Both the position numbers and the translations under genes were made by a program. A DNA stretch of 64,000 nucleotides from Bdellovibrio sp. BCCA. Lineage in GTDB: Bacteria > Bdellovibrionota > Bdellovibrionia > Bdellovibrionales > Bdellovibrionaceae. The stretch's first letter is position 1, and each line of letters starts with the position of its first letter. This document shows positions 1 through 64,000 of the stretch, piece by piece. The stretch lies in contig NZ_JBBNAC010000001.1 of NCBI RefSeq assembly GCF_037996825.1, positions 1,736,001 to 1,800,000 of the forward strand, given 5' to 3'. The notes below the pieces were generated by a model, which searched no databases, had not been told where the DNA came from, and saw only the letters and a list, made by a program, of their open reading frames with translations.

Positions 1-586
1 ATTCGTTTTTTTGCAATAGAAAGCGGCCCGTGATGAAAAGAGCCATCAGTCCGCACGTCATAAGAATTAAAACTTCAGAGGAGCCGCGAGCTTTCAAATA
101 AACACTGGCGACGAAAACAAAAAGAAGAACGACGTTTTGTTTCTGGGTCCAGAAATCTTTTTGCAAAACCTCATTGAATTTTTGAATGCGCAAAAAACTT
201 TTAAAAAACCTTTCAAAGGCAAAGACAATCACAGCCAAAACTACGGCCTTTGCACCTAAAAGAAAATCATGTACAACAGGAAGGCTTGCGTACTGCGTGT
301 AAAAGTACGACACGGCAGTCACAATCAAAAAAGCGGGGAGAATAAAACTAATTCCCGCAAACCAAAATCCCCACCATCCGGCTTGTTGATAGCCAATATG
401 AATCGCAAGCTCTGTCGAGTTTGGACCGGGGATAATATTTGTGAGTGCGATAAGGTCTAAGAATTTTTCACGAGAAAGCCATTTGCGGCGATGGACGAAT
501 TCTTCCTCCATCATGGCAATATGAGCTGCGGGGCCACCAAATGAAGTGGCCCCGAGTTTAAAAAACAACCAGATTAAATTAACCAC
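1..586 (-). CDS. Chromate transporter (CHR family), partial, 3' end outside window
   Basis: An inner-membrane protein of the CHR (ChrA-type) family, which moves chromate or related oxyanions. I read 195 codons from a GTG at 586; the rest lies beyond base 1. Near the start the protein has the motif FKLGATSFGGPAAHIAMMEE, then LIALTNIIPGPNSTELA and GYQQAGWWGFWFAG, all hallmarks of the CHR domain, followed by hydrophobic segments. The GTG overlaps the maeB stop codon (GTGGTTAA), and the frame has a stop just upstream, so this is the only reasonable start and the gene is probably translationally coupled to maeB. Whether chromate is the true substrate cannot be told. Confidence 0.85.
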   Translation of the reverse strand, partial: MVNLIWLFFKLGATSFGGPAAHIAMMEEEFVHRRKWLSREKFLDLIALTNIIPGPNSTELAIHIGYQQAGWWGFWFAGISFILPAFLIVTAVSYFYTQYASLPVVHDFLLGAKAVVLAVIVFAFERFFKSFLRIQKFNEVLQKDFWTQKQNVVLLFVFVASVYLKARGSSEVLILMTCGLMALFITGRFLLQKNE

Positions 587-2903
587 GCGCCTTCAGAACA
601 TCTTTGATGAACTGAGCTTCAAGAGCCGTGAACACAACAGAGTTCACAATGCCATCCACAGTCGTTGTTCTTTGCAGAACGTTGGCTGATCTGCGAACAC
701 CCATCAAGAAAGGTCCAATCACTTCTACTTTGCCGATTTGTTGGATCAGTTTGTAAGTAATGTTGGAAGATTCCAAGTTCGGGAACACAAGAACGTTGGC
801 GCCGCCTTTAAGTTCTGAGAATGGGAAAAGTCTTTCCATGATCTCAGGATTCACAGCTGTGTCCGCTTGCATGTCTCCATCGACAATAAGGCCGGGGTGC
901 AACTTTTTAACTATCTCTGCGGCACGCTTCATCTTCGCTGGAGTTTCTCCGGAACCGCTGAAGTTGGAGTAGCTAAGCATCGCCACACGTGGTTGGATGC
1001 CGAAGTACTCGACGATTTTTGCGGCTTGCAATGCGATTTGCGCGCACTGTTCTGCCGTTGGATTAAAGTTCACAGTCGTATCCGAAAGAACCAAGAACTT
1101 GTCCTCAAGAAGAATGAAGTTCAAGCCCGCAGGAACACCGTTTTGATAAATACCGATCGTTTGCAAGATAGGGCGAACGGCGTCAGCGTAATTGATGGAT
1201 GATCCTGTCACCATGCCATCCGCATCACCCATATGAACCATCATCGCCGCAAAATAGTTCGGCTCAGCCATGAGGCGCTCGGCCTCACGCAAGTTCACAC
1301 CTTTACGTTGGCGTAAAGCATAGAGTTTCTCTACGAATGAATAGTACTTCGGATAACTTGAAGGATGAATGATAGGTACGTCTTTCAAAGCCGGAATATC
1401 CAAAGCGTTGATTTTTTCTTTCACGCGCTCTGGATAACCCAATAAGATCGGTTGGCAGATTTTTTCTTCAACCAATGTTGCCAGGGCTTTCAAAATTTTT
1501 GTGCTCGTTCCCTCTGGGAAAACGATTCTTGGAAGTTCGCCGCCGTTAGCTACCGCATTTTGGTGAACGCGGTTGATCGCAGAACGGATGAAAACTTTTG
1601 AAGGTCCTTGAAGAGCTTCCAAAGTGTCACGGTAAGAATCCCAGTCTTCGATTTTTTTCGTCGCAACGCCTGAGTCCATCGCCGCTTTTGCAACAGCCGG
1701 AGCCACCCACATCAAGACACGTGTATCGAATGGTTTTGGAATCAAATACTCACGACCAAATTTAAAGCTCTTACCACCGTAAGTCGCAGATACTTTTTCA
1801 GGGACCTCTTCACGAGCGAGTTTTGCCAAAGCGTGAACGGCCGCGAGCTTCATCTCTTCGTTGATTTGCGTTGAACGCGTGTCCAAAGCACCACGGAAGA
1901 TAGAGGGGAAGCCCAAAACGTTATTCACTTGGTTTGGATAATCTGAACGGCCTGTCGCGATGATGGCATCCGGACGGGCGGCACGCGCTTTGTCCGGAGT
2001 GATCTCTGGTTCTGGATTTGCCATCGCAAAAATGATCGGATCTTTCGACATGTCTTTAAGCATTTCAGGAGTCAAGGCTCCCGCAACTGAAAGACCGACG
2101 AAAACGTCAGCACCTTTCAAAGCTTCAGTCAATGTACGTGCTTCCGTTTCAGCGGCGAAGAACTCTTTGTATTTGTTCATGCCCGCGGTACGACCTTTGT
2201 AGATCACACCTTGAGAGTCACACATAATGATGTTTTCACGACGTGCGCCCAAAGCGATAAAGATTTTTGCGCAAGAGTTTGCAGAAGCGCCCGCACCGTT
2301 CACAACGATGCGAATGTTTTCCATTTTACGATTTGTGACCGCACAGGCATTAAGTAACGCGGCACCAGAAACAATCGCCGTTCCATGTTGGTCATCATGG
2401 AAAACCGGGATGTTCATTTCTTTTTTCAAACGCTCTTCGATTTCAAAACATTCTGGAGCTTTGATATCTTCAAGATTAATTCCACCGAATGTCGGCTCAA
2501 GAACGCGAACCGCATTACAGAATGTATCAACGTCATTCGTCGCGACTTCGATATCGAAAACGTCAATACCCGCGAATTGTTTAAAAAGAATTCCTTTTCC
2601 TTCCATCACAGGTTTCCCTGCAGCGGGACCGATATTACCAAGACCTAAAACCGCTGTTCCGTTAGAGATCACGGCAACAAGATTTCCCTTGGCCGTGTAG
2701 TCGTACACTTTGGAAGGATCTTTTGCGATCGCCTTACAAGGAGCTGCAACACCTGGAGAATAAGCAAGAGAAAGATCTTTCTCCGTCGCACAAGGCTTTG
2801 AAGAAATGACTTCGATTTTTCCTGGTTTGCCTTGTTGGTGGTAAAGCAGAGCTTCTTGATCAATGTTGCTAATGCCAGATTTGGTTTCAGTTTTCGTATC
2901 CAA
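579..2903 (-). CDS. maeB: NADP-type malic enzyme fused to phosphotransacetylase-like domain (MaeB)
   Basis: Oxidatively decarboxylates malate to pyruvate and makes reducing power. At 774 residues it has the usual length of the MaeB class: malic-enzyme part about 1-430 and a phosphotransacetylase-like C-terminal part about 440-774, which in known members is mainly regulatory. Visible motifs are SLAYSPGVAAPC (Tyr48), GKGILFKQFAGID (Lys103 region), HDDQHGTA (169-176) and the dinucleotide-binding NGAGASANS (202-210). Translation starts at TTG 2903 behind AAGGAG; the Shine-Dalgarno sits in the palindrome AAGGAG-C-CTCCTT, which reaches the start codon. A chrA-type gene follows with overlap. The gene links C4 acids to pyruvate beside beta-oxidation genes. 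Confidence 0.95.
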   Translation of the reverse strand: MDTKTETKSGISNIDQEALLYHQQGKPGKIEVISSKPCATEKDLSLAYSPGVAAPCKAIAKDPSKVYDYTAKGNLVAVISNGTAVLGLGNIGPAAGKPVMEGKGILFKQFAGIDVFDIEVATNDVDTFCNAVRVLEPTFGGINLEDIKAPECFEIEERLKKEMNIPVFHDDQHGTAIVSGAALLNACAVTNRKMENIRIVVNGAGASANSCAKIFIALGARRENIIMCDSQGVIYKGRTAGMNKYKEFFAAETEARTLTEALKGADVFVGLSVAGALTPEMLKDMSKDPIIFAMANPEPEITPDKARAARPDAIIATGRSDYPNQVNNVLGFPSIFRGALDTRSTQINEEMKLAAVHALAKLAREEVPEKVSATYGGKSFKFGREYLIPKPFDTRVLMWVAPAVAKAAMDSGVATKKIEDWDSYRDTLEALQGPSKVFIRSAINRVHQNAVANGGELPRIVFPEGTSTKILKALATLVEEKICQPILLGYPERVKEKINALDIPALKDVPIIHPSSYPKYYSFVEKLYALRQRKGVNLREAERLMAEPNYFAAMMVHMGDADGMVTGSSINYADAVRPILQTIGIYQNGVPAGLNFILLEDKFLVLSDTTVNFNPTAEQCAQIALQAAKIVEYFGIQPRVAMLSYSNFSGSGETPAKMKRAAEIVKKLHPGLIVDGDMQADTAVNPEIMERLFPFSELKGGANVLVFPNLESSNITYKLIQQIGKVEVIGPFLMGVRRSANVLQRTTTVDGIVNSVVFTALEAQFIKDVLKARG

Positions 2904-3245
2904 GGAGGCTCCTTTGTTGTGCCTTTGCTAGCTGTTAAACGAGGCTCTCGATAAGAGAATTTTATTAACCCATTTCAAGGGGTTAGCGAAAGCCTTGCGA
3001 CAAGTGCCATTACTCTACAAGAGGGGGGGAGAGAGGGTCAATGTATCGAGACTTTGGCGCAGGGGGTAAGTTCAGGGTGATTTTCGAAAGTGACTCGGTC
3101 TACAAAGAGCGACACTTTCTCGAATTTAGAGTTCTGCCTCTATAAAAGGCATTCTTTCCCAAGACAGATAAGGGTTTGAGGTTTTTAAAGAGTAAGAAGC
3201 GCGCCGCGTCAGGTCTAGTCTGCTCACATTTCGCTCTCTTTATAT
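2904..3245. other. Intergenic region between maeB and thiolase
   Basis: About 340 bases upstream of two divergent genes. I see no convincing coding sequence: open frames here lack ribosome sites and family resemblance. There is a G-rich run (around 3022-3028) and short A/T-rich stretches near 2950-2970 that could be part of the maeB promoter, but no clean -10/-35 pair on the minus strand. The thiolase promoter follows directly. Confidence 0.5.
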
Positions 3246-3274
3246 TTGGTGGAATGACCGAAAAGACATATGAT
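3246..3274 (+). promoter_or_regulatory. Sigma-70-type promoter for the thiolase gene
   Basis: TTGGTG (3246-3251), a 17-base spacer and TATGAT (3269-3274). The predicted start of transcription near 3281 leaves a leader of about 25 bases before the AAGGAG and the ATG at 3306. Seen in sequence; activity is inferred. Confidence 0.55.
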
Positions 3275-3305
3275 TTTAATGGCTTATACAACTAAGGAGA
3301 CGCGC

Positions 3306-4649
3306 ATGAAATCACCACGTGATGTGGTTCTTGTTGAAGGTGTTCGCACACCATTTGCAAAAGCGGGAACAAAACTTAAAAAAGTGCATCCTGCGGAACT
3401 CGGAAAAACAGCTCTTAAACAACTCATTGCTCAGACGAACTTGGATGTGAACAGTGTTGATGAAGTGATTATAGGTAATACTGGCAATCCTCCTGATGCA
3501 GTGAATATTTCGCGCGTTGTTGCTTTGAATGCAGGCATTCCTTTGAAAACTTCTGCATACACTGTGCACAGAAACTGTGCTTCGGCTTTAGAGTCTATCT
3601 CTAACGGTTACGAAAAAATCAAATATGGAACAATGGACGTCGTTCTTGCTGGTGGTACAGAGAGCATGTCGCAAATGCCAACTCTTCCTCCGAAAAAGTT
3701 CCAAGATATTTACAATAATCTTTTTGCGGCAAGAGGTCCGAAGCAAGCATTGCCATTGTTGTGGCAGCTTTTCAAAGCGGACGTGAATCAAATCAAAGCC
3801 CTTCTTCAAGGCAATATGAAGGATGATTACTTCCCACAAATTTCTGTGATGCTGGGGCTGACGGATCCTTTCGTTGGAATCAACATGGGACAAACGGCAG
3901 AGATCTTAGCCAAAGAGTGGGGCCTTTCTCGCGAGATGCAAGATAAGTTTGCTCTTCGTTCACATCACTTGGCTGCCAAGGCGATGAAGGAAGGTCGTAT
4001 GAAGGAAGAGTCCACTCCGGTGTACTTGGCTCCTGAATACAAAGAAGTGATCGCAGATGACGTGGGTCCTCGTGACAATCAAACGATGGAAGCTTTGCAA
4101 AAACTAAAACCATTCTTTGATAAAGCAACAGGCTCTATCACTGCGGGAAATTCATGCCCAATCACAGATGGTGCTGCGATGGTGCTTTTGATGTCCCGTG
4201 AAAAAGCAGATTCACTTGGTTACAAACCACTTGCTAGAATTCGTTCGTATGCGTTTGCGGGTCTTGAGCCTGAGCGTATGGGACTTGGTCCTGCTTATTC
4301 AACTCCAGTGGCTTTGAAGCGTGCGGGTCTTTCTTTGAAAGACATGGGCCTTGTTGAATTGAATGAAGCGTTTGCAGCGCAAGTGATGGCCTGCCAAAGA
4401 GCTTTGAACTCTGACAAATTCGCTCAAGAAAAATTGGGCTTGTCTGCAAAAGTGGGCGAGATCAGCGATGAGATCTTAAACGTCAACGGTGGAGCGATCG
4501 CCTTGGGTCATCCAGTCGGCGCAACAGGAACACGCATTGTTCTTACATTGGCCAAGGAAATGAAGCGCAGAAATGTTCAATTCGGTCTTTCCACACTTTG
4601 TATTGGTGGTGGACAAGGCGGATCTATGATTCTTGAGAACGAAGGTTAA
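3306..4649 (+). CDS. fadI: Acetyl-CoA acyltransferase (3-ketoacyl-CoA thiolase)
   Basis: Cleaves 3-ketoacyl-CoA to acetyl-CoA and a shortened acyl-CoA, the last step of beta-oxidation. The protein is 447 residues, near the length of FadI-type thiolases. The nucleophile is Cys91 in VHRNCASALES; the C-terminal catalytic parts are GGAIALGHPVGATG (His402) and LCIGGGQGGS (Cys432). I take the ATG at 3306 rather than upstream ATGs because AAGGAG lies just before it and family homology starts there. The FadJ-type partner follows after a long inverted repeat. The symbol is by family likeness; FadA is the alternative. Confidence 0.9.
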   Translation: MKSPRDVVLVEGVRTPFAKAGTKLKKVHPAELGKTALKQLIAQTNLDVNSVDEVIIGNTGNPPDAVNISRVVALNAGIPLKTSAYTVHRNCASALESISNGYEKIKYGTMDVVLAGGTESMSQMPTLPPKKFQDIYNNLFAARGPKQALPLLWQLFKADVNQIKALLQGNMKDDYFPQISVMLGLTDPFVGINMGQTAEILAKEWGLSREMQDKFALRSHHLAAKAMKEGRMKEESTPVYLAPEYKEVIADDVGPRDNQTMEALQKLKPFFDKATGSITAGNSCPITDGAAMVLLMSREKADSLGYKPLARIRSYAFAGLEPERMGLGPAYSTPVALKRAGLSLKDMGLVELNEAFAAQVMACQRALNSDKFAQEKLGLSAKVGEISDEILNVNGGAIALGHPVGATGTRIVLTLAKEMKRRNVQFGLSTLCIGGGQGGSMILENEG

Positions 4650-4660
4650 AAAAAAAAGCC

Positions 4661-4809
4661 CTCGTTGCCGTAGCCAAGGGGACAGAGCCTAGCTCTTCCC
4701 TCACTGGCTTCGGACAGTCCTCGCGGACGCGGTCCCGTTGGGACCTGCTGCTGTGGAACTTGCCATTGAGGAAAGAGCTAGGCTCTATCCCCTTGGCTGC
4801 GGAAGAGAT
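4661..4809. repeat. Long imperfect inverted repeat with inner hairpins
   Basis: Arms 4668-4703 and 4767-4802 are 36 bases each and pair with three mismatches, two of which would be G-U in RNA. The 63-base centre holds a perfect 6-bp hairpin GGTCCC-GTT-GGGACC (4731-4745) and GGACAGTCC (4712-4720). An A-run (4648-4657) lies to the left and a T-rich stretch (4808-4825) to the right, so it could end transcription in both directions. It separates the thiolase and fadJ-type genes. It may instead be a dispersed repeat or a structured RNA; I cannot see other copies in this window. Confidence 0.8.
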
Positions 4810-4896
4810 TTCTTTTTCTTCTTCCTAAGAATGTGTTTGGTGCGTTTTGGTTGTAGTAGTTCGTTTTTTGATTTTGCAACTTAGGAGTTTTTCAAA

Positions 4897-7050
4897 ATGT
4901 CTATTCAAGAAAGTATTAAAATTGTTCCTCAAGGTGAGATCGCGGTTGTTGAGTTTGATCTTGTTGGGGAGAAAGTAAATAAGTTTTCGACTCCAGTGAT
5001 GATGAGACTTCAAGAGGTTCTTGGTGAGCTTAAGAAGTCTTCTTATAAAGCTGTGATCTTTAAATCTAATAAGCCAAAAATTTTTATTGCTGGTGCTGAT
5101 ATTGAGGAGATCAAAGGCATGACCACCAAAGAGCAGTTCGATGCGGCTGTTAAAGGTGGTCAGGATGTTATGAACATGGTGGAGGATCTTCCGATGCCGA
5201 CAATCGCTGCTGTGAACGGCGCTTGTATGGGCGGTGGATGTGAATTCATTTTGGCTTGTGATTATCGTATTGCTTCAGAAGACAACTCAACAAAGATTGG
5301 TCTTCCTGAAATTCAATTAGGAATTTTGCCAGGCTTTGGCGGAACTCAGCGTATGCCTCGTGTTCTTGGTTTGCAGGCGTCTTTGGATATTATCCTTGCT
5401 GGTAAATCAGTGAATGCAAAGAAAGCATTGAAGATTGGTCTTGTTGATAAAATGGTTCACCCGAACTTGCTTGAAGAGCAAGCCGTGAAGTGGGCGAAAG
5501 AAATTATCGCTGACGGTGCCAAAAAACGTCGTAAAAAATTCGAAGCCAAAGGTGCGATGAACAAAGTTCTTGAGAGTGCTTTGGGTCGCGGTATTGTTTT
5601 CAAAAAAGCGCGTGAAGGTGTGATGAAGGCGACGAAAGGTCACTATCCAGCTCCTTTGAAAGCTCTTGAAGTCATTCAAAAAACTTATGGTATGTCTGAT
5701 CGTGATGCGGGAATGCGGATTGAGCGTGAAGGTTTCTGTGAGTTGGGTGTGACGGAAATCTCTAAAAACTTGATTCATGTTTACTATCTGACAGAGATGG
5801 TGAAAAAACAAAACGGCGTTCCTGGCGTTGACGTAAAACCAAAAGAAGTCAAAGCCATGGGTATTTTGGGAGCGGGAACAATGGGCGGTGGTATCGCCTA
5901 TGTTGCTGCTGACAAAGGTATTCAAGTGCGTATGAAAGACTTAAACCAAGAAGCTTTGGGTAAAGGTCTTAAGCACGCCAGTGAGCTTTGGATGAAACTT
6001 GTGAAGCGCAAATCCATCGACAAATATCAGTTCCAGCAAAAGATGGATGCTGTTTCGGTAACGACTGACTATTCAGGTTTTAAAAATCTGGATGTTGTTG
6101 TTGAAGCCATCGTTGAAGACATGGGTATCAAACAAAAAGTAATCGGTGAGTGCGCAGGCCAAATGCGACCAGACGCGATCATCGCAACGAATACAAGTTC
6201 GTTGTCTGTGACAGAGATGTCTAAAGGTCATCCTCGTCCAGAGTACTTTGCTGGAATGCACTTCTTCAATCCCGTGAACAAGATGCCTCTTGTTGAAGTT
6301 ATTCGCGGTGAAAAAACGTCTGACGAAACTATTTCAACAATTTACGAATTGTCTAAGAAGATGGGAAAAATGCCTGTCGTTGTTAAAGACGGTCCAGGCT
6401 TCTTGGTGAATCGTTTGTTGATGCCTTACATGGCGGAAGCGGCATTCTTGATGCAAGAAGGGATGAGCATTGAAGTGGTTGATAAGGCCTACGTGAAAGA
6501 CTTCGGTATGCCAATGGGACCTTTCGAGCTGATGGACGAAGTAGGCCTTGATGTGTGCTTGAAAGTTCTTAAGATCTTTAAGAAAGCTTTCGGAGACCGC
6601 ATTGAAGTTGCTCCTTGCATGGAAGCTCTTGAAAAATCCGGAAGACTGGGTCGTAAAAACGGAAAAGGTTTTTATCACTATTCTGAAGACGGCAAGCGCG
6701 GCGACGTAGACCAATCTATTTACGCGGCTCTTGGTTTGGGGCAACCAACAAATCCATACGACACAAAAGAGTGCATCGAGCGCGGAGTATTTGCGATGGT
6801 GAACGAAGTGTCTTTGGCATTGATCGAAGATCGCATCGTAGAAACTCCAAACGAAGTGGACCTTGCAATGATCATGGGTACTGGTTTCCCACCATTCCGT
6901 GGTGGTTTGATGAAGTACACTGATTCCGTTGGTACACAATACGTGGCGGATCAATTAGCGATGTACGCTTCAAGCCGTAAAGCTTCTCGTTTGAAACCAT
7001 CAACGCCGTTAACAAATATGGCGAAGTCGAACAGCAAGTTTTATAAATAA
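4897..7050 (+). CDS. fadJ: Multifunctional beta-oxidation protein: enoyl-CoA hydratase / 3-hydroxyacyl-CoA dehydrogenase
   Basis: Hydrates enoyl-CoA and oxidises the resulting 3-hydroxyacyl-CoA to 3-ketoacyl-CoA, the substrate for the thiolase upstream. It has 717 residues, the normal length of FadB/FadJ alpha subunits. The crotonase domain (about 1-200) has IFIAGADIEEI, Glu116 in MGGGCEFILA and Glu138 in GLPEIQLG. The NAD-binding domain begins at Met321 with GAGTMGGG (325-332); His455 in MHFFNP is the dehydrogenase catalytic His. A C-terminal 3HCDH region follows. The ribosome site is TTAGGAG before the ATG at 4897. Choosing FadJ over FadB rests on overall likeness only. Confidence 0.92.
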   Translation: MSIQESIKIVPQGEIAVVEFDLVGEKVNKFSTPVMMRLQEVLGELKKSSYKAVIFKSNKPKIFIAGADIEEIKGMTTKEQFDAAVKGGQDVMNMVEDLPMPTIAAVNGACMGGGCEFILACDYRIASEDNSTKIGLPEIQLGILPGFGGTQRMPRVLGLQASLDIILAGKSVNAKKALKIGLVDKMVHPNLLEEQAVKWAKEIIADGAKKRRKKFEAKGAMNKVLESALGRGIVFKKAREGVMKATKGHYPAPLKALEVIQKTYGMSDRDAGMRIEREGFCELGVTEISKNLIHVYYLTEMVKKQNGVPGVDVKPKEVKAMGILGAGTMGGGIAYVAADKGIQVRMKDLNQEALGKGLKHASELWMKLVKRKSIDKYQFQQKMDAVSVTTDYSGFKNLDVVVEAIVEDMGIKQKVIGECAGQMRPDAIIATNTSSLSVTEMSKGHPRPEYFAGMHFFNPVNKMPLVEVIRGEKTSDETISTIYELSKKMGKMPVVVKDGPGFLVNRLLMPYMAEAAFLMQEGMSIEVVDKAYVKDFGMPMGPFELMDEVGLDVCLKVLKIFKKAFGDRIEVAPCMEALEKSGRLGRKNGKGFYHYSEDGKRGDVDQSIYAALGLGQPTNPYDTKECIERGVFAMVNEVSLALIEDRIVETPNEVDLAMIMGTGFPPFRGGLMKYTDSVGTQYVADQLAMYASSRKASRLKPSTPLTNMAKSNSKFYK

Positions 7051-7077
7051 TCAGTTCTGAAGTTTAGATGAATGAAG

Positions 7078-7105
7078 GAGCCAACTGATAAAGTTGGCTC
7101 TTTTT
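7078..7105 (+). terminator. Rho-independent terminator after fadJ-type gene
   Basis: A perfect 9-bp stem GAGCCAACT / AGTTGGCTC with a 5-base loop is followed by TTTTT, 27 bases past the stop codon. Confidence 0.9.
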
Positions 7106-7124
7106 ATTTTATGAAGTCACCTCT

Positions 7125-7556
7125 TTATTTCAACTTCAACTGAACCTTGCAAGTACCGTAAGACTGGTTGATCACAGTGTAATAGCCACTTTCGTTGAAA
7201 GTCAGACCTGAGTACAAGCGAATGCGGCGTTGATCTGGATAAACAATTTCTCCCATGCCGTCACAAGGACCGTCAGTGACTTGAATGCCGACTTCTTTAC
7301 CGGCTGGGATTTTCAAGTCTACAGTAATCGCCATGCCGTACATCATCGCTTTGTCGCAACCGTTTTGAAGCTCCTCCAAAGAGCACTCTCCATCATAAGG
7401 ACCTTTTGGTGCTTGCTTAGTTAAGATATCGACAGCACTGCGAGCTTGAAGGCTTAGCATATTGTCCGGAACGTCAGATTGATGGCCTGCCATCGCTGCT
7501 GTTGTAGAAACAAGACCTGCTGCCAACACCACTAAAGACATGATTTGCTTTTTCAT
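7125..7556 (-). CDS. Small exported protein of unknown function
   Basis: A 143-residue protein with a clear signal peptide (MKKQIMSLVVLAAGLVSTTA, cleavage near AMA-GHQ), so it is periplasmic or secreted. I start it at ATG 7556, preceded by AAGGGAG, and not at an earlier in-frame codon without a ribosome site. The mature part has four cysteines (GECSLEELQNGCDKA, GPCDG, YGTCKVQ) that could form two disulfides, and a C-terminal beta-rich half. The leader contains the inverted repeat GCTAAC/GTTAGC (7579-7596). I recognise no family. Confidence 0.75.
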   Translation of the reverse strand: MKKQIMSLVVLAAGLVSTTAAMAGHQSDVPDNMLSLQARSAVDILTKQAPKGPYDGECSLEELQNGCDKAMMYGMAITVDLKIPAGKEVGIQVTDGPCDGMGEIVYPDQRRIRLYSGLTFNESGYYTVINQSYGTCKVQLKLK

Positions 7557-7674
7557 AAAAACTCCCTTGAATGATTTTGCTAACATCAGCGTTAGCGTTT
7601 CGCAGAGTTAATAAAGCAACCACGGTGCCACGTTCTTCAGAAGTAAAAACTTCATAAAATCGTCTTGAAAAGAC

Positions 7675-7718
7675 CCTTGCCGAGATCCCGGCAGCAGAGT
7701 CTGCCGATGCTTCGGCAG
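7675..7718. repeat. Cluster of small hairpins downstream of the FAD oxidase gene
   Basis: It holds CTGCCGA-TGCT-TCGGCAG (7701-7718) and a weaker GCCGAGATCCCGGC hairpin (near 7679-7692), with GTCTT/AAGAC just before (near 7661-7673). These lie about 25-80 bases beyond the stop of the minus-strand oxidase gene. They could protect or end its mRNA, but there is no clean T-run after the stem. Confidence 0.4.
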
Positions 7719-7742
7719 GTGCTGAAAGAGCGGCAGGAAGAA

Positions 7743-8927
7743 TTAAACTTTAAAACGGTTGATATTCAAATGTGCTGGAATAGTTTTGCCAAACATCCCA
7801 CTGACAAGAGTGCGAGCGCCGTTAAAACTTAAACCCATTCCGTGTCCAGAACAACCTGCCATCACGTGAATATTCTCGTTCTGAGGCAAAGCGCCTAACA
7901 TCATCTGTCCATCCGGAGAAAATCCCATAATGCCAGACCATTGATGTGCGATCTTCGCTTGCGGTCCATACTTAAAATGACTTCTCACAAAGTCATACAA
8001 AGCTGTTTGAATTAAATCAGTTGTCGCGTCTTCGTGGGTATTTTCTTGTTCAATGGCGAGGTTTCTAAACCCACCAATCAACAAATGCCCTGTGGGAAGC
8101 TGACGGAAATAACAAAGATGCTTCGTCAGATAACAAGGACCTTTAACGAAAGCAGGTAAAGGCTCTGTAAGAAGAATCTGTCCTCTCCCAGGCTTAATGA
8201 TAGAATTAAAATTCTCAAGAACCAAGGGAAGATAAGCATTCAAAGTGATCACGACCTTGTCGCCTTCAAAAACACCTTTGGAGGTGCGAATCACTGGTGT
8301 CGGCAAAGTTTTATCAATCGCTAAAACTTCGTGTTCTTCAAAAATATCAACATTCAGTTTCGCACGCATCTTTTGCAAAAGTTTGATCGGATGAATGTAG
8401 CCGTCTCCAGTGTATTGAATACCGCCTTCAAAACCCGTAACGCCGTAGTCTTTTTCCATTTCTTGCGGGCCGACTTCATAAACGTCAATGCCAGATTCAC
8501 GCATAATAGCTGCTATGTTTTTGTATTTCTCCCAATGAGTTTCACTAGGAGCCACGGTGCAAGAACCTGTATGGCGGAAATCCACCTCATCCCAAGAATC
8601 TTCAATGATGTGCTTAAGAAGAAGCTCGCGGTTCTCTTCAGAAAATTTCCAAATCTCAACGGCTTTAGAAAGACCGAACTGCTCTTTGAGTTTGATAAAA
8701 TGTTCCGTCGATCCGCAAGTTACAAAGCCCGCATTGCGGCCGCTGGCGCCAAAACCCACGCGGTGTTTCTCAAGAATAGCGATTTTTAATTTCGGATTTT
8801 CTTTTTGCAGCCAATACGCTGTAGAAAGTCCTGCAATTCCGCCGCCAACAATCACAACATCGTACTTCGAAGTTTTAGCCGTAGGGGAGTTAGAGACTTT
8901 TTCTTGGAGCCAGTATGACATGCTCAT
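7743..8927 (-). CDS. FAD-dependent amine oxidase (DAO family, PuuB/OrdL-like)
   Basis: A flavoprotein that probably oxidises an amino acid or polyamine derivative. The 394-residue protein has the Rossmann motif VVIVGGGIAGLSTAYWL with GGGIAG at 28-33 and the PuuB/OrdL-type regions YFRQLPTGHLLIGGFRN and AHQWSGIMGFSPDGQ, then GCSGHGMG near the C-terminus. There is no signal peptide, so it is cytoplasmic. ATG 8927 follows AAGGAT, which overlaps the stop codon of the acetyltransferase gene, so the two form an operon. The N-terminal YWLQE is shared with gamma-glutamylputrescine oxidases; the substrate is not proven. Confidence 0.85.
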   Translation of the reverse strand: MSMSYWLQEKVSNSPTAKTSKYDVVIVGGGIAGLSTAYWLQKENPKLKIAILEKHRVGFGASGRNAGFVTCGSTEHFIKLKEQFGLSKAVEIWKFSEENRELLLKHIIEDSWDEVDFRHTGSCTVAPSETHWEKYKNIAAIMRESGIDVYEVGPQEMEKDYGVTGFEGGIQYTGDGYIHPIKLLQKMRAKLNVDIFEEHEVLAIDKTLPTPVIRTSKGVFEGDKVVITLNAYLPLVLENFNSIIKPGRGQILLTEPLPAFVKGPCYLTKHLCYFRQLPTGHLLIGGFRNLAIEQENTHEDATTDLIQTALYDFVRSHFKYGPQAKIAHQWSGIMGFSPDGQMMLGALPQNENIHVMAGCSGHGMGLSFNGARTLVSGMFGKTIPAHLNINRFKV

Positions 8928-8936
8928 GACTTATCC

Positions 8937-9485
8937 TTAAAGATACTTGATCATTTCTTCAGCCGTGCAACGACAAGGTTTTCCGTCGCGCACACATTCA
9001 TAGTCGATATCAATCCAGTATTCTGGATGAGTCGTCACACTTTGAAAGCCGAATTTAGTAAGATAACGAATCGAAGAATTATTCGGAGACTCTTTCCATG
9101 CGTGAGTCACGATGGCTAAAGTTCCTAATTTTTTAAAACACTCAATAGCGGCCTCGGAAAGTTTTGGGCCCCAGCCGCTGCCTTGTGCTTCGGGAGCTAA
9201 AAATAGACTTTGAAAGTAACCCACTTTTTCAAGAGGAACATTCCATAAATCAGGACGGAGTTTGGAACCTTTCCCTTTGCTCCAAGCACCCGGTGGGTAG
9301 GCCAAACGAAACCCCTGAATGCCTTTATCGTCTACCAAAACAAAAGAGCACATCACATCGCCGACAAGCGACTTGTGATAACAATCTTGCAGTTCTTCAA
9401 GGCTAAAATAATTCAAACCAATCGTGCGATCGGTGAACGTTTTTACTTGAGGAAGATCGGATAATTCTAGAGGACGAATATGCAT
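8937..9485 (-). CDS. GNAT-family N-acetyltransferase
   Basis: A 182-residue acetyltransferase using acetyl-CoA. The pyrophosphate-binding loop is LAPEAQGSGWGPKLSEAA (about 97-114), followed by the helix and the typical ending THAWKESPNNSSIRYLTKFGF, where family members bind CoA and complete the fold. The C-terminal tail carries a Cys pair (CVRDGKPCRCTAEEM). It is the first gene of a pair with the FAD oxidase (9 bases between stop and start), which suggests action on the same amine or amino acid, but the acceptor is unknown. Confidence 0.85.
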   Translation of the reverse strand: MHIRPLELSDLPQVKTFTDRTIGLNYFSLEELQDCYHKSLVGDVMCSFVLVDDKGIQGFRLAYPPGAWSKGKGSKLRPDLWNVPLEKVGYFQSLFLAPEAQGSGWGPKLSEAAIECFKKLGTLAIVTHAWKESPNNSSIRYLTKFGFQSVTTHPEYWIDIDYECVRDGKPCRCTAEEMIKYL

Positions 9486-9522
9486 AGGCCCATAAACTCA
9501 TATTCAGAAATTCTGGTCAAGA

Positions 9523-9726
9523 TCATATCGGCATCTCGTCATAACCTGCTCCACGGCCGACTCTTAGGGAAAATTTGTGGTGAGATTCGTTCCAAATGGC
9601 GTGGATATCAATAGGATGGCAGCACACTTCGCAATCCCAAATAAATTCCTGGTCGGCACCATCCTCGAGGTGAATGGTGATGCCGAATTTCTCGCGGCAG
9701 AAGGGGCATTGAACTTTGTATTCCAT
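9523..9726 (-). CDS. CPXCG-motif cysteine-rich zinc-ribbon-like protein
   Basis: A 67-residue protein with two CxxC pairs (Cys7/Cys10 in CPFC and Cys32/Cys35 in CEVC) as in small CPXCG-motif proteins, which probably bind zinc. I start it at ATG 9726 behind GAAGG; an upstream extension exists but family likeness begins at MEYKVQCPFC. The C-terminus is basic-aromatic. The function of the family is not established. It lies alone between the acetyltransferase and transporter genes on the same strand. Confidence 0.75.
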   Translation of the reverse strand: MEYKVQCPFCREKFGITIHLEDGADQEFIWDCEVCCHPIDIHAIWNESHHKFSLRVGRGAGYDEMPI

Positions 9727-9781
9727 AAAGGCCTTCTTTGTTAGACCACCTCTTTTATTTTCGTAGAGGTGGCCCGCTTTC

Positions 9782-9812
9782 AAAAGACCTTGTGCCGAAA
9801 TACAGGTTCTTT
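9782..9812 (-). terminator. Probable terminator of the peptide transporter gene
   Basis: Read on the minus strand, AAAAGAACCTGT and ACAAGGTCTTTT form an imperfect stem (one bulge) with an 8-base loop that ends in TTTT, directly after the transporter stop codon. Confidence 0.45.
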
Positions 9813-9813
9813 T

Positions 9814-11184
9814 CTAGACGTCTTTGCCTAGAGCATTTGTGAGGACCTTGTGCGTGAAGAAGAAAAGAACCGCCGGAATCAGACTTAAGCCCGCAAGAAG
9901 CAGGAAAAACTCATCTTTGGCGATCCTCTCGTAATAGCTTCCGATATAACCTGCGATGTAGTTTCCAAAGAACGTCGCAAGAAACCAAACACCCATCATC
10001 ATCGAAACAATCTTCGCTGGAGAAACTTTCGTCACCAAGGAAAGACCAATCGGGGAGATATAAAGCTCAGCTAATGTCAGCAAGAATGTCGAACCCAAGA
10101 GCCACATCACATTGCCTTTACCGGCACCCACAGCTTGCGCCGCAAGATACATGATAACTAATGCGACAGCTCCAAGAACGCAGCCAATTGCCATCTTAGT
10201 CACAGTGCCAGGAGCCTTATTGCTACGTGCTCTCCAAGCCCAGTAACGATCCAAAAGCGGAGCGAAGAAGACGATCACCAATGGATTGAAAGATTGATAC
10301 CAAGTCGAAGGAATTTCAAAACCAAAGAAGTTCCAATCGGTACTTTGATCGGACCACAACTGCAAAGTATTCCCTTGCTGTTCGTAAACACCCCAGAAGA
10401 AAATCGTCACCATGCAAAGAAACGTCAACGCAATCGTGCGAGCCCATTCTTCTTTCGTCATGGGCTGTTGAGCTTTCGCTTCCACTTCTTTGATCGATTG
10501 TTTTTGTTCTGTTTGCGGAAGATGTTTTCCACCAAAGTGATAAATCACCAAAGACACAAGCATGCCGACGCCAGCGGCGCCAAAGCCCCAGTGCCATCCT
10601 ACTTTTTGTCCCAAGGTTCCGCAAATCAACGGAGACAAGATCGCACCTAAGTTGATACCCATATAGAAAATCGTATAGGCACCATCGCGGCGTGGATCGT
10701 TCTCGGCGTAAAGACCGCCCACTTGAGTCGAAATATTCGGTTTAAAGAAACCGTTACCTAAAATGAGGAACAATAAAGCAGGGAAGAACATGCTTTCTAC
10801 GGCCATCAAAAAGTGACCGATAGCCATCAAGACACCGCCCACATAAACGGAGCGTCTTTGTCCGATAAAACGGTCGGCAATAATACCTCCGAAGAACGGC
10901 GTAAAATAAACGAAGCCCGTATAGAGGCCGTAAATCTGTGAAGACAGAGCCTGGTGAGAAAGTTCCCCATAGAAGGACTCTAGAACGCTTTTGATGGTCG
11001 CATATCCAAAGACCTCTTTTCCGGCATCGGCCTGCTGGAAAAGGTGTTGGATCATGTAAAGTACGAGAAGAACCCGCATTCCGTAGTAAGAAAATCTTTC
11101 CCACATCTCCGTAAAGAACAGGGTGAAAAGAGGGCGCGGATGCCCGAAGAAAGTCTTATCTGCATTGTGAGCCGTTTGAGCCAT
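9814..11184 (-). CDS. Proton-dependent oligopeptide transporter (POT/PTR family MFS)
   Basis: Inner-membrane symporter that takes up di- and tripeptides with protons. The 456-residue protein opens with the family signature TEMWERFSYYGMRVLLVLYM in the first membrane helix (E-x-x-E-R-F-x-Y-Y-G), then about a dozen hydrophobic segments, with GLYTGFVYFTPFFGGIIADR and the PTR2 motif FYMGINLGAILSPLICG around residues 170-190. A cytoplasmic charged loop lies near 220-245. The gene stands alone and diverges from the met-zincin gene. With many exported proteases nearby it probably imports prey-derived peptides; that role is inference. Confidence 0.92.
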   Translation of the reverse strand: MAQTAHNADKTFFGHPRPLFTLFFTEMWERFSYYGMRVLLVLYMIQHLFQQADAGKEVFGYATIKSVLESFYGELSHQALSSQIYGLYTGFVYFTPFFGGIIADRFIGQRRSVYVGGVLMAIGHFLMAVESMFFPALLFLILGNGFFKPNISTQVGGLYAENDPRRDGAYTIFYMGINLGAILSPLICGTLGQKVGWHWGFGAAGVGMLVSLVIYHFGGKHLPQTEQKQSIKEVEAKAQQPMTKEEWARTIALTFLCMVTIFFWGVYEQQGNTLQLWSDQSTDWNFFGFEIPSTWYQSFNPLVIVFFAPLLDRYWAWRARSNKAPGTVTKMAIGCVLGAVALVIMYLAAQAVGAGKGNVMWLLGSTFLLTLAELYISPIGLSLVTKVSPAKIVSMMMGVWFLATFFGNYIAGYIGSYYERIAKDEFFLLLAGLSLIPAVLFFFTHKVLTNALGKDV

Positions 11185-11294
11185 GATTCTCCTGTAAAGA
11201 TTATGAACATTTCATTCTTTTTTTCAGAGGCCTTTTGATCTTCGCCACTATTTGGCATAAATGTCACCTGAAAAAGTTTTTGGGGGTTCTTGAA

Positions 11295-13973
11295 ATGACG
11301 TTTAATAAGTACGCCGCTGTCATCAGCACCGTGATCTCATCGTTGATTCTTTCTGCCTGCACCATCAAAGAAGAACGAATCGTTGAAAAACAAGCACCTG
11401 CCGATATGCGTGCCTCTTTCTCGCCACAGAGCGTGGATTCCGCTTCTAACGCCTGCGATAAAGTCTCTTGCATCACAATTCAAAAAAACGCTTTGGGAAA
11501 GATCTTCCTTCTGATCGCTTCAGGAAAAACAGCGGGTTCAACACCTCAATGGTACGATCTAAAGCCTCTGGTTGTGAGTTTTGAAAAATCAGGTTCTAAG
11601 ATCGCTCTTCTCGCTGAAAACTATAACAGCATCTACGAAGAGATCCGTACGGTGAACCTCATTCAAACATTTGACGTGGTTTCTGAAGACAGCACGTCGA
11701 TCACATTTGACTGGGGACAAGGCTTAAAGACATTTGTCCTTCAGAGTTCTTATGACGTCGATGCAGCCCGCGGAAAAAACAACGACCTGACAGAGAGTTC
11801 TTTCCAATCACTTCCAGTTATTGATTCTTTTGTTCGCAATATCAAATTTGACGAAAAAAATATTGAGCTTGAGCAAATCTCTAAAGTTCGCACCGATGCT
11901 GTGAAAGCAGGCGCAAACAAGAGCATGAGTCTTGAAACGCGCGAAGAAACATTGGCAATGAATATCCAAATTCGCGCTTACAATCTTTCTCCCGAATTTA
12001 AAAAGAAAGAGTACGATAAATCCCGCCGTGTCGGTTTTTTTGTCACGAAAGTTTCTAAGAAAGGCTATAGCCAAGACATCGTAAATCTTATTACGAAGTG
12101 GGATCTTTCTCCATCAAAAGGACCTATCGTTGTGCGCGTATCGTCAGCAGTTCCTTCTGAATACGTAGGCGCTGTGACGGAAGCCGCTCTTTACTGGAAT
12201 AAAGTTTTTGGTCGCGATATCGTGACTGTTAAAACAGGCGTGGATCCTCAAGCGGGTCCTGAAGATCGCAGCATCTTCGTTCGTTGGATTCCTTGGTTGG
12301 ATTCTGGTGCCGCTTACGCTATCGGACAATCCGATCCTCTCACGGGTGAAGTTTTGCGTGCGCAAGTATTTATGCCTTCTGTGTTCACGCGCGTGGGCTC
12401 AGCGGATTTGGTAAACTTGAATGGTAACACACCAGTTGCTGCTGGCGCGATTGCTTGTGATTTGACGGAAAGCTTCAATGCGATCAATCAAATCGCTCGC
12501 GAAGCCAGTGACTCTCAAAGACTTCGTCTAGCTCAAGACAGTGTTCGTGCGACAGTGGCCCACGAACTAGGACACGCTTTGGGACTTCGTCATAACTTCG
12601 CTGGGTCCTTCTCTGCGAAAGTTTCAACTAAAGAAATCTACGAATCCGCTAAAACTTATTTGAAAGACCTCAATCATCAAGGACTTGAGACTTCGACAAG
12701 CATCATGGACTATGTCAGTGGTATTGATGATGTCTTGATGGCCGGAAGAATCAAGTACGCGGCTTTGTCTTACGATAAAATGGCGATGGACTGGGCTTAT
12801 TCAGACAACGATACGGCTTTAAATGAAAAAACATCTTTGTACTGCACAGACGATGATATTTCTTTGGCGAACAGTCAGTCTTTGCAAATCTATGGTTGTG
12901 AACGCTTTGATGCTGGTAACAATCCTCTTTTAAGAAAATACCTTGATGCAAAAGGTGAAAAAGAAAATCTAACGAAAGTTCTTTTTGCTTCGATCATCGG
13001 TCGCTTGTATCCATCCGATCAGCCCACAGTTGTTGCAAATCTTGATACAGTTTTGCAAGACACGATGAAATGGGGACGCGCGAACCTTGATGCTTTGAAG
13101 TTTGTAAGCCAAGTCGTGATGGATATTTCTAAGAACAATACAGCAGCACCGGTATTTGCGTCTCTTGAAAGTGTGAAGTCAGGGCAAGTGCTTTACTCTA
13201 AAATGGGTATGGATGAAGCGTTGACGAAAGAGCGTGCGCGTTCTTTGGCAGAAGCAGGCGGTTATGCTTCGATGCTCAACGATCTTTGGAGAAATGCTGA
13301 TGGCACGATTTCAACTAACTGGCTTGCTCAACAAATCGAAGAGCTTAAAAACAGTCCTTATCTTGCTAAAGGTAAAACTTTAGGTGGTCGCGAGTATGAA
13401 CTCACTCCTGAGCAGCAAGAAAAAGTAGTTAAATTCTATCAAAGCCTTATCACGACAAATCGCAAAGTCTTAGCTGCAGGTGTGGCGGAACTTCTGCCAA
13501 AACTTGATGAGATGGAGCAAGACGCGAACGGCTTGACGGCGTCCATCACGGCATTGTTACCTCGCGGTTTATTAACCGAAGATGGTTCAGCATCCTTGGC
13601 AAATCTTTATTTGGATCTTGTAGCTGCCAATGAGGGTGAGCAGGTTGTTAAAGTGGGTGCGGGTCTTACCAAAGAAGTGAAAGTCGTAAAATCCTTCCTG
13701 ACAGCTGAAGAAAAAGCGAAATGGGCGAAGCTGCTTTCTTCTAAAGGATTGCGCTTTGATATGGATATGAAGAAGGCTCTTGTGCGTAAGTCTCAATATG
13801 ACAAGGTCAATACATTCTTAAAAGAGATCGATGCGACTTTGGATTTAAGCACAGTGAAAAAGCCTGCAGATCTTGCTTCTCAATTGCTTCAACAAGGTCT
13901 TATTGATTCTGCGGCTTCAAGCTGGTTGAGCAACGAGGTGAATACTCTGATTGCTCTAGAAAAAGTAATGTAA
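11295..13973 (+). CDS. Met-zincin-type zinc metalloprotease lipoprotein
   Basis: An 892-residue exported protease. The N-terminus is a lipoprotein signal with lipobox LSAC (Cys22). The active site AHELGHALGLRHNF, near residue 420, is the HExxHxxGxxH zinc motif, and the Met-turn TSIMDYVSG follows about 45 residues later; this combination matches the DUF4953/met-zincin family. The N-terminal 350 residues resemble the propeptide-like part and the C-terminal 350 residues are helical and charged. I start at ATG 11295 because the signal peptide begins there. It probably acts on protein substrates at the outer membrane or in the prey; the substrate is unknown. Confidence 0.88.
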   Translation: MTFNKYAAVISTVISSLILSACTIKEERIVEKQAPADMRASFSPQSVDSASNACDKVSCITIQKNALGKIFLLIASGKTAGSTPQWYDLKPLVVSFEKSGSKIALLAENYNSIYEEIRTVNLIQTFDVVSEDSTSITFDWGQGLKTFVLQSSYDVDAARGKNNDLTESSFQSLPVIDSFVRNIKFDEKNIELEQISKVRTDAVKAGANKSMSLETREETLAMNIQIRAYNLSPEFKKKEYDKSRRVGFFVTKVSKKGYSQDIVNLITKWDLSPSKGPIVVRVSSAVPSEYVGAVTEAALYWNKVFGRDIVTVKTGVDPQAGPEDRSIFVRWIPWLDSGAAYAIGQSDPLTGEVLRAQVFMPSVFTRVGSADLVNLNGNTPVAAGAIACDLTESFNAINQIAREASDSQRLRLAQDSVRATVAHELGHALGLRHNFAGSFSAKVSTKEIYESAKTYLKDLNHQGLETSTSIMDYVSGIDDVLMAGRIKYAALSYDKMAMDWAYSDNDTALNEKTSLYCTDDDISLANSQSLQIYGCERFDAGNNPLLRKYLDAKGEKENLTKVLFASIIGRLYPSDQPTVVANLDTVLQDTMKWGRANLDALKFVSQVVMDISKNNTAAPVFASLESVKSGQVLYSKMGMDEALTKERARSLAEAGGYASMLNDLWRNADGTISTNWLAQQIEELKNSPYLAKGKTLGGREYELTPEQQEKVVKFYQSLITTNRKVLAAGVAELLPKLDEMEQDANGLTASITALLPRGLLTEDGSASLANLYLDLVAANEGEQVVKVGAGLTKEVKVVKSFLTAEEKAKWAKLLSSKGLRFDMDMKKALVRKSQYDKVNTFLKEIDATLDLSTVKKPADLASQLLQQGLIDSAASSWLSNEVNTLIALEKVM

Positions 13974-14014
13974 AGCTTTTGAACAGCTGATTCCCTAAAA
14001 GGTCCTTATTGCAA

Positions 14015-14046
14015 AACCCGTCTCAGTGCGAGACGGGTTCTTTTTT
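14015..14046 (+). terminator. Rho-independent terminator after the met-zincin gene
   Basis: A perfect 10-bp stem AACCCGTCTC / GAGACGGGTT with loop AGTGC is followed by C and six T. It lies about 40 bases past the stop codon. Confidence 0.95.
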
Positions 14047-14122
14047 ATCTGCCGTTTATATTCGTTCTGGAATGCCAAGGTCTGGTCCACCTCTTGCCTA
14101 TACAGTAGGTATGGAGGCATTT

Positions 14123-14785
14123 ATGAAAACATCTTTCTTTAACAAATCAATGATGGGAGTCTTGGTAGCATTGGCTCTATCCTTGTCGGCTTGTGGCAAG
14201 AAAGATAGCAGTGCGGTGAGAGTTGCAGGTCGCGGGACTCCAACAGGAGTTTCACAAAGCGGTGGAACGACTCCAAACACTTGCAGTAATGCCAACATGA
14301 CTTGGGGTAAGATCTTCGATCCTTACGCTTCTTCAGCTTTTGAATCACAAGTGAAAGGTTTTGTCTCTGCGACATTAGATCCACAAAGCTTGGGTACAAT
14401 CAGCGGTAACATTAATGACAAAACGGGTATCGACTTTAGCGGTTCATTTCAATTCGACACGGCAGGGAAGTTGATTCCGACATCTTCAACAGTCGTGATT
14501 AAGATCTTCGATTCTTTTGTTGGCCAAGTGTACAACGGGCAAACAATCGTTCCTTATGTTGTTGAGTTTAAACAAGCCAGCGAAGGTATGATTGATCGCA
14601 ATACGCGTCAAATCCAAGTTAAGTTTAAGGACAGCTACGGAGAGATCATCTTCCAAGGTCAATACGACAACACGACAGTCCAAGGCACTGTTCAGTATCA
14701 GAACTACACGGCGGTAAACGGTTACCAACCGGCAGCCGGCACTCTTGGCAGCTTCAAAGCTTACACGTGCGCTCTTATTAAATAA
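14123..14785 (+). CDS. Lipoprotein of unknown function
   Basis: A 220-residue exported lipoprotein: signal segment MMGVLVALALSLSACGKK with lipobox LSAC. I choose ATG 14123, preceded by GGAGG at 14113-14117, over the in-frame ATG at 14111 which overlaps the ribosome site. The mature protein starts with a Ser/Thr/Gly-rich linker, then a beta-rich part of about 150 residues with alternating hydrophobic strands (VVIKIFDSFVGQVYNGQ, VQGTVQYQNYTAVNGY) and two cysteines at its borders (TCSNANMTW and YTCALIK) that may form a disulfide. I recognise no family. Confidence 0.75.
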   Translation: MKTSFFNKSMMGVLVALALSLSACGKKDSSAVRVAGRGTPTGVSQSGGTTPNTCSNANMTWGKIFDPYASSAFESQVKGFVSATLDPQSLGTISGNINDKTGIDFSGSFQFDTAGKLIPTSSTVVIKIFDSFVGQVYNGQTIVPYVVEFKQASEGMIDRNTRQIQVKFKDSYGEIIFQGQYDNTTVQGTVQYQNYTAVNGYQPAAGTLGSFKAYTCALIK

Positions 14786-14804
14786 GCGGCGCGTCTTGAT
14801 TCAC

Positions 14805-14830
14805 CCCCTATCCAGTTCAAAGATAGGGGA
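14805..14830 (+). promoter_or_regulatory. Hairpin covering the ribosome site of the next gene
   Basis: A perfect 8-bp stem CCCCTATC / GATAGGGG (14805-14812 and 14822-14829) with a 9-base loop ends one base before the ATG at 14831. The only G-rich, Shine-Dalgarno-like sequence (AGGGGA) is in the right arm. It could either close the ribosome site or be the end of the upstream transcript. Confidence 0.5.
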
Positions 14831-15925
14831 ATGCCTCAACGTTTCATCTTTGACTCTTCTATTTTAAATTCTGTTGTTGGGGGGCATTCGGCCATCGAAA
14901 TCCCCAAACTCAACATTCATACGCTAGAGGCGGCCAGTTCCTTTCTTCTCAGTTATGGATTTGATGTCACTCGTGAGAGTGATTTAGAAAAGCTCTGGTA
15001 CTACCACCGTCGCGCTTTGGTGTTGATGCTAGAAAAGCTGGGCTTTCAAGATTCAGAGCTTCCAGAGGTCTTTAGAGACCGCAAAGGACTTTCTGATATC
15101 CGTCAGCTTTTGATCTATGCAAGCTCGCAAAACCCTGATGAAAAGGAATTGCAGCGCTGGGCGTGTGCGATTCTTCGTTGTATGCACGTTTTCGTTCATG
15201 CAGAGAACGATCTTTTTAGTTCGTTCTCCGAAGAGATCCAATCGCAGATTCTCACGCCCTTTCAAGATTGCATTCGTCATGACGGGACGACTCATCGTAC
15301 GTTCCTGCAAAGTTCTCACATGGAAAAAATGGAGCCGATTGAGCTTTTAGGTTTTGAAGTAAAACCTTTTAAAACCTCTTCAAGCACGGTGATTAAGCTT
15401 TTGGCAAAACCCGATGCCTTGGCGATGAAGATTTTTGATAAGCTGGGTGTTCGTTTTATCACACGCAATCTTTTTGATACCTTCCAGGTCGTGCGTTTCC
15501 TGATTCGTGAAAATGTGATCAGTTTTCCGCACATCATGCCGGACCAAAGTTCTAATAACCTGTATCCCGTAAGCTTGTTCATGGAAGTGTGTGATGATCT
15601 GGCTCATCGCCTGGATACTTTGGATGAGAAAAGCATTCAAAAAGCATTTGATCAAAAACTTGCAGAGCAAGGCGAGAATGTAAAGTTCCTAAGAAAAGAA
15701 AATTTCTTTTCTGGCGAAGACTATCGTTTTATTAAATTTATCTCGCGCAAATTGATTCACATCAAACCGACGGCAGGAAAAGAAGAGTTTAGCTTCTTCT
15801 ATCCTTACGAGGTGCAAATCATGGATCAAGCCGCACATCAAAAAATTTTGTCGGGGCCTTCGGAACATCAGGCTTACAAGGAAAGACAAAGACTGGCGGC
15901 GCGCAAGCGTCTGTTCCCTGAATAG
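14831..15925 (+). CDS. Uncharacterised protein, possibly TIGR04552 family
   Basis: A 364-residue soluble protein without signal peptide or membrane segment. Conserved-looking stretches are LEKLWYYHRRALVLMLEKLG, SDIRQLLIYASS and LRCMHVFVHAENDLF, then AKPDALAMKIFDKLGVRFITR and PHIMPDQSSNNLYPV. This pattern recalls the uncharacterised delta-proteobacterial family TIGR04552, from memory and not checked. The C-terminal half includes YPYEVQIMDQ, which resembles RelA/SpoT-like nucleotidyltransferase wording (YEVQI) and deserves a fold search. The acyltransferase gene follows 9 bases later, probably in one operon. Function unknown. Confidence 0.7.
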   Translation: MPQRFIFDSSILNSVVGGHSAIEIPKLNIHTLEAASSFLLSYGFDVTRESDLEKLWYYHRRALVLMLEKLGFQDSELPEVFRDRKGLSDIRQLLIYASSQNPDEKELQRWACAILRCMHVFVHAENDLFSSFSEEIQSQILTPFQDCIRHDGTTHRTFLQSSHMEKMEPIELLGFEVKPFKTSSSTVIKLLAKPDALAMKIFDKLGVRFITRNLFDTFQVVRFLIRENVISFPHIMPDQSSNNLYPVSLFMEVCDDLAHRLDTLDEKSIQKAFDQKLAEQGENVKFLRKENFFSGEDYRFIKFISRKLIHIKPTAGKEEFSFFYPYEVQIMDQAAHQKILSGPSEHQAYKERQRLAARKRLFPE

Positions 15926-15934
15926 AGTTATTAT

Positions 15935-16675
15935 ATGTTTTGGAAGTTGCTTTCGTATCCTCGTTCTTTATTGGCGCTCATTTGGTTTCCTATTCACACC
16001 ATGCTTTGTGCATTGGCTTTGATTATTGTGAATCTCACGATGAACAATCGTCCCTTGGAAGATCACATTGTCGAGTTTTGGACTCGCAATGCATGTCGCA
16101 TGTTCGGTGTGAAGGTTGTTGTAAAGGGTCTTGAGAATCGTCCTTCCGGCGGATTCTTGTACGTGTTTAATCACACAAGCTTCTTTGATATTTTTGCGAT
16201 GAATGGATATTTGGGAAGTTTCCGTTTTGGTGCAAAGATTGAGCTTTTTAAAATTCCTGTTTTTGGACCAGCCATGCGCCGTGCCGGGATTTTGCCAATT
16301 GCCCGTGAACGTCGCGAAGAGGTCTTTAAAGTTTACCAAGCCGCTGAGGCGCGTATCAAAGCAGGGGAGCGGTTTGCCTTAGCTCCTGAGGGAACTCGTC
16401 AAAACAGCGAGCGATTAGGGAATTTTAAATCCGGTCCTTTTATTTTTGCTATCAATGCGAAAGCGCCGATTGTTCCAGTGATTGTCAAAGGAGCGGCTGC
16501 GATTTTACCAAAAGGACACACAGTTCCCAACTGGGGCGTGTGGAGTCGGACGGTTACATTGCAAGTCTTGCCGCCGATCAATCCCAACGAGTATACTATT
16601 GAACAAAGACCTCAATTGCAGGAGCGTGTTCGTAAAGTGATGGAGCCGTACTTTCAAGAGGACAGTACTCAGTAG
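15935..16675 (+). CDS. 1-acyl-sn-glycerol-3-phosphate acyltransferase (PlsC-type)
   Basis: Transfers an acyl chain to lysophosphatidate in phospholipid synthesis, at the inner membrane. The 246-residue protein has a membrane segment near 12-33, the catalytic NHTSFFD (His80, Asp85) and the substrate-binding APEGTRQNSERLGNFKSG (around 148-165), the standard PlsC/LPLAT motifs in the standard order. The ribosome site is weak (TAGAG). It lies between an uncharacterised gene and a DUF962 gene, all on the same strand with short gaps, so they are likely co-transcribed. Confidence 0.9.
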   Translation: MFWKLLSYPRSLLALIWFPIHTMLCALALIIVNLTMNNRPLEDHIVEFWTRNACRMFGVKVVVKGLENRPSGGFLYVFNHTSFFDIFAMNGYLGSFRFGAKIELFKIPVFGPAMRRAGILPIARERREEVFKVYQAAEARIKAGERFALAPEGTRQNSERLGNFKSGPFIFAINAKAPIVPVIVKGAAAILPKGHTVPNWGVWSRTVTLQVLPPINPNEYTIEQRPQLQERVRKVMEPYFQEDSTQ

Positions 16676-16693
16676 TTTTTTTGAGGAGTGCTT

Positions 16694-16987
16694 ATGACAA
16701 CATTTAAAGAGTTTTGGCCTTTTTATTTGCAAGAGCACTCTCATCCCATCAATCGTCGTCTGCATTTCGTCGGCACTCTATGTGTTCATCTTGTTTTGCT
16801 TTATGCACTTTTCACTCAAGAATGGATGGCGCTCTGGCTTTTGCCGGTGATTGGCTATGGCTTTGCTTGGGTGGGGCACTTTGGTGTTGAGAAAAACAGA
16901 CCCGCGACATTTAAACATCCTTGGTGGTCTCTCATGGGAGACTTCAAGATGTTTTACTCAATGTGCGCGGGTAAGCTTTGGAAGTAA
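16694..16987 (+). CDS. Mpo1-like (DUF962) small membrane protein
   Basis: A 97-residue protein. The pattern FYLQEHSHPINRRLHFVGT, two hydrophobic helices and HFGVEKNRPATFKHPWWSL matches the DUF962/Mpo1 family; yeast Mpo1 is an iron-dependent dioxygenase acting on 2-hydroxy fatty acids. The histidines of EHSHP, NRRLHFVGT, GHFGVEKNRP and FKHPWWS are retained and are the likely metal ligands. I start at ATG 16694 behind GAGGAG. Its place after plsC suggests lipid metabolism. The end of the gene abuts the convergent protease gene. Confidence 0.85.
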   Translation: MTTFKEFWPFYLQEHSHPINRRLHFVGTLCVHLVLLYALFTQEWMALWLLPVIGYGFAWVGHFGVEKNRPATFKHPWWSLMGDFKMFYSMCAGKLWK

Positions 16988-17851
16988 TTAAAAATCCGCT
17001 CCTTCTGCTGCGGCTTTCTTAGAGAGAAGGCTCAGCATATTTTTTTGAATCCACTCGTCATGGAATTGAACATTAATATAAAGACCGCGATCAATGCACA
17101 GATTGCGGTCTTCAACGGGAACTTCAGGATTAAAGAACGTTCTTGAAGCAATACCGACAACGTAAGTTTTGTTATCAATAGTAACGATCGCAGGACCTCC
17201 GGAGTCTCCCTGGCAAAATCCCTTTCCTTGGTTTTGTGTCACAATAAAAGAAGACGACGTCGCTACGTAGTTTTGCACGTCAAGAGTGGCGGTACGTAAA
17301 ACACCCACGTGTCCAGGAAAAGCGGGGCGCCCATCCGAGCGGCCGTAACCCGCAGCCGTGACTTGCATTAGATGCAAATCGAAGTCCTTTGCTGGGAGAT
17401 TCATGATCTCAATATCTTTTGGAAGTTCGTTTTCTAAAAGAATCAGTGCTACGTCTGCGTTTTTATCTCCCGCAGTATAATCTGGATGAACCACTACGTC
17501 GATACCACGAATAGAAACGCTTTCTCCCTGAGCGTTTTTAAGAAGGATCATATGTGAAGGCGGAGAGTTTGCAATAATACAGTGAGCGGCCGTTAAGATG
17601 ATTGAAGGAGAAATCGCACTCGCAGTACACTGAGAGGAAATCGGTTTTTGTTCAACTCCGTCAACCGGAGGTCGTTGATAACGGATTTTAAAGTTCAAGG
17701 CCTGGCGAGCTATAATATTGTCTTCAGGAACATCTTCACCACCCACGATTCCGTTGCTTTCCTCATGTTCTATGGCGTTTTGGGAAGATGATGTCACTTT
17801 GTCCTGACATCCCAACATCGCAAGAATTAGAAAGCAAAAAATTACTCTCAT
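16988..17851 (-). CDS. Trypsin-like serine protease (S1 family) lipoprotein
   Basis: A 287-residue exported protease. Lipoprotein signal MRVIFCFLILAMLGCQDK with Cys15. The chymotrypsin fold shows IVGGEDV (35-41, where zymogen cleavage exposes the new N-terminus), TAAHC (His90), NADVALILL (Asp133) and GDSGGP (Ser217), so the catalytic triad is complete. Cys75/Cys91 and Cys213 with a later Cys could form the usual disulfides. The residues before IVGG are a short propeptide after the lipid anchor. It probably degrades protein at the cell surface or, if released, in the prey. Confidence 0.92.
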   Translation of the reverse strand: MRVIFCFLILAMLGCQDKVTSSSQNAIEHEESNGIVGGEDVPEDNIIARQALNFKIRYQRPPVDGVEQKPISSQCTASAISPSIILTAAHCIIANSPPSHMILLKNAQGESVSIRGIDVVVHPDYTAGDKNADVALILLENELPKDIEIMNLPAKDFDLHLMQVTAAGYGRSDGRPAFPGHVGVLRTATLDVQNYVATSSSFIVTQNQGKGFCQGDSGGPAIVTIDNKTYVVGIASRTFFNPEVPVEDRNLCIDRGLYINVQFHDEWIQKNMLSLLSKKAAAEGADF

Positions 17852-17936
17852 GTCATTTCTCCTGTCACTGAGCCCAAAAATGGGACCACATTACTATTCA
17901 ACAACGATATATCCGCGCTGATCGATCGTTCAGGGA

Positions 17937-17965
17937 AACATTGCTGGAATAATGCCAGCAATGTT
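17937..17965. repeat. Perfect 11-bp inverted repeat in a divergent intergenic region
   Basis: AACATTGCTGG (17937-17947) and CCAGCAATGTT (17955-17965) flank a 7-base loop. It lies between the minus-strand serine protease gene and the plus-strand gene at 18120. No T-run follows on either strand, so an operator or an mRNA hairpin is more likely than a terminator. The remaining 250 bases show no other clear signal. Confidence 0.6.
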
Positions 17966-18119
17966 CGTTGAAATTTTGCGAACGAGGACAATAAGTGGTC
18001 TTTTTTCAAGGGTTTGACAGCCTTCATACTCCGAGCGTGGATTAACGCTTTGATGGCGTTGGCGAGGTTCTTGGAAGAAGACCTTCAAGGTCCAACTTCC
18101 AAAAAGAGAGAGTGTTCCA

Positions 18120-19955
18120 ATGAAACACCTAAAAAGAATCACGGCATCCGTTTTATTGCTATCGACTTCTACTGTGTGGGCACAAGAAAAGCTGAATACT
18201 CAGATGCGCGATCTGGAGAAAGTTTTTTCCGAAAACGACCAGAAGTACGAGCAAAAATACGGGCAAGAGCAGGGAAAAGAGGGAACTCGTCATTTTGATT
18301 CTTACTTCTATTACGAAACGGAACCTGAAGGGGATTACGTTGATGTGTCGGCCTTTAGTATCAACGACACCTTTAAAGGTCGTCTTATGGAATACACCAG
18401 AGTGGTCGATCTTTATAAAGCCGCCTTTGGATTGGATAACCAAACTTTTTCTAAAGCAAGATCTTACAACGAAAGTTTAAATCTTCTTTCGCAACAAGCT
18501 TCATCGCTGACGCAAGATCAAAAACTTTTATTCTTATCATTGTCAGGATCTCGCTTGGCCGGATTTTATTCGCAAAGTGAATCTAATAAAAATACGTCGG
18601 AAGAGCTTTTCCAAAACTCTTTGTCGTCTGGAAATGAGGGCGGCATTTGCGGTGACATTCATAAGTATCTCGCGGGACAAGCAAAGGCCTTGGGGTTTAA
18701 AGACGTCGGACTTCACACTGGGATATGGCAAAAAGACAAGAAGGGCCAGGATTCCGGTGGACATTTTATTTATCACTTTAGAGATCCAAAAACCGGCGAG
18801 TACTATATTCAAAACTACTCCCAGGTGATTAATACGGGACAAAAGAGTCAGCAGAGCATGCTTGAAATCAGCAATCGAGTTTTGGGTCCTCTTGTTGGCA
18901 CCGTTTATTCAGAGGGAAAGCGCGGTGATTTTCACGCTTATATTCCGCAGACATCATTGTGGGTTCAAGAAGGTCTTAAAGAACTTGCTTATGCTGGAAA
19001 AGAGGATTCGATTTTACAAGTGCGCATTGGCAATCAAAGTAACTCCGTGGGTATGCAGGTTGTAAAACAAGATGCCAGTGGTTCTTATCTGAGAGCCTTT
19101 ATGCTCCATCAAAAATACTCTTCAGAAGAAGGCATTTATCAATTTTCAGGAGCCGGACTTGCGAGTGGTGCGAGTGTTAGTATTTATACGGACACTCTGG
19201 TTGATGAATTCGGACTTTCTGCGCGCGGTTATGTGGCGGCAGGGCAAGTGGGAGCTCCGACCCTCAACAATGAGATGGAGTGGGAGCAAAAACAAAGAAA
19301 TGTCTTTTTAAACAATATGCAACTCCGAGGTACGGCCCGAGTGAATCGCACGACGGGACGTGTGGAGCTAGAGACATCGAGCATTGATCGCAACCTCAAA
19401 CGGCCGAAAGATATGAGTGCTCCGGATATGAGTGTAAAGCTCGGCGCCAGCTACTCTTCTGAGAGCGTCACCGTGGATCAAGAACGTACGTTTCGTCGTG
19501 TGAAAGATGGACACTATTCATCCACTTCAAAATGGGTGACAGAGTCTGACAAGATTTCTTTGATTTTTGATAAACAGATCGGGAAAGTTTATTTGCTCGT
19601 TCGTGGTGAACTGTATCTGTTTGAGGGCATTGAAAAGATGGCGGCACAAGCCGTCAAGAATGTTGTTGAGGCCTCGTTTCCGTTGGGAAGTCTTGGCGAA
19701 GTCTATGTTGCTATGGATGTTGCGAAAGTGGTCGGGAATAAGTCAGGTGATCCATTCTATGATATTCCTGCCTCCTCAGAATTTAAGGTGGGATTAAAAA
19801 GAGATTTCGCCAAATTCGTTCAAGCCGGTGCTGAGGCGTCTTACCGTAAAGGCCGAAGAATTTACCCATTGTACGATAAAGAAATCACTCCGGGCGTAGA
19901 AGGTGATGGAGTCAAGGGATTTGGCGGGATGATTTGGATGAGCTTGAAATGGTGA
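18120..19955 (+). CDS. Exported protein with Cys/His papain- or transglutaminase-like motifs and strand-rich C-terminus
   Basis: A 611-residue protein with signal peptide MKHLKRITASVLLLSTSTVWA. In the middle, GGICGDIHKYLAGQAKALGF (near 178-197) is a Cys at the start of a helix, GGHFIYHF (near 219-226) a His strand, and DPKTGEYYIQNYSQ (228-241) an Asp/Asn strand; this order is that of transglutaminase/papain-like enzymes. The last 250 residues alternate polar and hydrophobic residues in strands and end LKRDFAKFVQAG...GGMIWMSLKW, an ending with aromatic residues like outer-membrane barrels. Function is unknown; the enzymatic reading is inference. Confidence 0.7.
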   Translation: MKHLKRITASVLLLSTSTVWAQEKLNTQMRDLEKVFSENDQKYEQKYGQEQGKEGTRHFDSYFYYETEPEGDYVDVSAFSINDTFKGRLMEYTRVVDLYKAAFGLDNQTFSKARSYNESLNLLSQQASSLTQDQKLLFLSLSGSRLAGFYSQSESNKNTSEELFQNSLSSGNEGGICGDIHKYLAGQAKALGFKDVGLHTGIWQKDKKGQDSGGHFIYHFRDPKTGEYYIQNYSQVINTGQKSQQSMLEISNRVLGPLVGTVYSEGKRGDFHAYIPQTSLWVQEGLKELAYAGKEDSILQVRIGNQSNSVGMQVVKQDASGSYLRAFMLHQKYSSEEGIYQFSGAGLASGASVSIYTDTLVDEFGLSARGYVAAGQVGAPTLNNEMEWEQKQRNVFLNNMQLRGTARVNRTTGRVELETSSIDRNLKRPKDMSAPDMSVKLGASYSSESVTVDQERTFRRVKDGHYSSTSKWVTESDKISLIFDKQIGKVYLLVRGELYLFEGIEKMAAQAVKNVVEASFPLGSLGEVYVAMDVAKVVGNKSGDPFYDIPASSEFKVGLKRDFAKFVQAGAEASYRKGRRIYPLYDKEITPGVEGDGVKGFGGMIWMSLKW

Positions 19956-19999
19956 TTAATCAGCAGTTGTGATTTTCTCAGTGGTGAAGGAATGTTTTT

Positions 20000-20701
20000 A
20001 TGAAACTCTATCTTCTTTTGTTTGTATATCTTTTAATGGTGAGCGGTGAGGCTCATGCCGGAATGTTCGTATGGACGACCTGGAATACACGAAGAGGGCA
20101 TGGGGTGAAGGTTTGTTTTGCCAATCCCGTTGAAAATTCAAAAGAGAGTTATAAAAGAAGTCCTTGGAGTGACGAACAAAAGCGTCTTGTGCAAACCTGG
20201 GTCGAGCAGGAATACACGCCAGAGCGTACAGGGATTTACTTTTATGGTTTCACAGATTGTGTTGTTGGTGATCGAAGCAATGTGATCATCAATTACCGTA
20301 AAAGATTGAAGATAGGTTGGGATTCCGTTACACGGGCTCAATCGACACTTGGACAAGGATTGATGTACGCTTCTCGAGATTTTCCAGGAGCTGCAGGTTC
20401 GATTCAGTTTTTTATTAGTGGACTTTCTAAATCTACGGTAGTTCATGAATTCGGACATACAGCAGGCCTTATGCATGAGCACGATCATCCCAACGCTGTT
20501 GGTTGTGACATTGACGGCAGTAAGAAAGAGCCGATGATCTTTGCTCGTGGTTACACCGAGTATGATCCGGACTCCATTATGAGTTACTGCGTGACTCGCA
20601 ATTACCGAGATCGCGGTCTTAGTCAGGGTGATCTTTTCACTTTAAAACTCATGTACATCGAGCATGTGTCTCCGCCTGAGACACCGACCATTCTGAGATA
20701 G
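20000..20701 (+). CDS. Astacin/metzincin-type secreted zinc metalloprotease
   Basis: A 233-residue exported protease with signal peptide MKLYLLLFVYLLMVSGEAHA. The zinc site is VVHEFGHTAGLMHEHDHP: His149, Glu150, His153, His159 (HExxHxxGxxH), and the Met-turn SIMSYC has Met194. This short catalytic domain has no propeptide of note and resembles the M12A/M10 metzincins. Four cysteines (FTDC, GCDIDG, SYC, VKVC) may pair. The ribosome site is AAGGAA before ATG 20000. It follows the Cys/His protein gene by 44 bases and could share its transcript. Confidence 0.88.
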   Translation: MKLYLLLFVYLLMVSGEAHAGMFVWTTWNTRRGHGVKVCFANPVENSKESYKRSPWSDEQKRLVQTWVEQEYTPERTGIYFYGFTDCVVGDRSNVIINYRKRLKIGWDSVTRAQSTLGQGLMYASRDFPGAAGSIQFFISGLSKSTVVHEFGHTAGLMHEHDHPNAVGCDIDGSKKEPMIFARGYTEYDPDSIMSYCVTRNYRDRGLSQGDLFTLKLMYIEHVSPPETPTILR

Positions 20702-20821
20702 AAATGCGCCCTATAAGTCGCGTTTCTGACCGGTCGCCGAACGTTTTAGCGGAAACTGATTAATTATCTATAAAAGCCGAGACACATTTTTCCGAAAAGT
20801 ACATAAGTCTAGTAGGAAGTG

Positions 20822-22753
20822 ATGTCGAACGTTTTTGGAATTCTTTTTTTAGTATTTACGTTTGCTTTGGTTGGATGTTCATTGGAGGCCAAGCTCGATC
20901 CATCTTCCCTGGTGGGATTTGTTCCTGATCTGACGAAATCTCCTTCTGTTTCTAATAAATCCAGTTTTGATGGTTTATCTTTAGGGCGTGCTTATCAAGG
21001 TTATGAGCCCTATGGAATTTTCCATCTTGAAAGACGAGCTGACGGAAAGCTTTTGGCGATGACGATGTCGTTATCGGACATGATGGGAGGCGGTAGCCAG
21101 GGAATTCTGCGCATCAGTCCTGTGATTGGAACACTTGAACAAAAAAGCCCTATAAGTGCCTTGCATAATATTGCGGGACCCAACGCTCGAACGATGGGAG
21201 TTGACGGGCGATTTTATTTTGCTCAAGAAGGAAAGGTCTATCGAATCAGTCCTGATTTTTCAACAGTGGAGGAAGTCGTCTCGATCTCTCAACAGATAGC
21301 AACTGTCGGAGTAGACTCTTCTTCGTCAGTTTACTTTAGCGTTCCTTACGGAACTCCATTAAATTATCAACACCTTTATAAGTGGGTGGCGGGAAATCCC
21401 GTGGTCTTTGCAAAGCAAGCGGATGGAGTTTCTGATTATTTATTTGCAGGTTATCCGCAAAAGATTCTAATCGATAATAACGACAAAGTTTATGTTTATG
21501 ACGTTGTAAATACAGGCAGTGATTTTATCTCTACAATGACACGTTTTTCGTCGTCAGGTGTTTTTGAGCAGTCCTTTCCTATCGGGTTTACAGATTATGC
21601 TGGAAAAAAACCGTATGCGCGGGATTTAAACTGGGATAAAGATCGAAATAATATCATTGCTGTCGGGGTTCCTCAGACTGTTGCGACGTCTTATGTGGCT
21701 CCTTATAAAATCGGCGTTTATTCGAAGACCGGTGTTTTGCAGTCAAGTCACACGGCGAATATTTTCTTTGATGGCTATACGTATCCCACGGCTTGCGTTA
21801 TCGATGATGAGGTATTTATTGGAAATACCAATGGTATCTTTGCTTATCATCTTATCGATCACACAATCCGTTGGATTGGCTCGGGCGGAACTGGCAATGG
21901 CGAGTTTGCGGGTTTCTTAGGGGATGGGCTGAATGGTGCTATGAGTATTGATAGTCATGACAACGTTTACATCGCTGATATTGGGAACTTCCGCATCCAG
22001 AAGTTCAATTCTCAAGGTGTTTATCAAAGCAGTATTGCAACAGGCTCAGATTATCCTCGGGGTTTGACACTCACTAAAGATGACCGGTTGGTTTATTTGG
22101 GAAAAGATTCTCAGCAAACCGAACGCAATCATATGGTGAGTTTAAATAGTTCGATGCAAGTCGTATCAACTGTAACGAAAACGGTTTCAGAGGCTGACGA
22201 TGCTTGGCTTGATCCAAAACGGATGGCCGTAAATTCTCAAGGGCATCGGTACGTGGTGGACTTGCGTTCAATGAGTATCAACGGCACTCCTTATATTATC
22301 CCTGTAAGGATTTTTGATGAAGCTGGTAACTATATCGGGAAAATATCAATGCCGGATCTTGGAGGCAGCGATGTCTCGATGCCGACGGATATTTTCATTG
22401 ATGCCGAGGACTCTGTGTGGATTTCTAAAATGCATAAAATTGAGAAATACGATTCACAACACAATCTTGTGAAAACTCTCGACGGTTTTGGTTATATTAT
22501 TAAATTTGCCATGGATAAGCGTGGTTATATTTACGTTGTTGATATCGATATGATGAATCTGGCAGCGAGCAGTGTGAAAATCTATGATGAAACCGGGACG
22601 TTTGTGTCCCAGATTGATAGTACGACTCCGGGTTTAGAAACCGATCCTTTGAGAGTGCCCGTAAGCGTTGCCGTGGATAGCAAATATCGCATTTATGTTT
22701 CTGACGGTACCAACCGCATTCGTCGCTTTACGCCGGTCACGGCCTCGCCTTAA
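20822..22753 (+). CDS. NHL-repeat lipoprotein
   Basis: A 643-residue surface or periplasmic lipoprotein (FGILFLVFTFALVGCSLEAK, lipobox LVGC). The body is a beta-propeller-like series; NHL repeats are clearest from about 370 on: GAMSIDSHDNVYIADIGNFR, then ITI-like repeats with PTDIFIDAEDSVWIS and VAVDSKYRIYVSDGTNRIRR at the end. Such propellers bind proteins or sugars and have no known catalytic residues here. I start at ATG 20822 behind AGGA; a GTG three bases earlier is possible. The neighbours are two exported proteins on the same strand. Ligand unknown. Confidence 0.82.
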   Translation: MSNVFGILFLVFTFALVGCSLEAKLDPSSLVGFVPDLTKSPSVSNKSSFDGLSLGRAYQGYEPYGIFHLERRADGKLLAMTMSLSDMMGGGSQGILRISPVIGTLEQKSPISALHNIAGPNARTMGVDGRFYFAQEGKVYRISPDFSTVEEVVSISQQIATVGVDSSSSVYFSVPYGTPLNYQHLYKWVAGNPVVFAKQADGVSDYLFAGYPQKILIDNNDKVYVYDVVNTGSDFISTMTRFSSSGVFEQSFPIGFTDYAGKKPYARDLNWDKDRNNIIAVGVPQTVATSYVAPYKIGVYSKTGVLQSSHTANIFFDGYTYPTACVIDDEVFIGNTNGIFAYHLIDHTIRWIGSGGTGNGEFAGFLGDGLNGAMSIDSHDNVYIADIGNFRIQKFNSQGVYQSSIATGSDYPRGLTLTKDDRLVYLGKDSQQTERNHMVSLNSSMQVVSTVTKTVSEADDAWLDPKRMAVNSQGHRYVVDLRSMSINGTPYIIPVRIFDEAGNYIGKISMPDLGGSDVSMPTDIFIDAEDSVWISKMHKIEKYDSQHNLVKTLDGFGYIIKFAMDKRGYIYVVDIDMMNLAASSVKIYDETGTFVSQIDSTTPGLETDPLRVPVSVAVDSKYRIYVSDGTNRIRRFTPVTASP

Positions 22754-22968
22754 GCCGACCATTTAAAGGTCAGCTTCTTTTTTTGTTTTACGCAGTCTAA
22801 AAGATAAAGGTCTATCAACTGTTGATAGGGCACTCCTGTTGATTTAGATAGCTGCTTAAAATACGTAATAACGGCGGGGCTTAAATTAATACCTACGGCC
22901 TTCTTTTTCATTTTAGGATAAGGATTTTTAGTCTCTTTCATTTTTGAAAAGTTATATTCCTTTTTCAT
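22750..22968 (-). CDS. brnA: BrnA-type antitoxin
   Basis: A 72-residue DNA-binding antitoxin partner of BrnT. After a basic N-terminus it has KKKAVGINLSPAVITYFKQL, the beta strand and helix of a ribbon-helix-helix fold, then TGVPYQQLIDLYLLDCVKQK, the BrnA signature region. ATG 22968 lies inside the end of brnT (19 bases overlap in total) with GAAAGGGA as ribosome site, so the two are translationally coupled, toxin first, as is usual for BrnTA. It probably represses its own promoter. The last codons overlap a bidirectional terminator. Confidence 0.85.
   Translation of the reverse strand: MKKEYNFSKMKETKNPYPKMKKKAVGINLSPAVITYFKQLSKSTGVPYQQLIDLYLLDCVKQKKKLTFKWSA
22752..22783. terminator. Bidirectional terminator between NHL gene and brnA
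   Basis: AAGCCGACC (22752-22760) and GGTCAGCTT (22768-22776) form a 9-bp stem with one mismatch, followed by CTTTTTTT on the plus strand. It serves the NHL-repeat gene and overlaps the last codons of the convergent brnA. Confidence 0.65.
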
Positions 22969-23239
22969 AAAAATCCCTTTCTTTTCTTGTAACAGGGCGA
23001 GCTGAAATAATACGTACTTTTTCTTCGTTATCACGATACACGTGAACGACAACCAATGTCTTACGAGCGATATTCATTCCTATCAAAATAAATCGCGATT
23101 CATCGTCAGAGTGATGGGAGTCGAAAAAAAGACGACCTAGTGGATCATCAAAAACGCTGGTTACTTCTTCAAACCAAATGCCATGCTTTTTGAAGTTTGA
23201 GAAGTTCTTCTTCTCATCCCAATCAAATTCTAAAGTCAT
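22952..23239 (-). CDS. brnT: BrnT-type ribonuclease toxin
   Basis: A 95-residue RNase toxin of the RelE-like BrnT family that cuts RNA and stops growth unless held by BrnA. Family features in order: FDWDEKKNFSNFKKHGIWFE, EEVTSVFDDPLGRLF, DDESRFILIGMN, LVVVHVYRD and IISARPVTRKERDFYE, where the last holds the Arg residues of the active site. There is no upstream ribosome site, and the best promoter ends right at the ATG, so the message may be leaderless. Known BrnTA systems act in stress response or plasmid upkeep; this one sits between two exported-protein genes. Confidence 0.92.
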   Translation of the reverse strand: MTLEFDWDEKKNFSNFKKHGIWFEEVTSVFDDPLGRLFFDSHHSDDESRFILIGMNIARKTLVVVHVYRDNEEKVRIISARPVTRKERDFYEKGI

Positions 23240-23243
23240 CTAG

Positions 23244-23272
23244 ATAATACCTATATTTTGTCTATATATCAA
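23244..23272 (-). promoter_or_regulatory. Promoter of brnTA, possibly giving a leaderless transcript
   Basis: On the minus strand TTGATA (23272-23267), a 17-base spacer, and TATTAT (23249-23244). Transcription would start near 23237-23239, which is the ATG of brnT. The AT-rich region also includes ATATAT that could bind BrnA. Confidence 0.6.
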
Positions 23273-23417
23273 GTTTGTGGAAAAAAAGTTTTCTAAACTG
23301 GTTGAAACCCGTGTTAATGCAAAGCCCGGCGGAGCCTTATAAGGAATTTAAAGGGTATAGAACGTAGAAATGTCCGGAGTTAACCGTATCGGCTCTTATG
23401 TGCAATAAGACAAAAAA

Positions 23418-24791
23418 TTAATTCTTAATAACATCCCAATGCAAATCGCCAATCAAACTGCGAAGTTTGATTTGTTTTACACCAGTGTCGACGTGAATAA
23501 GAATGCGGGAATTCGGAAGCGCTTCGATTTGAGTTAAGCGCATGATCTTAGGATTGCTGTGGTAAGCGGCCTCAATGGCTTGCGCGATGTTGTCCCAGCG
23601 GATGAAGGGTTCAAAACTTTTTCCGTGATTGGTGCTCTTGTAAGATCCTACAAACCAGGTTCCGTTCGGGTGAATACTCACAGGATAATTTTGTTTTCCA
23701 AAAAGAGGAATCTGAGTCCATGTTAAACCGTCTTCAGTGCGATAAACGCCTTCTGACGAAACGATTCCTCGTACGGAGTTTTTGTTCTCAAACGCGATGG
23801 AATAAATCTCGCGCTTTAAGAGTGAATCTGTTGTGACAGTCGATTTTGACGGAGCTTCTGGTTCTTCAAGTAAAAGATTCTTTTTCTTCCACCAAACTTC
23901 GCCGTGGCCATCAATCTTGCTAATGCCCCAGATGTGCGCTTCTGGTTTTAAAATCTCCACGCGCGCGCGAAGAGGCGGGCCATAAGAAGCACTGTCGGGA
24001 CGAATCACAATGCCACGATGAGAATTTGTGACGTATCCCAAAATCTCTTTCATCGGAATCGTTTCGCCTTTTTGCGTGATGATCACGTCGTTATTGCGAT
24101 AAAGAACAGTGACCCAATTTTTCTTTGGGTGATAGGCAAGGCTTGCAAAATCAGCGCGTGAAACAAAGTGCGTGATGTCTGCATAGCCGATTTGATTTCC
24201 GTATTGAATTTTTAAAAAGCTTTTTGTGATTTCCAGAGGAACTATTCGGCGCAAACGGGGAATCGTCGTTAAAACTCTCGCAGAAGAATCTGCATTCTGG
24301 CGAAGATAAGTGTCGATAAGATTCGTGTAAATTCCCAAATCATCATGACGACTCTGCAGAGCTTGCAAAGGCAGCCAGCCTTCGACTTTGCTGTCTTTTT
24401 CTTTCACGCGGACCCAAAAATCTTCGACAGTGACGATCTCCAAAGAAGTTTTTGCCGAAAGATTTTTTACAGGAGGTGCATCGCTGCGATTCAAGCTTAA
24501 AAGGGGAGTAGCTGATTTCGTCTCAACAAAACGAGCCACTTCAATATCGCGCAAGATCTGATCGCTTTGCATCGCGTATTCTTTTTTGTCCCAAGAAGCG
24601 TGAAAAGAGATTTCGGTCTCAGAGCGGATCAGCTTATCTTCCAAAGTTGTTCGACTCACCTGGCCAGAGGCGAAAAGGCTGTTCTTGTTGCGGAAAAAAG
24701 AGACAGCGGTGTCTGCGTCCGTCGATAGAGCAGCCCAAGAAGTAGGCACAAGGAAAAGTATTGGCAATGTCAGAGAGAGTACGGACCGCAT
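23418..24791 (-). CDS. Exported protein with SH3-like and BNR/sialidase-type repeat segments
   Basis: A 457-residue protein with signal peptide [20 protein letters not shown]. The segment [27 protein letters not shown] (about 118-145) looks like a bacterial SH3 domain, and [20 protein letters not shown]...[14 protein letters not shown] (about 163-204) like a second; both would bind cell wall or peptide. Later [18 protein letters not shown] and [16 protein letters not shown] have the S/T-x-D/N-x-G-x-T/S-W/F pattern of BNR repeats. There is no evident catalytic site. It diverges from hbd with 118 bases between starts. Role unknown; the wall-binding reading is inference. Confidence 0.7.
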
Positions 24792-24825
24792 TTCTTTATT
24801 TTGCGGGGTGAGGAAGAGCCTCTCA

Positions 24826-24866
24826 AGACCAGAACTTTTGACCTCTGGTCTAAAGTTAGGTACTGG
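24826..24866 (+). promoter_or_regulatory. Possible promoter and operator of the hbd operon
   Basis: Inverted repeat AGACCAGA (24826-24833) / TCTGGTCT (24844-24851) with a 10-base spacer that contains TTGACC (24838-24843). A -10 of only fair quality, TACTGG (24861-24866), is 17 bases further. The repeat around the -35 suggests a repressor of acyl-CoA genes, by position only. Confidence 0.45.
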
Positions 24867-24909
24867 TAATGCGTTGGTTTTTCAATCTAATTTAACGCGG
24901 AGTGATATA

Positions 24910-25770
24910 ATGAATATCAAAACTATCGGCGTCGTAGGCGCAGGACAAATGGGGAACGGCATCGCACAAGTGGCGGCCAATTTTGGTTTTAACGTCATCA
25001 TGTTGGATGTCAGCGGAGCGGCTCTTGAAAAAGGGATCGCAACAATCTCTGGAAGCTGTGATCGTATCATCAAAAAAGGTGGGATGAGCGAAGCCGACAA
25101 AGCAGCGTTGTTGGGCCGAATTAAAACAGCTCAAGAAACAGCGGCTTTGAAAGATTGCGATATCGTGATTGAAGCAGCGACTGAAAATATCGACTTGAAA
25201 CTTAAGATCTTTAAAGACCTTGATGCGGCTGTAAAACCAGAAGCGTTGTTGGTTTCAAACACATCTTCGATCTCTATCACAAAAATCGCAGGCGTGACAA
25301 AACGTCCAACGAAAGTAGCAGGCATGCACTTCATGAATCCTGTTCCTTTGATGAAGTTGGTGGAAGGAATTCGCGGTTTGCAAACTTCCGATGAAACTTT
25401 TACGACAGTAAAAGCGTTGGCGGAAAAAATGGATAAAGTTTTCGTTGAGTCTGTGAAAGACATGCCGGGCTTTATCGTCAATCGCATCTTGATGCCGATG
25501 ATTAACGAAGCGGTTTACACTCTTCACGAAGGTATCGCTTCTGTCGAGTCTATCGACAGCGCGATGAAATTGGGAACAAACCAACCTATGGGCCCGTTGA
25601 CGTTGGCAGACTTTATCGGTCTTGATACGTGCCTTGCGATCATGAACGTGCTTCATGATGGTTTGGGAGATTCTAAATACCGTCCATGTCCTCTTCTTGT
25701 GAAATACGTTGAAGCGGGATGGTTGGGACGTAAGACAGGTCGTGGTTTCTACGACTACTCAGCGAAGTAA
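24910..25770 (+). CDS. hbd: 3-hydroxybutyryl-CoA dehydrogenase
   Basis: Oxidises 3-hydroxybutyryl-CoA to acetoacetyl-CoA with NAD. The 286-residue length is standard. It starts [20 protein letters not shown] with the NAD site [10 protein letters not shown] (about 10-19); [12 protein letters not shown] and [16 protein letters not shown] (catalytic His in MHFMNP) follow, then [16 protein letters not shown] and the ending [13 protein letters not shown] start at ATG 24910 (GGAG 8 bases upstream), since an upstream extension would run through the divergent promoter region. A crotonase gene follows 12 bases later. Confidence 0.95.
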
Positions 25771-25782
25771 TAGGAATTACTT

Positions 25783-26583
25783 ATGGCAAATTTTAATTAT
25801 AAAACAATTCTTCTTGAGCAAAAGACTAATGGCGTTTGGCTTCTTACCGTCAACCGTCCTGAGTCTTTGAATGCTCTGAATTCCACAGTGCTCAACGAAA
25901 TGGGCGAAGCTCTTCGTCAAATCGGAGAGATGTCTTACGAAGACGCTCGTGCTTTGATCATCACGGGTGCTGGAGAGAAAGCTTTCGTTGCGGGCGCTGA
26001 TATCAAAGAAATTCATGATCTCGATGAAGAAAAAGCTTTGGTCTTCGCACAGCGCGGTCAAAGTATTTTCCACGAACTCACTTTGCTAAAAATTCCCGTG
26101 ATCGCAGCGGTCAATGGTTTTGCTTTGGGTGGTGGTTGTGAACTCGCATTGGGTTGCGATTTCATCTACGCTTCTGAAAATGCAAAATTCGGTTTGCCAG
26201 AAGTAAGCCTTGGTTTGATCCCGGGCTTCGGCGGAACTGTTCGTATGGCTCGCGCTATCGGGCAACGTCGCGCACGTGAGTTGACATACACAGGTGGTAT
26301 GATCACGGCACAAGAAGCGCAAACTGTGGGTCTTGTAAATAAAGTTTTCCCGGCGGCAGAGCTCATGCCTGCTGTGATGAAAACAGTAGAAGCAATTTTA
26401 GCCAAAGCTCCGATTGCCGTAGGTTCTGCAAAGATCTCTATCAATCAAGCTTGGGATATGGATGTTGAAGAAGCGCAAAAGAACGAAGCGAAAATTTTCG
26501 CTGAGCTTTTCAATTCTGAAGACGTAAAAGAAGGCACTGGTGCTTTCATCGAAAAACGCAAGGCAAACTTTAAGGGTCACTAG
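25783..26583 (+). CDS. Enoyl-CoA hydratase (crotonase)
   Basis: A 266-residue enoyl-CoA hydratase that converts crotonyl-CoA and 3-hydroxybutyryl-CoA into one another. The oxyanion-hole segments are KAFVAGADIKEI and GFALGGGCELALGCDF, with the two catalytic Glu in GGGCELAL and GLPEVSLGLIPGFGGT. The ending EGTGAFIEKRKANFKGH is typical. It sits between hbd and icmF with gaps of 12 and 5 bases, so one mRNA is expected. Together with Hbd it would handle the C4 acyl-CoA coming from IcmF or from fatty-acid breakdown. Confidence 0.93.
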   Translation: MANFNYKTILLEQKTNGVWLLTVNRPESLNALNSTVLNEMGEALRQIGEMSYEDARALIITGAGEKAFVAGADIKEIHDLDEEKALVFAQRGQSIFHELTLLKIPVIAAVNGFALGGGCELALGCDFIYASENAKFGLPEVSLGLIPGFGGTVRMARAIGQRRARELTYTGGMITAQEAQTVGLVNKVFPAAELMPAVMKTVEAILAKAPIAVGSAKISINQAWDMDVEEAQKNEAKIFAELFNSEDVKEGTGAFIEKRKANFKGH

Positions 26584-26588
26584 GTTTT

Positions 26589-29500
26589 ATGGCATATACT
26601 CTCAAAAATCCGATTCGTATCGTCACTGCTGCCGCTCTGTTTGATGGACACGACGCAAGTATCAATATCATGCGCCGTATTCTTCAGGACATGGGTGCTG
26701 AAGTGATTCACTTGGGCCACAACCGTTCTGTGAGCGATGTTGTGAAAGCCGTCTTGCAAGAAGGCGCTCAAGGTGTTTGCATCAGCTCCTATCAAGGGGG
26801 CCACATGGAGTACTTCAAATACATGAAGGATCTTCTTGATGAAGCCGGTGCGGGATACGTTCGCATTTTTGGTGGTGGCGGTGGAGTGATCGTCCACGAA
26901 GAAAAACAAGAACTTGAAGCTTACGGTATCGCCCAGATTTTCCATCCGGATGATGGTCGTAAGCTCGGTCTTGAAGGCATGATCGAATTGGTCATCCGTG
27001 GTTGTGATTTTGATATTCTTGAAAAGCAAAAAGAATATAAAACAAAGAAGAACATCTTTGCTGGCGACACCATTCCTTCGGTGGAGTTGGGTGTAGCACT
27101 TACAGCCATTGAAAATGGTCACAAAGATTTCTCTTTGGCGAACTTTGGTCTTGAATCTTTTAAAGCCAGAACTGCAAACCCGATGGTTTTGGGTATCACA
27201 GGAACTGGCGGAGCTGGTAAGTCGTCTTTGATCGATGAACTTGTTCAACGATTCTTAAATGCTTATCCAACTAAAAAAATCGCCGTGGTCTGTGTGGATC
27301 CATCCAAGCGTAAAACGGGTGGGTCGCTATTAGGCGACCGTATTCGTATGAACTCATTGTCACGCAATCGCGTGTACATGAGATCCGTGGCGTCTCGTGG
27401 TTCAGGCCGGGAAATCGCTTCTTCCTTGCCAGAGATTTTAAAATTCGTCCGTCAATTGGATTTTGATTTTATCATCGCGGAAACTTCCGGTATCGGTCAG
27501 GGCAATATGGCGATCACAGAAGTCAGTGATTTGTCTATGTATGTGATGACGTCTGATTTCGGTGCGCAATCGCAGCTTGAAAAAATCGATATGATCGACT
27601 TTGCTGATTTGATTGCCGTCAATAAAGCAGACCGCCGCGGAGCTTTAGATGCTCTTCGTGACGTGACAAAACAATACAAACGCTCTCGTAAAATCTTTGA
27701 TGAAAAAGTGGAAGTTCCTGTGTTTTTAACTCAGGCTTCTCAATTCAATGACGGCGGCGTTAATAAATTATTCTTTAAAATGGCAGACCTTTTGGAATCT
27801 CACCAAAAAGGTCTTTGGGGCGTTGATCCTAAGTTTAAATCCAACATTCTTTCAGCTGAAGAACACGTAATCATTCCTGCTGATCGCCAAAACTATTTGG
27901 CAGAGATCGTTTCGACTGTGCATAAGTATAAAAAACGCACGGAAACGTTAGCAGAAAAAGCATCTCAATTGGGTGGACTTAAAAAAGTCGCTCCTCTTTT
28001 GGGAACTAATCCCGACACTGTGAAAAAAGTTGAAGCGGAATTAAGTGCTGATTTCACTCAAGACGAAATCGATCAATTGCAAAACTTTGATAAGTTGATT
28101 GAAACGTACTCTGGAGATCAATTGATCTTTAAAGTGCGTGATAAAGAAATCCGCCAAGACTTGGTTCGTGAATCTTTGTCTGGCACAAAAATCCGCCGCG
28201 TCGTGGTTCCTAAGTTTAAAGACTGGGGCGATAGATTTAAATATCTCAAACTTGAAAACGTTCCAGGTGAGTTTCCATATACGGCCGGTGTGTTTCAACT
28301 CAAACGTGCCGATGAAGATCCAAAGCGTATGTTCGCTGGCGAAGGAACTCCAGAAAGAACAAACCGTCGTTTCCATTACCTTACAAAAGGCGAGACGGCT
28401 CATCGTCTTTCCACGGCTTTTGACTCCGTGACTTTGTACGGACAAGATCCTGATCAGCGTCCAGATATCTTCGGCAAAGTCGGAGAGTCCGGTGTTAGCA
28501 TTTGTACTTTAAATGATATGAAAAAACTCTATGCGGGTTTTGATCTTATCAATCCAAATACTTCAGTTAGTATGACGATCAACGGTCCAGCACCGATGAT
28601 TCTTGCTTTCTACTTCAATACGGCTATCGATCAGCAAGTTGAAAAGAAAGAATCAGAACTGGGGCGCAAACTCACTCAACAAGAGTGGGCGGATGTAGCG
28701 AACTGGACGTTGCAACAAGTGCGCGGAACTGTTCAGGCAGACATCTTAAAAGAAGACCAAGGTCAAAACACTTGCATCTTCTCTATCAACTTCGCTTTGA
28801 AGATGATGGGCGATATCCAAGAGTTCTTCGTGAATAGCAAAATCAGAAACTTCTACTCGGTGAGTATTTCTGGTTATCATATTGCAGAAGCCGGTGCGAA
28901 TCCGATCTCTCAATTGGCATTCACGCTTTCAAATGGTTTCACATTTGTTGAATACTATTTGGCTCGTGGTCTCAAGGTCGACGACTTTGCTCCGAATCTT
29001 TCGTTCTTCTTTAGTAACGGTCTAGATCCTGAATACGCAGTTCTTGGACGCGTGGCTCGCCGTATTTGGGCGGTGGCAATGCGTGACCTCTATAAGGGCA
29101 ACGATCGTTCACAAAAATTGAAATACCATATCCAAACGTCAGGTCGTTCATTGCATGCGCAAGAAATCGACTTTAACGACATTCGTACAACATTGCAGGC
29201 TTTGATTGCCCTTTATGATAACTGCAACAGCTTGCATACAAATGCGTATGACGAAGCGATCACGACTCCAACAGAAGAATCCGTTCGTCGTGCGATGGCG
29301 ATTCAGTTGATCATCAACCGTGAATTCGGAATGACAAAGAACGAAAACCCAACTCAAGGCGCTTACTTCATTGAAGAGCTGACGGACTTGGTTGAAGAAG
29401 CCGTCCTGAATGAATTTAAAAAGATCAACGAACGTGGCGGCGTTTTGGGTGCAATGGAAACTCAATACCAACGTTCTAAAATCCAAGAAGAGTCTTTGTA

Positions 29501-29831
29501 CTATGAAAGACTTAAACACGATGGCACTTTGCCAATCATCGGCGTAAACACGTTCATTGATCCAAAAACAATGGCGGCGGATTACGTTCCACCGAAGATT
29601 GAGCTGGCTCGTGCGTCTTACGAAGAAAAGAACGCGCAGTTGTCGAATGTTCATAGCTACCAAAAGTCCCATCAAACCGAAGCAGAACGTGAACTTCAAA
29701 ACCTGAAGGACACAGTTCTTAACGGTGGAAACATCTTCGCAGCCTTGATGACAGCAGCAAGACATTGCAGCTTATATCAAATGACTCAAGCCCTTTACGA
29801 GGTCGGCGGTCAGTACCGAAGAAATCTTTAA
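26589..29831 (+). CDS. icmF: Fused isobutyryl-CoA mutase (IcmF)
   Basis: Adenosylcobalamin-dependent enzyme that interconverts isobutyryl-CoA and n-butyryl-CoA, with its GTPase chaperone built in. Domains in order: B12-binding (1-150) with FDGHDASINI (His in DGHD is the lower cobalt ligand region), SSYQGG and GGGGGVI; MeaB-like GTPase (about 190-450) with P-loop GTGGAGKSS (205-213) and NKAD; and the mutase barrel (about 560-1080) with PGEFPYTAGVFQ, RRFHYLTKGE and IQTSGRSLHAQEIDFNDIRT. All parts are intact in 1080 residues. The last gene of hbd-crotonase-icmF; this links valine-derived isobutyryl-CoA to C4 oxidation. Confidence 0.95.
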   Translation: MAYTLKNPIRIVTAAALFDGHDASINIMRRILQDMGAEVIHLGHNRSVSDVVKAVLQEGAQGVCISSYQGGHMEYFKYMKDLLDEAGAGYVRIFGGGGGVIVHEEKQELEAYGIAQIFHPDDGRKLGLEGMIELVIRGCDFDILEKQKEYKTKKNIFAGDTIPSVELGVALTAIENGHKDFSLANFGLESFKARTANPMVLGITGTGGAGKSSLIDELVQRFLNAYPTKKIAVVCVDPSKRKTGGSLLGDRIRMNSLSRNRVYMRSVASRGSGREIASSLPEILKFVRQLDFDFIIAETSGIGQGNMAITEVSDLSMYVMTSDFGAQSQLEKIDMIDFADLIAVNKADRRGALDALRDVTKQYKRSRKIFDEKVEVPVFLTQASQFNDGGVNKLFFKMADLLESHQKGLWGVDPKFKSNILSAEEHVIIPADRQNYLAEIVSTVHKYKKRTETLAEKASQLGGLKKVAPLLGTNPDTVKKVEAELSADFTQDEIDQLQNFDKLIETYSGDQLIFKVRDKEIRQDLVRESLSGTKIRRVVVPKFKDWGDRFKYLKLENVPGEFPYTAGVFQLKRADEDPKRMFAGEGTPERTNRRFHYLTKGETAHRLSTAFDSVTLYGQDPDQRPDIFGKVGESGVSICTLNDMKKLYAGFDLINPNTSVSMTINGPAPMILAFYFNTAIDQQVEKKESELGRKLTQQEWADVANWTLQQVRGTVQADILKEDQGQNTCIFSINFALKMMGDIQEFFVNSKIRNFYSVSISGYHIAEAGANPISQLAFTLSNGFTFVEYYLARGLKVDDFAPNLSFFFSNGLDPEYAVLGRVARRIWAVAMRDLYKGNDRSQKLKYHIQTSGRSLHAQEIDFNDIRTTLQALIALYDNCNSLHTNAYDEAITTPTEESVRRAMAIQLIINREFGMTKNENPTQGAYFIEELTDLVEEAVLNEFKKINERGGVLGAMETQYQRSKIQEESLYYERLKHDGTLPIIGVNTFIDPKTMAADYVPPKIELARASYEEKNAQLSNVHSYQKSHQTEAERELQNLKDTVLNGGNIFAALMTAARHCSLYQMTQALYEVGGQYRRNL

Positions 29832-29860
29832 ACATACCAGTTTCCCTTCATGTCCACTTG

Positions 29861-29919
29861 GTACCTGTTTTCCTGTTCCCATTGTGTATTTTCAGCACGA
29901 TGGGAAGCAGGTACTTTTT
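29861..29919 (+). terminator. Terminator-like hairpin after icmF
   Basis: Outer stem GTACCTG (29861-29867) / CAGGTAC (29908-29914) and inner stem TTCCCAT (29876-29882) / ATGGGAA (29900-29906), with an asymmetric internal loop, then CTTTTTA. It starts 30 bases past the icmF stop. Confidence 0.55.
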
Positions 29920-29968
29920 ATTGGTACTTTTTATTTCAATGTTTTAGAAATTGGCAAAAGATTAGACA

Positions 29969-30005
29969 CCTCTCTCAGAATGAGCGTTTCAGAGAGGGTA
30001 TTTTT
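29969..30005 (+). terminator. Second hairpin with T-run in the leader of the DUF4382-like gene
   Basis: Perfect 7-bp stem CCTCTCT (29969-29975) / AGAGAGG (29991-29997) with a 15-base loop, then GTA and TTTTT. It could be a back-up terminator of the icmF operon or an attenuator. Confidence 0.45.
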
Positions 30006-30058
30006 GGATTTTTTGATCTTCAGGCGTACATTAAAGCAAAGATTCACCAGGAGGGTGT

Positions 30059-30985
30059 ATGAAGTGTTTAGTTAAAAAGATATCGATTTTCACCGTCGTA
30101 TCTTTGGTCGCGGCCTGCAGTCAAAACGGTTCGCAGACGGCAGCTACGACGATGTCAAGCTTGGGCTCGGTAGATACTCAACGGGAAGCTGCCGTGAGTT
30201 TCAAGCTAACGGATGCTCCGAATAAAGAGCTTAAATCCGTGTTCGTTAATATCGACCATATGGAGGTCGTGGTTGCGGGGCGTGGAAAAGCAGGTCGTGT
30301 GATCTTGGCTCAAGATCTGGGACTCGTGGATCTACTCACTCTGCAAAATGGAGTCACCTTGCCATTGCAAGATGTGATTGCTCCGGATGGTCTGCAAATT
30401 CAGCAGATCCGTCTTGTGCTGAAAGGGGATGGTCACTATGCGGTGAAGAGTGACGATTCTATCTGTGAGTTAAAAACTCCAAGCGCACAAAAAACGGGTG
30501 TTAAAATTATTCTGACTAATAAATTCGAATTCGAAGCGGGTCATCAATATGACATCGTGGTCGACTTCGATGCTTTAAAATCTGTGGTTATTCAAGGCAA
30601 TGGTGGATGTCTTTTAAAACCAGTTTTGAAGTTAAAGTCAGCGTATAAAAAACCAATCGTTGTTCCTGAAGATCCAGGATCGGAAGAGCCAGGCTCTGGT
30701 TCTGAGCAGCCCGGTAGCGGATCGGAAAGTGGCGGCAGTGATGTCGTGACTAATCCTGATTCAGGTTCTGAGACAGGTTCAGAAACTGGTTCTGAAAGCG
30801 GGGGCAGTGACGTTGTTATTAATCCAGATTCAGGCAGCGAAACCGGTGGTATCGATTCGAGCGGTGGCACTGAGCTTGTAACGACTCCAGAGCAAAACGA
30901 TCCTTCCAATGATGGTTATGCTGAGGAAGATCCTATTGTCGATACAATGCCTGTGTTAACTCCAGAACAAATGCGTAATATGTAA
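30059..30985 (+). CDS. DUF4382-type lipoprotein with Ser/Gly/Glu-rich repeat tail
   Basis: A 308-residue lipoprotein; signal MKCLVKKISIFTVVSLVAAC with lipobox VAAC (Cys20). Residues 45-195 match the DUF4382 type: FKLTDAPNKELKSVFVNIDH, VDLLTLQNGVTLPL, QIQQIRLVLKGDG and YDIVVDFDALKSVV. The C-terminal 100 residues are low-complexity and acidic, built of PGSEEPGSGSEQ and two copies of a block ESGGSDVV-NPDSGSETG. The tail is probably an extended surface linker. The start has GGAGG 6 bases upstream. It follows two hairpins after icmF and ends with a strong terminator. Function unknown. Confidence 0.8.
   Translation: MKCLVKKISIFTVVSLVAACSQNGSQTAATTMSSLGSVDTQREAAVSFKLTDAPNKELKSVFVNIDHMEVVVAGRGKAGRVILAQDLGLVDLLTLQNGVTLPLQDVIAPDGLQIQQIRLVLKGDGHYAVKSDDSICELKTPSAQKTGVKIILTNKFEFEAGHQYDIVVDFDALKSVVIQGNGGCLLKPVLKLKSAYKKPIVVPEDPGSEEPGSGSEQPGSGSESGGSDVVTNPDSGSETGSETGSESGGSDVVINPDSGSETGGIDSSGGTELVTTPEQNDPSNDGYAEEDPIVDTMPVLTPEQMRNM
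30728..30843 (+). repeat. In-gene repeat coding for the acidic Ser/Gly tail
   Basis: Two copies of a block of about 50 bases, starting near 30728 and 30794, code for ESGGSDVV followed by T/I-NPDSGSETG. They are diverged in third positions, so the repeat is not recent; further GSE/GSET units lie around them. Confidence 0.75.
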
Positions 30986-31000
30986 TTTAAAAATAAAAAA

Positions 31001-31035
31001 AGCCGGTTCCTCACGGAGCCGGCTTTTTCTTTTTG
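31001..31035. terminator. Bidirectional terminator
   Basis: Ten-bp stem AGCCGGTTCC (31001-31010) / GGAGCCGGCT (31015-31024) with one G-T pair and a 4-base loop, A-run before and TTTTTCTTTTT after. It lies between the convergent lipoprotein and repeat-protein genes and can serve both. Confidence 0.92.
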
Positions 31036-31048
31036 AGAGTTCCAAAAA

Positions 31049-32665
31049 TTAGAATGTCTTGCTCACGATAAATTGCACTTTTTGAGAGCCCAAGTATTGA
31101 GCGCTTGTGCGATTGACAACAAGGTCGATATAAATTTTAGTACCCACTGCTGGATTTACACCCACAGCTTTAAAGGCGATCGCAAGTTCGTCGCCTGCAC
31201 GTGTGATGTCTTCACGAGCAAAAGCTTTTTCACCCAACCATTCGATCTTGCCGTTAGAAAGTTTTTTCCAGATAACAGCTTTATAAGTCGATTTGATTTC
31301 TTCAGCCGCTGGAGTTTGATCGCGGAACACAAGAACGCTTTCAGCACCGTGTCCTTCGATCTCCATCAACTGAACTTGATCTTTGTTCTTAAGATTTTGG
31401 ATCTCGTCTTGATCCAATTCTTTCTTCTCGTAAGAAGCCGTCTGATCGAAAGTCAAAGCTCCATTAGTTACATTCACACCGTGACGTTCAACGTGAAGCA
31501 AGATGCTGTATTTTCCTTCGCGAGCCAATTCAGGCGCTGCGACTTCAAAGACTTTCGCTTCCGTGCCCTCAAGACGTTGTTGCAAGATCACAGCCTGGCT
31601 TTGTTGATCGCGGATTTCCAAAGTATACACGGAAACCAAACGAGCCGATGCCACAGTTTCTTTAAAGACGACTTTACCTTGGCCTTTATTGAAGCTTAAT
31701 TTCAAACCTTGAACTGTCGCAGTTCCAGCGTTTTGCTCTGTCCACTTAGGAACAAGCTTAAGAACAAAAACTTTCTCACGTCCGTCCATACGAACTTGAT
31801 CAATCGCATAGCCGAAAATATCCGAACGAACAGAGATATTCACATCCGGTTTGCTTTCGCTTCCACGCAATGTCACTTGGATTTTTTCAACTTCACCTGC
31901 AAGCAACACGGCTTCCGCCGGGAAGATCACAGCAACAGGTTGAGTGAATTGGTGATCAAAGACGTCACGGTACTTAGTTACGCAGCAACGAGTTTCTTCA
32001 CGATATTTAGTTACGGTACGAGTGCGCGCCTCTTGGCGATACTTCGTTACAGTGCGAGTGCGAAGCTCTTGTCTGTAGCGAACTTCATCACGGTATTTAG
32101 TCACCGTGCGAGTTTTACGAACTTGTTCATATCCGCATTCGCGGTCTGTGTAAGGAACTTGGCGACATTGAGGAACATCACGGCAGTCGCGAGGTCCTTC
32201 ATCACGGCACTCATTGCGAGTTTTGCAAATACGTTCGCCGTGAGCATTTGTTCCGCACTCCGTGATAGGTTGGCAAACGCGGCCACCCGGAGCACACACG
32301 CGCTCATTGTGACACTCTTGACGGTACTTCGTTACGTTACGGCAAACGTAATCGTTGTCCCAGTAAACTTCAGTGTCTGTGTATGCAACACGTTCTGTAT
32401 AAGGAACGTTTTCGTAGTAAGTCTCTGTCGTTTGATAAGGAACGTCGACATAGTACGTTTCTTCGACTTGATACGGAACTTGCTCCGTATATTCTGCTTG
32501 ATAAGGTTCTTGTCTGTAGACATTCAGAGACATCTCTGTGCGGACAGTGTTTCCGTTCGAAAGTTCTCTAGTAATAATATCTTGAGTCTTCTCTTGCGGA
32601 GCGGCGAATGAGCTCACTCCCAAAAGAAGAGTCAAAATGGCTCCGAAAAGTGGTTTTGCGTGCAT
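31049..32665 (-). CDS. Exported protein with VPY and VTKYR repeats and a Cys-rich middle
   Basis: A 538-residue protein with signal peptide MHAKPLFGAILTLLLGVSSFA. Residues 45-110 repeat a tyrosine-rich unit: YTEQVPYQVEETYY, VDVPYQTTETYY, ENVPYTERVAYTD. Residues 108-230 carry 12 Cys and many Arg with five copies of VTKYR (N/TVTKYRQE, RTVTKYRDE, RTVTKYRQE, RTVTKYREE, CVTKYRD). The last 300 residues look like beta-sandwich domains (VAVIFPAEAVLLAGEVEKIQ, ALTFDQTASYEKKE). The ribosome site is GGAGGAAAC-ATG. I know similar VPY/TVTKYR-like repeats only loosely from planctomycete proteins. No function is assigned. Confidence 0.85.
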   Translation of the reverse strand: MHAKPLFGAILTLLLGVSSFAAPQEKTQDIITRELSNGNTVRTEMSLNVYRQEPYQAEYTEQVPYQVEETYYVDVPYQTTETYYENVPYTERVAYTDTEVYWDNDYVCRNVTKYRQECHNERVCAPGGRVCQPITECGTNAHGERICKTRNECRDEGPRDCRDVPQCRQVPYTDRECGYEQVRKTRTVTKYRDEVRYRQELRTRTVTKYRQEARTRTVTKYREETRCCVTKYRDVFDHQFTQPVAVIFPAEAVLLAGEVEKIQVTLRGSESKPDVNISVRSDIFGYAIDQVRMDGREKVFVLKLVPKWTEQNAGTATVQGLKLSFNKGQGKVVFKETVASARLVSVYTLEIRDQQSQAVILQQRLEGTEAKVFEVAAPELAREGKYSILLHVERHGVNVTNGALTFDQTASYEKKELDQDEIQNLKNKDQVQLMEIEGHGAESVLVFRDQTPAAEEIKSTYKAVIWKKLSNGKIEWLGEKAFAREDITRAGDELAIAFKAVGVNPAVGTKIYIDLVVNRTSAQYLGSQKVQFIVSKTF

Positions 32666-32732
32666 GTTTCCTCCTCCAATTTATGACGGAAGAAGATTTT
32701 GCAAAGGCTGCGCCAAAAAATGTCGGTGGAGA

Positions 32733-32751
32733 AAAGGTACCAGGTACCTTT
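32733..32751. repeat. GGTACC palindrome
   Basis: AAAGGTACC-A-GGTACCTTT, a perfect 9-1-9 palindrome, six bases from the stop of the COG2509 gene on the minus strand. The related GTACCTG/CAGGTAC lies after icmF (29861-29914). It may be a short terminator or a repeated intergenic motif. Confidence 0.6.
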
Positions 32752-32756
32752 CTTCG

Positions 32757-34295
32757 TTACAGAAGTTCGATGATCTTTTCAGCGATGCGAATGCCATCAC
32801 AAGCTGCGGAAGTGATACCACCGGCGTATCCAGCGCCTTCTCCGGCAGGATAAAGTCCCGCATGAGAAATGCTTTGGAGTGTTTCATTGTCGCGAGTCAC
32901 ACGCACAGGACAGCTTGTTCTAGATTCGATCCCATACACTTGCGCATCTTCGGTAAGAAATCCCTTCATGCTGCCCTGAAATTTTTCAAAGCCTTCACGC
33001 AGACGATTGCGCATGTCTTTCGGAAGAATGTCATCCAGGCGAACCGAGATCGCTCCTGAAGGAGAAGATCCTGCACGCAAAGCACGCTCTTCTTTTTTAG
33101 GTCCATATAAGAAGTCTAAGAGATTTTGCGCGGGAAGTTCGCGCGAGCCACCTTTATCAAGAACAGATTGATACATGCGCGTTTCAAGTTCGCGACGAAG
33201 TTTCATTCCGCCGAACACGTCTTTACCGAAATTCTTTTCGTGATCAATACTGACCACTATCGCCGCATTCGCAAACGGGGAGTTGCGATTGTAGTTACTC
33301 ATTCCATTACAGACGATGCCGTCAGCTTCCGTTCCCGAAGAAAGAACGTAACCTCCTGGGCACATACAGAATGAATAAACGCCGATGCCTGTTTTATCGT
33401 TATGGTGAGCAAGCTTGTAATTGGCAGCTCCTAATTTAGGATGCTCTGAAAACTGACGATACTGGATCTTATTGATAGAAGCTTGCGAATGCTCTACGCG
33501 CAAACCCATCGCAAAAGATTTTCCGTCCAAGTGCACGCCCGCATCGCGAAGATGATTGATCATATCTTCAGCCGAGTGGCCTGTAGCAAGAACTACGTGC
33601 GGAGATTTAAACTCAGTCCCATGTTCTGTGCGAACACCAACGACTTGCTTTCCTTCAAAAAGAATTTCTGTGACTTGAGTGTTGAAATGAATTTCACAAC
33701 CATGTGCCTTTAAGAACTCGCGCATCTTAGGAATCACGCGACGAATGCGATCAGAACCCACGTGCGGATTTGAAAGCCATTGAATTTCTTCCGGCGCTCC
33801 GAATTTCACCAGACGATTCATCACATAAGGAATGTGCGGAGATTTAATACGCGTGATCAATTTTCCGTCAGAATAAAGGCCCGCTCCACCTTCGCCAAAA
33901 CAAACGTTATTGCGTGGATCAAGTTTTCCATAGCGCCAGTACTGGTTGATACCTTTAATGCGCTCACCGCTGTCAGAGCCACGTTCAAAAAGAATGCAGG
34001 GAACTCCACGCTCGACAAAACGAAGAGCTGCAAAAAGGCCCGCAGGTCCAGTGCCGACAATTAGAGGCTTCTCTTTGGGAGTTGAGATTTTCTCAAGATC
34101 AAATTGAGGAATATTAAGAGTCTCACCTTTTTCCGCGACCTCAATAGAGTAAACAAAATGCGGAGAGTGAGATCTGCGAGCGTCGACACTCTGGCGAAGA
34201 ATACGATAGGGCCCGTGATCGGGGACCAGCCATTGCAACTTTTCTTCTAAATCTTGATCAATAGGAATTTCGACATTCTGAAGAATCTTAGACAT
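32757..34295 (-). CDS. FAD-dependent dehydrogenase (COG2509 family)
   Basis: A 512-residue flavoprotein oxidoreductase. N-terminal part (1-75) LQNVEIPIDQDLEEKLQ... then FAD site PLIVGTGPAGLFAALRFVER (about 76-95), GKLITRIKSPHIPYVM and a second nucleotide loop, VVLATGHSAEDM. Near the C-terminus GLYPAGEGAGYAGGITSAAC binds FAD. This is the family of uncharacterised FAD-dependent dehydrogenases next to BVU_1663-like structures. ATG 34295 behind GGAAGGA is chosen over an upstream codon without ribosome site. It diverges from psd. The reaction is unknown; it has 11 or so cysteines, including CMCPGG, which may matter. Confidence 0.88.
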   Translation of the reverse strand: MSKILQNVEIPIDQDLEEKLQWLVPDHGPYRILRQSVDARRSHSPHFVYSIEVAEKGETLNIPQFDLEKISTPKEKPLIVGTGPAGLFAALRFVERGVPCILFERGSDSGERIKGINQYWRYGKLDPRNNVCFGEGGAGLYSDGKLITRIKSPHIPYVMNRLVKFGAPEEIQWLSNPHVGSDRIRRVIPKMREFLKAHGCEIHFNTQVTEILFEGKQVVGVRTEHGTEFKSPHVVLATGHSAEDMINHLRDAGVHLDGKSFAMGLRVEHSQASINKIQYRQFSEHPKLGAANYKLAHHNDKTGIGVYSFCMCPGGYVLSSGTEADGIVCNGMSNYNRNSPFANAAIVVSIDHEKNFGKDVFGGMKLRRELETRMYQSVLDKGGSRELPAQNLLDFLYGPKKEERALRAGSSPSGAISVRLDDILPKDMRNRLREGFEKFQGSMKGFLTEDAQVYGIESRTSCPVRVTRDNETLQSISHAGLYPAGEGAGYAGGITSAACDGIRIAEKIIELL

Positions 34296-34405
34296 ACATC
34301 CTTCCAGGGCTCTTGTTCGGGGCCAATGGGTTTTTAGGGTATAAGGCACTATAGCTTAAACCTCTTATGATGACAAAGGGGTCGGGTTTAGATATAAAGA
34401 TTTCT

Positions 34406-35233
34406 ATGTCTGCAATTACACGAATTCTTCCTAAACGTCGCTTAAGCCGCTGGGTCGGTTACTTCATGCATTGGAAAGGCCCTTCTTTGTGGGCTAAACT
34501 CTCCATTAGAGGCTTTGCGTGGCTTTATAACATCAACTTGGAAGAGGCTGAAAAGGCTTACACCGAGTATCCATCCATTGGAGAGTTCTTCGTTCGTCGT
34601 CTGAAGTCGGGTATTCGACCCGTCGCTAACTCGTGGGCGGTTCATCCCGCTGACAGCCGTATCACCCAGTCAGCTCCCATTGATAATGGCACTTTGATTC
34701 AAGCCAAGGGCCTGACTTATCGTCTTGATGAATTTACTCAAGATCCTGATTGTCAAAAGAAGTGGGCCGGCGGTTGTTTTCTTACCTACTATCTTTGCCC
34801 AACGGATTATCACCGCGTGCATTCTCCGGTGGATGGCGTAATCACAAATGTGCGCTACATGCCGGGGGAGTTGTGGCCCGTCAACGAATGGAGCACAACG
34901 AATGTTCCCAATCTTTTCTCTGTGAACGAGCGCGTGCTTGTTGAGATTGAAACCGATTTAGGACCTGTGGGAGTTGTCTTCGTTGGAGCAACAAACGTAG
35001 GTCATATCGTTTTAAGTTTTGATGAAACGATCAAGGGGAATCAAAAAGGCCCGCATATTTTCCAACACAAAACATACAGCCCTGAGATCCCGGTACATAA
35101 AGGTTCTGAGCTTGGCATGTTCCGAATGGGTTCGACTGTTGTGATGCTTTATCCACCGAGCTTCCGTCAGAAGTTTGGATCAAATTTGGATTTAGGCCCG
35201 GTTGTCAGAGTCAACGCGGCTCTTGTTAAATAG
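34406..35233 (+). CDS. psd: Phosphatidylserine decarboxylase proenzyme
   Basis: Makes phosphatidylethanolamine from phosphatidylserine at the inner membrane. The 275-residue protein starts MSAITRILPKRRLSRW, as in E. coli Psd after its short N-terminus; the longer reading from 34367 adds 13 residues and is possible, as neither start has a strong ribosome site. Family motifs are YPSIGEFFVRRLKSG, the substrate region HSPVDG and the self-cleavage site GMFRMGSTVV, where Gly242-Ser243 is cut and Ser243 becomes the pyruvoyl group. All family features are intact. It stands alone. Confidence 0.93.
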   Translation: MSAITRILPKRRLSRWVGYFMHWKGPSLWAKLSIRGFAWLYNINLEEAEKAYTEYPSIGEFFVRRLKSGIRPVANSWAVHPADSRITQSAPIDNGTLIQAKGLTYRLDEFTQDPDCQKKWAGGCFLTYYLCPTDYHRVHSPVDGVITNVRYMPGELWPVNEWSTTNVPNLFSVNERVLVEIETDLGPVGVVFVGATNVGHIVLSFDETIKGNQKGPHIFQHKTYSPEIPVHKGSELGMFRMGSTVVMLYPPSFRQKFGSNLDLGPVVRVNAALVK

Positions 35234-36226
35234 TCACGGACAAGACTGAAAAAGACGGCAAGTGCGAGGAGTTTTATTTAAAAGTTCCTCGTCTGTCATA
35301 AGGCGACCCCGATTTCGAATATGGTAATCAACCGTGTTATCTAAAGTTCCTCTACGATAAGCAAAAAAATATTTTGTACTTGTTGGATAAGATCGGACGT
35401 CCCAAACGACTCTTTGAAATGGAGAGTTCGGATCTTTTTCGGCCGACATGTTATTTCCCACCCAGGCATACATTAAATCCGGGTCCCAGAATTCTAGATT
35501 TGTGTAAGCTTCTTTTTCTGAAGCCCAAGGGCGATCTTTTCCTCGTAAGTATCCAAAAAAGCCGATGTGTGCACTGCGTGTTTGAGAGCTTAAAAGTTCG
35601 AGGGGAACTTTCAGTTTGCGTTTCCAGGCTTGATCAAGAGACGGTGGGAAGAAATCTAAGATTTGCAGAAAACTCACAGCGTAAGCCGAGCACCCGGCAC
35701 CTTGTCCATAGTGAGGCAAAGAGCGAAGTCCTCCATAAACTTCATCAAGGTGAAGTTCTTCATAAAGATGGATATACCGTTGCACTCGCGCGCATTGATC
35801 GGAATTAAGAATAAGTTTAAGACTGCGCACATAACCTTGTCGCTTCAGTGTGCCTAACCAAGAGAGAACTTCTTCTTCGGTGTAAGAGCGGCCTTTCACG
35901 TTCATCATAAAGGCATCCAGAGCCACACCTTTAAAAGCGAAATCCCAAACATAAGAGAGATTGGATCTGACCGAAGTCATTCCTCGATAAATGGAAGGTT
36001 CGTTTCCGCATTGCAGGCGCACGTTCACGTGAGAAATTGGGTGAGGGTAAGGGTGACCATTCACTCGGGCTTTCATGTTTTGATAAGCACTGCGCACGAG
36101 GCTTCCGGGAGTCTGCCAATTCAAAGGTTTTGGGGCTCGATAGAAAATCAGTTCTAATTCATTGGCAGAAACCAAGGAACTTGTAAAAAGCAGATAAAAA
36201 GCCGCGAGCCAAACGCAAAGCTGCAT
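35234..36226 (-). CDS. Exported protein of unknown function with possible permuted-papain site
   Basis: A 330-residue protein with signal peptide MQLCVWLAAFYLLFTSSLVS. HPISHVNVRLQC (about 62-73) places a His in a strand and GQGAGCSAYAVSFLQIL (about 173-189) a Cys at a helix start. That His-before-Cys order is that of circularly permuted NlpC/P60-type enzymes (YiiX-like); a third polar partner is not certain. No other domain is recognised. The gene abuts the convergent psd stop and lies alone. It may be a cysteine peptidase or amidase, but that is inference. Confidence 0.65.
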   Translation of the reverse strand: MQLCVWLAAFYLLFTSSLVSANELELIFYRAPKPLNWQTPGSLVRSAYQNMKARVNGHPYPHPISHVNVRLQCGNEPSIYRGMTSVRSNLSYVWDFAFKGVALDAFMMNVKGRSYTEEEVLSWLGTLKRQGYVRSLKLILNSDQCARVQRYIHLYEELHLDEVYGGLRSLPHYGQGAGCSAYAVSFLQILDFFPPSLDQAWKRKLKVPLELLSSQTRSAHIGFFGYLRGKDRPWASEKEAYTNLEFWDPDLMYAWVGNNMSAEKDPNSPFQRVVWDVRSYPTSTKYFFAYRRGTLDNTVDYHIRNRGRLMTDEELLNKTPRTCRLFQSCP

Positions 36227-36339
36227 AAAATATCACTCCGGTGATGTTATTCACTGAATGATATTCTTGGAGCGGTTTCAGAAAAAACAGAGGTCTATGA
36301 AAATAACAAAGGCAGATTGCGAAGACTTCACAAAAAATC

Positions 36340-36699
36340 TTACGCAGGATACGTGCACTCCGTTAAAGGAGTCTCTGCAATTGTCACTTTTGTGAGCATT
36401 GGCAAAGCGGGAAGGGCACGGTCATAAATCCATTTCGCGAGAAGCTCTGATGTTGGATTTTCCAAACCTTCGACTTCATTTAAAACGCGATGGTCGATTT
36501 TTTCTAAAAGAGGCTTCATCTTAGATTGAATGTCGTTATAGTCGATCACCCAGCCGATTTTAGGATCTAAAGAACCCACAAGGGTCAGAATGATCTTAAA
36601 ACTATGCCCGTGCATGCGTGAACATGGATGAGAAGAGGGCAGGTGGGGAAGGAAACGGGCCGATTCAATTTGAAAATGCTGCTTCAGTTCGAATTTCAT
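36340..36699 (-). CDS. queD: 6-carboxy-5,6,7,8-tetrahydropterin synthase (QueD)
   Basis: Makes 6-carboxy-tetrahydropterin from dihydroneopterin triphosphate, the second step to queuosine. The 119-residue protein has FLPHLP (His19), catalytic Cys26 in PCSRMHGHSF, zinc His30 and His32, then DYNDIQSKMKPLLEKIDHRVLN and NPTSELLAKWIYDRA, all typical of QueD. A terminal Glu (ETPLTECTYPA) completes the active site. It starts 29 bases from the divergent second PTPS gene, so both are driven from a tiny shared region. No preQ1 riboswitch fits in that gap. Confidence 0.93.
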   Translation of the reverse strand: MKFELKQHFQIESARFLPHLPSSHPCSRMHGHSFKIILTLVGSLDPKIGWVIDYNDIQSKMKPLLEKIDHRVLNEVEGLENPTSELLAKWIYDRALPALPMLTKVTIAETPLTECTYPA

Positions 36700-36728
36700 G
36701 CTAAAGATATAACCACTTTGAGGTGATT

Positions 36729-37220
36729 ATGTCCACGACCACATTGCATTTAGCCAAGCAGAATTTCAAATTCTCGGCCGCCCATTTCCTTATTTTTGAT
36801 GAAAAGCATGCCGAGCGCCTGCATGGACATAATTATCAGGTCCGCGTTGATATCAAGGCCCCTGCCGAGCCGGATCTTCACGCGGAAGGTTACTTTTTGG
36901 ATTTCAATGTTTTTAAAAAGTACATCAAAGCGCGCTTGGATCAATGGGACGAGATCGTCCTTTTGCCTGAAAAACATCCGGATATGAAGTTTAAGAAAAC
37001 CGCAAAGTCTTTGGAAGTGACTTTCCGTGATCGCTTTTATGTTTTTCCAGCTAACGAAGTGATTTTGCTTCCGGTTTCCAACACAAGCGTTGAACAGCTT
37101 TCAAGATTGTTGGCGGAAGATTTTTACGGAGAATTCAAACAGTACGGCGTGCAAAAAGTGAAAGTGTATGTGGAGGAAACCCGCGGTCAGGGGGCTTCCT
37201 CCGTTGTTCCTTCTAATTAA
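36729..37220 (+). CDS. PTPS/QueD-family paralog without the catalytic cysteine
   Basis: A 163-residue protein of the 6-pyruvoyl-tetrahydropterin synthase fold. Zinc ligands His19 (FSAAHFL), His32 and His34 (RLHGHNY) are in place, but the catalytic Cys, expected four residues before HGH, is Ala28, with Glu29 beside it. Later parts are LDFNVFKKYIKARLDQWDEI, HPDMKFKKTAKSLEV and VKVYVEETRGQGASS, with the C-terminal Glu. Known Cys-less PTPS-III proteins work in folate synthesis in place of FolB; whether this one does is open. The ribosome site is GAGGTG before ATG 36729. Confidence 0.85.
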   Translation: MSTTTLHLAKQNFKFSAAHFLIFDEKHAERLHGHNYQVRVDIKAPAEPDLHAEGYFLDFNVFKKYIKARLDQWDEIVLLPEKHPDMKFKKTAKSLEVTFRDRFYVFPANEVILLPVSNTSVEQLSRLLAEDFYGEFKQYGVQKVKVYVEETRGQGASSVVPSN

Positions 37221-37221
37221 A

Positions 37222-38061
37222 TTAGAAAGTGAAGCGAGCTGCTGCAGACAACGCGATAACGTTGTATGTGTCAGCTTCGCTGTGAGAGAAATCGTAGTCT
37301 AGGCGTGGAATCAATGCCCATGTTCCAAATGGAATACGAGAGTACAAAGACAGTCCTAGTGTATTGTAGGATTTGATAAGCTCGTTTCCATCTTCGTCAT
37401 TGAGTGCTGCGTGATTGTAGTAATTCAAAGAACCACCGAAAAGAACGTCAGTCACAGTTGTTTCGTAGAACGCTGAAAGTCCCAAAGTGTTGCCATCTTT
37501 AGTTTTTACATCCATGTTCAGAGCTTCAACTTCAGTTGTACGCTCTAGAAGAACTGCATAGTTCAAACGACCACCGATAGTTCCACCAGCAGCTTCTGTG
37601 TCCATACCCACGTAAGGTGTGAAAGAGAAACCACCTGTCGCTGCAGACATGTCACCGTTTGTTTCAATTTTAGCTTTCTGCAGGCTCAATCCAAGATCAA
37701 GACCGTAGCGAAGGTTGGAAGAACCCATATTTGAAGTTCCTTTCAACACAACATGTGGGTCTTCAAGTCCAGATACTTTTGTTTTAGGAGTGTTGTCATT
37801 TTCGTAAGAAGAGAAAAGCAAAGACCCTTCAATTGAAAACATCTCGTTGATACCGTATTCGTAAGAAACACCTGATTTGTACAGACCACTGTACTTAGTT
37901 TCTGTAGTGCCACCTTTAGGTTTTGTCTTCGTAGAAACATACCCAATGCGCGGTGTAAGATCGCTTTGTCCCGCTTTAGATTGGAAGAAAAATTCGCTGT
38001 CAGCAGCGTGAGCGCTAACCGATGCAAGCACGATAGCGGCTGCAAATACTTTAGAAAACAT
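37222..38061 (-). CDS. Outer-membrane beta-barrel protein
   Basis: A 279-residue protein with signal peptide MFSKVFAAAIVLASVSAHAA and a body of alternating amphipathic strands ending in the C-terminal aromatic signature ARFTF, as BAM substrates have. Examples are YGLDLGLSLQKAKIETNG, GGRLNYAVLLERTTEV and NTLGLSLYSRIPFGTWALIP. Ten to twelve strands are likely. No function is visible. It has a good promoter (TTGACA-17-TTTGAT) and a leader hairpin, and strong GGAG ribosome site, so expression should be high. It shares a strand with the next exported protein gene but is separated by its own promoter. Confidence 0.82.
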   Translation of the reverse strand: MFSKVFAAAIVLASVSAHAADSEFFFQSKAGQSDLTPRIGYVSTKTKPKGGTTETKYSGLYKSGVSYEYGINEMFSIEGSLLFSSYENDNTPKTKVSGLEDPHVVLKGTSNMGSSNLRYGLDLGLSLQKAKIETNGDMSAATGGFSFTPYVGMDTEAAGGTIGGRLNYAVLLERTTEVEALNMDVKTKDGNTLGLSAFYETTVTDVLFGGSLNYYNHAALNDEDGNELIKSYNTLGLSLYSRIPFGTWALIPRLDYDFSHSEADTYNVIALSAAARFTF

Positions 38062-38100
38062 GATGAACTCCTTTAATGCTAAACTCTTATGAGTTTTAGT

Positions 38101-38129
38101 ATCAAAGTGCAGTTCATTATGACTGTCAA
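38101..38129 (-). promoter_or_regulatory. Promoter of the outer-membrane protein gene
   Basis: On the minus strand TTGACA (38129-38124), a 17-base spacer and TTTGAT (38106-38101). The transcript would begin near 38094 and form the leader hairpin AAACTC-ATAA-GAGTTT (38096-38081) before AAGGAG and the ATG at 38061. Confidence 0.65.
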
Positions 38130-38178
38130 TTCACAACGCGGATTTTCTATTCTGGCGAAGTCAGAGCATAAACGATGC

Positions 38179-39237
38179 TTAGGGCTTCAATGTTCCCGAA
38201 GCGACCTCTGAGGCACTCAACTCTTTGATGATACGGTAGCGCCAAAAACAGATGCGACCGCCTTCATTGAGTTTTTGTTCAAGGCGTTCTTCTGTCAGAT
38301 CGGGACTGCCGTCGCAGTCGATATGCGCGAAATCAGCAAATGCATCCACGCGATTCACAGACCAAGAATAAGGGGATTTGTCTCGGGATTTAAAGGCACG
38401 GTTAAAACCGCCGTTTCCAAGCTCGATACCTGCGACGATGATTTTCTCTAAAGCAGGGTTCTTGATTTGCTCACGAGCCGTTGCGATCTGTTGATCGTCT
38501 TTGAGAGCAATCACAAAAGATTCTTCAGGACGAGCATCTTTAGTTGAAACCAAGAAATATGTTTTTTGATCGTCTAACGAAAAACTCACTGGTTTTAAAG
38601 CTACAGCCGGACTTAGTTTCTCTTCACCGAATTGATCGTAAAACATCAACGAATGAAGACGCTCTTGACCAACGACTTCGATGCGCGCGGCATTTTCAGG
38701 CAAAGTCCATTTGAAAGAGGACGTATCATAATACTTCTCGATCAAAACTTCTTTCTCGCCAATCACAGAGCCTGCTTTATTGAAGGCTTGAAGTTTTACG
38801 GAATTAGACTTTAAGAAAAGGTTTAACAAATGCACTTTCACGGACTTTACATTGGAAGGAAGCCAGTGGCTCACTTGGGGAGATGTGAGATCGCTTAAAG
38901 GAATACTTAAACTCTCATCGCAGCGGGTGGTGATTTGCAGTGAATTCTTGGTCCAAGATTTTATGGAAAAACCCATTTGAGAGGGAAGAAACTGAGTTCC
39001 CGCGATCTTAATCTGCGACTTTGCATCAATATCGTGATGAAGCTCTTGAAGTTCTCCATCAAAACGCACTTGAGTCCACAGTCTTTGTGGTTCCGAAGTT
39101 TTGTTCGTCACAAACACTGTGAGTGCTTGTGGCGCGCAGTAGGCCGGAACATAGACGACATCTGAGGCCTGCGCGGACAAAGAGGTAAGAAGGACAAAGC
39201 TGCTAATTCCAAGGGTGGTCTTAATACTAAAATCCAT
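38179..39237 (-). CDS. Exported protein of unknown function
   Basis: A 352-residue protein with signal peptide MDFSIKTTLGISSFVLLTSLSAQAS. The mature protein looks beta-rich, with strand stretches ALTVFVTNKTSEPQRLWTQV, SVKVHLLNLFLKSNSVKLQA and KTYFLVSTKDA, like Ig-type or fibronectin-like modules, and four Cys (PAYCAPQ, TTRCDE, HIDCDG, RICFWR). The C-terminus is helical and charged. I recognise no family or catalytic site. It may be a periplasmic or surface protein. It sits upstream on the same strand as the barrel protein gene and diverges from feoAB. Confidence 0.7.
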   Translation of the reverse strand: MDFSIKTTLGISSFVLLTSLSAQASDVVYVPAYCAPQALTVFVTNKTSEPQRLWTQVRFDGELQELHHDIDAKSQIKIAGTQFLPSQMGFSIKSWTKNSLQITTRCDESLSIPLSDLTSPQVSHWLPSNVKSVKVHLLNLFLKSNSVKLQAFNKAGSVIGEKEVLIEKYYDTSSFKWTLPENAARIEVVGQERLHSLMFYDQFGEEKLSPAVALKPVSFSLDDQKTYFLVSTKDARPEESFVIALKDDQQIATAREQIKNPALEKIIVAGIELGNGGFNRAFKSRDKSPYSWSVNRVDAFADFAHIDCDGSPDLTEERLEQKLNEGGRICFWRYRIIKELSASEVASGTLKP

Positions 39238-39321
39238 ACAGACTTCAGATCGGTCTTGCTGGATCGAACTTAACCCTTGGTCTTAAAAACACGACCTTAG
39301 TTAGGGGATCCCACCGGGTCT

Positions 39322-39342
39322 TATTGAGGTTCATTCTCAATA
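39322..39342. promoter_or_regulatory. Fur-box-like palindrome upstream of feoAB
   Basis: TATTGAG-GTTCATT-CTCAATA is a perfect 7-bp inverted repeat. Its core TGAGGTTCATTCTCA agrees with the 7-1-7 Fur consensus TGAnAATnATTnTCA at 10 of 12 defined bases. It lies 88 bases before feoA, and 105 bases before the divergent gene. Confidence 0.6.
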
Positions 39343-39429
39343 GGTTTTCAATTACGTTGCGGGGAGTTAAAGGACTTCCATTTGCCTGCACATGCCTTTA
39401 ACTAGAAGCTCACCGATCCAGAGGAAGTC

Positions 39430-39660
39430 ATGAATTTACTCGATACCGCACTAAAGCCGGGCCACACCGTTGAAATTACGGGTTTTGCAGGGGAAGACGT
39501 TTTCCGTGAACGCCTTCACGAAATGGGTTTGCGCGTAGGAACTGTTCTTACGATTTTAGGCAGAGCCCCCTTTGGTGGACCGCTTTTGATCCGCTTTAAT
39601 ACGAGTTTTCTGGCATTGCGAAATGAGGAAGCGGCATGCGCGAGAGTGAAGCAGAATTAG
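39430..39660 (+). CDS. feoA: Ferrous iron transport protein A
   Basis: A 76-residue SH3-like cytoplasmic protein that works with FeoB. Seen: GHTVEITGFAGEDVFRERLH, EMGLRVGTVLTILGRAPFGG, LLIRFNTSFLALRNEEAACA, all matching FeoA. The start has GAGGAAGTC before ATG. It overlaps the start of feoB by 25 bases and is expected to be translationally coupled. The upstream palindrome at 39322 suggests Fur control, inferred from position and match only. Confidence 0.92.
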   Translation: MNLLDTALKPGHTVEITGFAGEDVFRERLHEMGLRVGTVLTILGRAPFGGPLLIRFNTSFLALRNEEAACARVKQN

Positions 39661-41561
39661 TTATTGATAGTAAGGCCGTTGCTCTTGTTGGTGCACCGAA
39701 CTCTGGTAAAACAACTCTTTATAATTGGCTAACAGGTTCCCGTTTTAAAACGGTGAACTATCCGGGAGCGACCGTGGAGTTTTCCTTGGGGCACTTGGCT
39801 TCGCACTTAGGTGAATCCTATGTGCAAGTGATGGATACTCCGGGCACGTACAGTCTTCATCCGAAGTCTGCTGATGAGTGGGTTACGCTTCGTGCGATCT
39901 ATGAAAATCCAAAAATCAAACAAGTTGATGGAATCATCGTTGTTGTTGATGGGACGCAAATTTCCCGTCACTTGCAACTTGTGATGCAGTTAAAAGAAAC
40001 CGGATTCCCGATGATCGTGGTGGTCACGATGGCCGATCTTCTTCGCCGTGAAGGCATTGAGATCGACATGGATTACTTGCGTAAAACTTTGGGCTGTCCT
40101 GTTTTGCAATTTGATGGCTTGTTGGCTGGGGGGCTTAAAGAAATCGTTGCTGAAGCGAAAAAGCTGACGATCACAAAAACACCCTCTCGCCCCGTTCCTT
40201 GGGGATTTGAACTTCAAGAAAAAAAACTTCAAGAGTGTGAGCAAATCGCGAAAGAAGCGCTCACTCATAAAACCGATCATGCTCAAGATCGCTTAAATAA
40301 AATTGTTGAAACAACTGAAAAGTTGGACCGCGTTCTTTTGCATCCGGTTCTGGGGTTCCTATTTTTTATTCTCATTATGGGTGGATTGTTTTCGTGTGTC
40401 TTCTGGCTCGCAACACCGTTCATGGATCTGATTGACGGCTGGTTTACGTCACTTAATGAAATCGTCGCAGGATGGGGACCAGGAACTCTGTGGGCGGATT
40501 TTTTAGCTAATGGTGTTGTTTCCAGTTTCTCGGCGTTTCTTGTTTTTATTCCGCAGATCTTTATTCTCTTTATGGGAATCGGAATTTTAGAAAGTACAGG
40601 TTACTTGGCGCGTGCGGCGACTTTGATTGATCGCCCTTTTTCGGCCTTGGGCATGAGCGGGCGTTCGTTTGTTCCAATGCTTTCAGGTTTTGCGTGCGCA
40701 GTGCCTGCCATTATTGCGACTCGTAATATCCCTTCTAAAAAAGACCGCATGATCACACAGTTTGTGATTCCATTGATGAGCTGTTCGGCTCGTCTACCTG
40801 TGTATGCGCTATTTATTGCATTTTTATTTCATGGACAGTCGGCTTTGAAGGCGGGCTTGGCTCTTGCGGCTTTGTACTTAGGCTCGATCGTTATTGGGTC
40901 TTTTGCTGCAGGTGTTGTCAGCAGATTTATTCCAAAAACCGCAAACGATCCATCTCTGTTTATGATGGAGCTTCCCATCTATCGCCGTCCGAAAGTTCGA
41001 GTCTTGCTTCGCCAGTCTTGGACTCGCACCTTATCTTACGTGAAACGAGCGGGACCTGTGATCTTCACATTTGCCGTGATTGTCTGGGCGGGAACGACCT
41101 TCCCTCATTATCAGTTGGAAGACGCACATCAAAAATTAGAGCAAAGTTACGTCGGACAATTAGGAAAAGCTATTGAGCCAGTCATGCATCCCATGGGTGT
41201 TGATTGGCGCGTGGGTGTGGGCTTGATCTCGGCTTTTGCGGCCCGTGAAGTTTTCGTTTCTTCTTTAGCCTTAACCTTCAATATCACTGATACAAATGAA
41301 GATACTCAGCAACAAGCTCTTCTGACTCAGATGAGTACCGCCGTGAATTCTGCGGGCGAAAAAATATTTACGGTGAGTTCTGTGATTGGTCTTATGATTT
41401 TCTTCTTAATTGCTTTGCAGTGTATGTCCACAGTCGGTGTGCAAATTCGTGAAAGTGGTTCTTGGAAGTTTGCAGTCACACAGCTTATCGCCTTTAACGT
41501 CTTTGCCTATGTTCTTGTCGTTCTGCTAGTTCAAGGATTAAGAGCTATAGGTGTTTCGTAG
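39636..41561 (+). CDS. feoB: Ferrous iron transporter B (short form)
   Basis: GTP-dependent Fe(II) importer in the inner membrane. The N-terminal G domain has VGAPNSGKTTLYNWLTG (P-loop near 19-27), the G3 DTPGTYSLHP and switch region, and a VVTMADLL G4-type motif that differs from the standard NKxD (TMAD). The membrane part has VSSFSAFLVFIPQIFILFM, SGFACAVPAI with the pore Cys and MSCSARLPVYALF. At 641 residues it is shorter than E. coli FeoB (773), mainly in the linker and C-terminus. The start is ATG 39636 behind GAGGAAG. The final gene of the operon; hairpin GGGGG/CCCCC follows. Confidence 0.93.
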   Translation: MRESEAELVIDSKAVALVGAPNSGKTTLYNWLTGSRFKTVNYPGATVEFSLGHLASHLGESYVQVMDTPGTYSLHPKSADEWVTLRAIYENPKIKQVDGIIVVVDGTQISRHLQLVMQLKETGFPMIVVVTMADLLRREGIEIDMDYLRKTLGCPVLQFDGLLAGGLKEIVAEAKKLTITKTPSRPVPWGFELQEKKLQECEQIAKEALTHKTDHAQDRLNKIVETTEKLDRVLLHPVLGFLFFILIMGGLFSCVFWLATPFMDLIDGWFTSLNEIVAGWGPGTLWADFLANGVVSSFSAFLVFIPQIFILFMGIGILESTGYLARAATLIDRPFSALGMSGRSFVPMLSGFACAVPAIIATRNIPSKKDRMITQFVIPLMSCSARLPVYALFIAFLFHGQSALKAGLALAALYLGSIVIGSFAAGVVSRFIPKTANDPSLFMMELPIYRRPKVRVLLRQSWTRTLSYVKRAGPVIFTFAVIVWAGTTFPHYQLEDAHQKLEQSYVGQLGKAIEPVMHPMGVDWRVGVGLISAFAAREVFVSSLALTFNITDTNEDTQQQALLTQMSTAVNSAGEKIFTVSSVIGLMIFFLIALQCMSTVGVQIRESGSWKFAVTQLIAFNVFAYVLVVLLVQGLRAIGVS

Positions 41562-41683
41562 GGGGTTCTCCACCCCCACGGTGTGTTTTCATTGCTCTCC
41601 GTATCATTCATGATCCTCATCATCCTTACCGGAGGAGGAGCGCCGTATTCATAAAAACAGGAATTTTTTTAAAAGGAGTTTTT

Positions 41684-42079
41684 ATGAAACTGTCAGCGAT
41701 CGTATTTTCTGTATTTTTAGGTCTTGGGGTTCTAGCAAATGCCGAGACTCCTGTTCAGTCTCAAAGAGAAGTTCAGATTGGTATCAGTGGCGTTTACGTT
41801 CCGGGCGGATTTGATTCTGCATCGGATGTATACGTTGTCGTTAATGGCGTTTTTCAAAATGGTTGTTACAAGTGGAAACGTGCTGAAGTTAACCACAGAG
41901 ATGATTTCACCCACCAAGTTAAATCAATAGCTTCTGTGTCTGAAGGCGGGATGTGCGTTATGGTCCTCGTACCTTTTCAGAAAGAAGTTCGTCTAGGAAA
42001 ATTTCTTGCGGGCAAACACATTTTGCGATTTGAAAACGGCGACGGAACTTATCTAGAAAAAACTTTGCTGGTCGAATAA
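41684..42079 (+). CDS. Small exported protein of unknown function
   Basis: A 131-residue protein with signal peptide MKLSAIVFSVFLGLGVLANA. The mature 110 residues look like one beta-sandwich: REVQIGISGVYVPGGFD, DVYVVVNGVFQNGCYKW, GMCVMVLVPFQKEVRLG, KHILRFENGDGTYLEKTL. Two Cys (GCYKW, GMCVM) could form one disulfide. The ribosome site is AAAAGGAG. A lipoprotein protease gene follows 26 bases later, so the two may be co-transcribed and the small protein may be an inhibitor or partner; that is a guess from context. Confidence 0.7.
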   Translation: MKLSAIVFSVFLGLGVLANAETPVQSQREVQIGISGVYVPGGFDSASDVYVVVNGVFQNGCYKWKRAEVNHRDDFTHQVKSIASVSEGGMCVMVLVPFQKEVRLGKFLAGKHILRFENGDGTYLEKTLLVE

Positions 42080-42105
42080 GGTCAAACCGAAACAAGGAAA
42101 GATCT

Positions 42106-43473
42106 ATGAGAAAGACTTTTTGTTTGTGTTTTTTAGTTCTTTCTTCTTGTTCCCCCAAATCCGATTTTGTTCCTGTTGAATGGCGACAAGGCGGCGGCGA
42201 AGAAGCTCTTCAGGGGCTGTCTTCGCTTGACCTTTCTCATGAGAAAATAATTAAGTCCCTCGATCAAAGCATTGTGTTTCAACAGCAAGAAATTTCGGGC
42301 GTTCCTATTGAAAATGCCTTCGTAAAAAAGCTGCGCAACAAAGCTGGGGAAAATGTTCTGATAAGAGCTCTTGTGTCTTTTAATCAAAAAAAAATGGAAC
42401 AACTGAAAGTTGCGGATTTTCTAAAAAACCGGGATCGTTTGAGGCAGGATCTACAATCGGCTTTTCCTGTTTTTCGTCGTTATAAACCTGAGGTCATCGA
42501 AGTCATTGTCGTGGCTCGCGGAACTTTCTACGAACCCTTGTGGCGCGTTGTCTACGCAGATTCTCAAGGTGTCTCTTGGGAAGTTCGTTTGAATAACCAT
42601 CTTCAGGTGCAGGGGGTAAAGAGAGTCGGATCGCAATTTCACGATACGGTGGCCTCCGTTTTTCCCCAAGGACCGAAAAGATCCCACATCCAGGACGTCA
42701 CATTCAAGAATTTAAGTGCAGAGCCCGCTTTGGCAAATGCGCGCCTTTGGGTTGGCTCCCAAGCTGCACTAAAAGTATCCAGCACGAAGGAGCCTTTAAA
42801 ATTTAATCCGACCGATGCGCGTTTTGACCAAGTTCAGGTATTTTATTATTTAGATGAATCCTTAAGCTGGTTTGAATCTCAGTTGGGCTTTAAGATTCCT
42901 TTTCAGCTGCAAACGGAAGTGCATGTCGGCGCTCCGGAAAAAACAAATTCGGCTTTTTATTATCAAGGAAAAATTCGTCTGGGCGAAGGGGATGGAGAAA
43001 CCTATTCGCACATTTCTCAGGATCCATCGATTGTCATTCACGAGAGTGTTCATGCGCTTGTCGATTCTATTGCTCATCTTCCTTTTGAGGGAGAAGGCGG
43101 ATCGATTAACGAAGGATTTGCGGATTTTCTGACCGCCATGCAATTAGGACATCCAAATATGGGAGAGGTGGCTTATTTGAAAGGACCTTTTCGCCGATCC
43201 GTTGTGAATGATGTAAAGATCTCAGATAAAAATGGCGGACTTTATCATGATTCAGGAATTGTAAGTGGCGTTTTGTGGGATCTGAAAGAGCGTTTGGGAT
43301 TCCAAAAAGCTTTGAGGATATCAATGCTGACGCTCAATCAGTTGGTGCCTAATAGTGACCTTAACGATTTTTTCTTCTGCCTTAATGAATCCCTTGTGAC
43401 GGAAGTAAAAAACCAAGAAGAGCTGAATGCCACTAAGCAAATTCTTTTCAAACGGGGATTCACGGCCAGGTAA
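42106..43473 (+). CDS. Gluzincin-type zinc metalloprotease lipoprotein
   Basis: A 455-residue exported protease. Lipoprotein signal KTFCLCFLVLSSCSPKSD with lipobox LSSC (Cys15). Near residue 312 is SIVIHESVHALVDSIA with the HExxH zinc site (HESVH), and about 24 residues later INEGFADFLTAM gives the third ligand Glu and the Asp of the gluzincin NEGxxD pattern. The region before it (100-200) looks like the FTP/PepSY-type propeptide that thermolysin- and fungalysin-like enzymes carry. Substrate unknown. Its neighbour upstream is the 131-residue exported protein. Confidence 0.82.
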   Translation: MRKTFCLCFLVLSSCSPKSDFVPVEWRQGGGEEALQGLSSLDLSHEKIIKSLDQSIVFQQQEISGVPIENAFVKKLRNKAGENVLIRALVSFNQKKMEQLKVADFLKNRDRLRQDLQSAFPVFRRYKPEVIEVIVVARGTFYEPLWRVVYADSQGVSWEVRLNNHLQVQGVKRVGSQFHDTVASVFPQGPKRSHIQDVTFKNLSAEPALANARLWVGSQAALKVSSTKEPLKFNPTDARFDQVQVFYYLDESLSWFESQLGFKIPFQLQTEVHVGAPEKTNSAFYYQGKIRLGEGDGETYSHISQDPSIVIHESVHALVDSIAHLPFEGEGGSINEGFADFLTAMQLGHPNMGEVAYLKGPFRRSVVNDVKISDKNGGLYHDSGIVSGVLWDLKERLGFQKALRISMLTLNQLVPNSDLNDFFFCLNESLVTEVKNQEELNATKQILFKRGFTAR

Positions 43474-43475
43474 AA

Positions 43476-43500
43476 TATTTTGTTTTGAGCAAAATACTTT
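43476..43500. terminator. Short hairpin between convergent genes
   Basis: TATTTTG (43476-43482) / CAAAATA (43490-43496) with a 7-base loop, followed by CTTTT. It ends the protease gene and lies just past the stop of the convergent CoA-transferase gene. Confidence 0.4.
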
Positions 43501-44771
43501 TAAAAGCCGAGAACCTTTTGAGAGCATCTTAGCAGCTCCTCTTGAAACTCTGGATCTGCGATCGCAATAAGCGCTTCCACGCGTTCTTTCAGCGTTTTGC
43601 CATATAAGTGGGCGATGCCATGCTCGGTGACCACATAGTGAACATGGGCGCGGGTGGTGGTGACCCCGGCTCCTTCTTTAAGAAAGGGTACAATTTTACT
43701 TTGCCCTTTAGAGGTTTTGGAAGGTAAGGCGATGATCGGTTTTCCACCGGGAGACAAGGCGGCTCCTCGCATGAAATCCATTTGCCCACCGATGCCCGAG
43801 TAGATGCGTGAACCAATGGAATCCGCGCACACTTGCCCAGTAAGATCCACTTCGATGGCGCTATTGATGGCGACAACCTTGGGGTTTTGTCGGATGATAT
43901 GCGAGTCGTTAGTATAGGCCGCGTCCATCATCACAACCATGGGATTGTTATCGATAAAGTCATATACTTTTCTAGATCCTAAAACAAAACTGGAAACGAT
44001 CTTCCCGCCCATACGTGCCTTAAAGCGGTTTGAAATCGCACCGGTCTTGTAAAGATCAACAAGACCGTCTGAAAACATTTCTGTGTGGACTCCTAGATCT
44101 TTATGTCCTGTTAACGCCCGTAGGGTCGCATCCGGAATAGCGCCAATTCCCATCTGCAAAGTGGCTCCATCTTCAATAAGGCTTGCGACATTGCGTCCGA
44201 CACGAATTTCAATGTCACTGGTTTCTGTCCGAGGCGCGATATAAAGCTCTTCGTCGACCTCAACGGCATAGTGAATTTTGCTGAACTCTATTTGCGCGTC
44301 ACCAAAAGATCTTGGAACTTTGGGATTCACCTGCGCAATAACAACTTTGGCAGTTCGAACGGCTGAAATTGAAATATCCACGGAAGGACCGAGGCTGCAC
44401 ATACCGTGATTATCCGGAGGCGAGACTTGCACTAAAGCAACATCTAAAGGAACAGCGCCACTGTAAAATAAATGAGGAATTTCGCTTAAAAACATCGGCA
44501 CAAAAATGGAGTTTAAGTTTTTACGTGTGTGACGAAGATTCCCGCCATTGAAAAAACTGTGGACGTCGAAGCTCTCTTCAAGTTCCGGAGCCGCATAGGA
44601 ACAATCTCCCTCGGTGTGAATAGAATATATTTTTACACCTTGTACTTCAGGCGCGCGGGCAGTTAAAGCCTTCACTAAGCGCTGTGGAGTTGCTGCGGCC
44701 GTTTGAATAAAAACACCGTGTCCGGATTTAACAACTTTCAGAGCTTCTTCTGCGGATACAAACTGAGTCAT
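43500..44771 (-). CDS. Acetyl-CoA hydrolase / 4-hydroxybutyrate CoA-transferase family protein
   Basis: A 423-residue cytoplasmic enzyme that moves CoA between acyl groups or hydrolyses acyl-CoA. Family segments: GHGVFIQTAAATPQRLVKAL, GAIPDATLRALTGHKDLG, VHTEMFSDGLVDL with the catalytic Glu (near residue 229) and GGQMDFMRGAALSPGGKPII. At this length it is of the class I type with butyrate or 4-hydroxybutyrate CoA-transferase resemblance; acetate is the usual partner. It could process the C4 acyl-CoA made by the hbd/icmF set, or acetate from prey fermentation. The precise substrate cannot be told from sequence. Confidence 0.88.
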   Translation of the reverse strand: MTQFVSAEEALKVVKSGHGVFIQTAAATPQRLVKALTARAPEVQGVKIYSIHTEGDCSYAAPELEESFDVHSFFNGGNLRHTRKNLNSIFVPMFLSEIPHLFYSGAVPLDVALVQVSPPDNHGMCSLGPSVDISISAVRTAKVVIAQVNPKVPRSFGDAQIEFSKIHYAVEVDEELYIAPRTETSDIEIRVGRNVASLIEDGATLQMGIGAIPDATLRALTGHKDLGVHTEMFSDGLVDLYKTGAISNRFKARMGGKIVSSFVLGSRKVYDFIDNNPMVVMMDAAYTNDSHIIRQNPKVVAINSAIEVDLTGQVCADSIGSRIYSGIGGQMDFMRGAALSPGGKPIIALPSKTSKGQSKIVPFLKEGAGVTTTRAHVHYVVTEHGIAHLYGKTLKERVEALIAIADPEFQEELLRCSQKVLGF

Positions 44772-44911
44772 GACAATCTCCCTGTCGCAGTCTACTTTCT
44801 TTCATTTTAGCAAACAACATCTCAATATCTCCGCCTCCCGGGTGGAGATAAATTAATTTCATTGAATTTTAAATAGGGAAATTTAAGCTTAAGCGCAGCG
44901 GAGGAAATTAC

Positions 44912-46051
44912 ATGAGATTTTCGATTGGCATCCTGATTTTGGGAGTCGTTTGTTCATTGGCAAAGGCTGAAGTTAAACCTTATATGGATCAAATGCTTCA
45001 GCAAATTTACGTTCTTAAGCCTTATATCGTTTCAGATGCCGAATATCGCGATCCTAAAAATTTTCAAATAGTTGATGAGGCGCTAAAAAAGATGGGCGAC
45101 CTCAGCGAGAAAATTTCTCATGAAAATAAAATACGTCAGTCGGGATTTGCCGTTTCCGGAAAAGTTTTAAATCAGCAGCTGCGTGAAACTGAATTGGTGT
45201 ACCGCACGGGAAATAAAGATTATTCGCTGTGGATGCTGCGTTCGACTTTAAGCGTTTGTATGTCCTGTCATACACAGCTTCCCTCTGCTTCCACGAAATT
45301 TGATTTCTCCCAAAAAGATCACTATCTGACTAAGCCGTTTGATGAAGCGGAGTTTTTATTTATTGTTAGAAACTTTGATAAAGCCATCCCATTGTATGAT
45401 CAGGTGCTTAATGGTTTTCCAAAGAATGGAACAGCGGCGGACAATTTGGAGAAGGCTCTTGCCAGAAAAGTGTATTACTTTGTTCGTGTCAAAAGGGATT
45501 TTAAGGGACTTAGTGATTCATTAAATGAGAACGAAAAGAATAAAAATCTTCCGCCCTTTATTGTAAAGAAAATTGCGGGTCTAAAAAAAGCCAGCAGCTC
45601 TCTTGCAAAAGAGTCTTTTCCTTCTTTTTCGGAAAATCAGCAAGATGAAGTGCGCGACTATGCAGAAAAGAACTTAAAAAAGGAACTGCACGGGGAGTTT
45701 GAGATTACACCAGAAAGAGAGCTTTCTTATCTGCGAACGGCGTCTGTTCTATATAAATATCTAGAGCAATATCCAGACACTCCGTTAAAGCCAGAGATTT
45801 TGTATTGGCTCTCTTTCTGTGAAAGACGTTTGGACAAGAAAGCTTTTTATTCGCTCCCAGAGCTTTACCTAAAACAATGCGTTTTAGAATATACAAAGTC
45901 CCGCATTGCTCCAGCCTGTTTGAAGGAGTACCAAGACTTAGTCACTTTAGCTTACACAGGAACTTCAGGGGTTCATCTTCCTAAGGACGTGGAGCGCGAA
46001 TTAAAAAGCATGCAAGAGATGGTTGCGAAAATCCACAACCAATCTAAATAA
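44912..46051 (+). CDS. Exported protein with one CxxCH heme site and helical repeats
   Basis: A 379-residue protein with signal peptide MRFSIGILILGVVCSLAKA. It has a single c-type heme site CMSCH (Cys116, Cys119, His120) with the surrounding helix SLWMLRSTLSV; a Met ligand is not obvious. The rest is helical and resembles tetratricopeptide-type pairs: EAEFLFIVRNFDKAIPLYDQ, RELSYLRTASVLYKYLEQYP and PEILYWLSFCERR. So it is likely a periplasmic mono-heme cytochrome-like scaffold. The ribosome site is GGAGGAAA. Its role is unknown; a divergent acyl-CoA gene lies upstream. Confidence 0.75.
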   Translation: MRFSIGILILGVVCSLAKAEVKPYMDQMLQQIYVLKPYIVSDAEYRDPKNFQIVDEALKKMGDLSEKISHENKIRQSGFAVSGKVLNQQLRETELVYRTGNKDYSLWMLRSTLSVCMSCHTQLPSASTKFDFSQKDHYLTKPFDEAEFLFIVRNFDKAIPLYDQVLNGFPKNGTAADNLEKALARKVYYFVRVKRDFKGLSDSLNENEKNKNLPPFIVKKIAGLKKASSSLAKESFPSFSENQQDEVRDYAEKNLKKELHGEFEITPERELSYLRTASVLYKYLEQYPDTPLKPEILYWLSFCERRLDKKAFYSLPELYLKQCVLEYTKSRIAPACLKEYQDLVTLAYTGTSGVHLPKDVERELKSMQEMVAKIHNQSK

Positions 46052-46053
46052 AA

Positions 46054-47214
46054 CTACCTTGCCTCCAGCTCTTTATACAAAGCGAGGGTTTTTGTAAGAG
46101 TTTGATTCCAGGAGTGTTGCCCCAAGGTCCATTGCCGGGCCGTGGCTCCTTGTTGAGGAACCTGATCGGGGTTTTGAATATAAAATCGCAAGGCTTCACT
46201 GAGACTCTTGGCGTTGCGTGGCTCTGTTAAAAATCCGCGTTCATTTTTTCCAACTTGTTCTGTTGTTCCCCCGGCATTTGTGCCAATGGCAGGTTTTTCC
46301 ATCAACATAGAGTCAAGAACACTCAATGAATAAGTTTCGTTGTAAGACGCTAGAATGAATACGTCCAAAATATCAATATAAGGAATGAAGTTCTTTTGGA
46401 ACGGCACGCGGTGCAAGTGACCTTTTAAGCGAGGCTCGGAGGCTTTTTGGTTGATCCACTCGGACAATTCCAACGATTGAGTTTCGTAAGTCAATTGACC
46501 TTCAGAATTTTTCCCCAAGATTGTCGGATCACCCACGATCACCATGTGAATTTTTTTAATTTCTTCATCGCTGAGATAGTCTAAAGCTTCAACGAGTTCA
46601 CGAACACCTTTGCCCGCATCAATACGGCAAAGAGTTCCAAAAACTAAATCACTTTGAGCAAAACCCATCTTTGCCCGCAGTTCTTCGCGTTGGACAGGGT
46701 TTGTATGATAGTCTTCTGTCTTACGTCCATAGCGCATCAAACGCAGTTTCTCAGGCGCAATAGGAAAGTTCTTGCGAGCTTCGCTAAGCACCCATTCAGA
46801 AGAACTGCACAAGGCATCCACTTTCGAAAAAAGCCAGCGATGAACCAGGTCTTTTTTCGGTAGAGCATTCATGTAGAGATTGTAGACATGCTTTGGAACG
46901 GCAGAGTTCCAGCGCGACAAAGCACAGCACCACATATCAATACGGGTGTGAGAGTGCAGGTGAGTGATCTTGTGCTCGCGGCTGATTTTTCGAATCAGCA
47001 AAGCCGCTTTGAATTTTGAAATTTTCTTTTCTGGAAACGTGATCAACTCGACATCGGAATGACGAAGTTCCTCAGCGACGCGTGAGTGAGCAGAGCAAAA
47101 CACGCGTTGATTCACGCCGGCTTTTGCCAGGTTTTGAATCAGCTCCACAGTGTAAAGCTCAAGTCCACCCCAAGAAAGGGACTGGATGCAGTGAAGAACT
47201 CTTACTTCGCCCAT
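46054..47214 (-). CDS. Glycosyltransferase, GT4 family
   Basis: A 386-residue enzyme that transfers a sugar from a nucleotide donor to an acceptor in the surface glycan. N-terminal domain VLHCIQSLSWGGLELYTVEL with the early Gly-rich loop, C-terminal Rossmann domain VFGTLCRIDAGKGVRELVEA and the donor site FILASYNETYSLSVLDSM and NAGGTTEQVGKNERGFL (E-x7-E). It is the last gene of wecE-rmlA-rmlB-GT and overlaps rmlB by 13 bases. It may attach the amino sugar made by the operon; donor and acceptor are not proven. Confidence 0.88.
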   Translation of the reverse strand: MGEVRVLHCIQSLSWGGLELYTVELIQNLAKAGVNQRVFCSAHSRVAEELRHSDVELITFPEKKISKFKAALLIRKISREHKITHLHSHTRIDMWCCALSRWNSAVPKHVYNLYMNALPKKDLVHRWLFSKVDALCSSSEWVLSEARKNFPIAPEKLRLMRYGRKTEDYHTNPVQREELRAKMGFAQSDLVFGTLCRIDAGKGVRELVEALDYLSDEEIKKIHMVIVGDPTILGKNSEGQLTYETQSLELSEWINQKASEPRLKGHLHRVPFQKNFIPYIDILDVFILASYNETYSLSVLDSMLMEKPAIGTNAGGTTEQVGKNERGFLTEPRNAKSLSEALRFYIQNPDQVPQQGATARQWTLGQHSWNQTLTKTLALYKELEAR

Positions 47215-48188
47215 AGTTTTTTATAATGCTCAATCGTGCGAAGAAGTCCTTCTTGTTCAAACTTCACTTTCGGCGTCCAGCCAAGTTCCTTCTGCGATTT
47301 GCCAAAGTTGATCGCATAGCGGAAGTCGTGACCTTTGCGGTCTTGAACAAAGTTTAATAAACTCTCGGGCTTTCCAAGTTGTTTTAAGATCAACTTTGCC
47401 ACATCCAGGTTCTGTCTCTCGGAATCGCCGCCTAAGTTGTAAACTTCGCCGGCCTTGCCGTTCGTGAAAGCCTTCCAAACGCCTTCATTGTGGTCATCGA
47501 CGTAAATCCAATCGCGGATGTTCATGCCAGTTCCATAGATCGGCATGGGTTCATTTGCCATCGCACGCTTGATCATCAAAGGAATAAACTTTTCTTCCAC
47601 TTGGTAAGGACCGTAGTTGTTCGAGCAGCGAGTGATTACGACAGGGAGCTTGTAAGTTTCAAAGAACGCACGGCACATCAAATCCGCACTGGCTTTCGAA
47701 GCGCTGTAAGGACTGTTCGGCGCAAGGGGAGTGTCTTCAGTAAAGGCAGGATCTTCCATTTGCAAAGTTCCATACACTTCATCGGTGCTGACTTGCAGAT
47801 ATTTGAACGAACTGTTTTTCTCAAACAAAGAAAGGCTTTCTTTCAGAAGATTCAAAGTTCCAAGAACATTTGTTTCAACAAAGATGTTGGGACTTTCAAT
47901 GGAGCGGTCTACGTGAGATTCAGCGGCGAAATTCAAAACACCAGAGAACTGATATTTTTTAAAAAGCTCATGCATCTTGTGAGCGTCACGAATGTCTTCC
48001 TGATAAAACTTCAAATGCGAATGCGCATCCAGCTCCGGCTGAATATTTCCCAGGCGTCCTGCGTAAGTCAACGCATCCACTATCACAAAATCATACTTTG
48101 CTTTTACGTCTTCGCGGCAGGCAATCGTCTTAACGAAATTAGTTCCAATAAATCCGGCACAACCGGTCAGTAAAACAGTCTGCTTCAT
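47202..48188 (-). CDS. rmlB: dTDP-glucose 4,6-dehydratase
   Basis: Converts dTDP-glucose to dTDP-4-keto-6-deoxyglucose. The 328-residue protein has the NAD site LTGCAGFIGTNF near its start, HVDRSIESPNIFVETNVLGT, the TDEVYG motif with the active Asp-Glu, the YSASKASADL Tyr/Lys pair and RCSNNYGPYQ, all as in RmlB. The start overlaps the rmlA stop by 4 bases (ATGA), so it is translationally coupled. There is no rmlC or rmlD here, so the keto sugar is probably used by WecE. Confidence 0.95.
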   Translation of the reverse strand: MKQTVLLTGCAGFIGTNFVKTIACREDVKAKYDFVIVDALTYAGRLGNIQPELDAHSHLKFYQEDIRDAHKMHELFKKYQFSGVLNFAAESHVDRSIESPNIFVETNVLGTLNLLKESLSLFEKNSSFKYLQVSTDEVYGTLQMEDPAFTEDTPLAPNSPYSASKASADLMCRAFFETYKLPVVITRCSNNYGPYQVEEKFIPLMIKRAMANEPMPIYGTGMNIRDWIYVDDHNEGVWKAFTNGKAGEVYNLGGDSERQNLDVAKLILKQLGKPESLLNFVQDRKGHDFRYAINFGKSQKELGWTPKVKFEQEGLLRTIEHYKKLWAK

Positions 48189-49072
48189 AGTTCCTCAGAA
48201 ATAATTTTTTCAAGATAAGAGCGGTAAGAACACTTCGGAAGTTCGTTCGTGATTTTTTGTAACTGCGCCAAAGTAATAAACTTCATGCGGTACGCGATTT
48301 CCTCAAGGCAAGCCACTTTCAAACCCTGACGTTCTTCAATCGCGCCAATAAATGCGGCAGCATCGAGCAAAGATCTTGGTGTTCCCGTATCAAGCCATGC
48401 AAGACCACGATACATCATCTCAACGCCAAGCTTACCTTCGTTATGATAAGACAAAATTAAATCCACGATCTCTGTTTCGCCACGAGGAGAAGGTTTCAAA
48501 GACTTCGCGCGTTTTGCCACAGTTTTATCAAACAAATAAAGTCCTGGGACCGCAAAATTAGATTTTGGATTTTGCGGTTTTTCTTCGATGGATTTTACTT
48601 TTTTAGAATTCTTATCAAACTCAACAACACCATAAGCGCGAGGATCCGCGACATAGTATGCGAACACACGACCATGAAGATCATCTTGCATAGCTTCTTG
48701 TGATTTGATCGCGGCACGGAAGAAATCTAAGTCCCCGTAAAACAAATTATCGCCCAAGATCAAGCACACGTTGTCGTTGCCAATAAAGTCTTCACCTAAA
48801 ACGAATGCTTCAGGAAGACCGTTTGGCTTTTCTTGGATCTTATAAGAAAGTTTAATGCCGAACTGAGAACCATCGCCCAAAAGTTTTTGAAACAACGGTT
48901 GGTCATCTGGGGTTGTGATAAGCAAAATATCTTTGATTCCGCCAAGCATTAGAATACTTAGAGGATAATAAATCATCGGCTTGTCATACACCGATTGAAG
49001 TTGCTTCGTCATAACCCGAGTCATCGGGTAGAGGCGAGAGCCGGCTCCTCCGGCAAGGATAATACCCTTCAT
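48185..49072 (-). CDS. rmlA: Glucose-1-phosphate thymidylyltransferase
   Basis: Makes dTDP-glucose from dTTP and glucose-1-phosphate. The 295-residue protein shows the nucleotide-binding GGAGSRLYPMTRVMTKQLQS, YDKPMIYYPLSILMLGGIKD, LILGDNLFYGDL and LAWLDTGTPRSLLDAAAF, the standard RmlA set. It lies 3 bases past wecE. The usual feedback control by the end sugar nucleotide is known for the family and not visible here. Confidence 0.96.
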   Translation of the reverse strand: MKGIILAGGAGSRLYPMTRVMTKQLQSVYDKPMIYYPLSILMLGGIKDILLITTPDDQPLFQKLLGDGSQFGIKLSYKIQEKPNGLPEAFVLGEDFIGNDNVCLILGDNLFYGDLDFFRAAIKSQEAMQDDLHGRVFAYYVADPRAYGVVEFDKNSKKVKSIEEKPQNPKSNFAVPGLYLFDKTVAKRAKSLKPSPRGETEIVDLILSYHNEGKLGVEMMYRGLAWLDTGTPRSLLDAAAFIGAIEERQGLKVACLEEIAYRMKFITLAQLQKITNELPKCSYRSYLEKIISEEL

Positions 49073-49075
49073 TGA

Positions 49076-50209
49076 TTACCTCTTAAAGAAAGAATGGATT
49101 TTTTCAAGAACCAAAGCCGCGTCTTGGGAGCTTAAATCTGCAAACATCGGAAGACGCAAAAGACGGTTGGCATGATCGTCCGTGACTTTCATAGAACCCG
49201 ATACGCGGCCGTACTTCACACCCGCAGGCGCCGAATGCAAAGGCACGTAGTGAGTCGTCGACTGAATGCCAGCCTCTTTAAGATAACTCCAAAGAGCCGC
49301 ACGAACTTCTGCGGAATTTAAAAGGAAATAATAAATATGCGCATTGGCCTTGCAATCAGCAGGCACAGTCATGCGTTGCAAGTGACCTTGTTTTTCAAGA
49401 TCAGCAAGACCTGCATGGTATTGATTCCAAATCGCTAAACGTTTTGCCGTGATCGCTTCGCCTTCTTCTAGTTGCGAAAGAAGAAAAGCGGCCGACAGTT
49501 CAGAAAGCAGATAAGAAGACCCTTTGTCCTGCCATGTGTACTTGTCTACTTGGCCATTTAAAAACTGCTGACGATTGGTTCCTTTGTCGCGAACGATTTC
49601 AGCACGGGCAACCAAGCGAGCGTCGTTGATGGTTAAACAACCACCTTCGCCGCAGACAATGTTCTTTGTTTCATGGAAGCTAAAAGCCGCCATGTGGCCC
49701 AAAGTTCCTAAAGCGCGACCTTTGTAAGATGCGAAGATGCCTTGAGCTGCATCTTCCACAACCCAGATGTTATGTTTGTTGGCGAGGGTCATGATGGCAT
49801 CCATATCACAACCGACTCCAGCATAGTGCACGGGCATGATGACTTTCGTGCGGGGAGTGATCGCTTTTTCAATTTCTGCAGGATCAATATTCATTGTTAA
49901 AGGATCGATATCGACAAAAACAGGAACAGCACCATAAAGAGCCACCACGTTCGCCGTTGAAGTGAATGTGAAAGAAGGAAGAATCACTTCATCGCCCGGG
50001 CCGATATCTGCAAGCACCATCGCCATTTCAAGAGCCGATGTGCAAGAAGGAGTGATCACTGTCATTTTTGTCGGAAGATTTTTATTAAACCACTCGGAAC
50101 ATTTTTTATTAAAAGAACCTTCGCCGCTGAGTTTTTTGTTGGCGATGGCCTGAGAAATATATTTCTCTTCATTCGAGCTTTTTGGCGGAATATTAAATGG
50201 AATTTTCAT
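49076..50209 (-). CDS. wecE: dTDP-4-amino-4,6-dideoxygalactose transaminase
   Basis: A PLP enzyme that aminates dTDP-4-keto-6-deoxyglucose to dTDP-Fuc4N, the donor used in E. coli for enterobacterial common antigen. The 377-residue protein matches WecE/RffA through KKLSGEGSFNKKCSEWF, TPSCTSALEMAMVLADIGPG, VEDAAQGIFASYKGRALG, SFHETKNIVCGEGG with the PLP Lys around 181, and VDKYTWQDKGSSYLLSELSA. It is the first gene of the operon, and its own promoter region is the 40 bases before 50250. The end product (Fuc4N or a close 4-amino sugar) is inference from family. Confidence 0.94.
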   Translation of the reverse strand: MKIPFNIPPKSSNEEKYISQAIANKKLSGEGSFNKKCSEWFNKNLPTKMTVITPSCTSALEMAMVLADIGPGDEVILPSFTFTSTANVVALYGAVPVFVDIDPLTMNIDPAEIEKAITPRTKVIMPVHYAGVGCDMDAIMTLANKHNIWVVEDAAQGIFASYKGRALGTLGHMAAFSFHETKNIVCGEGGCLTINDARLVARAEIVRDKGTNRQQFLNGQVDKYTWQDKGSSYLLSELSAAFLLSQLEEGEAITAKRLAIWNQYHAGLADLEKQGHLQRMTVPADCKANAHIYYFLLNSAEVRAALWSYLKEAGIQSTTHYVPLHSAPAGVKYGRVSGSMKVTDDHANRLLRLPMFADLSSQDAALVLEKIHSFFKR

Positions 50210-50250
50210 GCCCCCTCATAGTAGTACAAGGCTTAAGAGGGGGCAATGGA

Positions 50251-51903
50251 TTAAAAGCCGTCTGTCGTACCGACTTTACGAGGGCTTTCGTCGTCATCAA
50301 AAGGAATTACAGCCGCGGCGCCCTGTGGTTTTTTCGTCACGGGAGCAGGCTTTTTTGCTGCCTTGGGTGCTGTCTGTTTAGCAGTGATGGACACCACTTT
50401 CGGAGATGTTTTAGGAGGCGCCTCACGTTTTGGAGCCGATGCTTGTTCTCCTCCTAAGACAGCCTCATTAAGACTTTGAACCATCTTCTTCATTTGCAAA
50501 GCCTGAGCATTGATTTCCTCCGCCGACGCCGCCACTTCCTCTGAAGACGCCGCATTGGCCTGAGAGCCTTGATCTAATTGGTTCATGGCTTTGCTGATTT
50601 GCTGAATGCCTGTTGTTTGTTCAGAACTTGCTGCGGAAATTTCGTTGTTCAAATCCGCCACTTTTTTCACCGAATTAACGATGTTAGAGAGAACTTCGCC
50701 CGAACGATCGGCAATAGAAGACCCTTTTTCGACTTTTTCAACACTGTCTTTGATAAGACCATTGATGTCTTTTGCTGCTACTGCGGAGCGTTGAGCAAGA
50801 GCCCGAACCGCTTCGGCGACAACCGCAAAACCCTTCCCATGTTCGCCAGCTCGAGCGGCCTCCACGGAAGCGTTCAAAGCCAGCAAATTTGTTTGAAAGG
50901 CGATATCGTCAATCACACTGATAATTTCTTCGATCTTTTTAGAAGACGTCGAAATATCGTGCATCGATTCAATCAGATGTTGAATTTCGTTTTGACCTTG
51001 TTCAGCCGCATCTTTGGAAGATTGAGAAAGAGCCGCTGCTTGCTTGGCGTTGTCAGAATTCATTTTTACCATGGAAGACATTTCTTCTAATGACGCCACG
51101 GTTTCTTCAAGAGAAGCCGCAGCTTCTGTTGAAGAGTGAGAAAGAGTTTGTCCCGCGGCGGTCAGTTGCGTGATCGCTTCAGCAACTTGATTTCCGGACT
51201 GAGTGAGACCCGAAGCAATGCCGCTTACGGTGTTGGAAACGCGATAAGCAATCCACATCAAAATACCGAAAAGCAACGTCGCACAGAAACCAGCAATCAG
51301 AAGAAGAAGCTGTGTTTGAAAAGTGCGAACCTCTTGCTGAGTTCGGTTTGCTTCAACGGATCTTGCGTTGTACAGTTTCATATTCGCAGCAATCGCATTT
51401 TGTGTGTCGATCGCGAGCACGTGCCATTCTCCACCATTCATCGCTTTATGAACCTTGGCATCCTCTTCTGGCGTATTTTTTTCTAAAGAGGCGATCATGG
51501 CCTCTGTTAAAGCATAGAATTGCGGTTTGATCTCTTTGGCTCTCGCATAGTTTTTCTGTTCTTCGTCATCGAGTGATGTTGATTCATAAAACTCTTGGCC
51601 TTTTTTAAATTCATTAAAGGCATCTTTAGCTTTATTGACAAAGTTAGTCCGAGACTTAAGGTCTTCTTTATTGGCAAGCGCCGCCCAAATAAAATATCCC
51701 ACGCGAGCTCTTTGCATTCCGATTTGTCCAAGACCGTCCATGTTAGGTATCACATCAGTGTAGGCGGTTGTGAGCATATCACCTAACGTGTTCATTGATT
51801 TTAGGGAAACGGTCGTCAGCGCTGTAAAAGCGATGATCGGCAAAATCGCTGAGAACAGTAATTTGCCTCTCAGACCTTTAAACCAACTGCCAAAAGAATT
51901 CAT
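50251..51903 (-). CDS. Methyl-accepting chemotaxis protein
   Basis: A 550-residue inner-membrane receptor for chemotaxis. First membrane helix at about 14-35 (KLLFSAILPIIAFTALTTV), a four-helix-type periplasmic sensor to about 190, second helix LLLLIAGFCATLLFGILMW at about 196-215, then the signalling coiled coil with tip DDIAFQTNLLALNASVEAAR and AGEHGKGFAVVAEAVRALAQ. A clear HAMP domain is not seen between the second helix and the coiled coil, which is short here. The C-terminus is a Pro/Lys-rich tail (about 480-550) and has no NWETF docking site. It has a possible sigma-28 promoter. Ligand unknown. Confidence 0.93.
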   Translation of the reverse strand: MNSFGSWFKGLRGKLLFSAILPIIAFTALTTVSLKSMNTLGDMLTTAYTDVIPNMDGLGQIGMQRARVGYFIWAALANKEDLKSRTNFVNKAKDAFNEFKKGQEFYESTSLDDEEQKNYARAKEIKPQFYALTEAMIASLEKNTPEEDAKVHKAMNGGEWHVLAIDTQNAIAANMKLYNARSVEANRTQQEVRTFQTQLLLLIAGFCATLLFGILMWIAYRVSNTVSGIASGLTQSGNQVAEAITQLTAAGQTLSHSSTEAAASLEETVASLEEMSSMVKMNSDNAKQAAALSQSSKDAAEQGQNEIQHLIESMHDISTSSKKIEEIISVIDDIAFQTNLLALNASVEAARAGEHGKGFAVVAEAVRALAQRSAVAAKDINGLIKDSVEKVEKGSSIADRSGEVLSNIVNSVKKVADLNNEISAASSEQTTGIQQISKAMNQLDQGSQANAASSEEVAASAEEINAQALQMKKMVQSLNEAVLGGEQASAPKREAPPKTSPKVVSITAKQTAPKAAKKPAPVTKKPQGAAAVIPFDDDESPRKVGTTDGF

Positions 51904-51951
51904 GAATCGACTCCTCCAACACCATATTTACAAGATTAGGGGTGTTCTTAC

Positions 51952-51979
51952 TTGTCGACTTTTTTATTACGGGCCTTTA
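51952..51979 (-). promoter_or_regulatory. Possible FliA (sigma-28) promoter of the chemoreceptor gene
   Basis: On the minus strand TAAAG (51979-51975), then 15 bases and GTCGACAA (51959-51952); the second agrees with the consensus GCCGATAA in 6 of 8, and the spacing is one base longer than the E. coli consensus. The leader would be about 40 bases. Confidence 0.35.
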
Positions 51980-52101
51980 ATCAAAAACTCTTGTCAGTTC
52001 TTTTAAAGGTGCGGTGCTTCATTACAAATATTAATCGTTTGAGTTTGTCCGCATCCTATTGATACGATTTTTCATAAGTCTAGACTCAAGGAGGGGTGGT
52101 C

Positions 52102-52995
52102 ATGACAAAAACGACAGTAAGTCGTGTTTTTGCCGGCGTCGCATTGGTAGCGACATTGGGCTTCACGCATAAGACAGCAATCGAAAATCAGACGCTTTGC
52201 GCGGGCTTCTTGCCTGAGAATAATTTGAAAATTCCAGTGGGACTTTTCACTGCGGGCGGAATCACTGAAAAACAATTCAACGACGTTTTGGATCGTATTG
52301 AGAAAATCTACAAAGATGATGTTCAAAGAGCTGGGGATACTTTGAAGATCAACCGTTTGTGGAATGATCCAACTGTGAACGCTTCTGCACAAAGATCAGG
52401 CAACACTCAAGTTTTGAATATGTACGGCGGTTTGGCTCGTCACCAAGCAACAACTATCGAAGGTTTTGCCTTGGTTGCTTGTCATGAGTTCGGTCACCAC
52501 AACGGTGGCGCTCCAAAAATCAGCGGTTGGATGGGTTCATGGGCAACAAACGAAGGTGGCGCGGACTATTACGCGACTTTGAAATGCCTTCGTCGTTTCT
52601 TTGCTGAAGACGACAACGCAGCGATCTTGAAAGATCTTGATTTGGATCCAGTGGCAAGCTCTGCTTGTGAAGCGCAATTTCCAAATGAACAAGACCGTCT
52701 TCTTTGCTTGAGAAGTTCTTTGGCAGGTCAATCTGTTGCAAATCTTTTCCAAGCATTGCGTAAAGAAGCGACAGCTCCTAACTTTGGAACTCCAGACAAG
52801 CGCGAAGTATCTCGCATGAATGACCAACATCCAGAGACTCAATGTCGTTTGGATACATACTTTGCAGGCATGCTCTGTGTAGCGAAAGAAAGCGAAGCTT
52901 TGAGCAATACAGATTACAAACAAGGAAGTTGCTACGCGCCACGTGATGCGGCGGGTGCTCGTCCTCGTTGCTGGTTCTACCCAGGTAGAAACTAA
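52102..52995 (+). CDS. Secreted zinc metalloprotease, HEFGHH type
   Basis: A 297-residue exported protein with signal peptide MTKTTVSRVFAGVALVATLG. VACHEFGHHNGGAPK has the zinc motif HExxH (His128, Glu129, His132) and NEGGADYYATL 20 residues later carries a Glu in the place of the gluzincin third ligand. Eight cysteines (LCAGF, CHEF, LKCLRR, SACEAQ, LLCLRS, TQCRLD, MLCVAK, SCYAPR) suggest disulfides. I start at ATG 52102 with GGAGGGG 6 bases upstream. It has a strong terminator. It is unlike the other three exported zinc proteases in this window. Substrate unknown. Confidence 0.8.
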   Translation: MTKTTVSRVFAGVALVATLGFTHKTAIENQTLCAGFLPENNLKIPVGLFTAGGITEKQFNDVLDRIEKIYKDDVQRAGDTLKINRLWNDPTVNASAQRSGNTQVLNMYGGLARHQATTIEGFALVACHEFGHHNGGAPKISGWMGSWATNEGGADYYATLKCLRRFFAEDDNAAILKDLDLDPVASSACEAQFPNEQDRLLCLRSSLAGQSVANLFQALRKEATAPNFGTPDKREVSRMNDQHPETQCRLDTYFAGMLCVAKESEALSNTDYKQGSCYAPRDAAGARPRCWFYPGRN

Positions 52996-53023
52996 ATAAA
53001 TCTATTTTTAGATTTTAAGAAAG

Positions 53024-53051
53024 CCGGAGTTCAAAAGACTCCGGTTTTTTT
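53024..53051 (+). terminator. Rho-independent terminator after HEFGHH protease gene
   Basis: Stem CCGGAGT (53024-53030) / ACTCCGG (53038-53044), loop TCAAAAG, then seven T. It also separates the protease from the exporter operon. Confidence 0.93.
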
Positions 53052-53117
53052 ATGTCTGAAGCCCTGTGATCTCACAAACGCCGTTTACTCTTTTCTTTGA
53101 ACTGTTATGCTTGGGGA

Positions 53118-53852
53118 ATGTCTAAGAAAAAGATTCTTCCTATTGTCGTGATAGTTGTTCTTTTGATTCTGGCCTACGCTGTAAAAGCGATTCTTTTTAA
53201 AAATAAATTTTCTTATGCAGGAACGGTGGAAGTCACAAAAGTGGATATTCCGGCACGCGTGTCTTCGGTGATCAGTTCTTTTCCTGTCAAAGAAGGGCAA
53301 GTCGTTGATAAAGGGCAGATGCTCGTGCAGCTGGCTTGTGAGGATATCAAGATCGCTTACGAACTTGCCAAGAGCAGTTATGATCGTTCGTACCGTCTGT
53401 ATCGCAGTGGCAGTATCGCGAAAGAAGCCTTTGATCAGGTGAAAACCAAAAAAGAAGACACCGAGCTTCGTCGCAATTGGTGTGATATCGCTTCACCCTT
53501 AAAAGGCACCGTTCTGACGACTTATTTTGAACCAGGGGAGATGGTAGCCCCCGGAGCGAAGTTGTTAACCGTGGGCGATCTAGAAAAAGTGTATGCGTAT
53601 TTCTATTTGCCTCATGATGAAATATCAAAACTCAAGCTTCAGCAAAAAGTTAAAGCGGTGGTTCCGGAACTGGATAAAAAAGAATTCTCCGGTGTGGTTT
53701 CTTACATCAATCCCGAAGCTGAGTTCACACCTAAGAACGTGCAAACGCGCGATGAACGAACTCGATTGGTCTACGCCGTGAAAATATATTTTGAGAATCC
53801 CGAAGGTGTTTTGAAGCCCGGCATGACTTTGGAGTGGCCGGCGGAGGATTAG
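53118..53852 (+). CDS. HlyD-type membrane fusion protein of an ABC exporter
   Basis: A 244-residue periplasmic adaptor with an N-terminal membrane anchor (MSKKKILPIVVIVVLLILAY). The lipoyl halves are FSYAGTVEVTKVDIPARVSS and SPLKGTVLTTYFEPGEMVAP, joined by a short helical hairpin (KSSYDRSYRLYRSGSIAKEA), then a beta-barrel part. It is short for HlyD proteins. I start at ATG 53118, since family likeness starts there and GGGGA precedes it. It is the first gene of a five-gene operon with two ATPases and two ABC-2 permeases, the YbhGFSR layout. Confidence 0.88.
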   Translation: MSKKKILPIVVIVVLLILAYAVKAILFKNKFSYAGTVEVTKVDIPARVSSVISSFPVKEGQVVDKGQMLVQLACEDIKIAYELAKSSYDRSYRLYRSGSIAKEAFDQVKTKKEDTELRRNWCDIASPLKGTVLTTYFEPGEMVAPGAKLLTVGDLEKVYAYFYLPHDEISKLKLQQKVKAVVPELDKKEFSGVVSYINPEAEFTPKNVQTRDERTRLVYAVKIYFENPEGVLKPGMTLEWPAED

Positions 53853-54593
53853 ATGTCTGAGATATCATTGAGCGTTCAAGATCTCTCAAAAGAACTAAGA
53901 CGCACGCAAGCGCTCAAAGGTCTCTCCATGGAGTTTGCGCCTCATCAGATTCACGGGATCATTGGGCCGGAGGGGGCAGGCAAGACGACTTTCTTAAGAC
54001 ATTTGATGGGACTTTTGAAAGCAGATTCCGGGACCATTACATTTCATGAAGACGGCAAAGAGATTTCGTTTCAAGCTATTCGCGAATCCGTTGCCTATAT
54101 GCCGCAAACACAAAGTCTTTATCCGGAACTCAGTATTCACGAGCACCTGGAATTTTTTAAAACTCTTTATCAGGTTCCATCCGATGTTTACGTCGAGCGA
54201 AGAAAAAAACTTCTGCAAATGGCCCGCCTTGAAGAGTTTACGGACCGTCTCGCATCACAGCTTTCCGGTGGAATGTACAAAAAGCTCGGGCTTATTTGTT
54301 CGTTGTTGTCGTCGCCGAAAGTTTTACTGCTCGATGAGCCGACTAATGGCGTGGATCCTTTAAGTCGCAAAGATTTTTGGGGACTACTTTATGATCTTCG
54401 CGACCAAGAGGAAATTTTAATTTTAGTTACAACGTCTTATATGGATGAAGCGCTGAAATGTCAGCAAGTGCACTTGTTATTCGATGGGCAAACTTTGTTG
54501 GAAGGTCCTCCGCAAGAAATTTTAAAAGAACAGAAATGCAAAACATTTGATGACGTCTTTTTGCAATACGATTCGTCCCTGGAGTCCACATGA
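53853..54593 (+). CDS. ABC exporter ATP-binding protein (first)
   Basis: A 246-residue ATPase. Walker A IIGPEGAGKTTFLRHLMG (34-51), Q-loop YMPQTQSLYPEL, signature LSGGMYKKLG, Walker B KVLLLDEPTNGVDP and H-loop region replaced by LILVTTSYMDEA, where the usual His is Ser/Tyr (TTSYMDEA). The signature is intact while the switch His is not, so this half site may be catalytically altered. It begins directly after the HlyD stop and overlaps the second ATPase by 4 bases. In E. coli the two ATPases are one protein, YbhF. Confidence 0.92.
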   Translation: MSEISLSVQDLSKELRRTQALKGLSMEFAPHQIHGIIGPEGAGKTTFLRHLMGLLKADSGTITFHEDGKEISFQAIRESVAYMPQTQSLYPELSIHEHLEFFKTLYQVPSDVYVERRKKLLQMARLEEFTDRLASQLSGGMYKKLGLICSLLSSPKVLLLDEPTNGVDPLSRKDFWGLLYDLRDQEEILILVTTSYMDEALKCQQVHLLFDGQTLLEGPPQEILKEQKCKTFDDVFLQYDSSLEST

Positions 54594-55330
54594 AAGTGGT
54601 GGATGTTAAAGAATTATCAGTGAAGTTTGGCGATTACTACGCTGTGAACAATATTTCTTTCAATGTGGAAAAAGGAGAGATCTTTGGGTTTCTAGGAGCC
54701 AATGGAGCAGGAAAGACCACGACCATTCGTGTGCTCTGCGGGCTTTTATTGCCCTCTCATGGAACAGCCCGAATTTGTGATATTGATGTTTTATCTGACG
54801 CCTTCGCCGTGAAACAAAAAGTTGGCTATATGTCGCAAAAGTTTACTTTGTATGATGATTTGACCGTGAAAGAAAATCTGGCATTCACGGCCTCATTAAG
54901 AAAAATCGACGATAAAAAATTTAAAGAACAAAAAGAAAAGTTATTAAAATTCATTCGCTTTAAAGAAGCCGAAGATGTTTTAGTGCGTGACATTCCCGGT
55001 GGAGTCAAGCAGCAGGTCAGTTTGGTTGCTTCTGTTCTTCACGATCCTGAATTGGTTTTTCTTGATGAACCCACGGCAGGAGTGAGCCCTGCTTATCGAA
55101 AAAGATTTTGGGATCTGATTCAAGAGCTTGCCGATGAAGGAAAAACAGTTTTTGTAACAACTCATTATATGGATGAGGCAGAACACTGTGAGCGGATTGC
55201 GCTTATGCGCTCTGGCGAACTTATTGCCTTGGATTCTCCGCTCAATTTAAAGAAAAACAGTTTCCCGGAAAAAGATCCCGAAGATGTAACCTTGGAAGAC
55301 GTCTTTATTTATCAAGTGGAGGGAAAATGA
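54590..55330 (+). CDS. ABC exporter ATP-binding protein (second)
   Basis: A 246-residue ATPase with Walker A FLGANGAGKTTTIRVLCG, Q-loop YMSQKFTLYDDLTV, Walker B LVFLDEPTAGVSP and the switch TTHYMDEAEHC with His. The signature is degenerate, IPGGVKQQVS in place of LSGGQ, as in the second half of E. coli YbhF (LPLGWKQR). So this and the previous gene form a split pair, each with one altered element. It overlaps its neighbours by 4 bases (ATGA) on both sides. The substrate class for YbhFSR-like exporters is cations and drugs in E. coli; here unknown. Confidence 0.92.
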   Translation: MKVVDVKELSVKFGDYYAVNNISFNVEKGEIFGFLGANGAGKTTTIRVLCGLLLPSHGTARICDIDVLSDAFAVKQKVGYMSQKFTLYDDLTVKENLAFTASLRKIDDKKFKEQKEKLLKFIRFKEAEDVLVRDIPGGVKQQVSLVASVLHDPELVFLDEPTAGVSPAYRKRFWDLIQELADEGKTVFVTTHYMDEAEHCERIALMRSGELIALDSPLNLKKNSFPEKDPEDVTLEDVFIYQVEGK

Positions 55331-56433
55331 AATTTCGCTCCATCGTGGCCATTGCCAAAAAAGAAGTCTTTCATGTGGTGCGAGATCCTTTCACCGTGGC
55401 CTTGGCATTGGGAATGCCTGTGGTTATGGTGCTTTTTTTTGGTTTTGCCATTGAGTTTAATATGGAGCGTATTGGACTGGCCGTCTTTGATGGAAATAAA
55501 ACGCAGAACTCATGGGATCTACAAAAAGCGTTTACAAGTTCGGGATATTTTCATTCAAGTCCTGTGATGAGTCCTGCTTTGGCTATTCAAGCTTTGGACG
55601 AGGGAAGATCTCATGCGGCTTTAGTCATTCCCCCCACCTACAGTCAGGATATCAAACCTTTTTCTCAAAGTTCGGTGCAGATCTTGATTGATGGCTCTGA
55701 TAATTCATCGGCGGCTTCGATCGTTGGATATCTTGGCGGAATCCAAAAAAAATTGATTGAAAATGAATTTGGCCGCTTTCGCGAACCCGTGCAAGTGCAG
55801 ACGCGTTTTCTTTTTAATCCGGAACTTAACAGTCGCTGGTTTGTGGTGCCTGGATTGGCCGCCGCCATTATCGCGATTCTTTCTATTTTGCTGACAGCAC
55901 TGACGGTTGCGCGCGAATGGGAAAATGGTTCGATGGAGCTGCTCCTGTCGACTCCTGTTCGGCCTGTCGAAATCATTCTTGGAAAACTTATGCCTTACTC
56001 GGTGATGGGCATCATTGCTGTGTTCTTTGTTTTTATCATGTCGCAGTTGGTTTTCTCGGTTCCCTTTCGCGGGAATTTTCTGGTTTATCTGGCGGCGTGT
56101 TTGATTTTTCTTAGTACCTATCTGGCTCAAGGTCTTTTGATTTCGGTGGTGACAAGAAAGCAGCAACTTAGCATGCAGTTTGCGATGCTTTCAGGACTGT
56201 TGCCGACGATTCTTCTGTCTGGATTTATTTTTCCCGTCGAGCACATGCCGAACTTTTTTTATTATTTCACGATGCTTTTGCCAGCGCGGTGGTTCATCAA
56301 AATCAGCCGTGAGCTCTTTTTACAGGGAGCAAGTTTCTTGGATATTCTGCCGTCGTTTTTAGCTCTATGTGCGCTGTTTGTTTTAATGATTTTTCTGGCG
56401 ACAAAGAAATTTAAAAAGGATGTCGAGCCATGA
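55327..56433 (+). CDS. ABC-2 type exporter permease (first, YbhS-like)
   Basis: A 368-residue membrane protein. One N-terminal helix (DPFTVALALGMPVVMVLFFG), a large periplasmic part to about 170, and five C-terminal helices beginning at FNPELNSRWFVVPGLAAAII (about 160-180), then VVTRKQQLSMQFAMLSGLLP and LSGFIFPVEHMPNFFYYFTM. These are the features of YbhS/YhhJ-type ABC-2 permeases. ATG overlaps the previous stop (ATGA). It forms a heterodimer with the next protein by inference. Confidence 0.92.
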   Translation: MKFRSIVAIAKKEVFHVVRDPFTVALALGMPVVMVLFFGFAIEFNMERIGLAVFDGNKTQNSWDLQKAFTSSGYFHSSPVMSPALAIQALDEGRSHAALVIPPTYSQDIKPFSQSSVQILIDGSDNSSAASIVGYLGGIQKKLIENEFGRFREPVQVQTRFLFNPELNSRWFVVPGLAAAIIAILSILLTALTVAREWENGSMELLLSTPVRPVEIILGKLMPYSVMGIIAVFFVFIMSQLVFSVPFRGNFLVYLAACLIFLSTYLAQGLLISVVTRKQQLSMQFAMLSGLLPTILLSGFIFPVEHMPNFFYYFTMLLPARWFIKISRELFLQGASFLDILPSFLALCALFVLMIFLATKKFKKDVEP

Positions 56434-57509
56434 TTAAAACACTGCTTGGTTTTATCAGGAAAGAATTTCGTCAGACTTTGCGTGATCCACGGATGCGGTT
56501 GCTGCTTTTTATCGCACCTTGCGTGCAGCTCACTATTTTTGGAGTGGCTCTATCAACGGAAGCCAAAAACATTCGTCTGAGCGTCTTTGGCGCACCCACA
56601 GACGTATCTTTGCAAGAACTTCATCGCAAAGCCTTGGCGTCGGGGTGGTTTATTCCCGCCAAGGTGACTTCCAATGATCCCTATGAGCAGGTGAAGTCAG
56701 GAGAAGCTGATGCCGTCTTGGTGGCGCCATCAGAAGGATTGGATAAAAGCTTGGGGCGCGGTGAGGGAAGAGTGCAGCTTTTAGTCAACGCAACAAATGT
56801 AACGCGAGGGCAGAGTATTGAGCGATATTTTCTAAGCATCGTTCGTTCATTGTATCCACAAAATCCTCCCGTACAATTTGACGTGCGTGTCCTTTATAAC
56901 CCCGCTTTGCGAACGGCATTGTTTTTAGTGCCTGGTGTGATGAGTTTGCTTGTTTGTTTAATCACGATTCTTTTAACGAGCATGTCGATCACGAAAGAAA
57001 AAGAACTCGGCACCTTTGAAACTTTGATCGCGGCTCCGGTGAAACCCGAGGAAGTGATCTTAGGTAAAACCATTCCGTTTGTTTTATTAGGCATGAGCAA
57101 CATTCCTTTGATTGTCGGTGTGGCGATGGCGCTTTTTGGAATGCCTTTGCGGGGAAGTTTATTGGTTCTTCTTTTATCAGCTTTTGTTTTTGTCTGCTGT
57201 ACGGTGGGAATTGGTTTATTTATTTCAACAATCGCCAAGAATCAGCAACAATCAATGATGGGGGGATTTTTATATCTCTTCCCTTCGGTCTTGCTTTCAG
57301 GATTGGTTTTTCCCATTGAGAACATGCCATGGGCGATGCGGATTTTTTCTTACATCAATCCGTTAACCTATTTCATAGAACTTCTGCGCAACATAATGCT
57401 TAAAGGTGGCGACGCCCGGTTGATTGTCTTCAACATTCTTATTCTTGCTGCCATGGCAACGATCGCCATCACGGCAAGTTGGCAAAGATTTAAAACGACG
57501 TTGTCTTAG
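56430..57509 (+). CDS. ABC-2 type exporter permease (second, YbhR-like)
   Basis: A 359-residue partner permease: N-terminal helix RMRLLLFIAPCVQLTIFGVA, a periplasmic domain, and YNPALRTALFLVPGVMSLLV at about 152-171 with five following helices; TIAKNQQQSMMGGFLYLFPS and LSGLVFPIENMPWAMRIFSY are the counterparts of the first permease. Gene start overlaps the first permease by 4 bases; its stop overlaps the convergent hypothetical gene by 4 bases, so no terminator separates them. It completes the exporter operon. Confidence 0.92.
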   Translation: MIKTLLGFIRKEFRQTLRDPRMRLLLFIAPCVQLTIFGVALSTEAKNIRLSVFGAPTDVSLQELHRKALASGWFIPAKVTSNDPYEQVKSGEADAVLVAPSEGLDKSLGRGEGRVQLLVNATNVTRGQSIERYFLSIVRSLYPQNPPVQFDVRVLYNPALRTALFLVPGVMSLLVCLITILLTSMSITKEKELGTFETLIAAPVKPEEVILGKTIPFVLLGMSNIPLIVGVAMALFGMPLRGSLLVLLLSAFVFVCCTVGIGLFISTIAKNQQQSMMGGFLYLFPSVLLSGLVFPIENMPWAMRIFSYINPLTYFIELLRNIMLKGGDARLIVFNILILAAMATIAITASWQRFKTTLS

Positions 57510-58036
57510 TCGTGGTCAGGCTCTCCGCAAGGATCGCCTTCATCATCAATGGGCGGTGGAGGTGGTGGGGGAGTGGATTTGCGAGAAACTCTTTGCAACC
57601 CGATTTCAAAAACATCCAGTGTTTTAAAAAGGCCGGAGCGGCGGTGCATGGAAAAATGAAAAAGATCCGTTCCCGTTTTTCTTAAAATAAAAATCTCGCC
57701 GGAGTTTTTTGTGATGTTAGCGTACGAAGCGAAGGAATCTCCGTTTTCATTGTATTTACCATTTGGAATGTCGCGCATGTTTTTCGGAAGTCCAAAGGCA
57801 CGCACATTCTGCGAATTTTTATTCTCTGAAAAATAAATCACAGTGGCGTAAGAGCTCGGGTGGACAGTGAGTTGCGTATACTCACAAAGATCAAGATCTT
57901 CGCGGGAAGGGGAGTCACTCTCGTTCGTGCACGAAAGAATCTTATAAGTTCCTTCCAGGTTTTCAAATGTAGAAGCGGAAGCAAAAGACGCCAGAAAACC
58001 AAAAACGCAAGCGGCAACGCCGACTTTTAAAACCAT
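57506..58036 (-). CDS. Exported protein of unknown function with proline run
   Basis: A 176-residue protein with signal peptide MVLKVGVAACVFGFLASFASA. Mature part: FENLEGTYKILSCTNESDSP, LDLCEYTQLTVHP, then a beta-rich stretch (YATVIYFSENKNSQNVRA, GEIFILRKTGTDLFHFSMH) which could be a lipocalin-like barrel, and the tail with PPPPPPP and an acidic end GDPCGEPDHD. Three Cys in the mature part. The start has AAGGAGAAGTC-ATG. The gene is convergent with the exporter operon and its stop overlaps the permease stop. Lipocalin likeness is inference only. Confidence 0.7.
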   Translation of the reverse strand: MVLKVGVAACVFGFLASFASASTFENLEGTYKILSCTNESDSPSREDLDLCEYTQLTVHPSSYATVIYFSENKNSQNVRAFGLPKNMRDIPNGKYNENGDSFASYANITKNSGEIFILRKTGTDLFHFSMHRRSGLFKTLDVFEIGLQRVSRKSTPPPPPPPIDDEGDPCGEPDHD

Positions 58037-58142
58037 GACTTCTCCTTGTGACGGAGATTTGTTTTTAGTCCATAAGGCCCCAGAGTCATGTTTCTTTACG
58101 TTAAGATAGATGGAGATTCTGTTAGGAAGATTTACTATTGGG

Positions 58143-59437
58143 GGGTCTACATCATAAATAGGGGCAGTTAAGGACTTTTGCTAAGATTTGTTTACCACAA
58201 CAAGTTTTACAAAAGGACCCCTAATGCCCCATTACGACCCTATCATTGGACTGAATGATATAAAGATCAATAAGTCTTTAGAACATGGCGCTGTTGAGCT
58301 CAACGTTGATTTCGTTGGAGAACATCGCTGCCCATTTTGTTCGAGCAATAATCTTCGCAAAAAAGATACCTTTATACGACGCCTGAAACATCTCAGCATC
58401 GGGACCAATCAAAGCATCCTGATCATCAAAACATTTAAATTTCAGTGTCGAGCCTGTAAGAGGTATTTTAATCAACGCATTCCGGGTGTTAAGCCACGCT
58501 TTCAGTGCACTGAAGTGTTTCGTGAAGAAGCCGCATTAAAACATCACTGGGGCTTTTCTCGTGCGATGACCGCTAAGCTTTTAGGAATTAGTCCAGCAAC
58601 AGTCGAGCGTTGCTATAAACACCATTTAAAGATGAAAGATAGCCACCGGAAAAATGGTTCTTGCCCCAAGGTTTTAGGGATCGATGAAAAACATTTTACC
58701 AGAAGTAAAGGCTACATGACGACCCTTGCAGATCTTAAAAGACATAAGGTTTATGATGTAACATTGGGCCGATCGGAACTGTCTTTAAATGCTTACTTGC
58801 GAAGGCTTCCCGATAAGAAGAATTGTCGTGTGATCGTGATGGATTTATCTGAAACCTACCGAAGTATCGCGAAGAAACATTTCAGTCATGCGATGATCGT
58901 GGCGGATCGATTTCACGTCGTAAAACTCATCAATCATCACTTCCTAAAGACGTGGTCTGAACTTGATGAAGCAGGAAGAAAGAATCGAGGCCTACTATCG
59001 CTCATGCGAAGACATCGAAAAAATCTTTCACCGGAACAAGAAGCGAAGCTTCGTAAATATCTTAAACAAAATCCTGCACTAGAGGTGATTTACGACTTTA
59101 AGCAAACTCTTATGAATGTGATTCTTGCAAGAGTAACTTCGAAGGATCAAGCAAGCCATCTAATCCCAGATCTATTAGAAGGAATCAAAATGCTCAAAGA
59201 ATGCGGCTTTAAATACATGAAAATACTTGGTGAAACCCTGGAATCTTGGCAGGAGGAAATCGTCAGGATGTGGCGTTTTAGTAAGACCAATTCAATAACG
59301 GAAGGACTACACAACAGGATGGAAGAAATTATAAGACGAGCTTATGGATTTAGAAATTTTGAGAATTTTAGATTAAGAGTTTTAGAGTATTGTTCTTAGC
59401 GAGAGTTTTTGACTGCCCCAGTTAATTGGGTAGATCC
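58143..59437. mobile_element. ISL3-family insertion sequence
   Basis: A complete IS of about 1.3 kb. Its left inverted repeat is 58143-58185 and its right one 59395-59437; the ends start GGGTCTAC and GGATCTAC, share the core GGGGCAGT and finish GCTAAG. They match imperfectly over 43 bases. Inside is one transposase gene. The flanks CTATTGGG and TAATTGGG differ in two of eight bases, so an 8-bp target duplication is not perfect. The right end is partly repeated outside the element, next to tRNA-Gly. Confidence 0.85.
58224..59399 (+). CDS. ISL3-family transposase
   Basis: A 391-residue transposase, apparently intact. N-terminal zinc finger with CPFC (HRCPFCSSNN) and FQCRACKRYF, HTH region KHHWGFSRAMTAKLLGISPA, then the DDE catalytic core: Asp in VLGIDEKHF, Asp in VIVMDLSETYR and Glu in SITEGLHNRMEEIIRRA. 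I start at ATG 58224 (AAGGA upstream). The stop codon is inside the right inverted repeat (59397-59399). With all three acidic residues present it may still be active. Confidence 0.93.
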   Translation: MPHYDPIIGLNDIKINKSLEHGAVELNVDFVGEHRCPFCSSNNLRKKDTFIRRLKHLSIGTNQSILIIKTFKFQCRACKRYFNQRIPGVKPRFQCTEVFREEAALKHHWGFSRAMTAKLLGISPATVERCYKHHLKMKDSHRKNGSCPKVLGIDEKHFTRSKGYMTTLADLKRHKVYDVTLGRSELSLNAYLRRLPDKKNCRVIVMDLSETYRSIAKKHFSHAMIVADRFHVVKLINHHFLKTWSELDEAGRKNRGLLSLMRRHRKNLSPEQEAKLRKYLKQNPALEVIYDFKQTLMNVILARVTSKDQASHLIPDLLEGIKMLKECGFKYMKILGETLESWQEEIVRMWRFSKTNSITEGLHNRMEEIIRRAYGFRNFENFRLRVLEYCS

Positions 59438-59490
59438 TAATTGGGTAGATCCCGAGAGTTTTTGACTGCCCCAGTTAATTGGGTAGATCC
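59400..59490 (+). repeat. Nested duplication of the IS right end
   Basis: The 38-base segment 59400-59437 is repeated exactly at 59453-59490; between them a 15-base copy of its tail (TAATTGGGTAGATCC, 59438-59452) is inserted. So the IS end has three copies of TAATTGGGTAGATCC in 91 bases. Confidence 0.9.
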
Positions 59491-59514
59491 AAATTCTGTC
59501 TTCGAAGAAAAATT

Positions 59515-59590
59515 TGGAGCGGGAGACGGGGCTCAAACCCGCGACCTATGCCTTGGCAAGGCATCGCTCTATCAACTGAGCTACTCCCGC
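59515..59590 (-). tRNA. tRNA-Gly (GCC)
   Basis: Read on the minus strand: acceptor GCGGGAG (59590-59584) pairs with CTCCCGC (59525-59519); D arm GCTC...GAGC; anticodon stem ATGCC with loop TTGCCAA, so anticodon GCC (glycine); T arm with GGTTTGA; discriminator T and an encoded CCA (59517-59515). The 76 bases fold completely. The IS end lies only 24 bases beyond its 3' end. Confidence 0.97.
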
Positions 59591-59653
59591 GCTCGAAGAG
59601 AAACCAAAATTACAGTTGCCACCGGATATTGTCAACGGGTAAAAATCAAAAAA

Positions 59654-59800
59654 ATGAAGGCTTTACTGTACAGTCGCATCAAAAAATGGATGATTTTCGC
59701 TTTAATAGGCTGTCTTGCTTATTTTGTAGGCTATATTTGGGGCCAGCAGAACTTAAAAAGCTCTTCGACAACCCCGGTGCCGACTTTGCAATCGCAATAG
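59654..59800 (+). CDS. Possible small membrane protein (48 residues)
   Basis: MKALLYSRIKKWMIFALIGC with the hydrophobic stretch WMIFALIGCLAYFVGYIWG, then a short polar tail. This positive-inside, single-helix shape is sensible, but the ribosome site is weak and no family is recognised. Coding is therefore uncertain. Confidence 0.3.
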   Translation: MKALLYSRIKKWMIFALIGCLAYFVGYIWGQQNLKSSSTTPVPTLQSQ

Positions 59801-59807
59801 ACGTTTC

Positions 59808-60122
59808 TTACGCTGTCTTCTTTGCCTTTTTTATATGAGCTTCCATCTTCAAATTCGACCTTCGAAGCTGATCGTTAATCGCAGCTTCCACGGCCAGTAA
59901 CTCAGATAGTCCGCACTTTTTGGCGATTTTGGCTGCGAGATCGACACTGACGAATTGGCGGCCTTTTTCAATGTCACATAAGGTGCTTTTTGAGATCGAA
60001 AGAAAGTCTGCCATTTCTATTTGGCTTAAATCTTTTGCCGTTCTTGCGGCTCTTAGAAATCCGCCAAAAGAAACAGGGCCCAACTCTTTTGTTAAAACTT
60101 TTGCGAGATTTTTAGTAGTCAT
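59808..60122 (-). CDS. XRE/HTH antitoxin
   Basis: A 104-residue DNA-binding protein. HTH (about 22-77) GGFLRAARTAKDLSQIEMAD, then FLSISKSTLCDIEKGRQFVS, of the phage-Cro/XRE type. It starts at ATG 60122, 11 bases inside the end of the RelE-type toxin gene, with GAGGT nearby. The order toxin first, antitoxin second, and an operator-like palindrome at 60408-60428, are those of HigBA-type modules. It should bind the toxin and repress the pair. The ending LKMEAHIKKAKKTA is basic. Confidence 0.85.
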   Translation of the reverse strand: MTTKNLAKVLTKELGPVSFGGFLRAARTAKDLSQIEMADFLSISKSTLCDIEKGRQFVSVDLAAKIAKKCGLSELLAVEAAINDQLRRSNLKMEAHIKKAKKTA

Positions 60123-60393
60123 GTTTGTGAACCTCAATCACAGTTATTTCAATTCCGTCTACAGTTTCCAAATAAATAGCTCTATAGGATCTATTGAGTC
60201 GAACTGATCTTTGGCCTTTGCGGTTTCCCTTTAAAGGCTCATCATGATATCCAGGAAGTGTGCGCACATATCTTATTCCATGAAGTTGCACCGATTCCAC
60301 CCAATACCTTAAGGACTCTTTGATGCTTATCGGTAGCTTCCTTATTTGTTTTTCGGCGAACTTAGAAACAAACACTGTTGTGATGATCGTCAC
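60112..60393 (-). CDS. RelE/HigB-like toxin
   Basis: A 93-residue protein of the RelE/ParE superfamily. It shows VFVSKFAEKQIRKLPISIKE, LPGYHDEPLKGNRKGQRSVR, LNRSYRAIYLE and ITVIEVHKHDY, as in RelE/YoeB-type mRNA interferases and HigB; the basic YRAIYL and the final His/Tyr are typical of the catalytic side. GTG start at 60393 with GAAGGGA 8 bases upstream. It is followed by its HTH antitoxin in one operon with a clean promoter. It would cut ribosome-bound mRNA; that activity is inferred from family. Confidence 0.85.
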   Translation of the reverse strand: MTIITTVFVSKFAEKQIRKLPISIKESLRYWVESVQLHGIRYVRTLPGYHDEPLKGNRKGQRSVRLNRSYRAIYLETVDGIEITVIEVHKHDY

Positions 60394-60407
60394 GTAGTGT
60401 CCCTTCT

Positions 60408-60444
60408 AGTACGGTAATATACCGTACTTATTAAAGTTAGTCAA
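60408..60444 (-). promoter_or_regulatory. Promoter and operator of the toxin-antitoxin operon
   Basis: The perfect 9-3-9 palindrome AGTACGGTA-ATA-TACCGTACT (60408-60428) covers the -10 box. On the minus strand the promoter is TTGACT (60444-60439), 17 bases and TATATT (60421-60416). The transcript would start near 60409, giving a leader of about 16 bases to the GTG at 60393. Confidence 0.85.
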
Positions 60445-60546
60445 TAGTTGCCGTAAGAACACTGCAATTGAGCGTCCTTGTTTTTAGAATTTATTCTTTG
60501 ATATTAAAGGTTTGCAGAGTCGCAAATCGGACACTGAGGCAAAAAA

Positions 60547-61230
60547 CTAATTTCCTTTACGAAACACCCAGATTTCAATCATCGGCGTTCCAAGATGGCG
60601 TGTCCATTTTGGATTGATGTTCGCAAATTCTTCCGTGCCATAGATGGTTTCATTTTTCACGGTTTCAAGGCTGGCTTGCGCGGCGGTTCTTTGAAAGTCT
60701 TCGTCCGTGTGCGGATGGCTTTTCAGGTGGATCTCCTGATGATCTCCATTTTTAAAATGAGCGGCCACGCCTTGCGCGGTTCTTTCAGGGTGAATTTCTG
60801 AAAGGTACAGCTCGCCACCGGGTTTTAAAAACTTCGCGACTCTTTTAAAGAAAGATGAAAGATCTTGGATGTGCTCAATCACGAGACTTGCAACAATGGC
60901 GTCGAATTGATTTTCGTGAAAGCCGTCGTAGGTCATAAAATCTGCGTGAATCAGTTGCGCTTTTTCGGAGGCGATTTTCTCGCGGGCGACTTGCAGCATT
61001 CCTTCAGAAATATCAATTCCCACAACGTGATTGTTTTGGGCGACCAGCTTTTGCGTGTGTCTTCCTGTGCCGCAGCCGATCTCTAAAACATCTTTTCCTG
61101 TAAGAGTTTGCCAGAAGCGAGGAAAAGAAAGTTCATCCATCGCCACCGTTGGATTCGGATAGCTATCATAAAAAGAAGACCACTGATTGTAACCGGATTG
61201 ATTGTCTGAGAATTGTTTGTCTTGCGACAT
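60547..61230 (-). CDS. Class I SAM-dependent methyltransferase
   Basis: A 227-residue soluble enzyme with the SAM motif I KDVLEIGCGTGRHTQKLVAQ (about 50-69), acidic motif II VVGIDISEGMLQVAREKI, LIHADFMTYD and FDAIVASLVIEHIQDLSSFF, which match the Methyltransf_11/UbiE-type class. The acceptor is not visible. It stands alone between the toxin promoter and an exported protein gene on the same strand. No signal peptide. Confidence 0.9.
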   Translation of the reverse strand: MSQDKQFSDNQSGYNQWSSFYDSYPNPTVAMDELSFPRFWQTLTGKDVLEIGCGTGRHTQKLVAQNNHVVGIDISEGMLQVAREKIASEKAQLIHADFMTYDGFHENQFDAIVASLVIEHIQDLSSFFKRVAKFLKPGGELYLSEIHPERTAQGVAAHFKNGDHQEIHLKSHPHTDEDFQRTAAQASLETVKNETIYGTEEFANINPKWTRHLGTPMIEIWVFRKGN

Positions 61231-61375
61231 TTATGACTCCTGAAAAGCTTCGTTAACCATAGAACGAAAAGGAGCATAAATTTTTTGAATTTTGCACCCA
61301 GCAAAAAACGCAGCGCCACTGCAAGATTCATTTTACGAATCCTGCAGAGCTTTTTCAAGGAGCAAAATATGTTTT

Positions 61376-62056
61376 TTAAAATGAAAGATCGCCAAATTCA
61401 GTATAGAGGCTCGATTCAATTTCGATAGGCCAGACCGTCTCTCCTAGAGTCATCTCCAAGGCTTGATGGGCTTGTAGAGGTTCTGTATTTCCCAAGTTTT
61501 TAAAGCTAACCACAGCGACGTCTTGGGCATTTGTCTTCACTTTTAGAATCTGATCAAAGTCAGGAGCCGCCGTAATTGAATGAGCTAAAAACTGCTCTTG
61601 TGAATTTCCAAACAGAATGTAAGTGCCTACAGAAGGTTTGATTTCAGCACCAGAAAATTTTTTGAAATAAAGAATCTTAATCTCAACTTTCACATTGTCA
61701 GCGATCAATACGCCGCCTCTTTCAAAATGGCCTTTATAAATCTGCGCCTTAAACGGAACGGGACGACTTAGCATTTCTGGTAAGCTGAAGGCCTCAGGTA
61801 CCAGCGTGTAAACCGTTTCATCGGAGCTATTAACGCTTTTTTGATAAGCGTAAAGGCCTTCGCGGCTGAGGGTCGCCTGCAAGATAACCTGATAGTCGTG
61901 AGGTGTATGAAACATCGGAAGGTGAGAAAGATAGATCTGCGATCTTCCAAAAAGTAGCATTCCATGCACGGCTGCGGGGTCGTGATGCATGTGGGGTGCT
62001 GCAAGTCCTGAAACGCTAATTAGGATGCCAGTAAGAAGTGTGAAGACGAGTTTCAT
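61376..62056 (-). CDS. Exported protein of unknown function
   Basis: A 226-residue protein with signal peptide MKLVFTLLTGILISVSGLAA and a His-rich start of the mature part (HMHHDPAAVHGMLLFG), which might bind metal. The rest is beta-rich (IYLSHLPMFHTPHDYQVILQ, GGVLIADNVKVEIKILYFKK, PSVGTYILFGNSQEQFLAHS). The pattern of short strands with polar turns resembles a small beta sandwich; no family recognised. The ribosome site is GGGAGG before ATG 62056. Same strand as the TIGR02147 regulator but 84 bases apart. Confidence 0.72.
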   Translation of the reverse strand: MKLVFTLLTGILISVSGLAAPHMHHDPAAVHGMLLFGRSQIYLSHLPMFHTPHDYQVILQATLSREGLYAYQKSVNSSDETVYTLVPEAFSLPEMLSRPVPFKAQIYKGHFERGGVLIADNVKVEIKILYFKKFSGAEIKPSVGTYILFGNSQEQFLAHSITAAPDFDQILKVKTNAQDVAVVSFKNLGNTEPLQAHQALEMTLGETVWPIEIESSLYTEFGDLSF

Positions 62057-62140
62057 AAGAACCTCCCGGTTTACAGAAGGTCTTACGATAAGATCGGCGC
62101 ATGCGTAAAATTAAACGATTTGATGCGCCTATCGATTTTA

Positions 62141-62980
62141 TTAATGTGTCGTTTCGGTCAATTCAAAGAAGCTTGTAGACAGAGCAAAGAGTGTATCCTT
62201 GGTATCGACAGATTGAAGCTCTTGCATAATCTCAAGACGGAACTCACGGATTTTTTTAGAAATCTCTCGGGCTTTTTGTAAGTTCGTCGGCACCATCGTG
62301 CAGCCCATGTCCCAACGTTTTTTATTTCCCATGTCCATGGCTTCGTTAGCTTTCTGTTGCATCTGCATAAAGTAATTGCGTGCAGCTTGCGAAGATCCAC
62401 CATAAGATGAAGAGTATTTATTATTATTATTGTTCGGCACCCATTTGTCGCCGACCTTAGAGATAAGCTTCACAGTTTCAAGGCGCTCTAAAGCTTTTTC
62501 AACTATTTCAACAGATAGGCCTAAGCGGTTGCCGATATTTTCAAGAGTTCCTTCGAAGCCATCCAAACCTAAAACTTCAGCGATCGCCGTGTGATACCAG
62601 TCAGAAATAACTGCAAATTCTTCTTCGCCGAATTTTTCAAAAGCTTCTTCGCGCGCCTGAACTCTTTTTAAAGCCATATCGCGAAGAACCGCACTGCGCG
62701 CATGTTCGGAAAGAGCAAGATCAACAAAGAATTCTCTTTCTGAAGGAGCCAGGTTTAATTTCACTGCGAGATTCATAGCGCGAGATTCAGAAAGTCCCAC
62801 TTTGCCATTGATGATTTCGCTTAAGCGAGAGCAAGGAACTTCCAAATCACGAGCATAAGCTCTGAGGGAGTAAGAGGGATTCTTTCTTTGTCTGCGCTCA
62901 AGTTCTTTTAAAATATAATCGCGATAGTGATGTTTTGCCATGGGCGGGGTTGTAGGGGAGTTTTTGTCTGGAGTCACCAC
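62141..62980 (-). CDS. TIGR02147-family regulator
   Basis: A 279-residue protein of the TIGR02147 type (DUF4423-like), common in Bdellovibrio and Fibrobacter. HTH-like N-terminus SYSLRAYARDLEVPCSRLSE IINGKV around 38-62, then YHTAIAEVLGLDGFEGTLEN, an internal second HTH-type stretch GLSVEIVEKALERLETVKLI with a poly-Asn run NNNNNKYSSSYGGSS (203-217), and the C-terminal ALSTSFFELTE. I use the GTG at 62980, 10 bases after GAGGGG; ATG 62941 is the alternative. It is probably a DNA-binding transcription factor. Target unknown. Confidence 0.85.
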   Translation of the reverse strand: MVTPDKNSPTTPPMAKHHYRDYILKELERRQRKNPSYSLRAYARDLEVPCSRLSEIINGKVGLSESRAMNLAVKLNLAPSEREFFVDLALSEHARSAVLRDMALKRVQAREEAFEKFGEEEFAVISDWYHTAIAEVLGLDGFEGTLENIGNRLGLSVEIVEKALERLETVKLISKVGDKWVPNNNNNKYSSSYGGSSQAARNYFMQMQQKANEAMDMGNKKRWDMGCTMVPTNLQKAREISKKIREFRLEIMQELQSVDTKDTLFALSTSFFELTETTH

Positions 62981-63201
62981 TCTAGTTAAGCCCCTCAGGC
63001 ATTTTGTTCCGGTTCATTCCAGGAACTTCCATAAACAAAAGCCATTGTAATATTAGCAACTTAACCGATTTCAGTGAGAGAATCTGAAAAACTTGAGTAA
63101 TTTTAGGATCTTGGATTTGTCACCGTATTTGACTGCGTAAGGTCGATCTTGTGTTCATGACAACTGTGACATTATCTCCGGCGGGCAGCTGTGCAAATTG
63201 T

Positions 63202-63672
63202 TCAAACAAGTTTAGATACGATCTCGCGAAGAGTTTCTTTTTCTTTTGCTGAAAGCGGGGAGAGGAACTCGTCTTCTATTTCCTGACGAATGCGTGCGAG
63301 TTTCTGGAGATCCTTTGCGCCTTTTTCTGTGAGTTCCACAAGTTTGATGCGGCGATCATTTTTGTCAGGAACGCGGCGAACATATTTTTGTTTCTCAAGA
63401 CCATCAATAAACTTCACCATCGAAGCTTTGTCGATGTGCATATCTTGTCCTAAAGAGATCTGGCTAGCGGGGCCATTCATCTGAAGAAGTTTCATAATTC
63501 CAAGCTGTGGGGAGACAACTTTGTATTTCTCAAGTTCTTTCGCAAGCATGCTTTTGTGTTTGAGTGCGGCTTTTGAGAGACAGTATCCAAAATACACCTT
63601 TAAGGCAGGGTGCACTCCGGGTGTTTCCCAAGGTGAGCTTGCACACATCTGATCGTCTTGCTTGCGTTTCAA
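63202..63672 (-). CDS. MarR-family transcriptional regulator
   Basis: A 156-residue winged-helix repressor. HTH LGIMKLLQMNGPASQISLGQ and DMHIDKASMVKFIDGLEKQK, wing VRRVPDKNDRRIKLVELTEK, dimer helices at both ends. The start is a TTG at 63672 with the ideal AGGAGG 6 bases before; an upstream in-frame ATG has none. It is divergent from a TolC-type gene with a palindrome between, the usual layout for self-regulated efflux. It probably senses a small lipophilic compound. The start choice is inference from the ribosome site. Confidence 0.88.
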   Translation of the reverse strand: MKRKQDDQMCASSPWETPGVHPALKVYFGYCLSKAALKHKSMLAKELEKYKVVSPQLGIMKLLQMNGPASQISLGQDMHIDKASMVKFIDGLEKQKYVRRVPDKNDRRIKLVELTEKGAKDLQKLARIRQEIEDEFLSPLSAKEKETLREIVSKLV

Positions 63673-63729
63673 AATAATCCTCCTGTTTAATGAAAAGGAA
63701 GTGAGAGTTAATTGATAGTAACACAAATA

Positions 63730-63744
63730 GTTTGCATCGCAAAC
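63730..63744. promoter_or_regulatory. MarR-type operator between marR and tolC-type genes
   Basis: GTTTGC-ATC-GCAAAC is a perfect 6-3-6 palindrome, with the TTGC..GCAA core of MarR sites. It overlaps the likely -35 of the marR promoter on the minus strand (TTGCGA, 16 bases, TACTAT, where TACTAT is at 63721-63716). It sits 37 bases before the TolC-type ATG. Confidence 0.75.
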
Positions 63745-63780
63745 GGTTTTCGGTTAAAACATTTCAAGATTAGGTGGCGT

Positions 63781-64000
63781 ATGAATCCCATTATGAAGTG
63801 TAGCAAGCTGTTCGTTAGTAGCTTCGTCGCTCTCGCCTCCATTCAAGCTCAGGCTGAAGTCTTGAGACTGAATGAGGCACTGCAAGAGGCCCTCAATAAT
63901 TCTCCTAAAGTTCAAAGATCCGAATCACAGTACAGAGAAACCAGTTGGAAAAAGACAGAGTCGTACTCTGGTTTTTTACCGACGTTGTCTGCAAATGCGA
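63781..64000 (+). CDS. TolC-family outer-membrane efflux protein, partial (3' end outside window)
   Basis: The first 73 residues only. Signal peptide MKCSKLFVSSFVALASIQAQ after MNPI; a second ATG at 63793 is also possible, but AGGTGG precedes the first. The mature start VLRLNEALQEALNNSPKVQR is the OEP/TolC hallmark, followed by coiled-coil SYRETSWKKTESYSGFLPTL. It forms the outer-membrane channel of a tripartite exporter; the pump genes are presumably downstream. MarR control is inferred from the operator. Confidence 0.88.
   Translation, partial: MNPIMKCSKLFVSSFVALASIQAQAEVLRLNEALQEALNNSPKVQRSESQYRETSWKKTESYSGFLPTLSANA

Follow-up and report, generated by a model that had tools for sequence, protein, structure and literature searches.

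The ORF at 31049-32665, on the minus strand of the 64,000-nucleotide stretch of DNA that was analysed (the window), encodes a protein of 538 aa (P0001) whose N-terminal half very probably forms one giant antiparallel β-hairpin, rising from an Ig-like domain, closed at its far end by a ladder of cysteines and presumably serving as a rigid exported stalk. Each strand of this hairpin appears to be about 92 residues, or about 30 nm, long. The hairpin topology is well supported by the mirror symmetry of the cysteines, the residue register between the arms, the coupled lengths of the arms and the predicted structure. The original prediction had described two kinds of repeat, and these same four lines of evidence lead us to read them not as independent regions but as the two strands of a single hairpin.

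A VPY arm leads into a Cys-rich middle, which is followed by a VTKYR arm and a β-sandwich C-terminus; both kinds of repeat have a 12-residue period. The ATG at 32663-32665 is preceded by a ribosome-binding site (GGAGGAGG, 32670..32677), and a signal peptide was recognised by eye in residues 1-21 (MHAKPLFGAILTLLLGVSSFA, 32603..32665). These elements, the five VTKYR motifs and the 12 cysteines are present as originally described, [VE]PY also occurs five times, and the idea of an exported protein with Tyr-, Arg- and Cys-rich repeats and a structural rather than enzymatic look is upheld. On the same strand, residues 22-49 (32519..32602) would provide the N-terminal strands of the Ig-like base domain, since AlphaFold2 places strands at 28-33 and from 40 onwards with pLDDT 85-91. 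They are followed by the outgoing stalk strand with VPYQxxETYYxx repeats (residues 50-107, 32345..32518), the hairpin tip with ten cysteines in mirror order (residues 108-177, 32135..32344), the returning stalk strand with RTVTKYRxExRT repeats (residues 178-235, 31961..32134), and the remaining base domain together with the FnIII/Ig-like C-terminal domains (residues 236-538, 31052..31960). The repeat and cysteine pattern is far beyond chance.

The gene is present as a single copy in the genome and stands alone, with an FAD oxidoreductase gene on one side and a convergent DUF4382 gene on the other; a terminator-like hairpin lies between the latter and the studied gene (30997..31028). The gene is real, since about 31 homologues have an uninterrupted reading frame and orthologues with 61-74% identity have retained the gene order beside the same FAD oxidoreductase gene. 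The 74% identical orthologue is found on the minus strand at 1783617-1785227 of a genome of the same genus (G006). We found no conserved operon, as synteny is confined to the close orthologues and the divergent homologues are flanked by unrelated genes, and a scan for sigma-70 promoters gave a number of sites not above that of shuffled sequences. The DUF4382 gene (30059-30985, plus strand) has a Gly-Ser-Glu rich repeat tail (GSESGGSDVVTNPDSGSETG).

Ten of the 12 cysteines, at residues 108, 118, 124, 131, 137, 147, 153, 161, 167 and 177, are separated by gaps of 10-6-7-6-10-6-8-6-10, a palindrome save for one residue. The positions of mirrored cysteines add up to 285 in the outer three pairs and 284 in the inner two, and the predicted rungs are 108-177, 118-167, 124-161, 131-153 and 137-147. 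Homologues lose the ladder cysteines as mirrored pairs from the inside outward, going from 12 to 8 to 4 cysteines in all; those with 8 carry a Gly/Pro linker in place of the tip, and the one with 4 is L029. Together, the palindromic gaps and the paired losses pointed to a hairpin whose rungs run from strand to strand, the stalk being built of the VPY arm as one strand and the VTKYR arm as the other. The other two cysteines, Cys227-Cys228 (31982..31987, minus strand), form a nearly invariant vicinal pair at the base of the hairpin, and no cysteine faces them in its register. These two could bond to each other, as vicinal cysteines, or link separate molecules.

Ladders were extracted from the relatives by a fixed rule in which leading and trailing gaps of more than 13 were trimmed, the CC pair was excluded, and 12 truncated or clearly different loci were left out. 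The number of cysteines was even in all 46 distinct patterns, ranging from 2 to 100, and nearly all of the patterns were palindromic within a few residues; because they are related by descent, their separate p values are not to be multiplied. The most extreme member seen, L140 (G198:C72:84500-89500), has 100 ladder cysteines in mirror order within a reading frame of 1345 aa, followed by β-rich C-terminal repeats. Each of its gaps correlates with the mirror gap (r=0.83) and none of 5000 shuffles was as symmetric (p 0.0002). At 0.33 nm per residue, its arms of about 445 residues would span about 150 nm in extended form. L089, which has no mirror symmetry, and the distant relatives L065 and L072-L074, which have no proper ladder, are exceptions. 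In L073 and L074 (genomes G291 and G290) and in L089 (G301), His-rich segments (HTHPHYGDHHSGHD, HSHTHGCMHHEYPH) precede or replace the regular cysteine ladder. Long low-complexity loops (RPDRPD, PAPAPRPTP, HRPPGGGG and RDRDERERRD) replace the tip between intact ladder halves in L014, L028, L025 and L067.

The lengths of the two arms were measured in 31 homologues, from the position of the conserved Tyr50 to the first ladder cysteine and from the last ladder cysteine to the CC pair; the anchors of L010, L030 and L062 were placed by hand after the automatic rule had missed them. Only the combinations 34/26, 46/38, 58/50 and 70/62 (N-arm/C-arm) occurred, apart from a single case of 59/50. The N-arm exceeds the C-arm by 8 residues in 30 of the 31 homologues and by 9 in the other (r = 0.9999), and this constant difference means that changes in the two arms go together. 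In a phylogeny based only on the C-terminal region, several branches of which are weakly supported, each arm has undergone at least 11 length changes, the count being equal for both, and all of these are of 12 residues or multiples of 12, bar one residue in the 59/50 case. Even, mirror-ordered cysteines between two arms, and arm lengths locked together, are thus what we find in the group that we define here as the Bdellovibrionota cystine-ladder family. Such cysteines and coupled arms carry strong evidence on topology, so that sequence alone suffices to deduce the fold.

When the register is set by the outermost cysteines only, 91 of 100 prolines of the VPY arms face an aromatic residue across the ribbon, on the VTKYR arm. 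Shifting the register by up to 11 residues lowers this share to 34% or less, and a shift of 12, which is one repeat, gives 55%. Facing pairs in P0001 include P64-Y221, P76-Y209, P88-Y197, Y65-K220, Y77-K208, E69-R216 and E81-R204, and the ribbon would have one face of Tyr, Val, Glu, Arg and Lys and another of Pro, Thr, Gln and Tyr. Within the ladder, oppositely charged residues lie across from each other more frequently on the right rung (9.7%) than on wrong rungs (6.8%). Plain opposite-charge pairing is not maximal at the exact register and peaks at diagonal offsets of -2 and +4, and for this reason we regard it as weaker evidence.

The hairpin hypothesis had been recorded ahead of the AlphaFold2 model, a monomer predicted from an alignment of four sequences only. 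The model has strands at residues 40-125, 129-139, 145-155 and 160-247, and paired positions sum to about 285-287 in the stalk and 284 at the tip, in agreement with the cysteine sums of 285 and 284. Its mean pLDDT is 75, with about 70 in the stalk and 55-65 at the tip, and its pTM is 0.42. In a separate model of the hairpin of a distant homologue (L033), the ladder is again a hairpin, with pLDDT up to 92 and a positional sum of 266 that equals the cysteine sum of that protein; the arms of its stalk were not resolved (pLDDT about 30-40). Residues 22-50 and 236-310 of P0001, which flank the hairpin, were modelled with confidence, which suggests that the hairpin is a greatly extended loop within an Ig-like domain. 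Further along, residues 308-538 align with FnIII/Ig chains of the PDB in Foldseek (Z about 9-10, many tied rows). Their fold may resemble FnIII/Ig pairs, in keeping with the β-sandwich expected from the sequence, whereas P0001 has no significant sequence match in Pfam or NCBIfam.

Other readings of the same protein were considered. The one closest to the original prediction takes the Tyr-rich and Arg-rich repeats as unrelated regions which, with the Cys segment, bind metal or cross-link molecules into an adhesive surface layer. Export and the Tyr-, Arg- and Cys-rich composition agree with this, and the partnerless Cys227-Cys228 could join molecules, but the mirror order and even number of the cysteines, their loss in mirrored pairs, the locked arm lengths and the Pro-aromatic register are all left unexplained, making it improbable. 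Even, mirror-ordered cysteines are better fitted by disulfide rungs than by metal ligands, and of the cross-linking once proposed only the intramolecular kind, as probable disulfides, is retained. We think it still more improbable that the hairpin is a stem that inserts into membranes, as in pore-forming toxins with their long hairpins. The highest rows in Foldseek searches of the PDB and viral libraries did come from proteins whose pore stems are long; however, these matches had TM-scores of about 0.13 and rmsd near 40 Å and are therefore not meaningful, and they were discarded, the C-terminal part giving the FnIII/Ig-like matches. Moreover, charged residues run all along the ribbon and leave no apolar side to face lipid.

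The remaining two readings accept the hairpin and differ in its use. Several hairpins might lie side by side as a fibre or multi-stranded sheet, the monomeric hairpin being only the building block of a filament. A lone ribbon would leave both of its faces exposed and the CC pair at its base is unpaired, and these points speak for assembly; against it, there is neither a partner gene nor a conserved neighbourhood, and we hold this somewhat unlikely. Instead of a spike on the surface, the hairpin could also be a spacer or tether in the periplasm that connects the two membranes. Its length of about 30 nm would be comparable to the depth of a cell envelope, and a surface-sorting signal or lipid anchor was not seen. 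On the other hand, half-lengths estimated within the order lie between about 22 and 44 nm, and L140 would reach about 150 nm; such variation does not suit a single fixed gap, so that a spacer seems unlikely.

We favour a rigid exported stalk which stands on Ig/FnIII-like domains and holds its tip off the cell as the most likely role of P0001. The protein would leave the cytoplasm by the Sec route, and its ladder cysteines would be oxidised outside by DsbA-type proteins, including a VKOR-DsbA fusion. The VPY arm would then run outward and the VTKYR arm return along it, zipped together every 12 residues by Pro facing Tyr, Tyr facing Lys or Arg, and Glu lying close to Arg, and disulfides nested as a ladder between the strands would secure the far end. 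The resulting ribbon of about 30 nm, presumably stiff, would rise from the FnIII/Ig-like base domains and show at a set distance from the envelope a tip which is Cys-rich in P0001 and a Gly/Pro- or Arg/Asp-rich loop in some relatives. Variation in the tips, and in stalk length by whole repeats, is in keeping with a stalk presenting a tip. Disulfide formation outside the cytoplasm is plausible because the genome encodes DsbA-like proteins and because VKOR and DsbA matches occur in one open frame of 411 residues (G000:C1:1992633-1993781; L160, L164), outside the window, whose product is a likely oxidant of exported thiols; DsbB and DsbC_N gave no match in the genome. As neither an anchor nor a surface-sorting signal was seen in P0001, surface display is a guess, and contact with other cells may be where the stalk acts. 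Adhesion, spacing, armour and fibre building are all possible roles.

P0001 belongs to no family in Pfam (hmmscan, E<=10) or NCBIfam and has no sequence match in the PDB. A Pfam scan of 25 homologues returned scattered weak matches only, and six homologues matched NCBIfam EntB (best E 1.2e-6), which we took as low-complexity similarity. At the family level, relatives were found in 34 of 66 genomes, at the genus level in 17 of 24, and across the phylum in 63 of 369 with a first profile and 132 of 369 with a second, so that the superfamily extends over much of the Bdellovibrionota; viral contigs and plasmids contained none. The expectation that absence from related predators would count against the original prediction is borne out in part, the gene being missing from seven genomes of the genus (G010, G011, G012, G013, G015, G021 and G022), several of them single-contig. 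It is therefore not a universal predation factor, and this absence argues against an indispensable role in predation.

No family with cysteines in mirror order, or with so long a hairpin, was met among those described; relatives were sought in Bdellovibrionota, plasmids and viral contigs. What is new seems to be the recognition of the architecture and of the family, since uncharacterised entries are surely present in UniProt and the AlphaFold database. Perhaps, and we put this forward tentatively, the Bdellovibrionota possess an unrecognised class of exported giant β-ribbons with disulfide rungs, roughly 13 to 150 nm long, which evolve in length through simultaneous gain of one and the same repeat unit in both strands and which serve these mostly predatory bacteria as rigid spikes or rulers. 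If so, one polypeptide would make a ribbon of tens to more than 100 nanometres whose two halves are zipped by disulfide rungs, P0001 would offer Bdellovibrio genetics an accessible candidate for a surface structure, and ladder hairpins could be a model from nature for designing rigid protein rods of a desired length.

Short Tyr/Val/Pro-rich repeats are also found in planctomycete repeat proteins of the Pfam family YTV (PF07639). The loose link to planctomycetes made in the original prediction was dropped, and with it a YTV identity, as P0001 matches neither YTV nor any other Pfam family at E up to 10; a genome search with YTV gave no match, and control genomes likewise gave none. The Mosaic adhesive trimer (MAT) fibres of B. 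bacteriovorus (PMC10769870) are, like P0001, exported, elongated, β-rich and from the same kind of predator. However, they are intertwined trimeric β-prisms, some with an S74 protease domain, whereas P0001 is a predicted intramolecular hairpin with no Pfam or NCBIfam match to an S74 peptidase or other fibre-tip domain. Stacked parallel disulfides linking two strands, as predicted in P0001 from the fit of cysteine positions and hairpin register, are known from the cystine ladder of theta-defensins and the ladder-like motif of algal HAP2 (PMC6327110). These have three disulfides, in a cyclic peptide of 18 residues or a loop of 37, whereas P0001 is a linear exported protein of 538 aa with 5 putative rungs, up to 50 in relatives. 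Bovine antibodies with ultralong CDR H3 (PMC5994613) likewise have a two-stranded β-ribbon stalk that rises from an Ig-fold domain to a disulfide-rich knob, with variable stalk length and cysteine number. Their CDR H3 has 40-70 residues, versus about 185 in the P0001 hairpin and about 890 in L140, and lacks 12-residue repeats and a mirror-ordered ladder; we claim no homology, and by analogy these antibodies may illustrate on a small scale the principle of a stalk that presents a tip.
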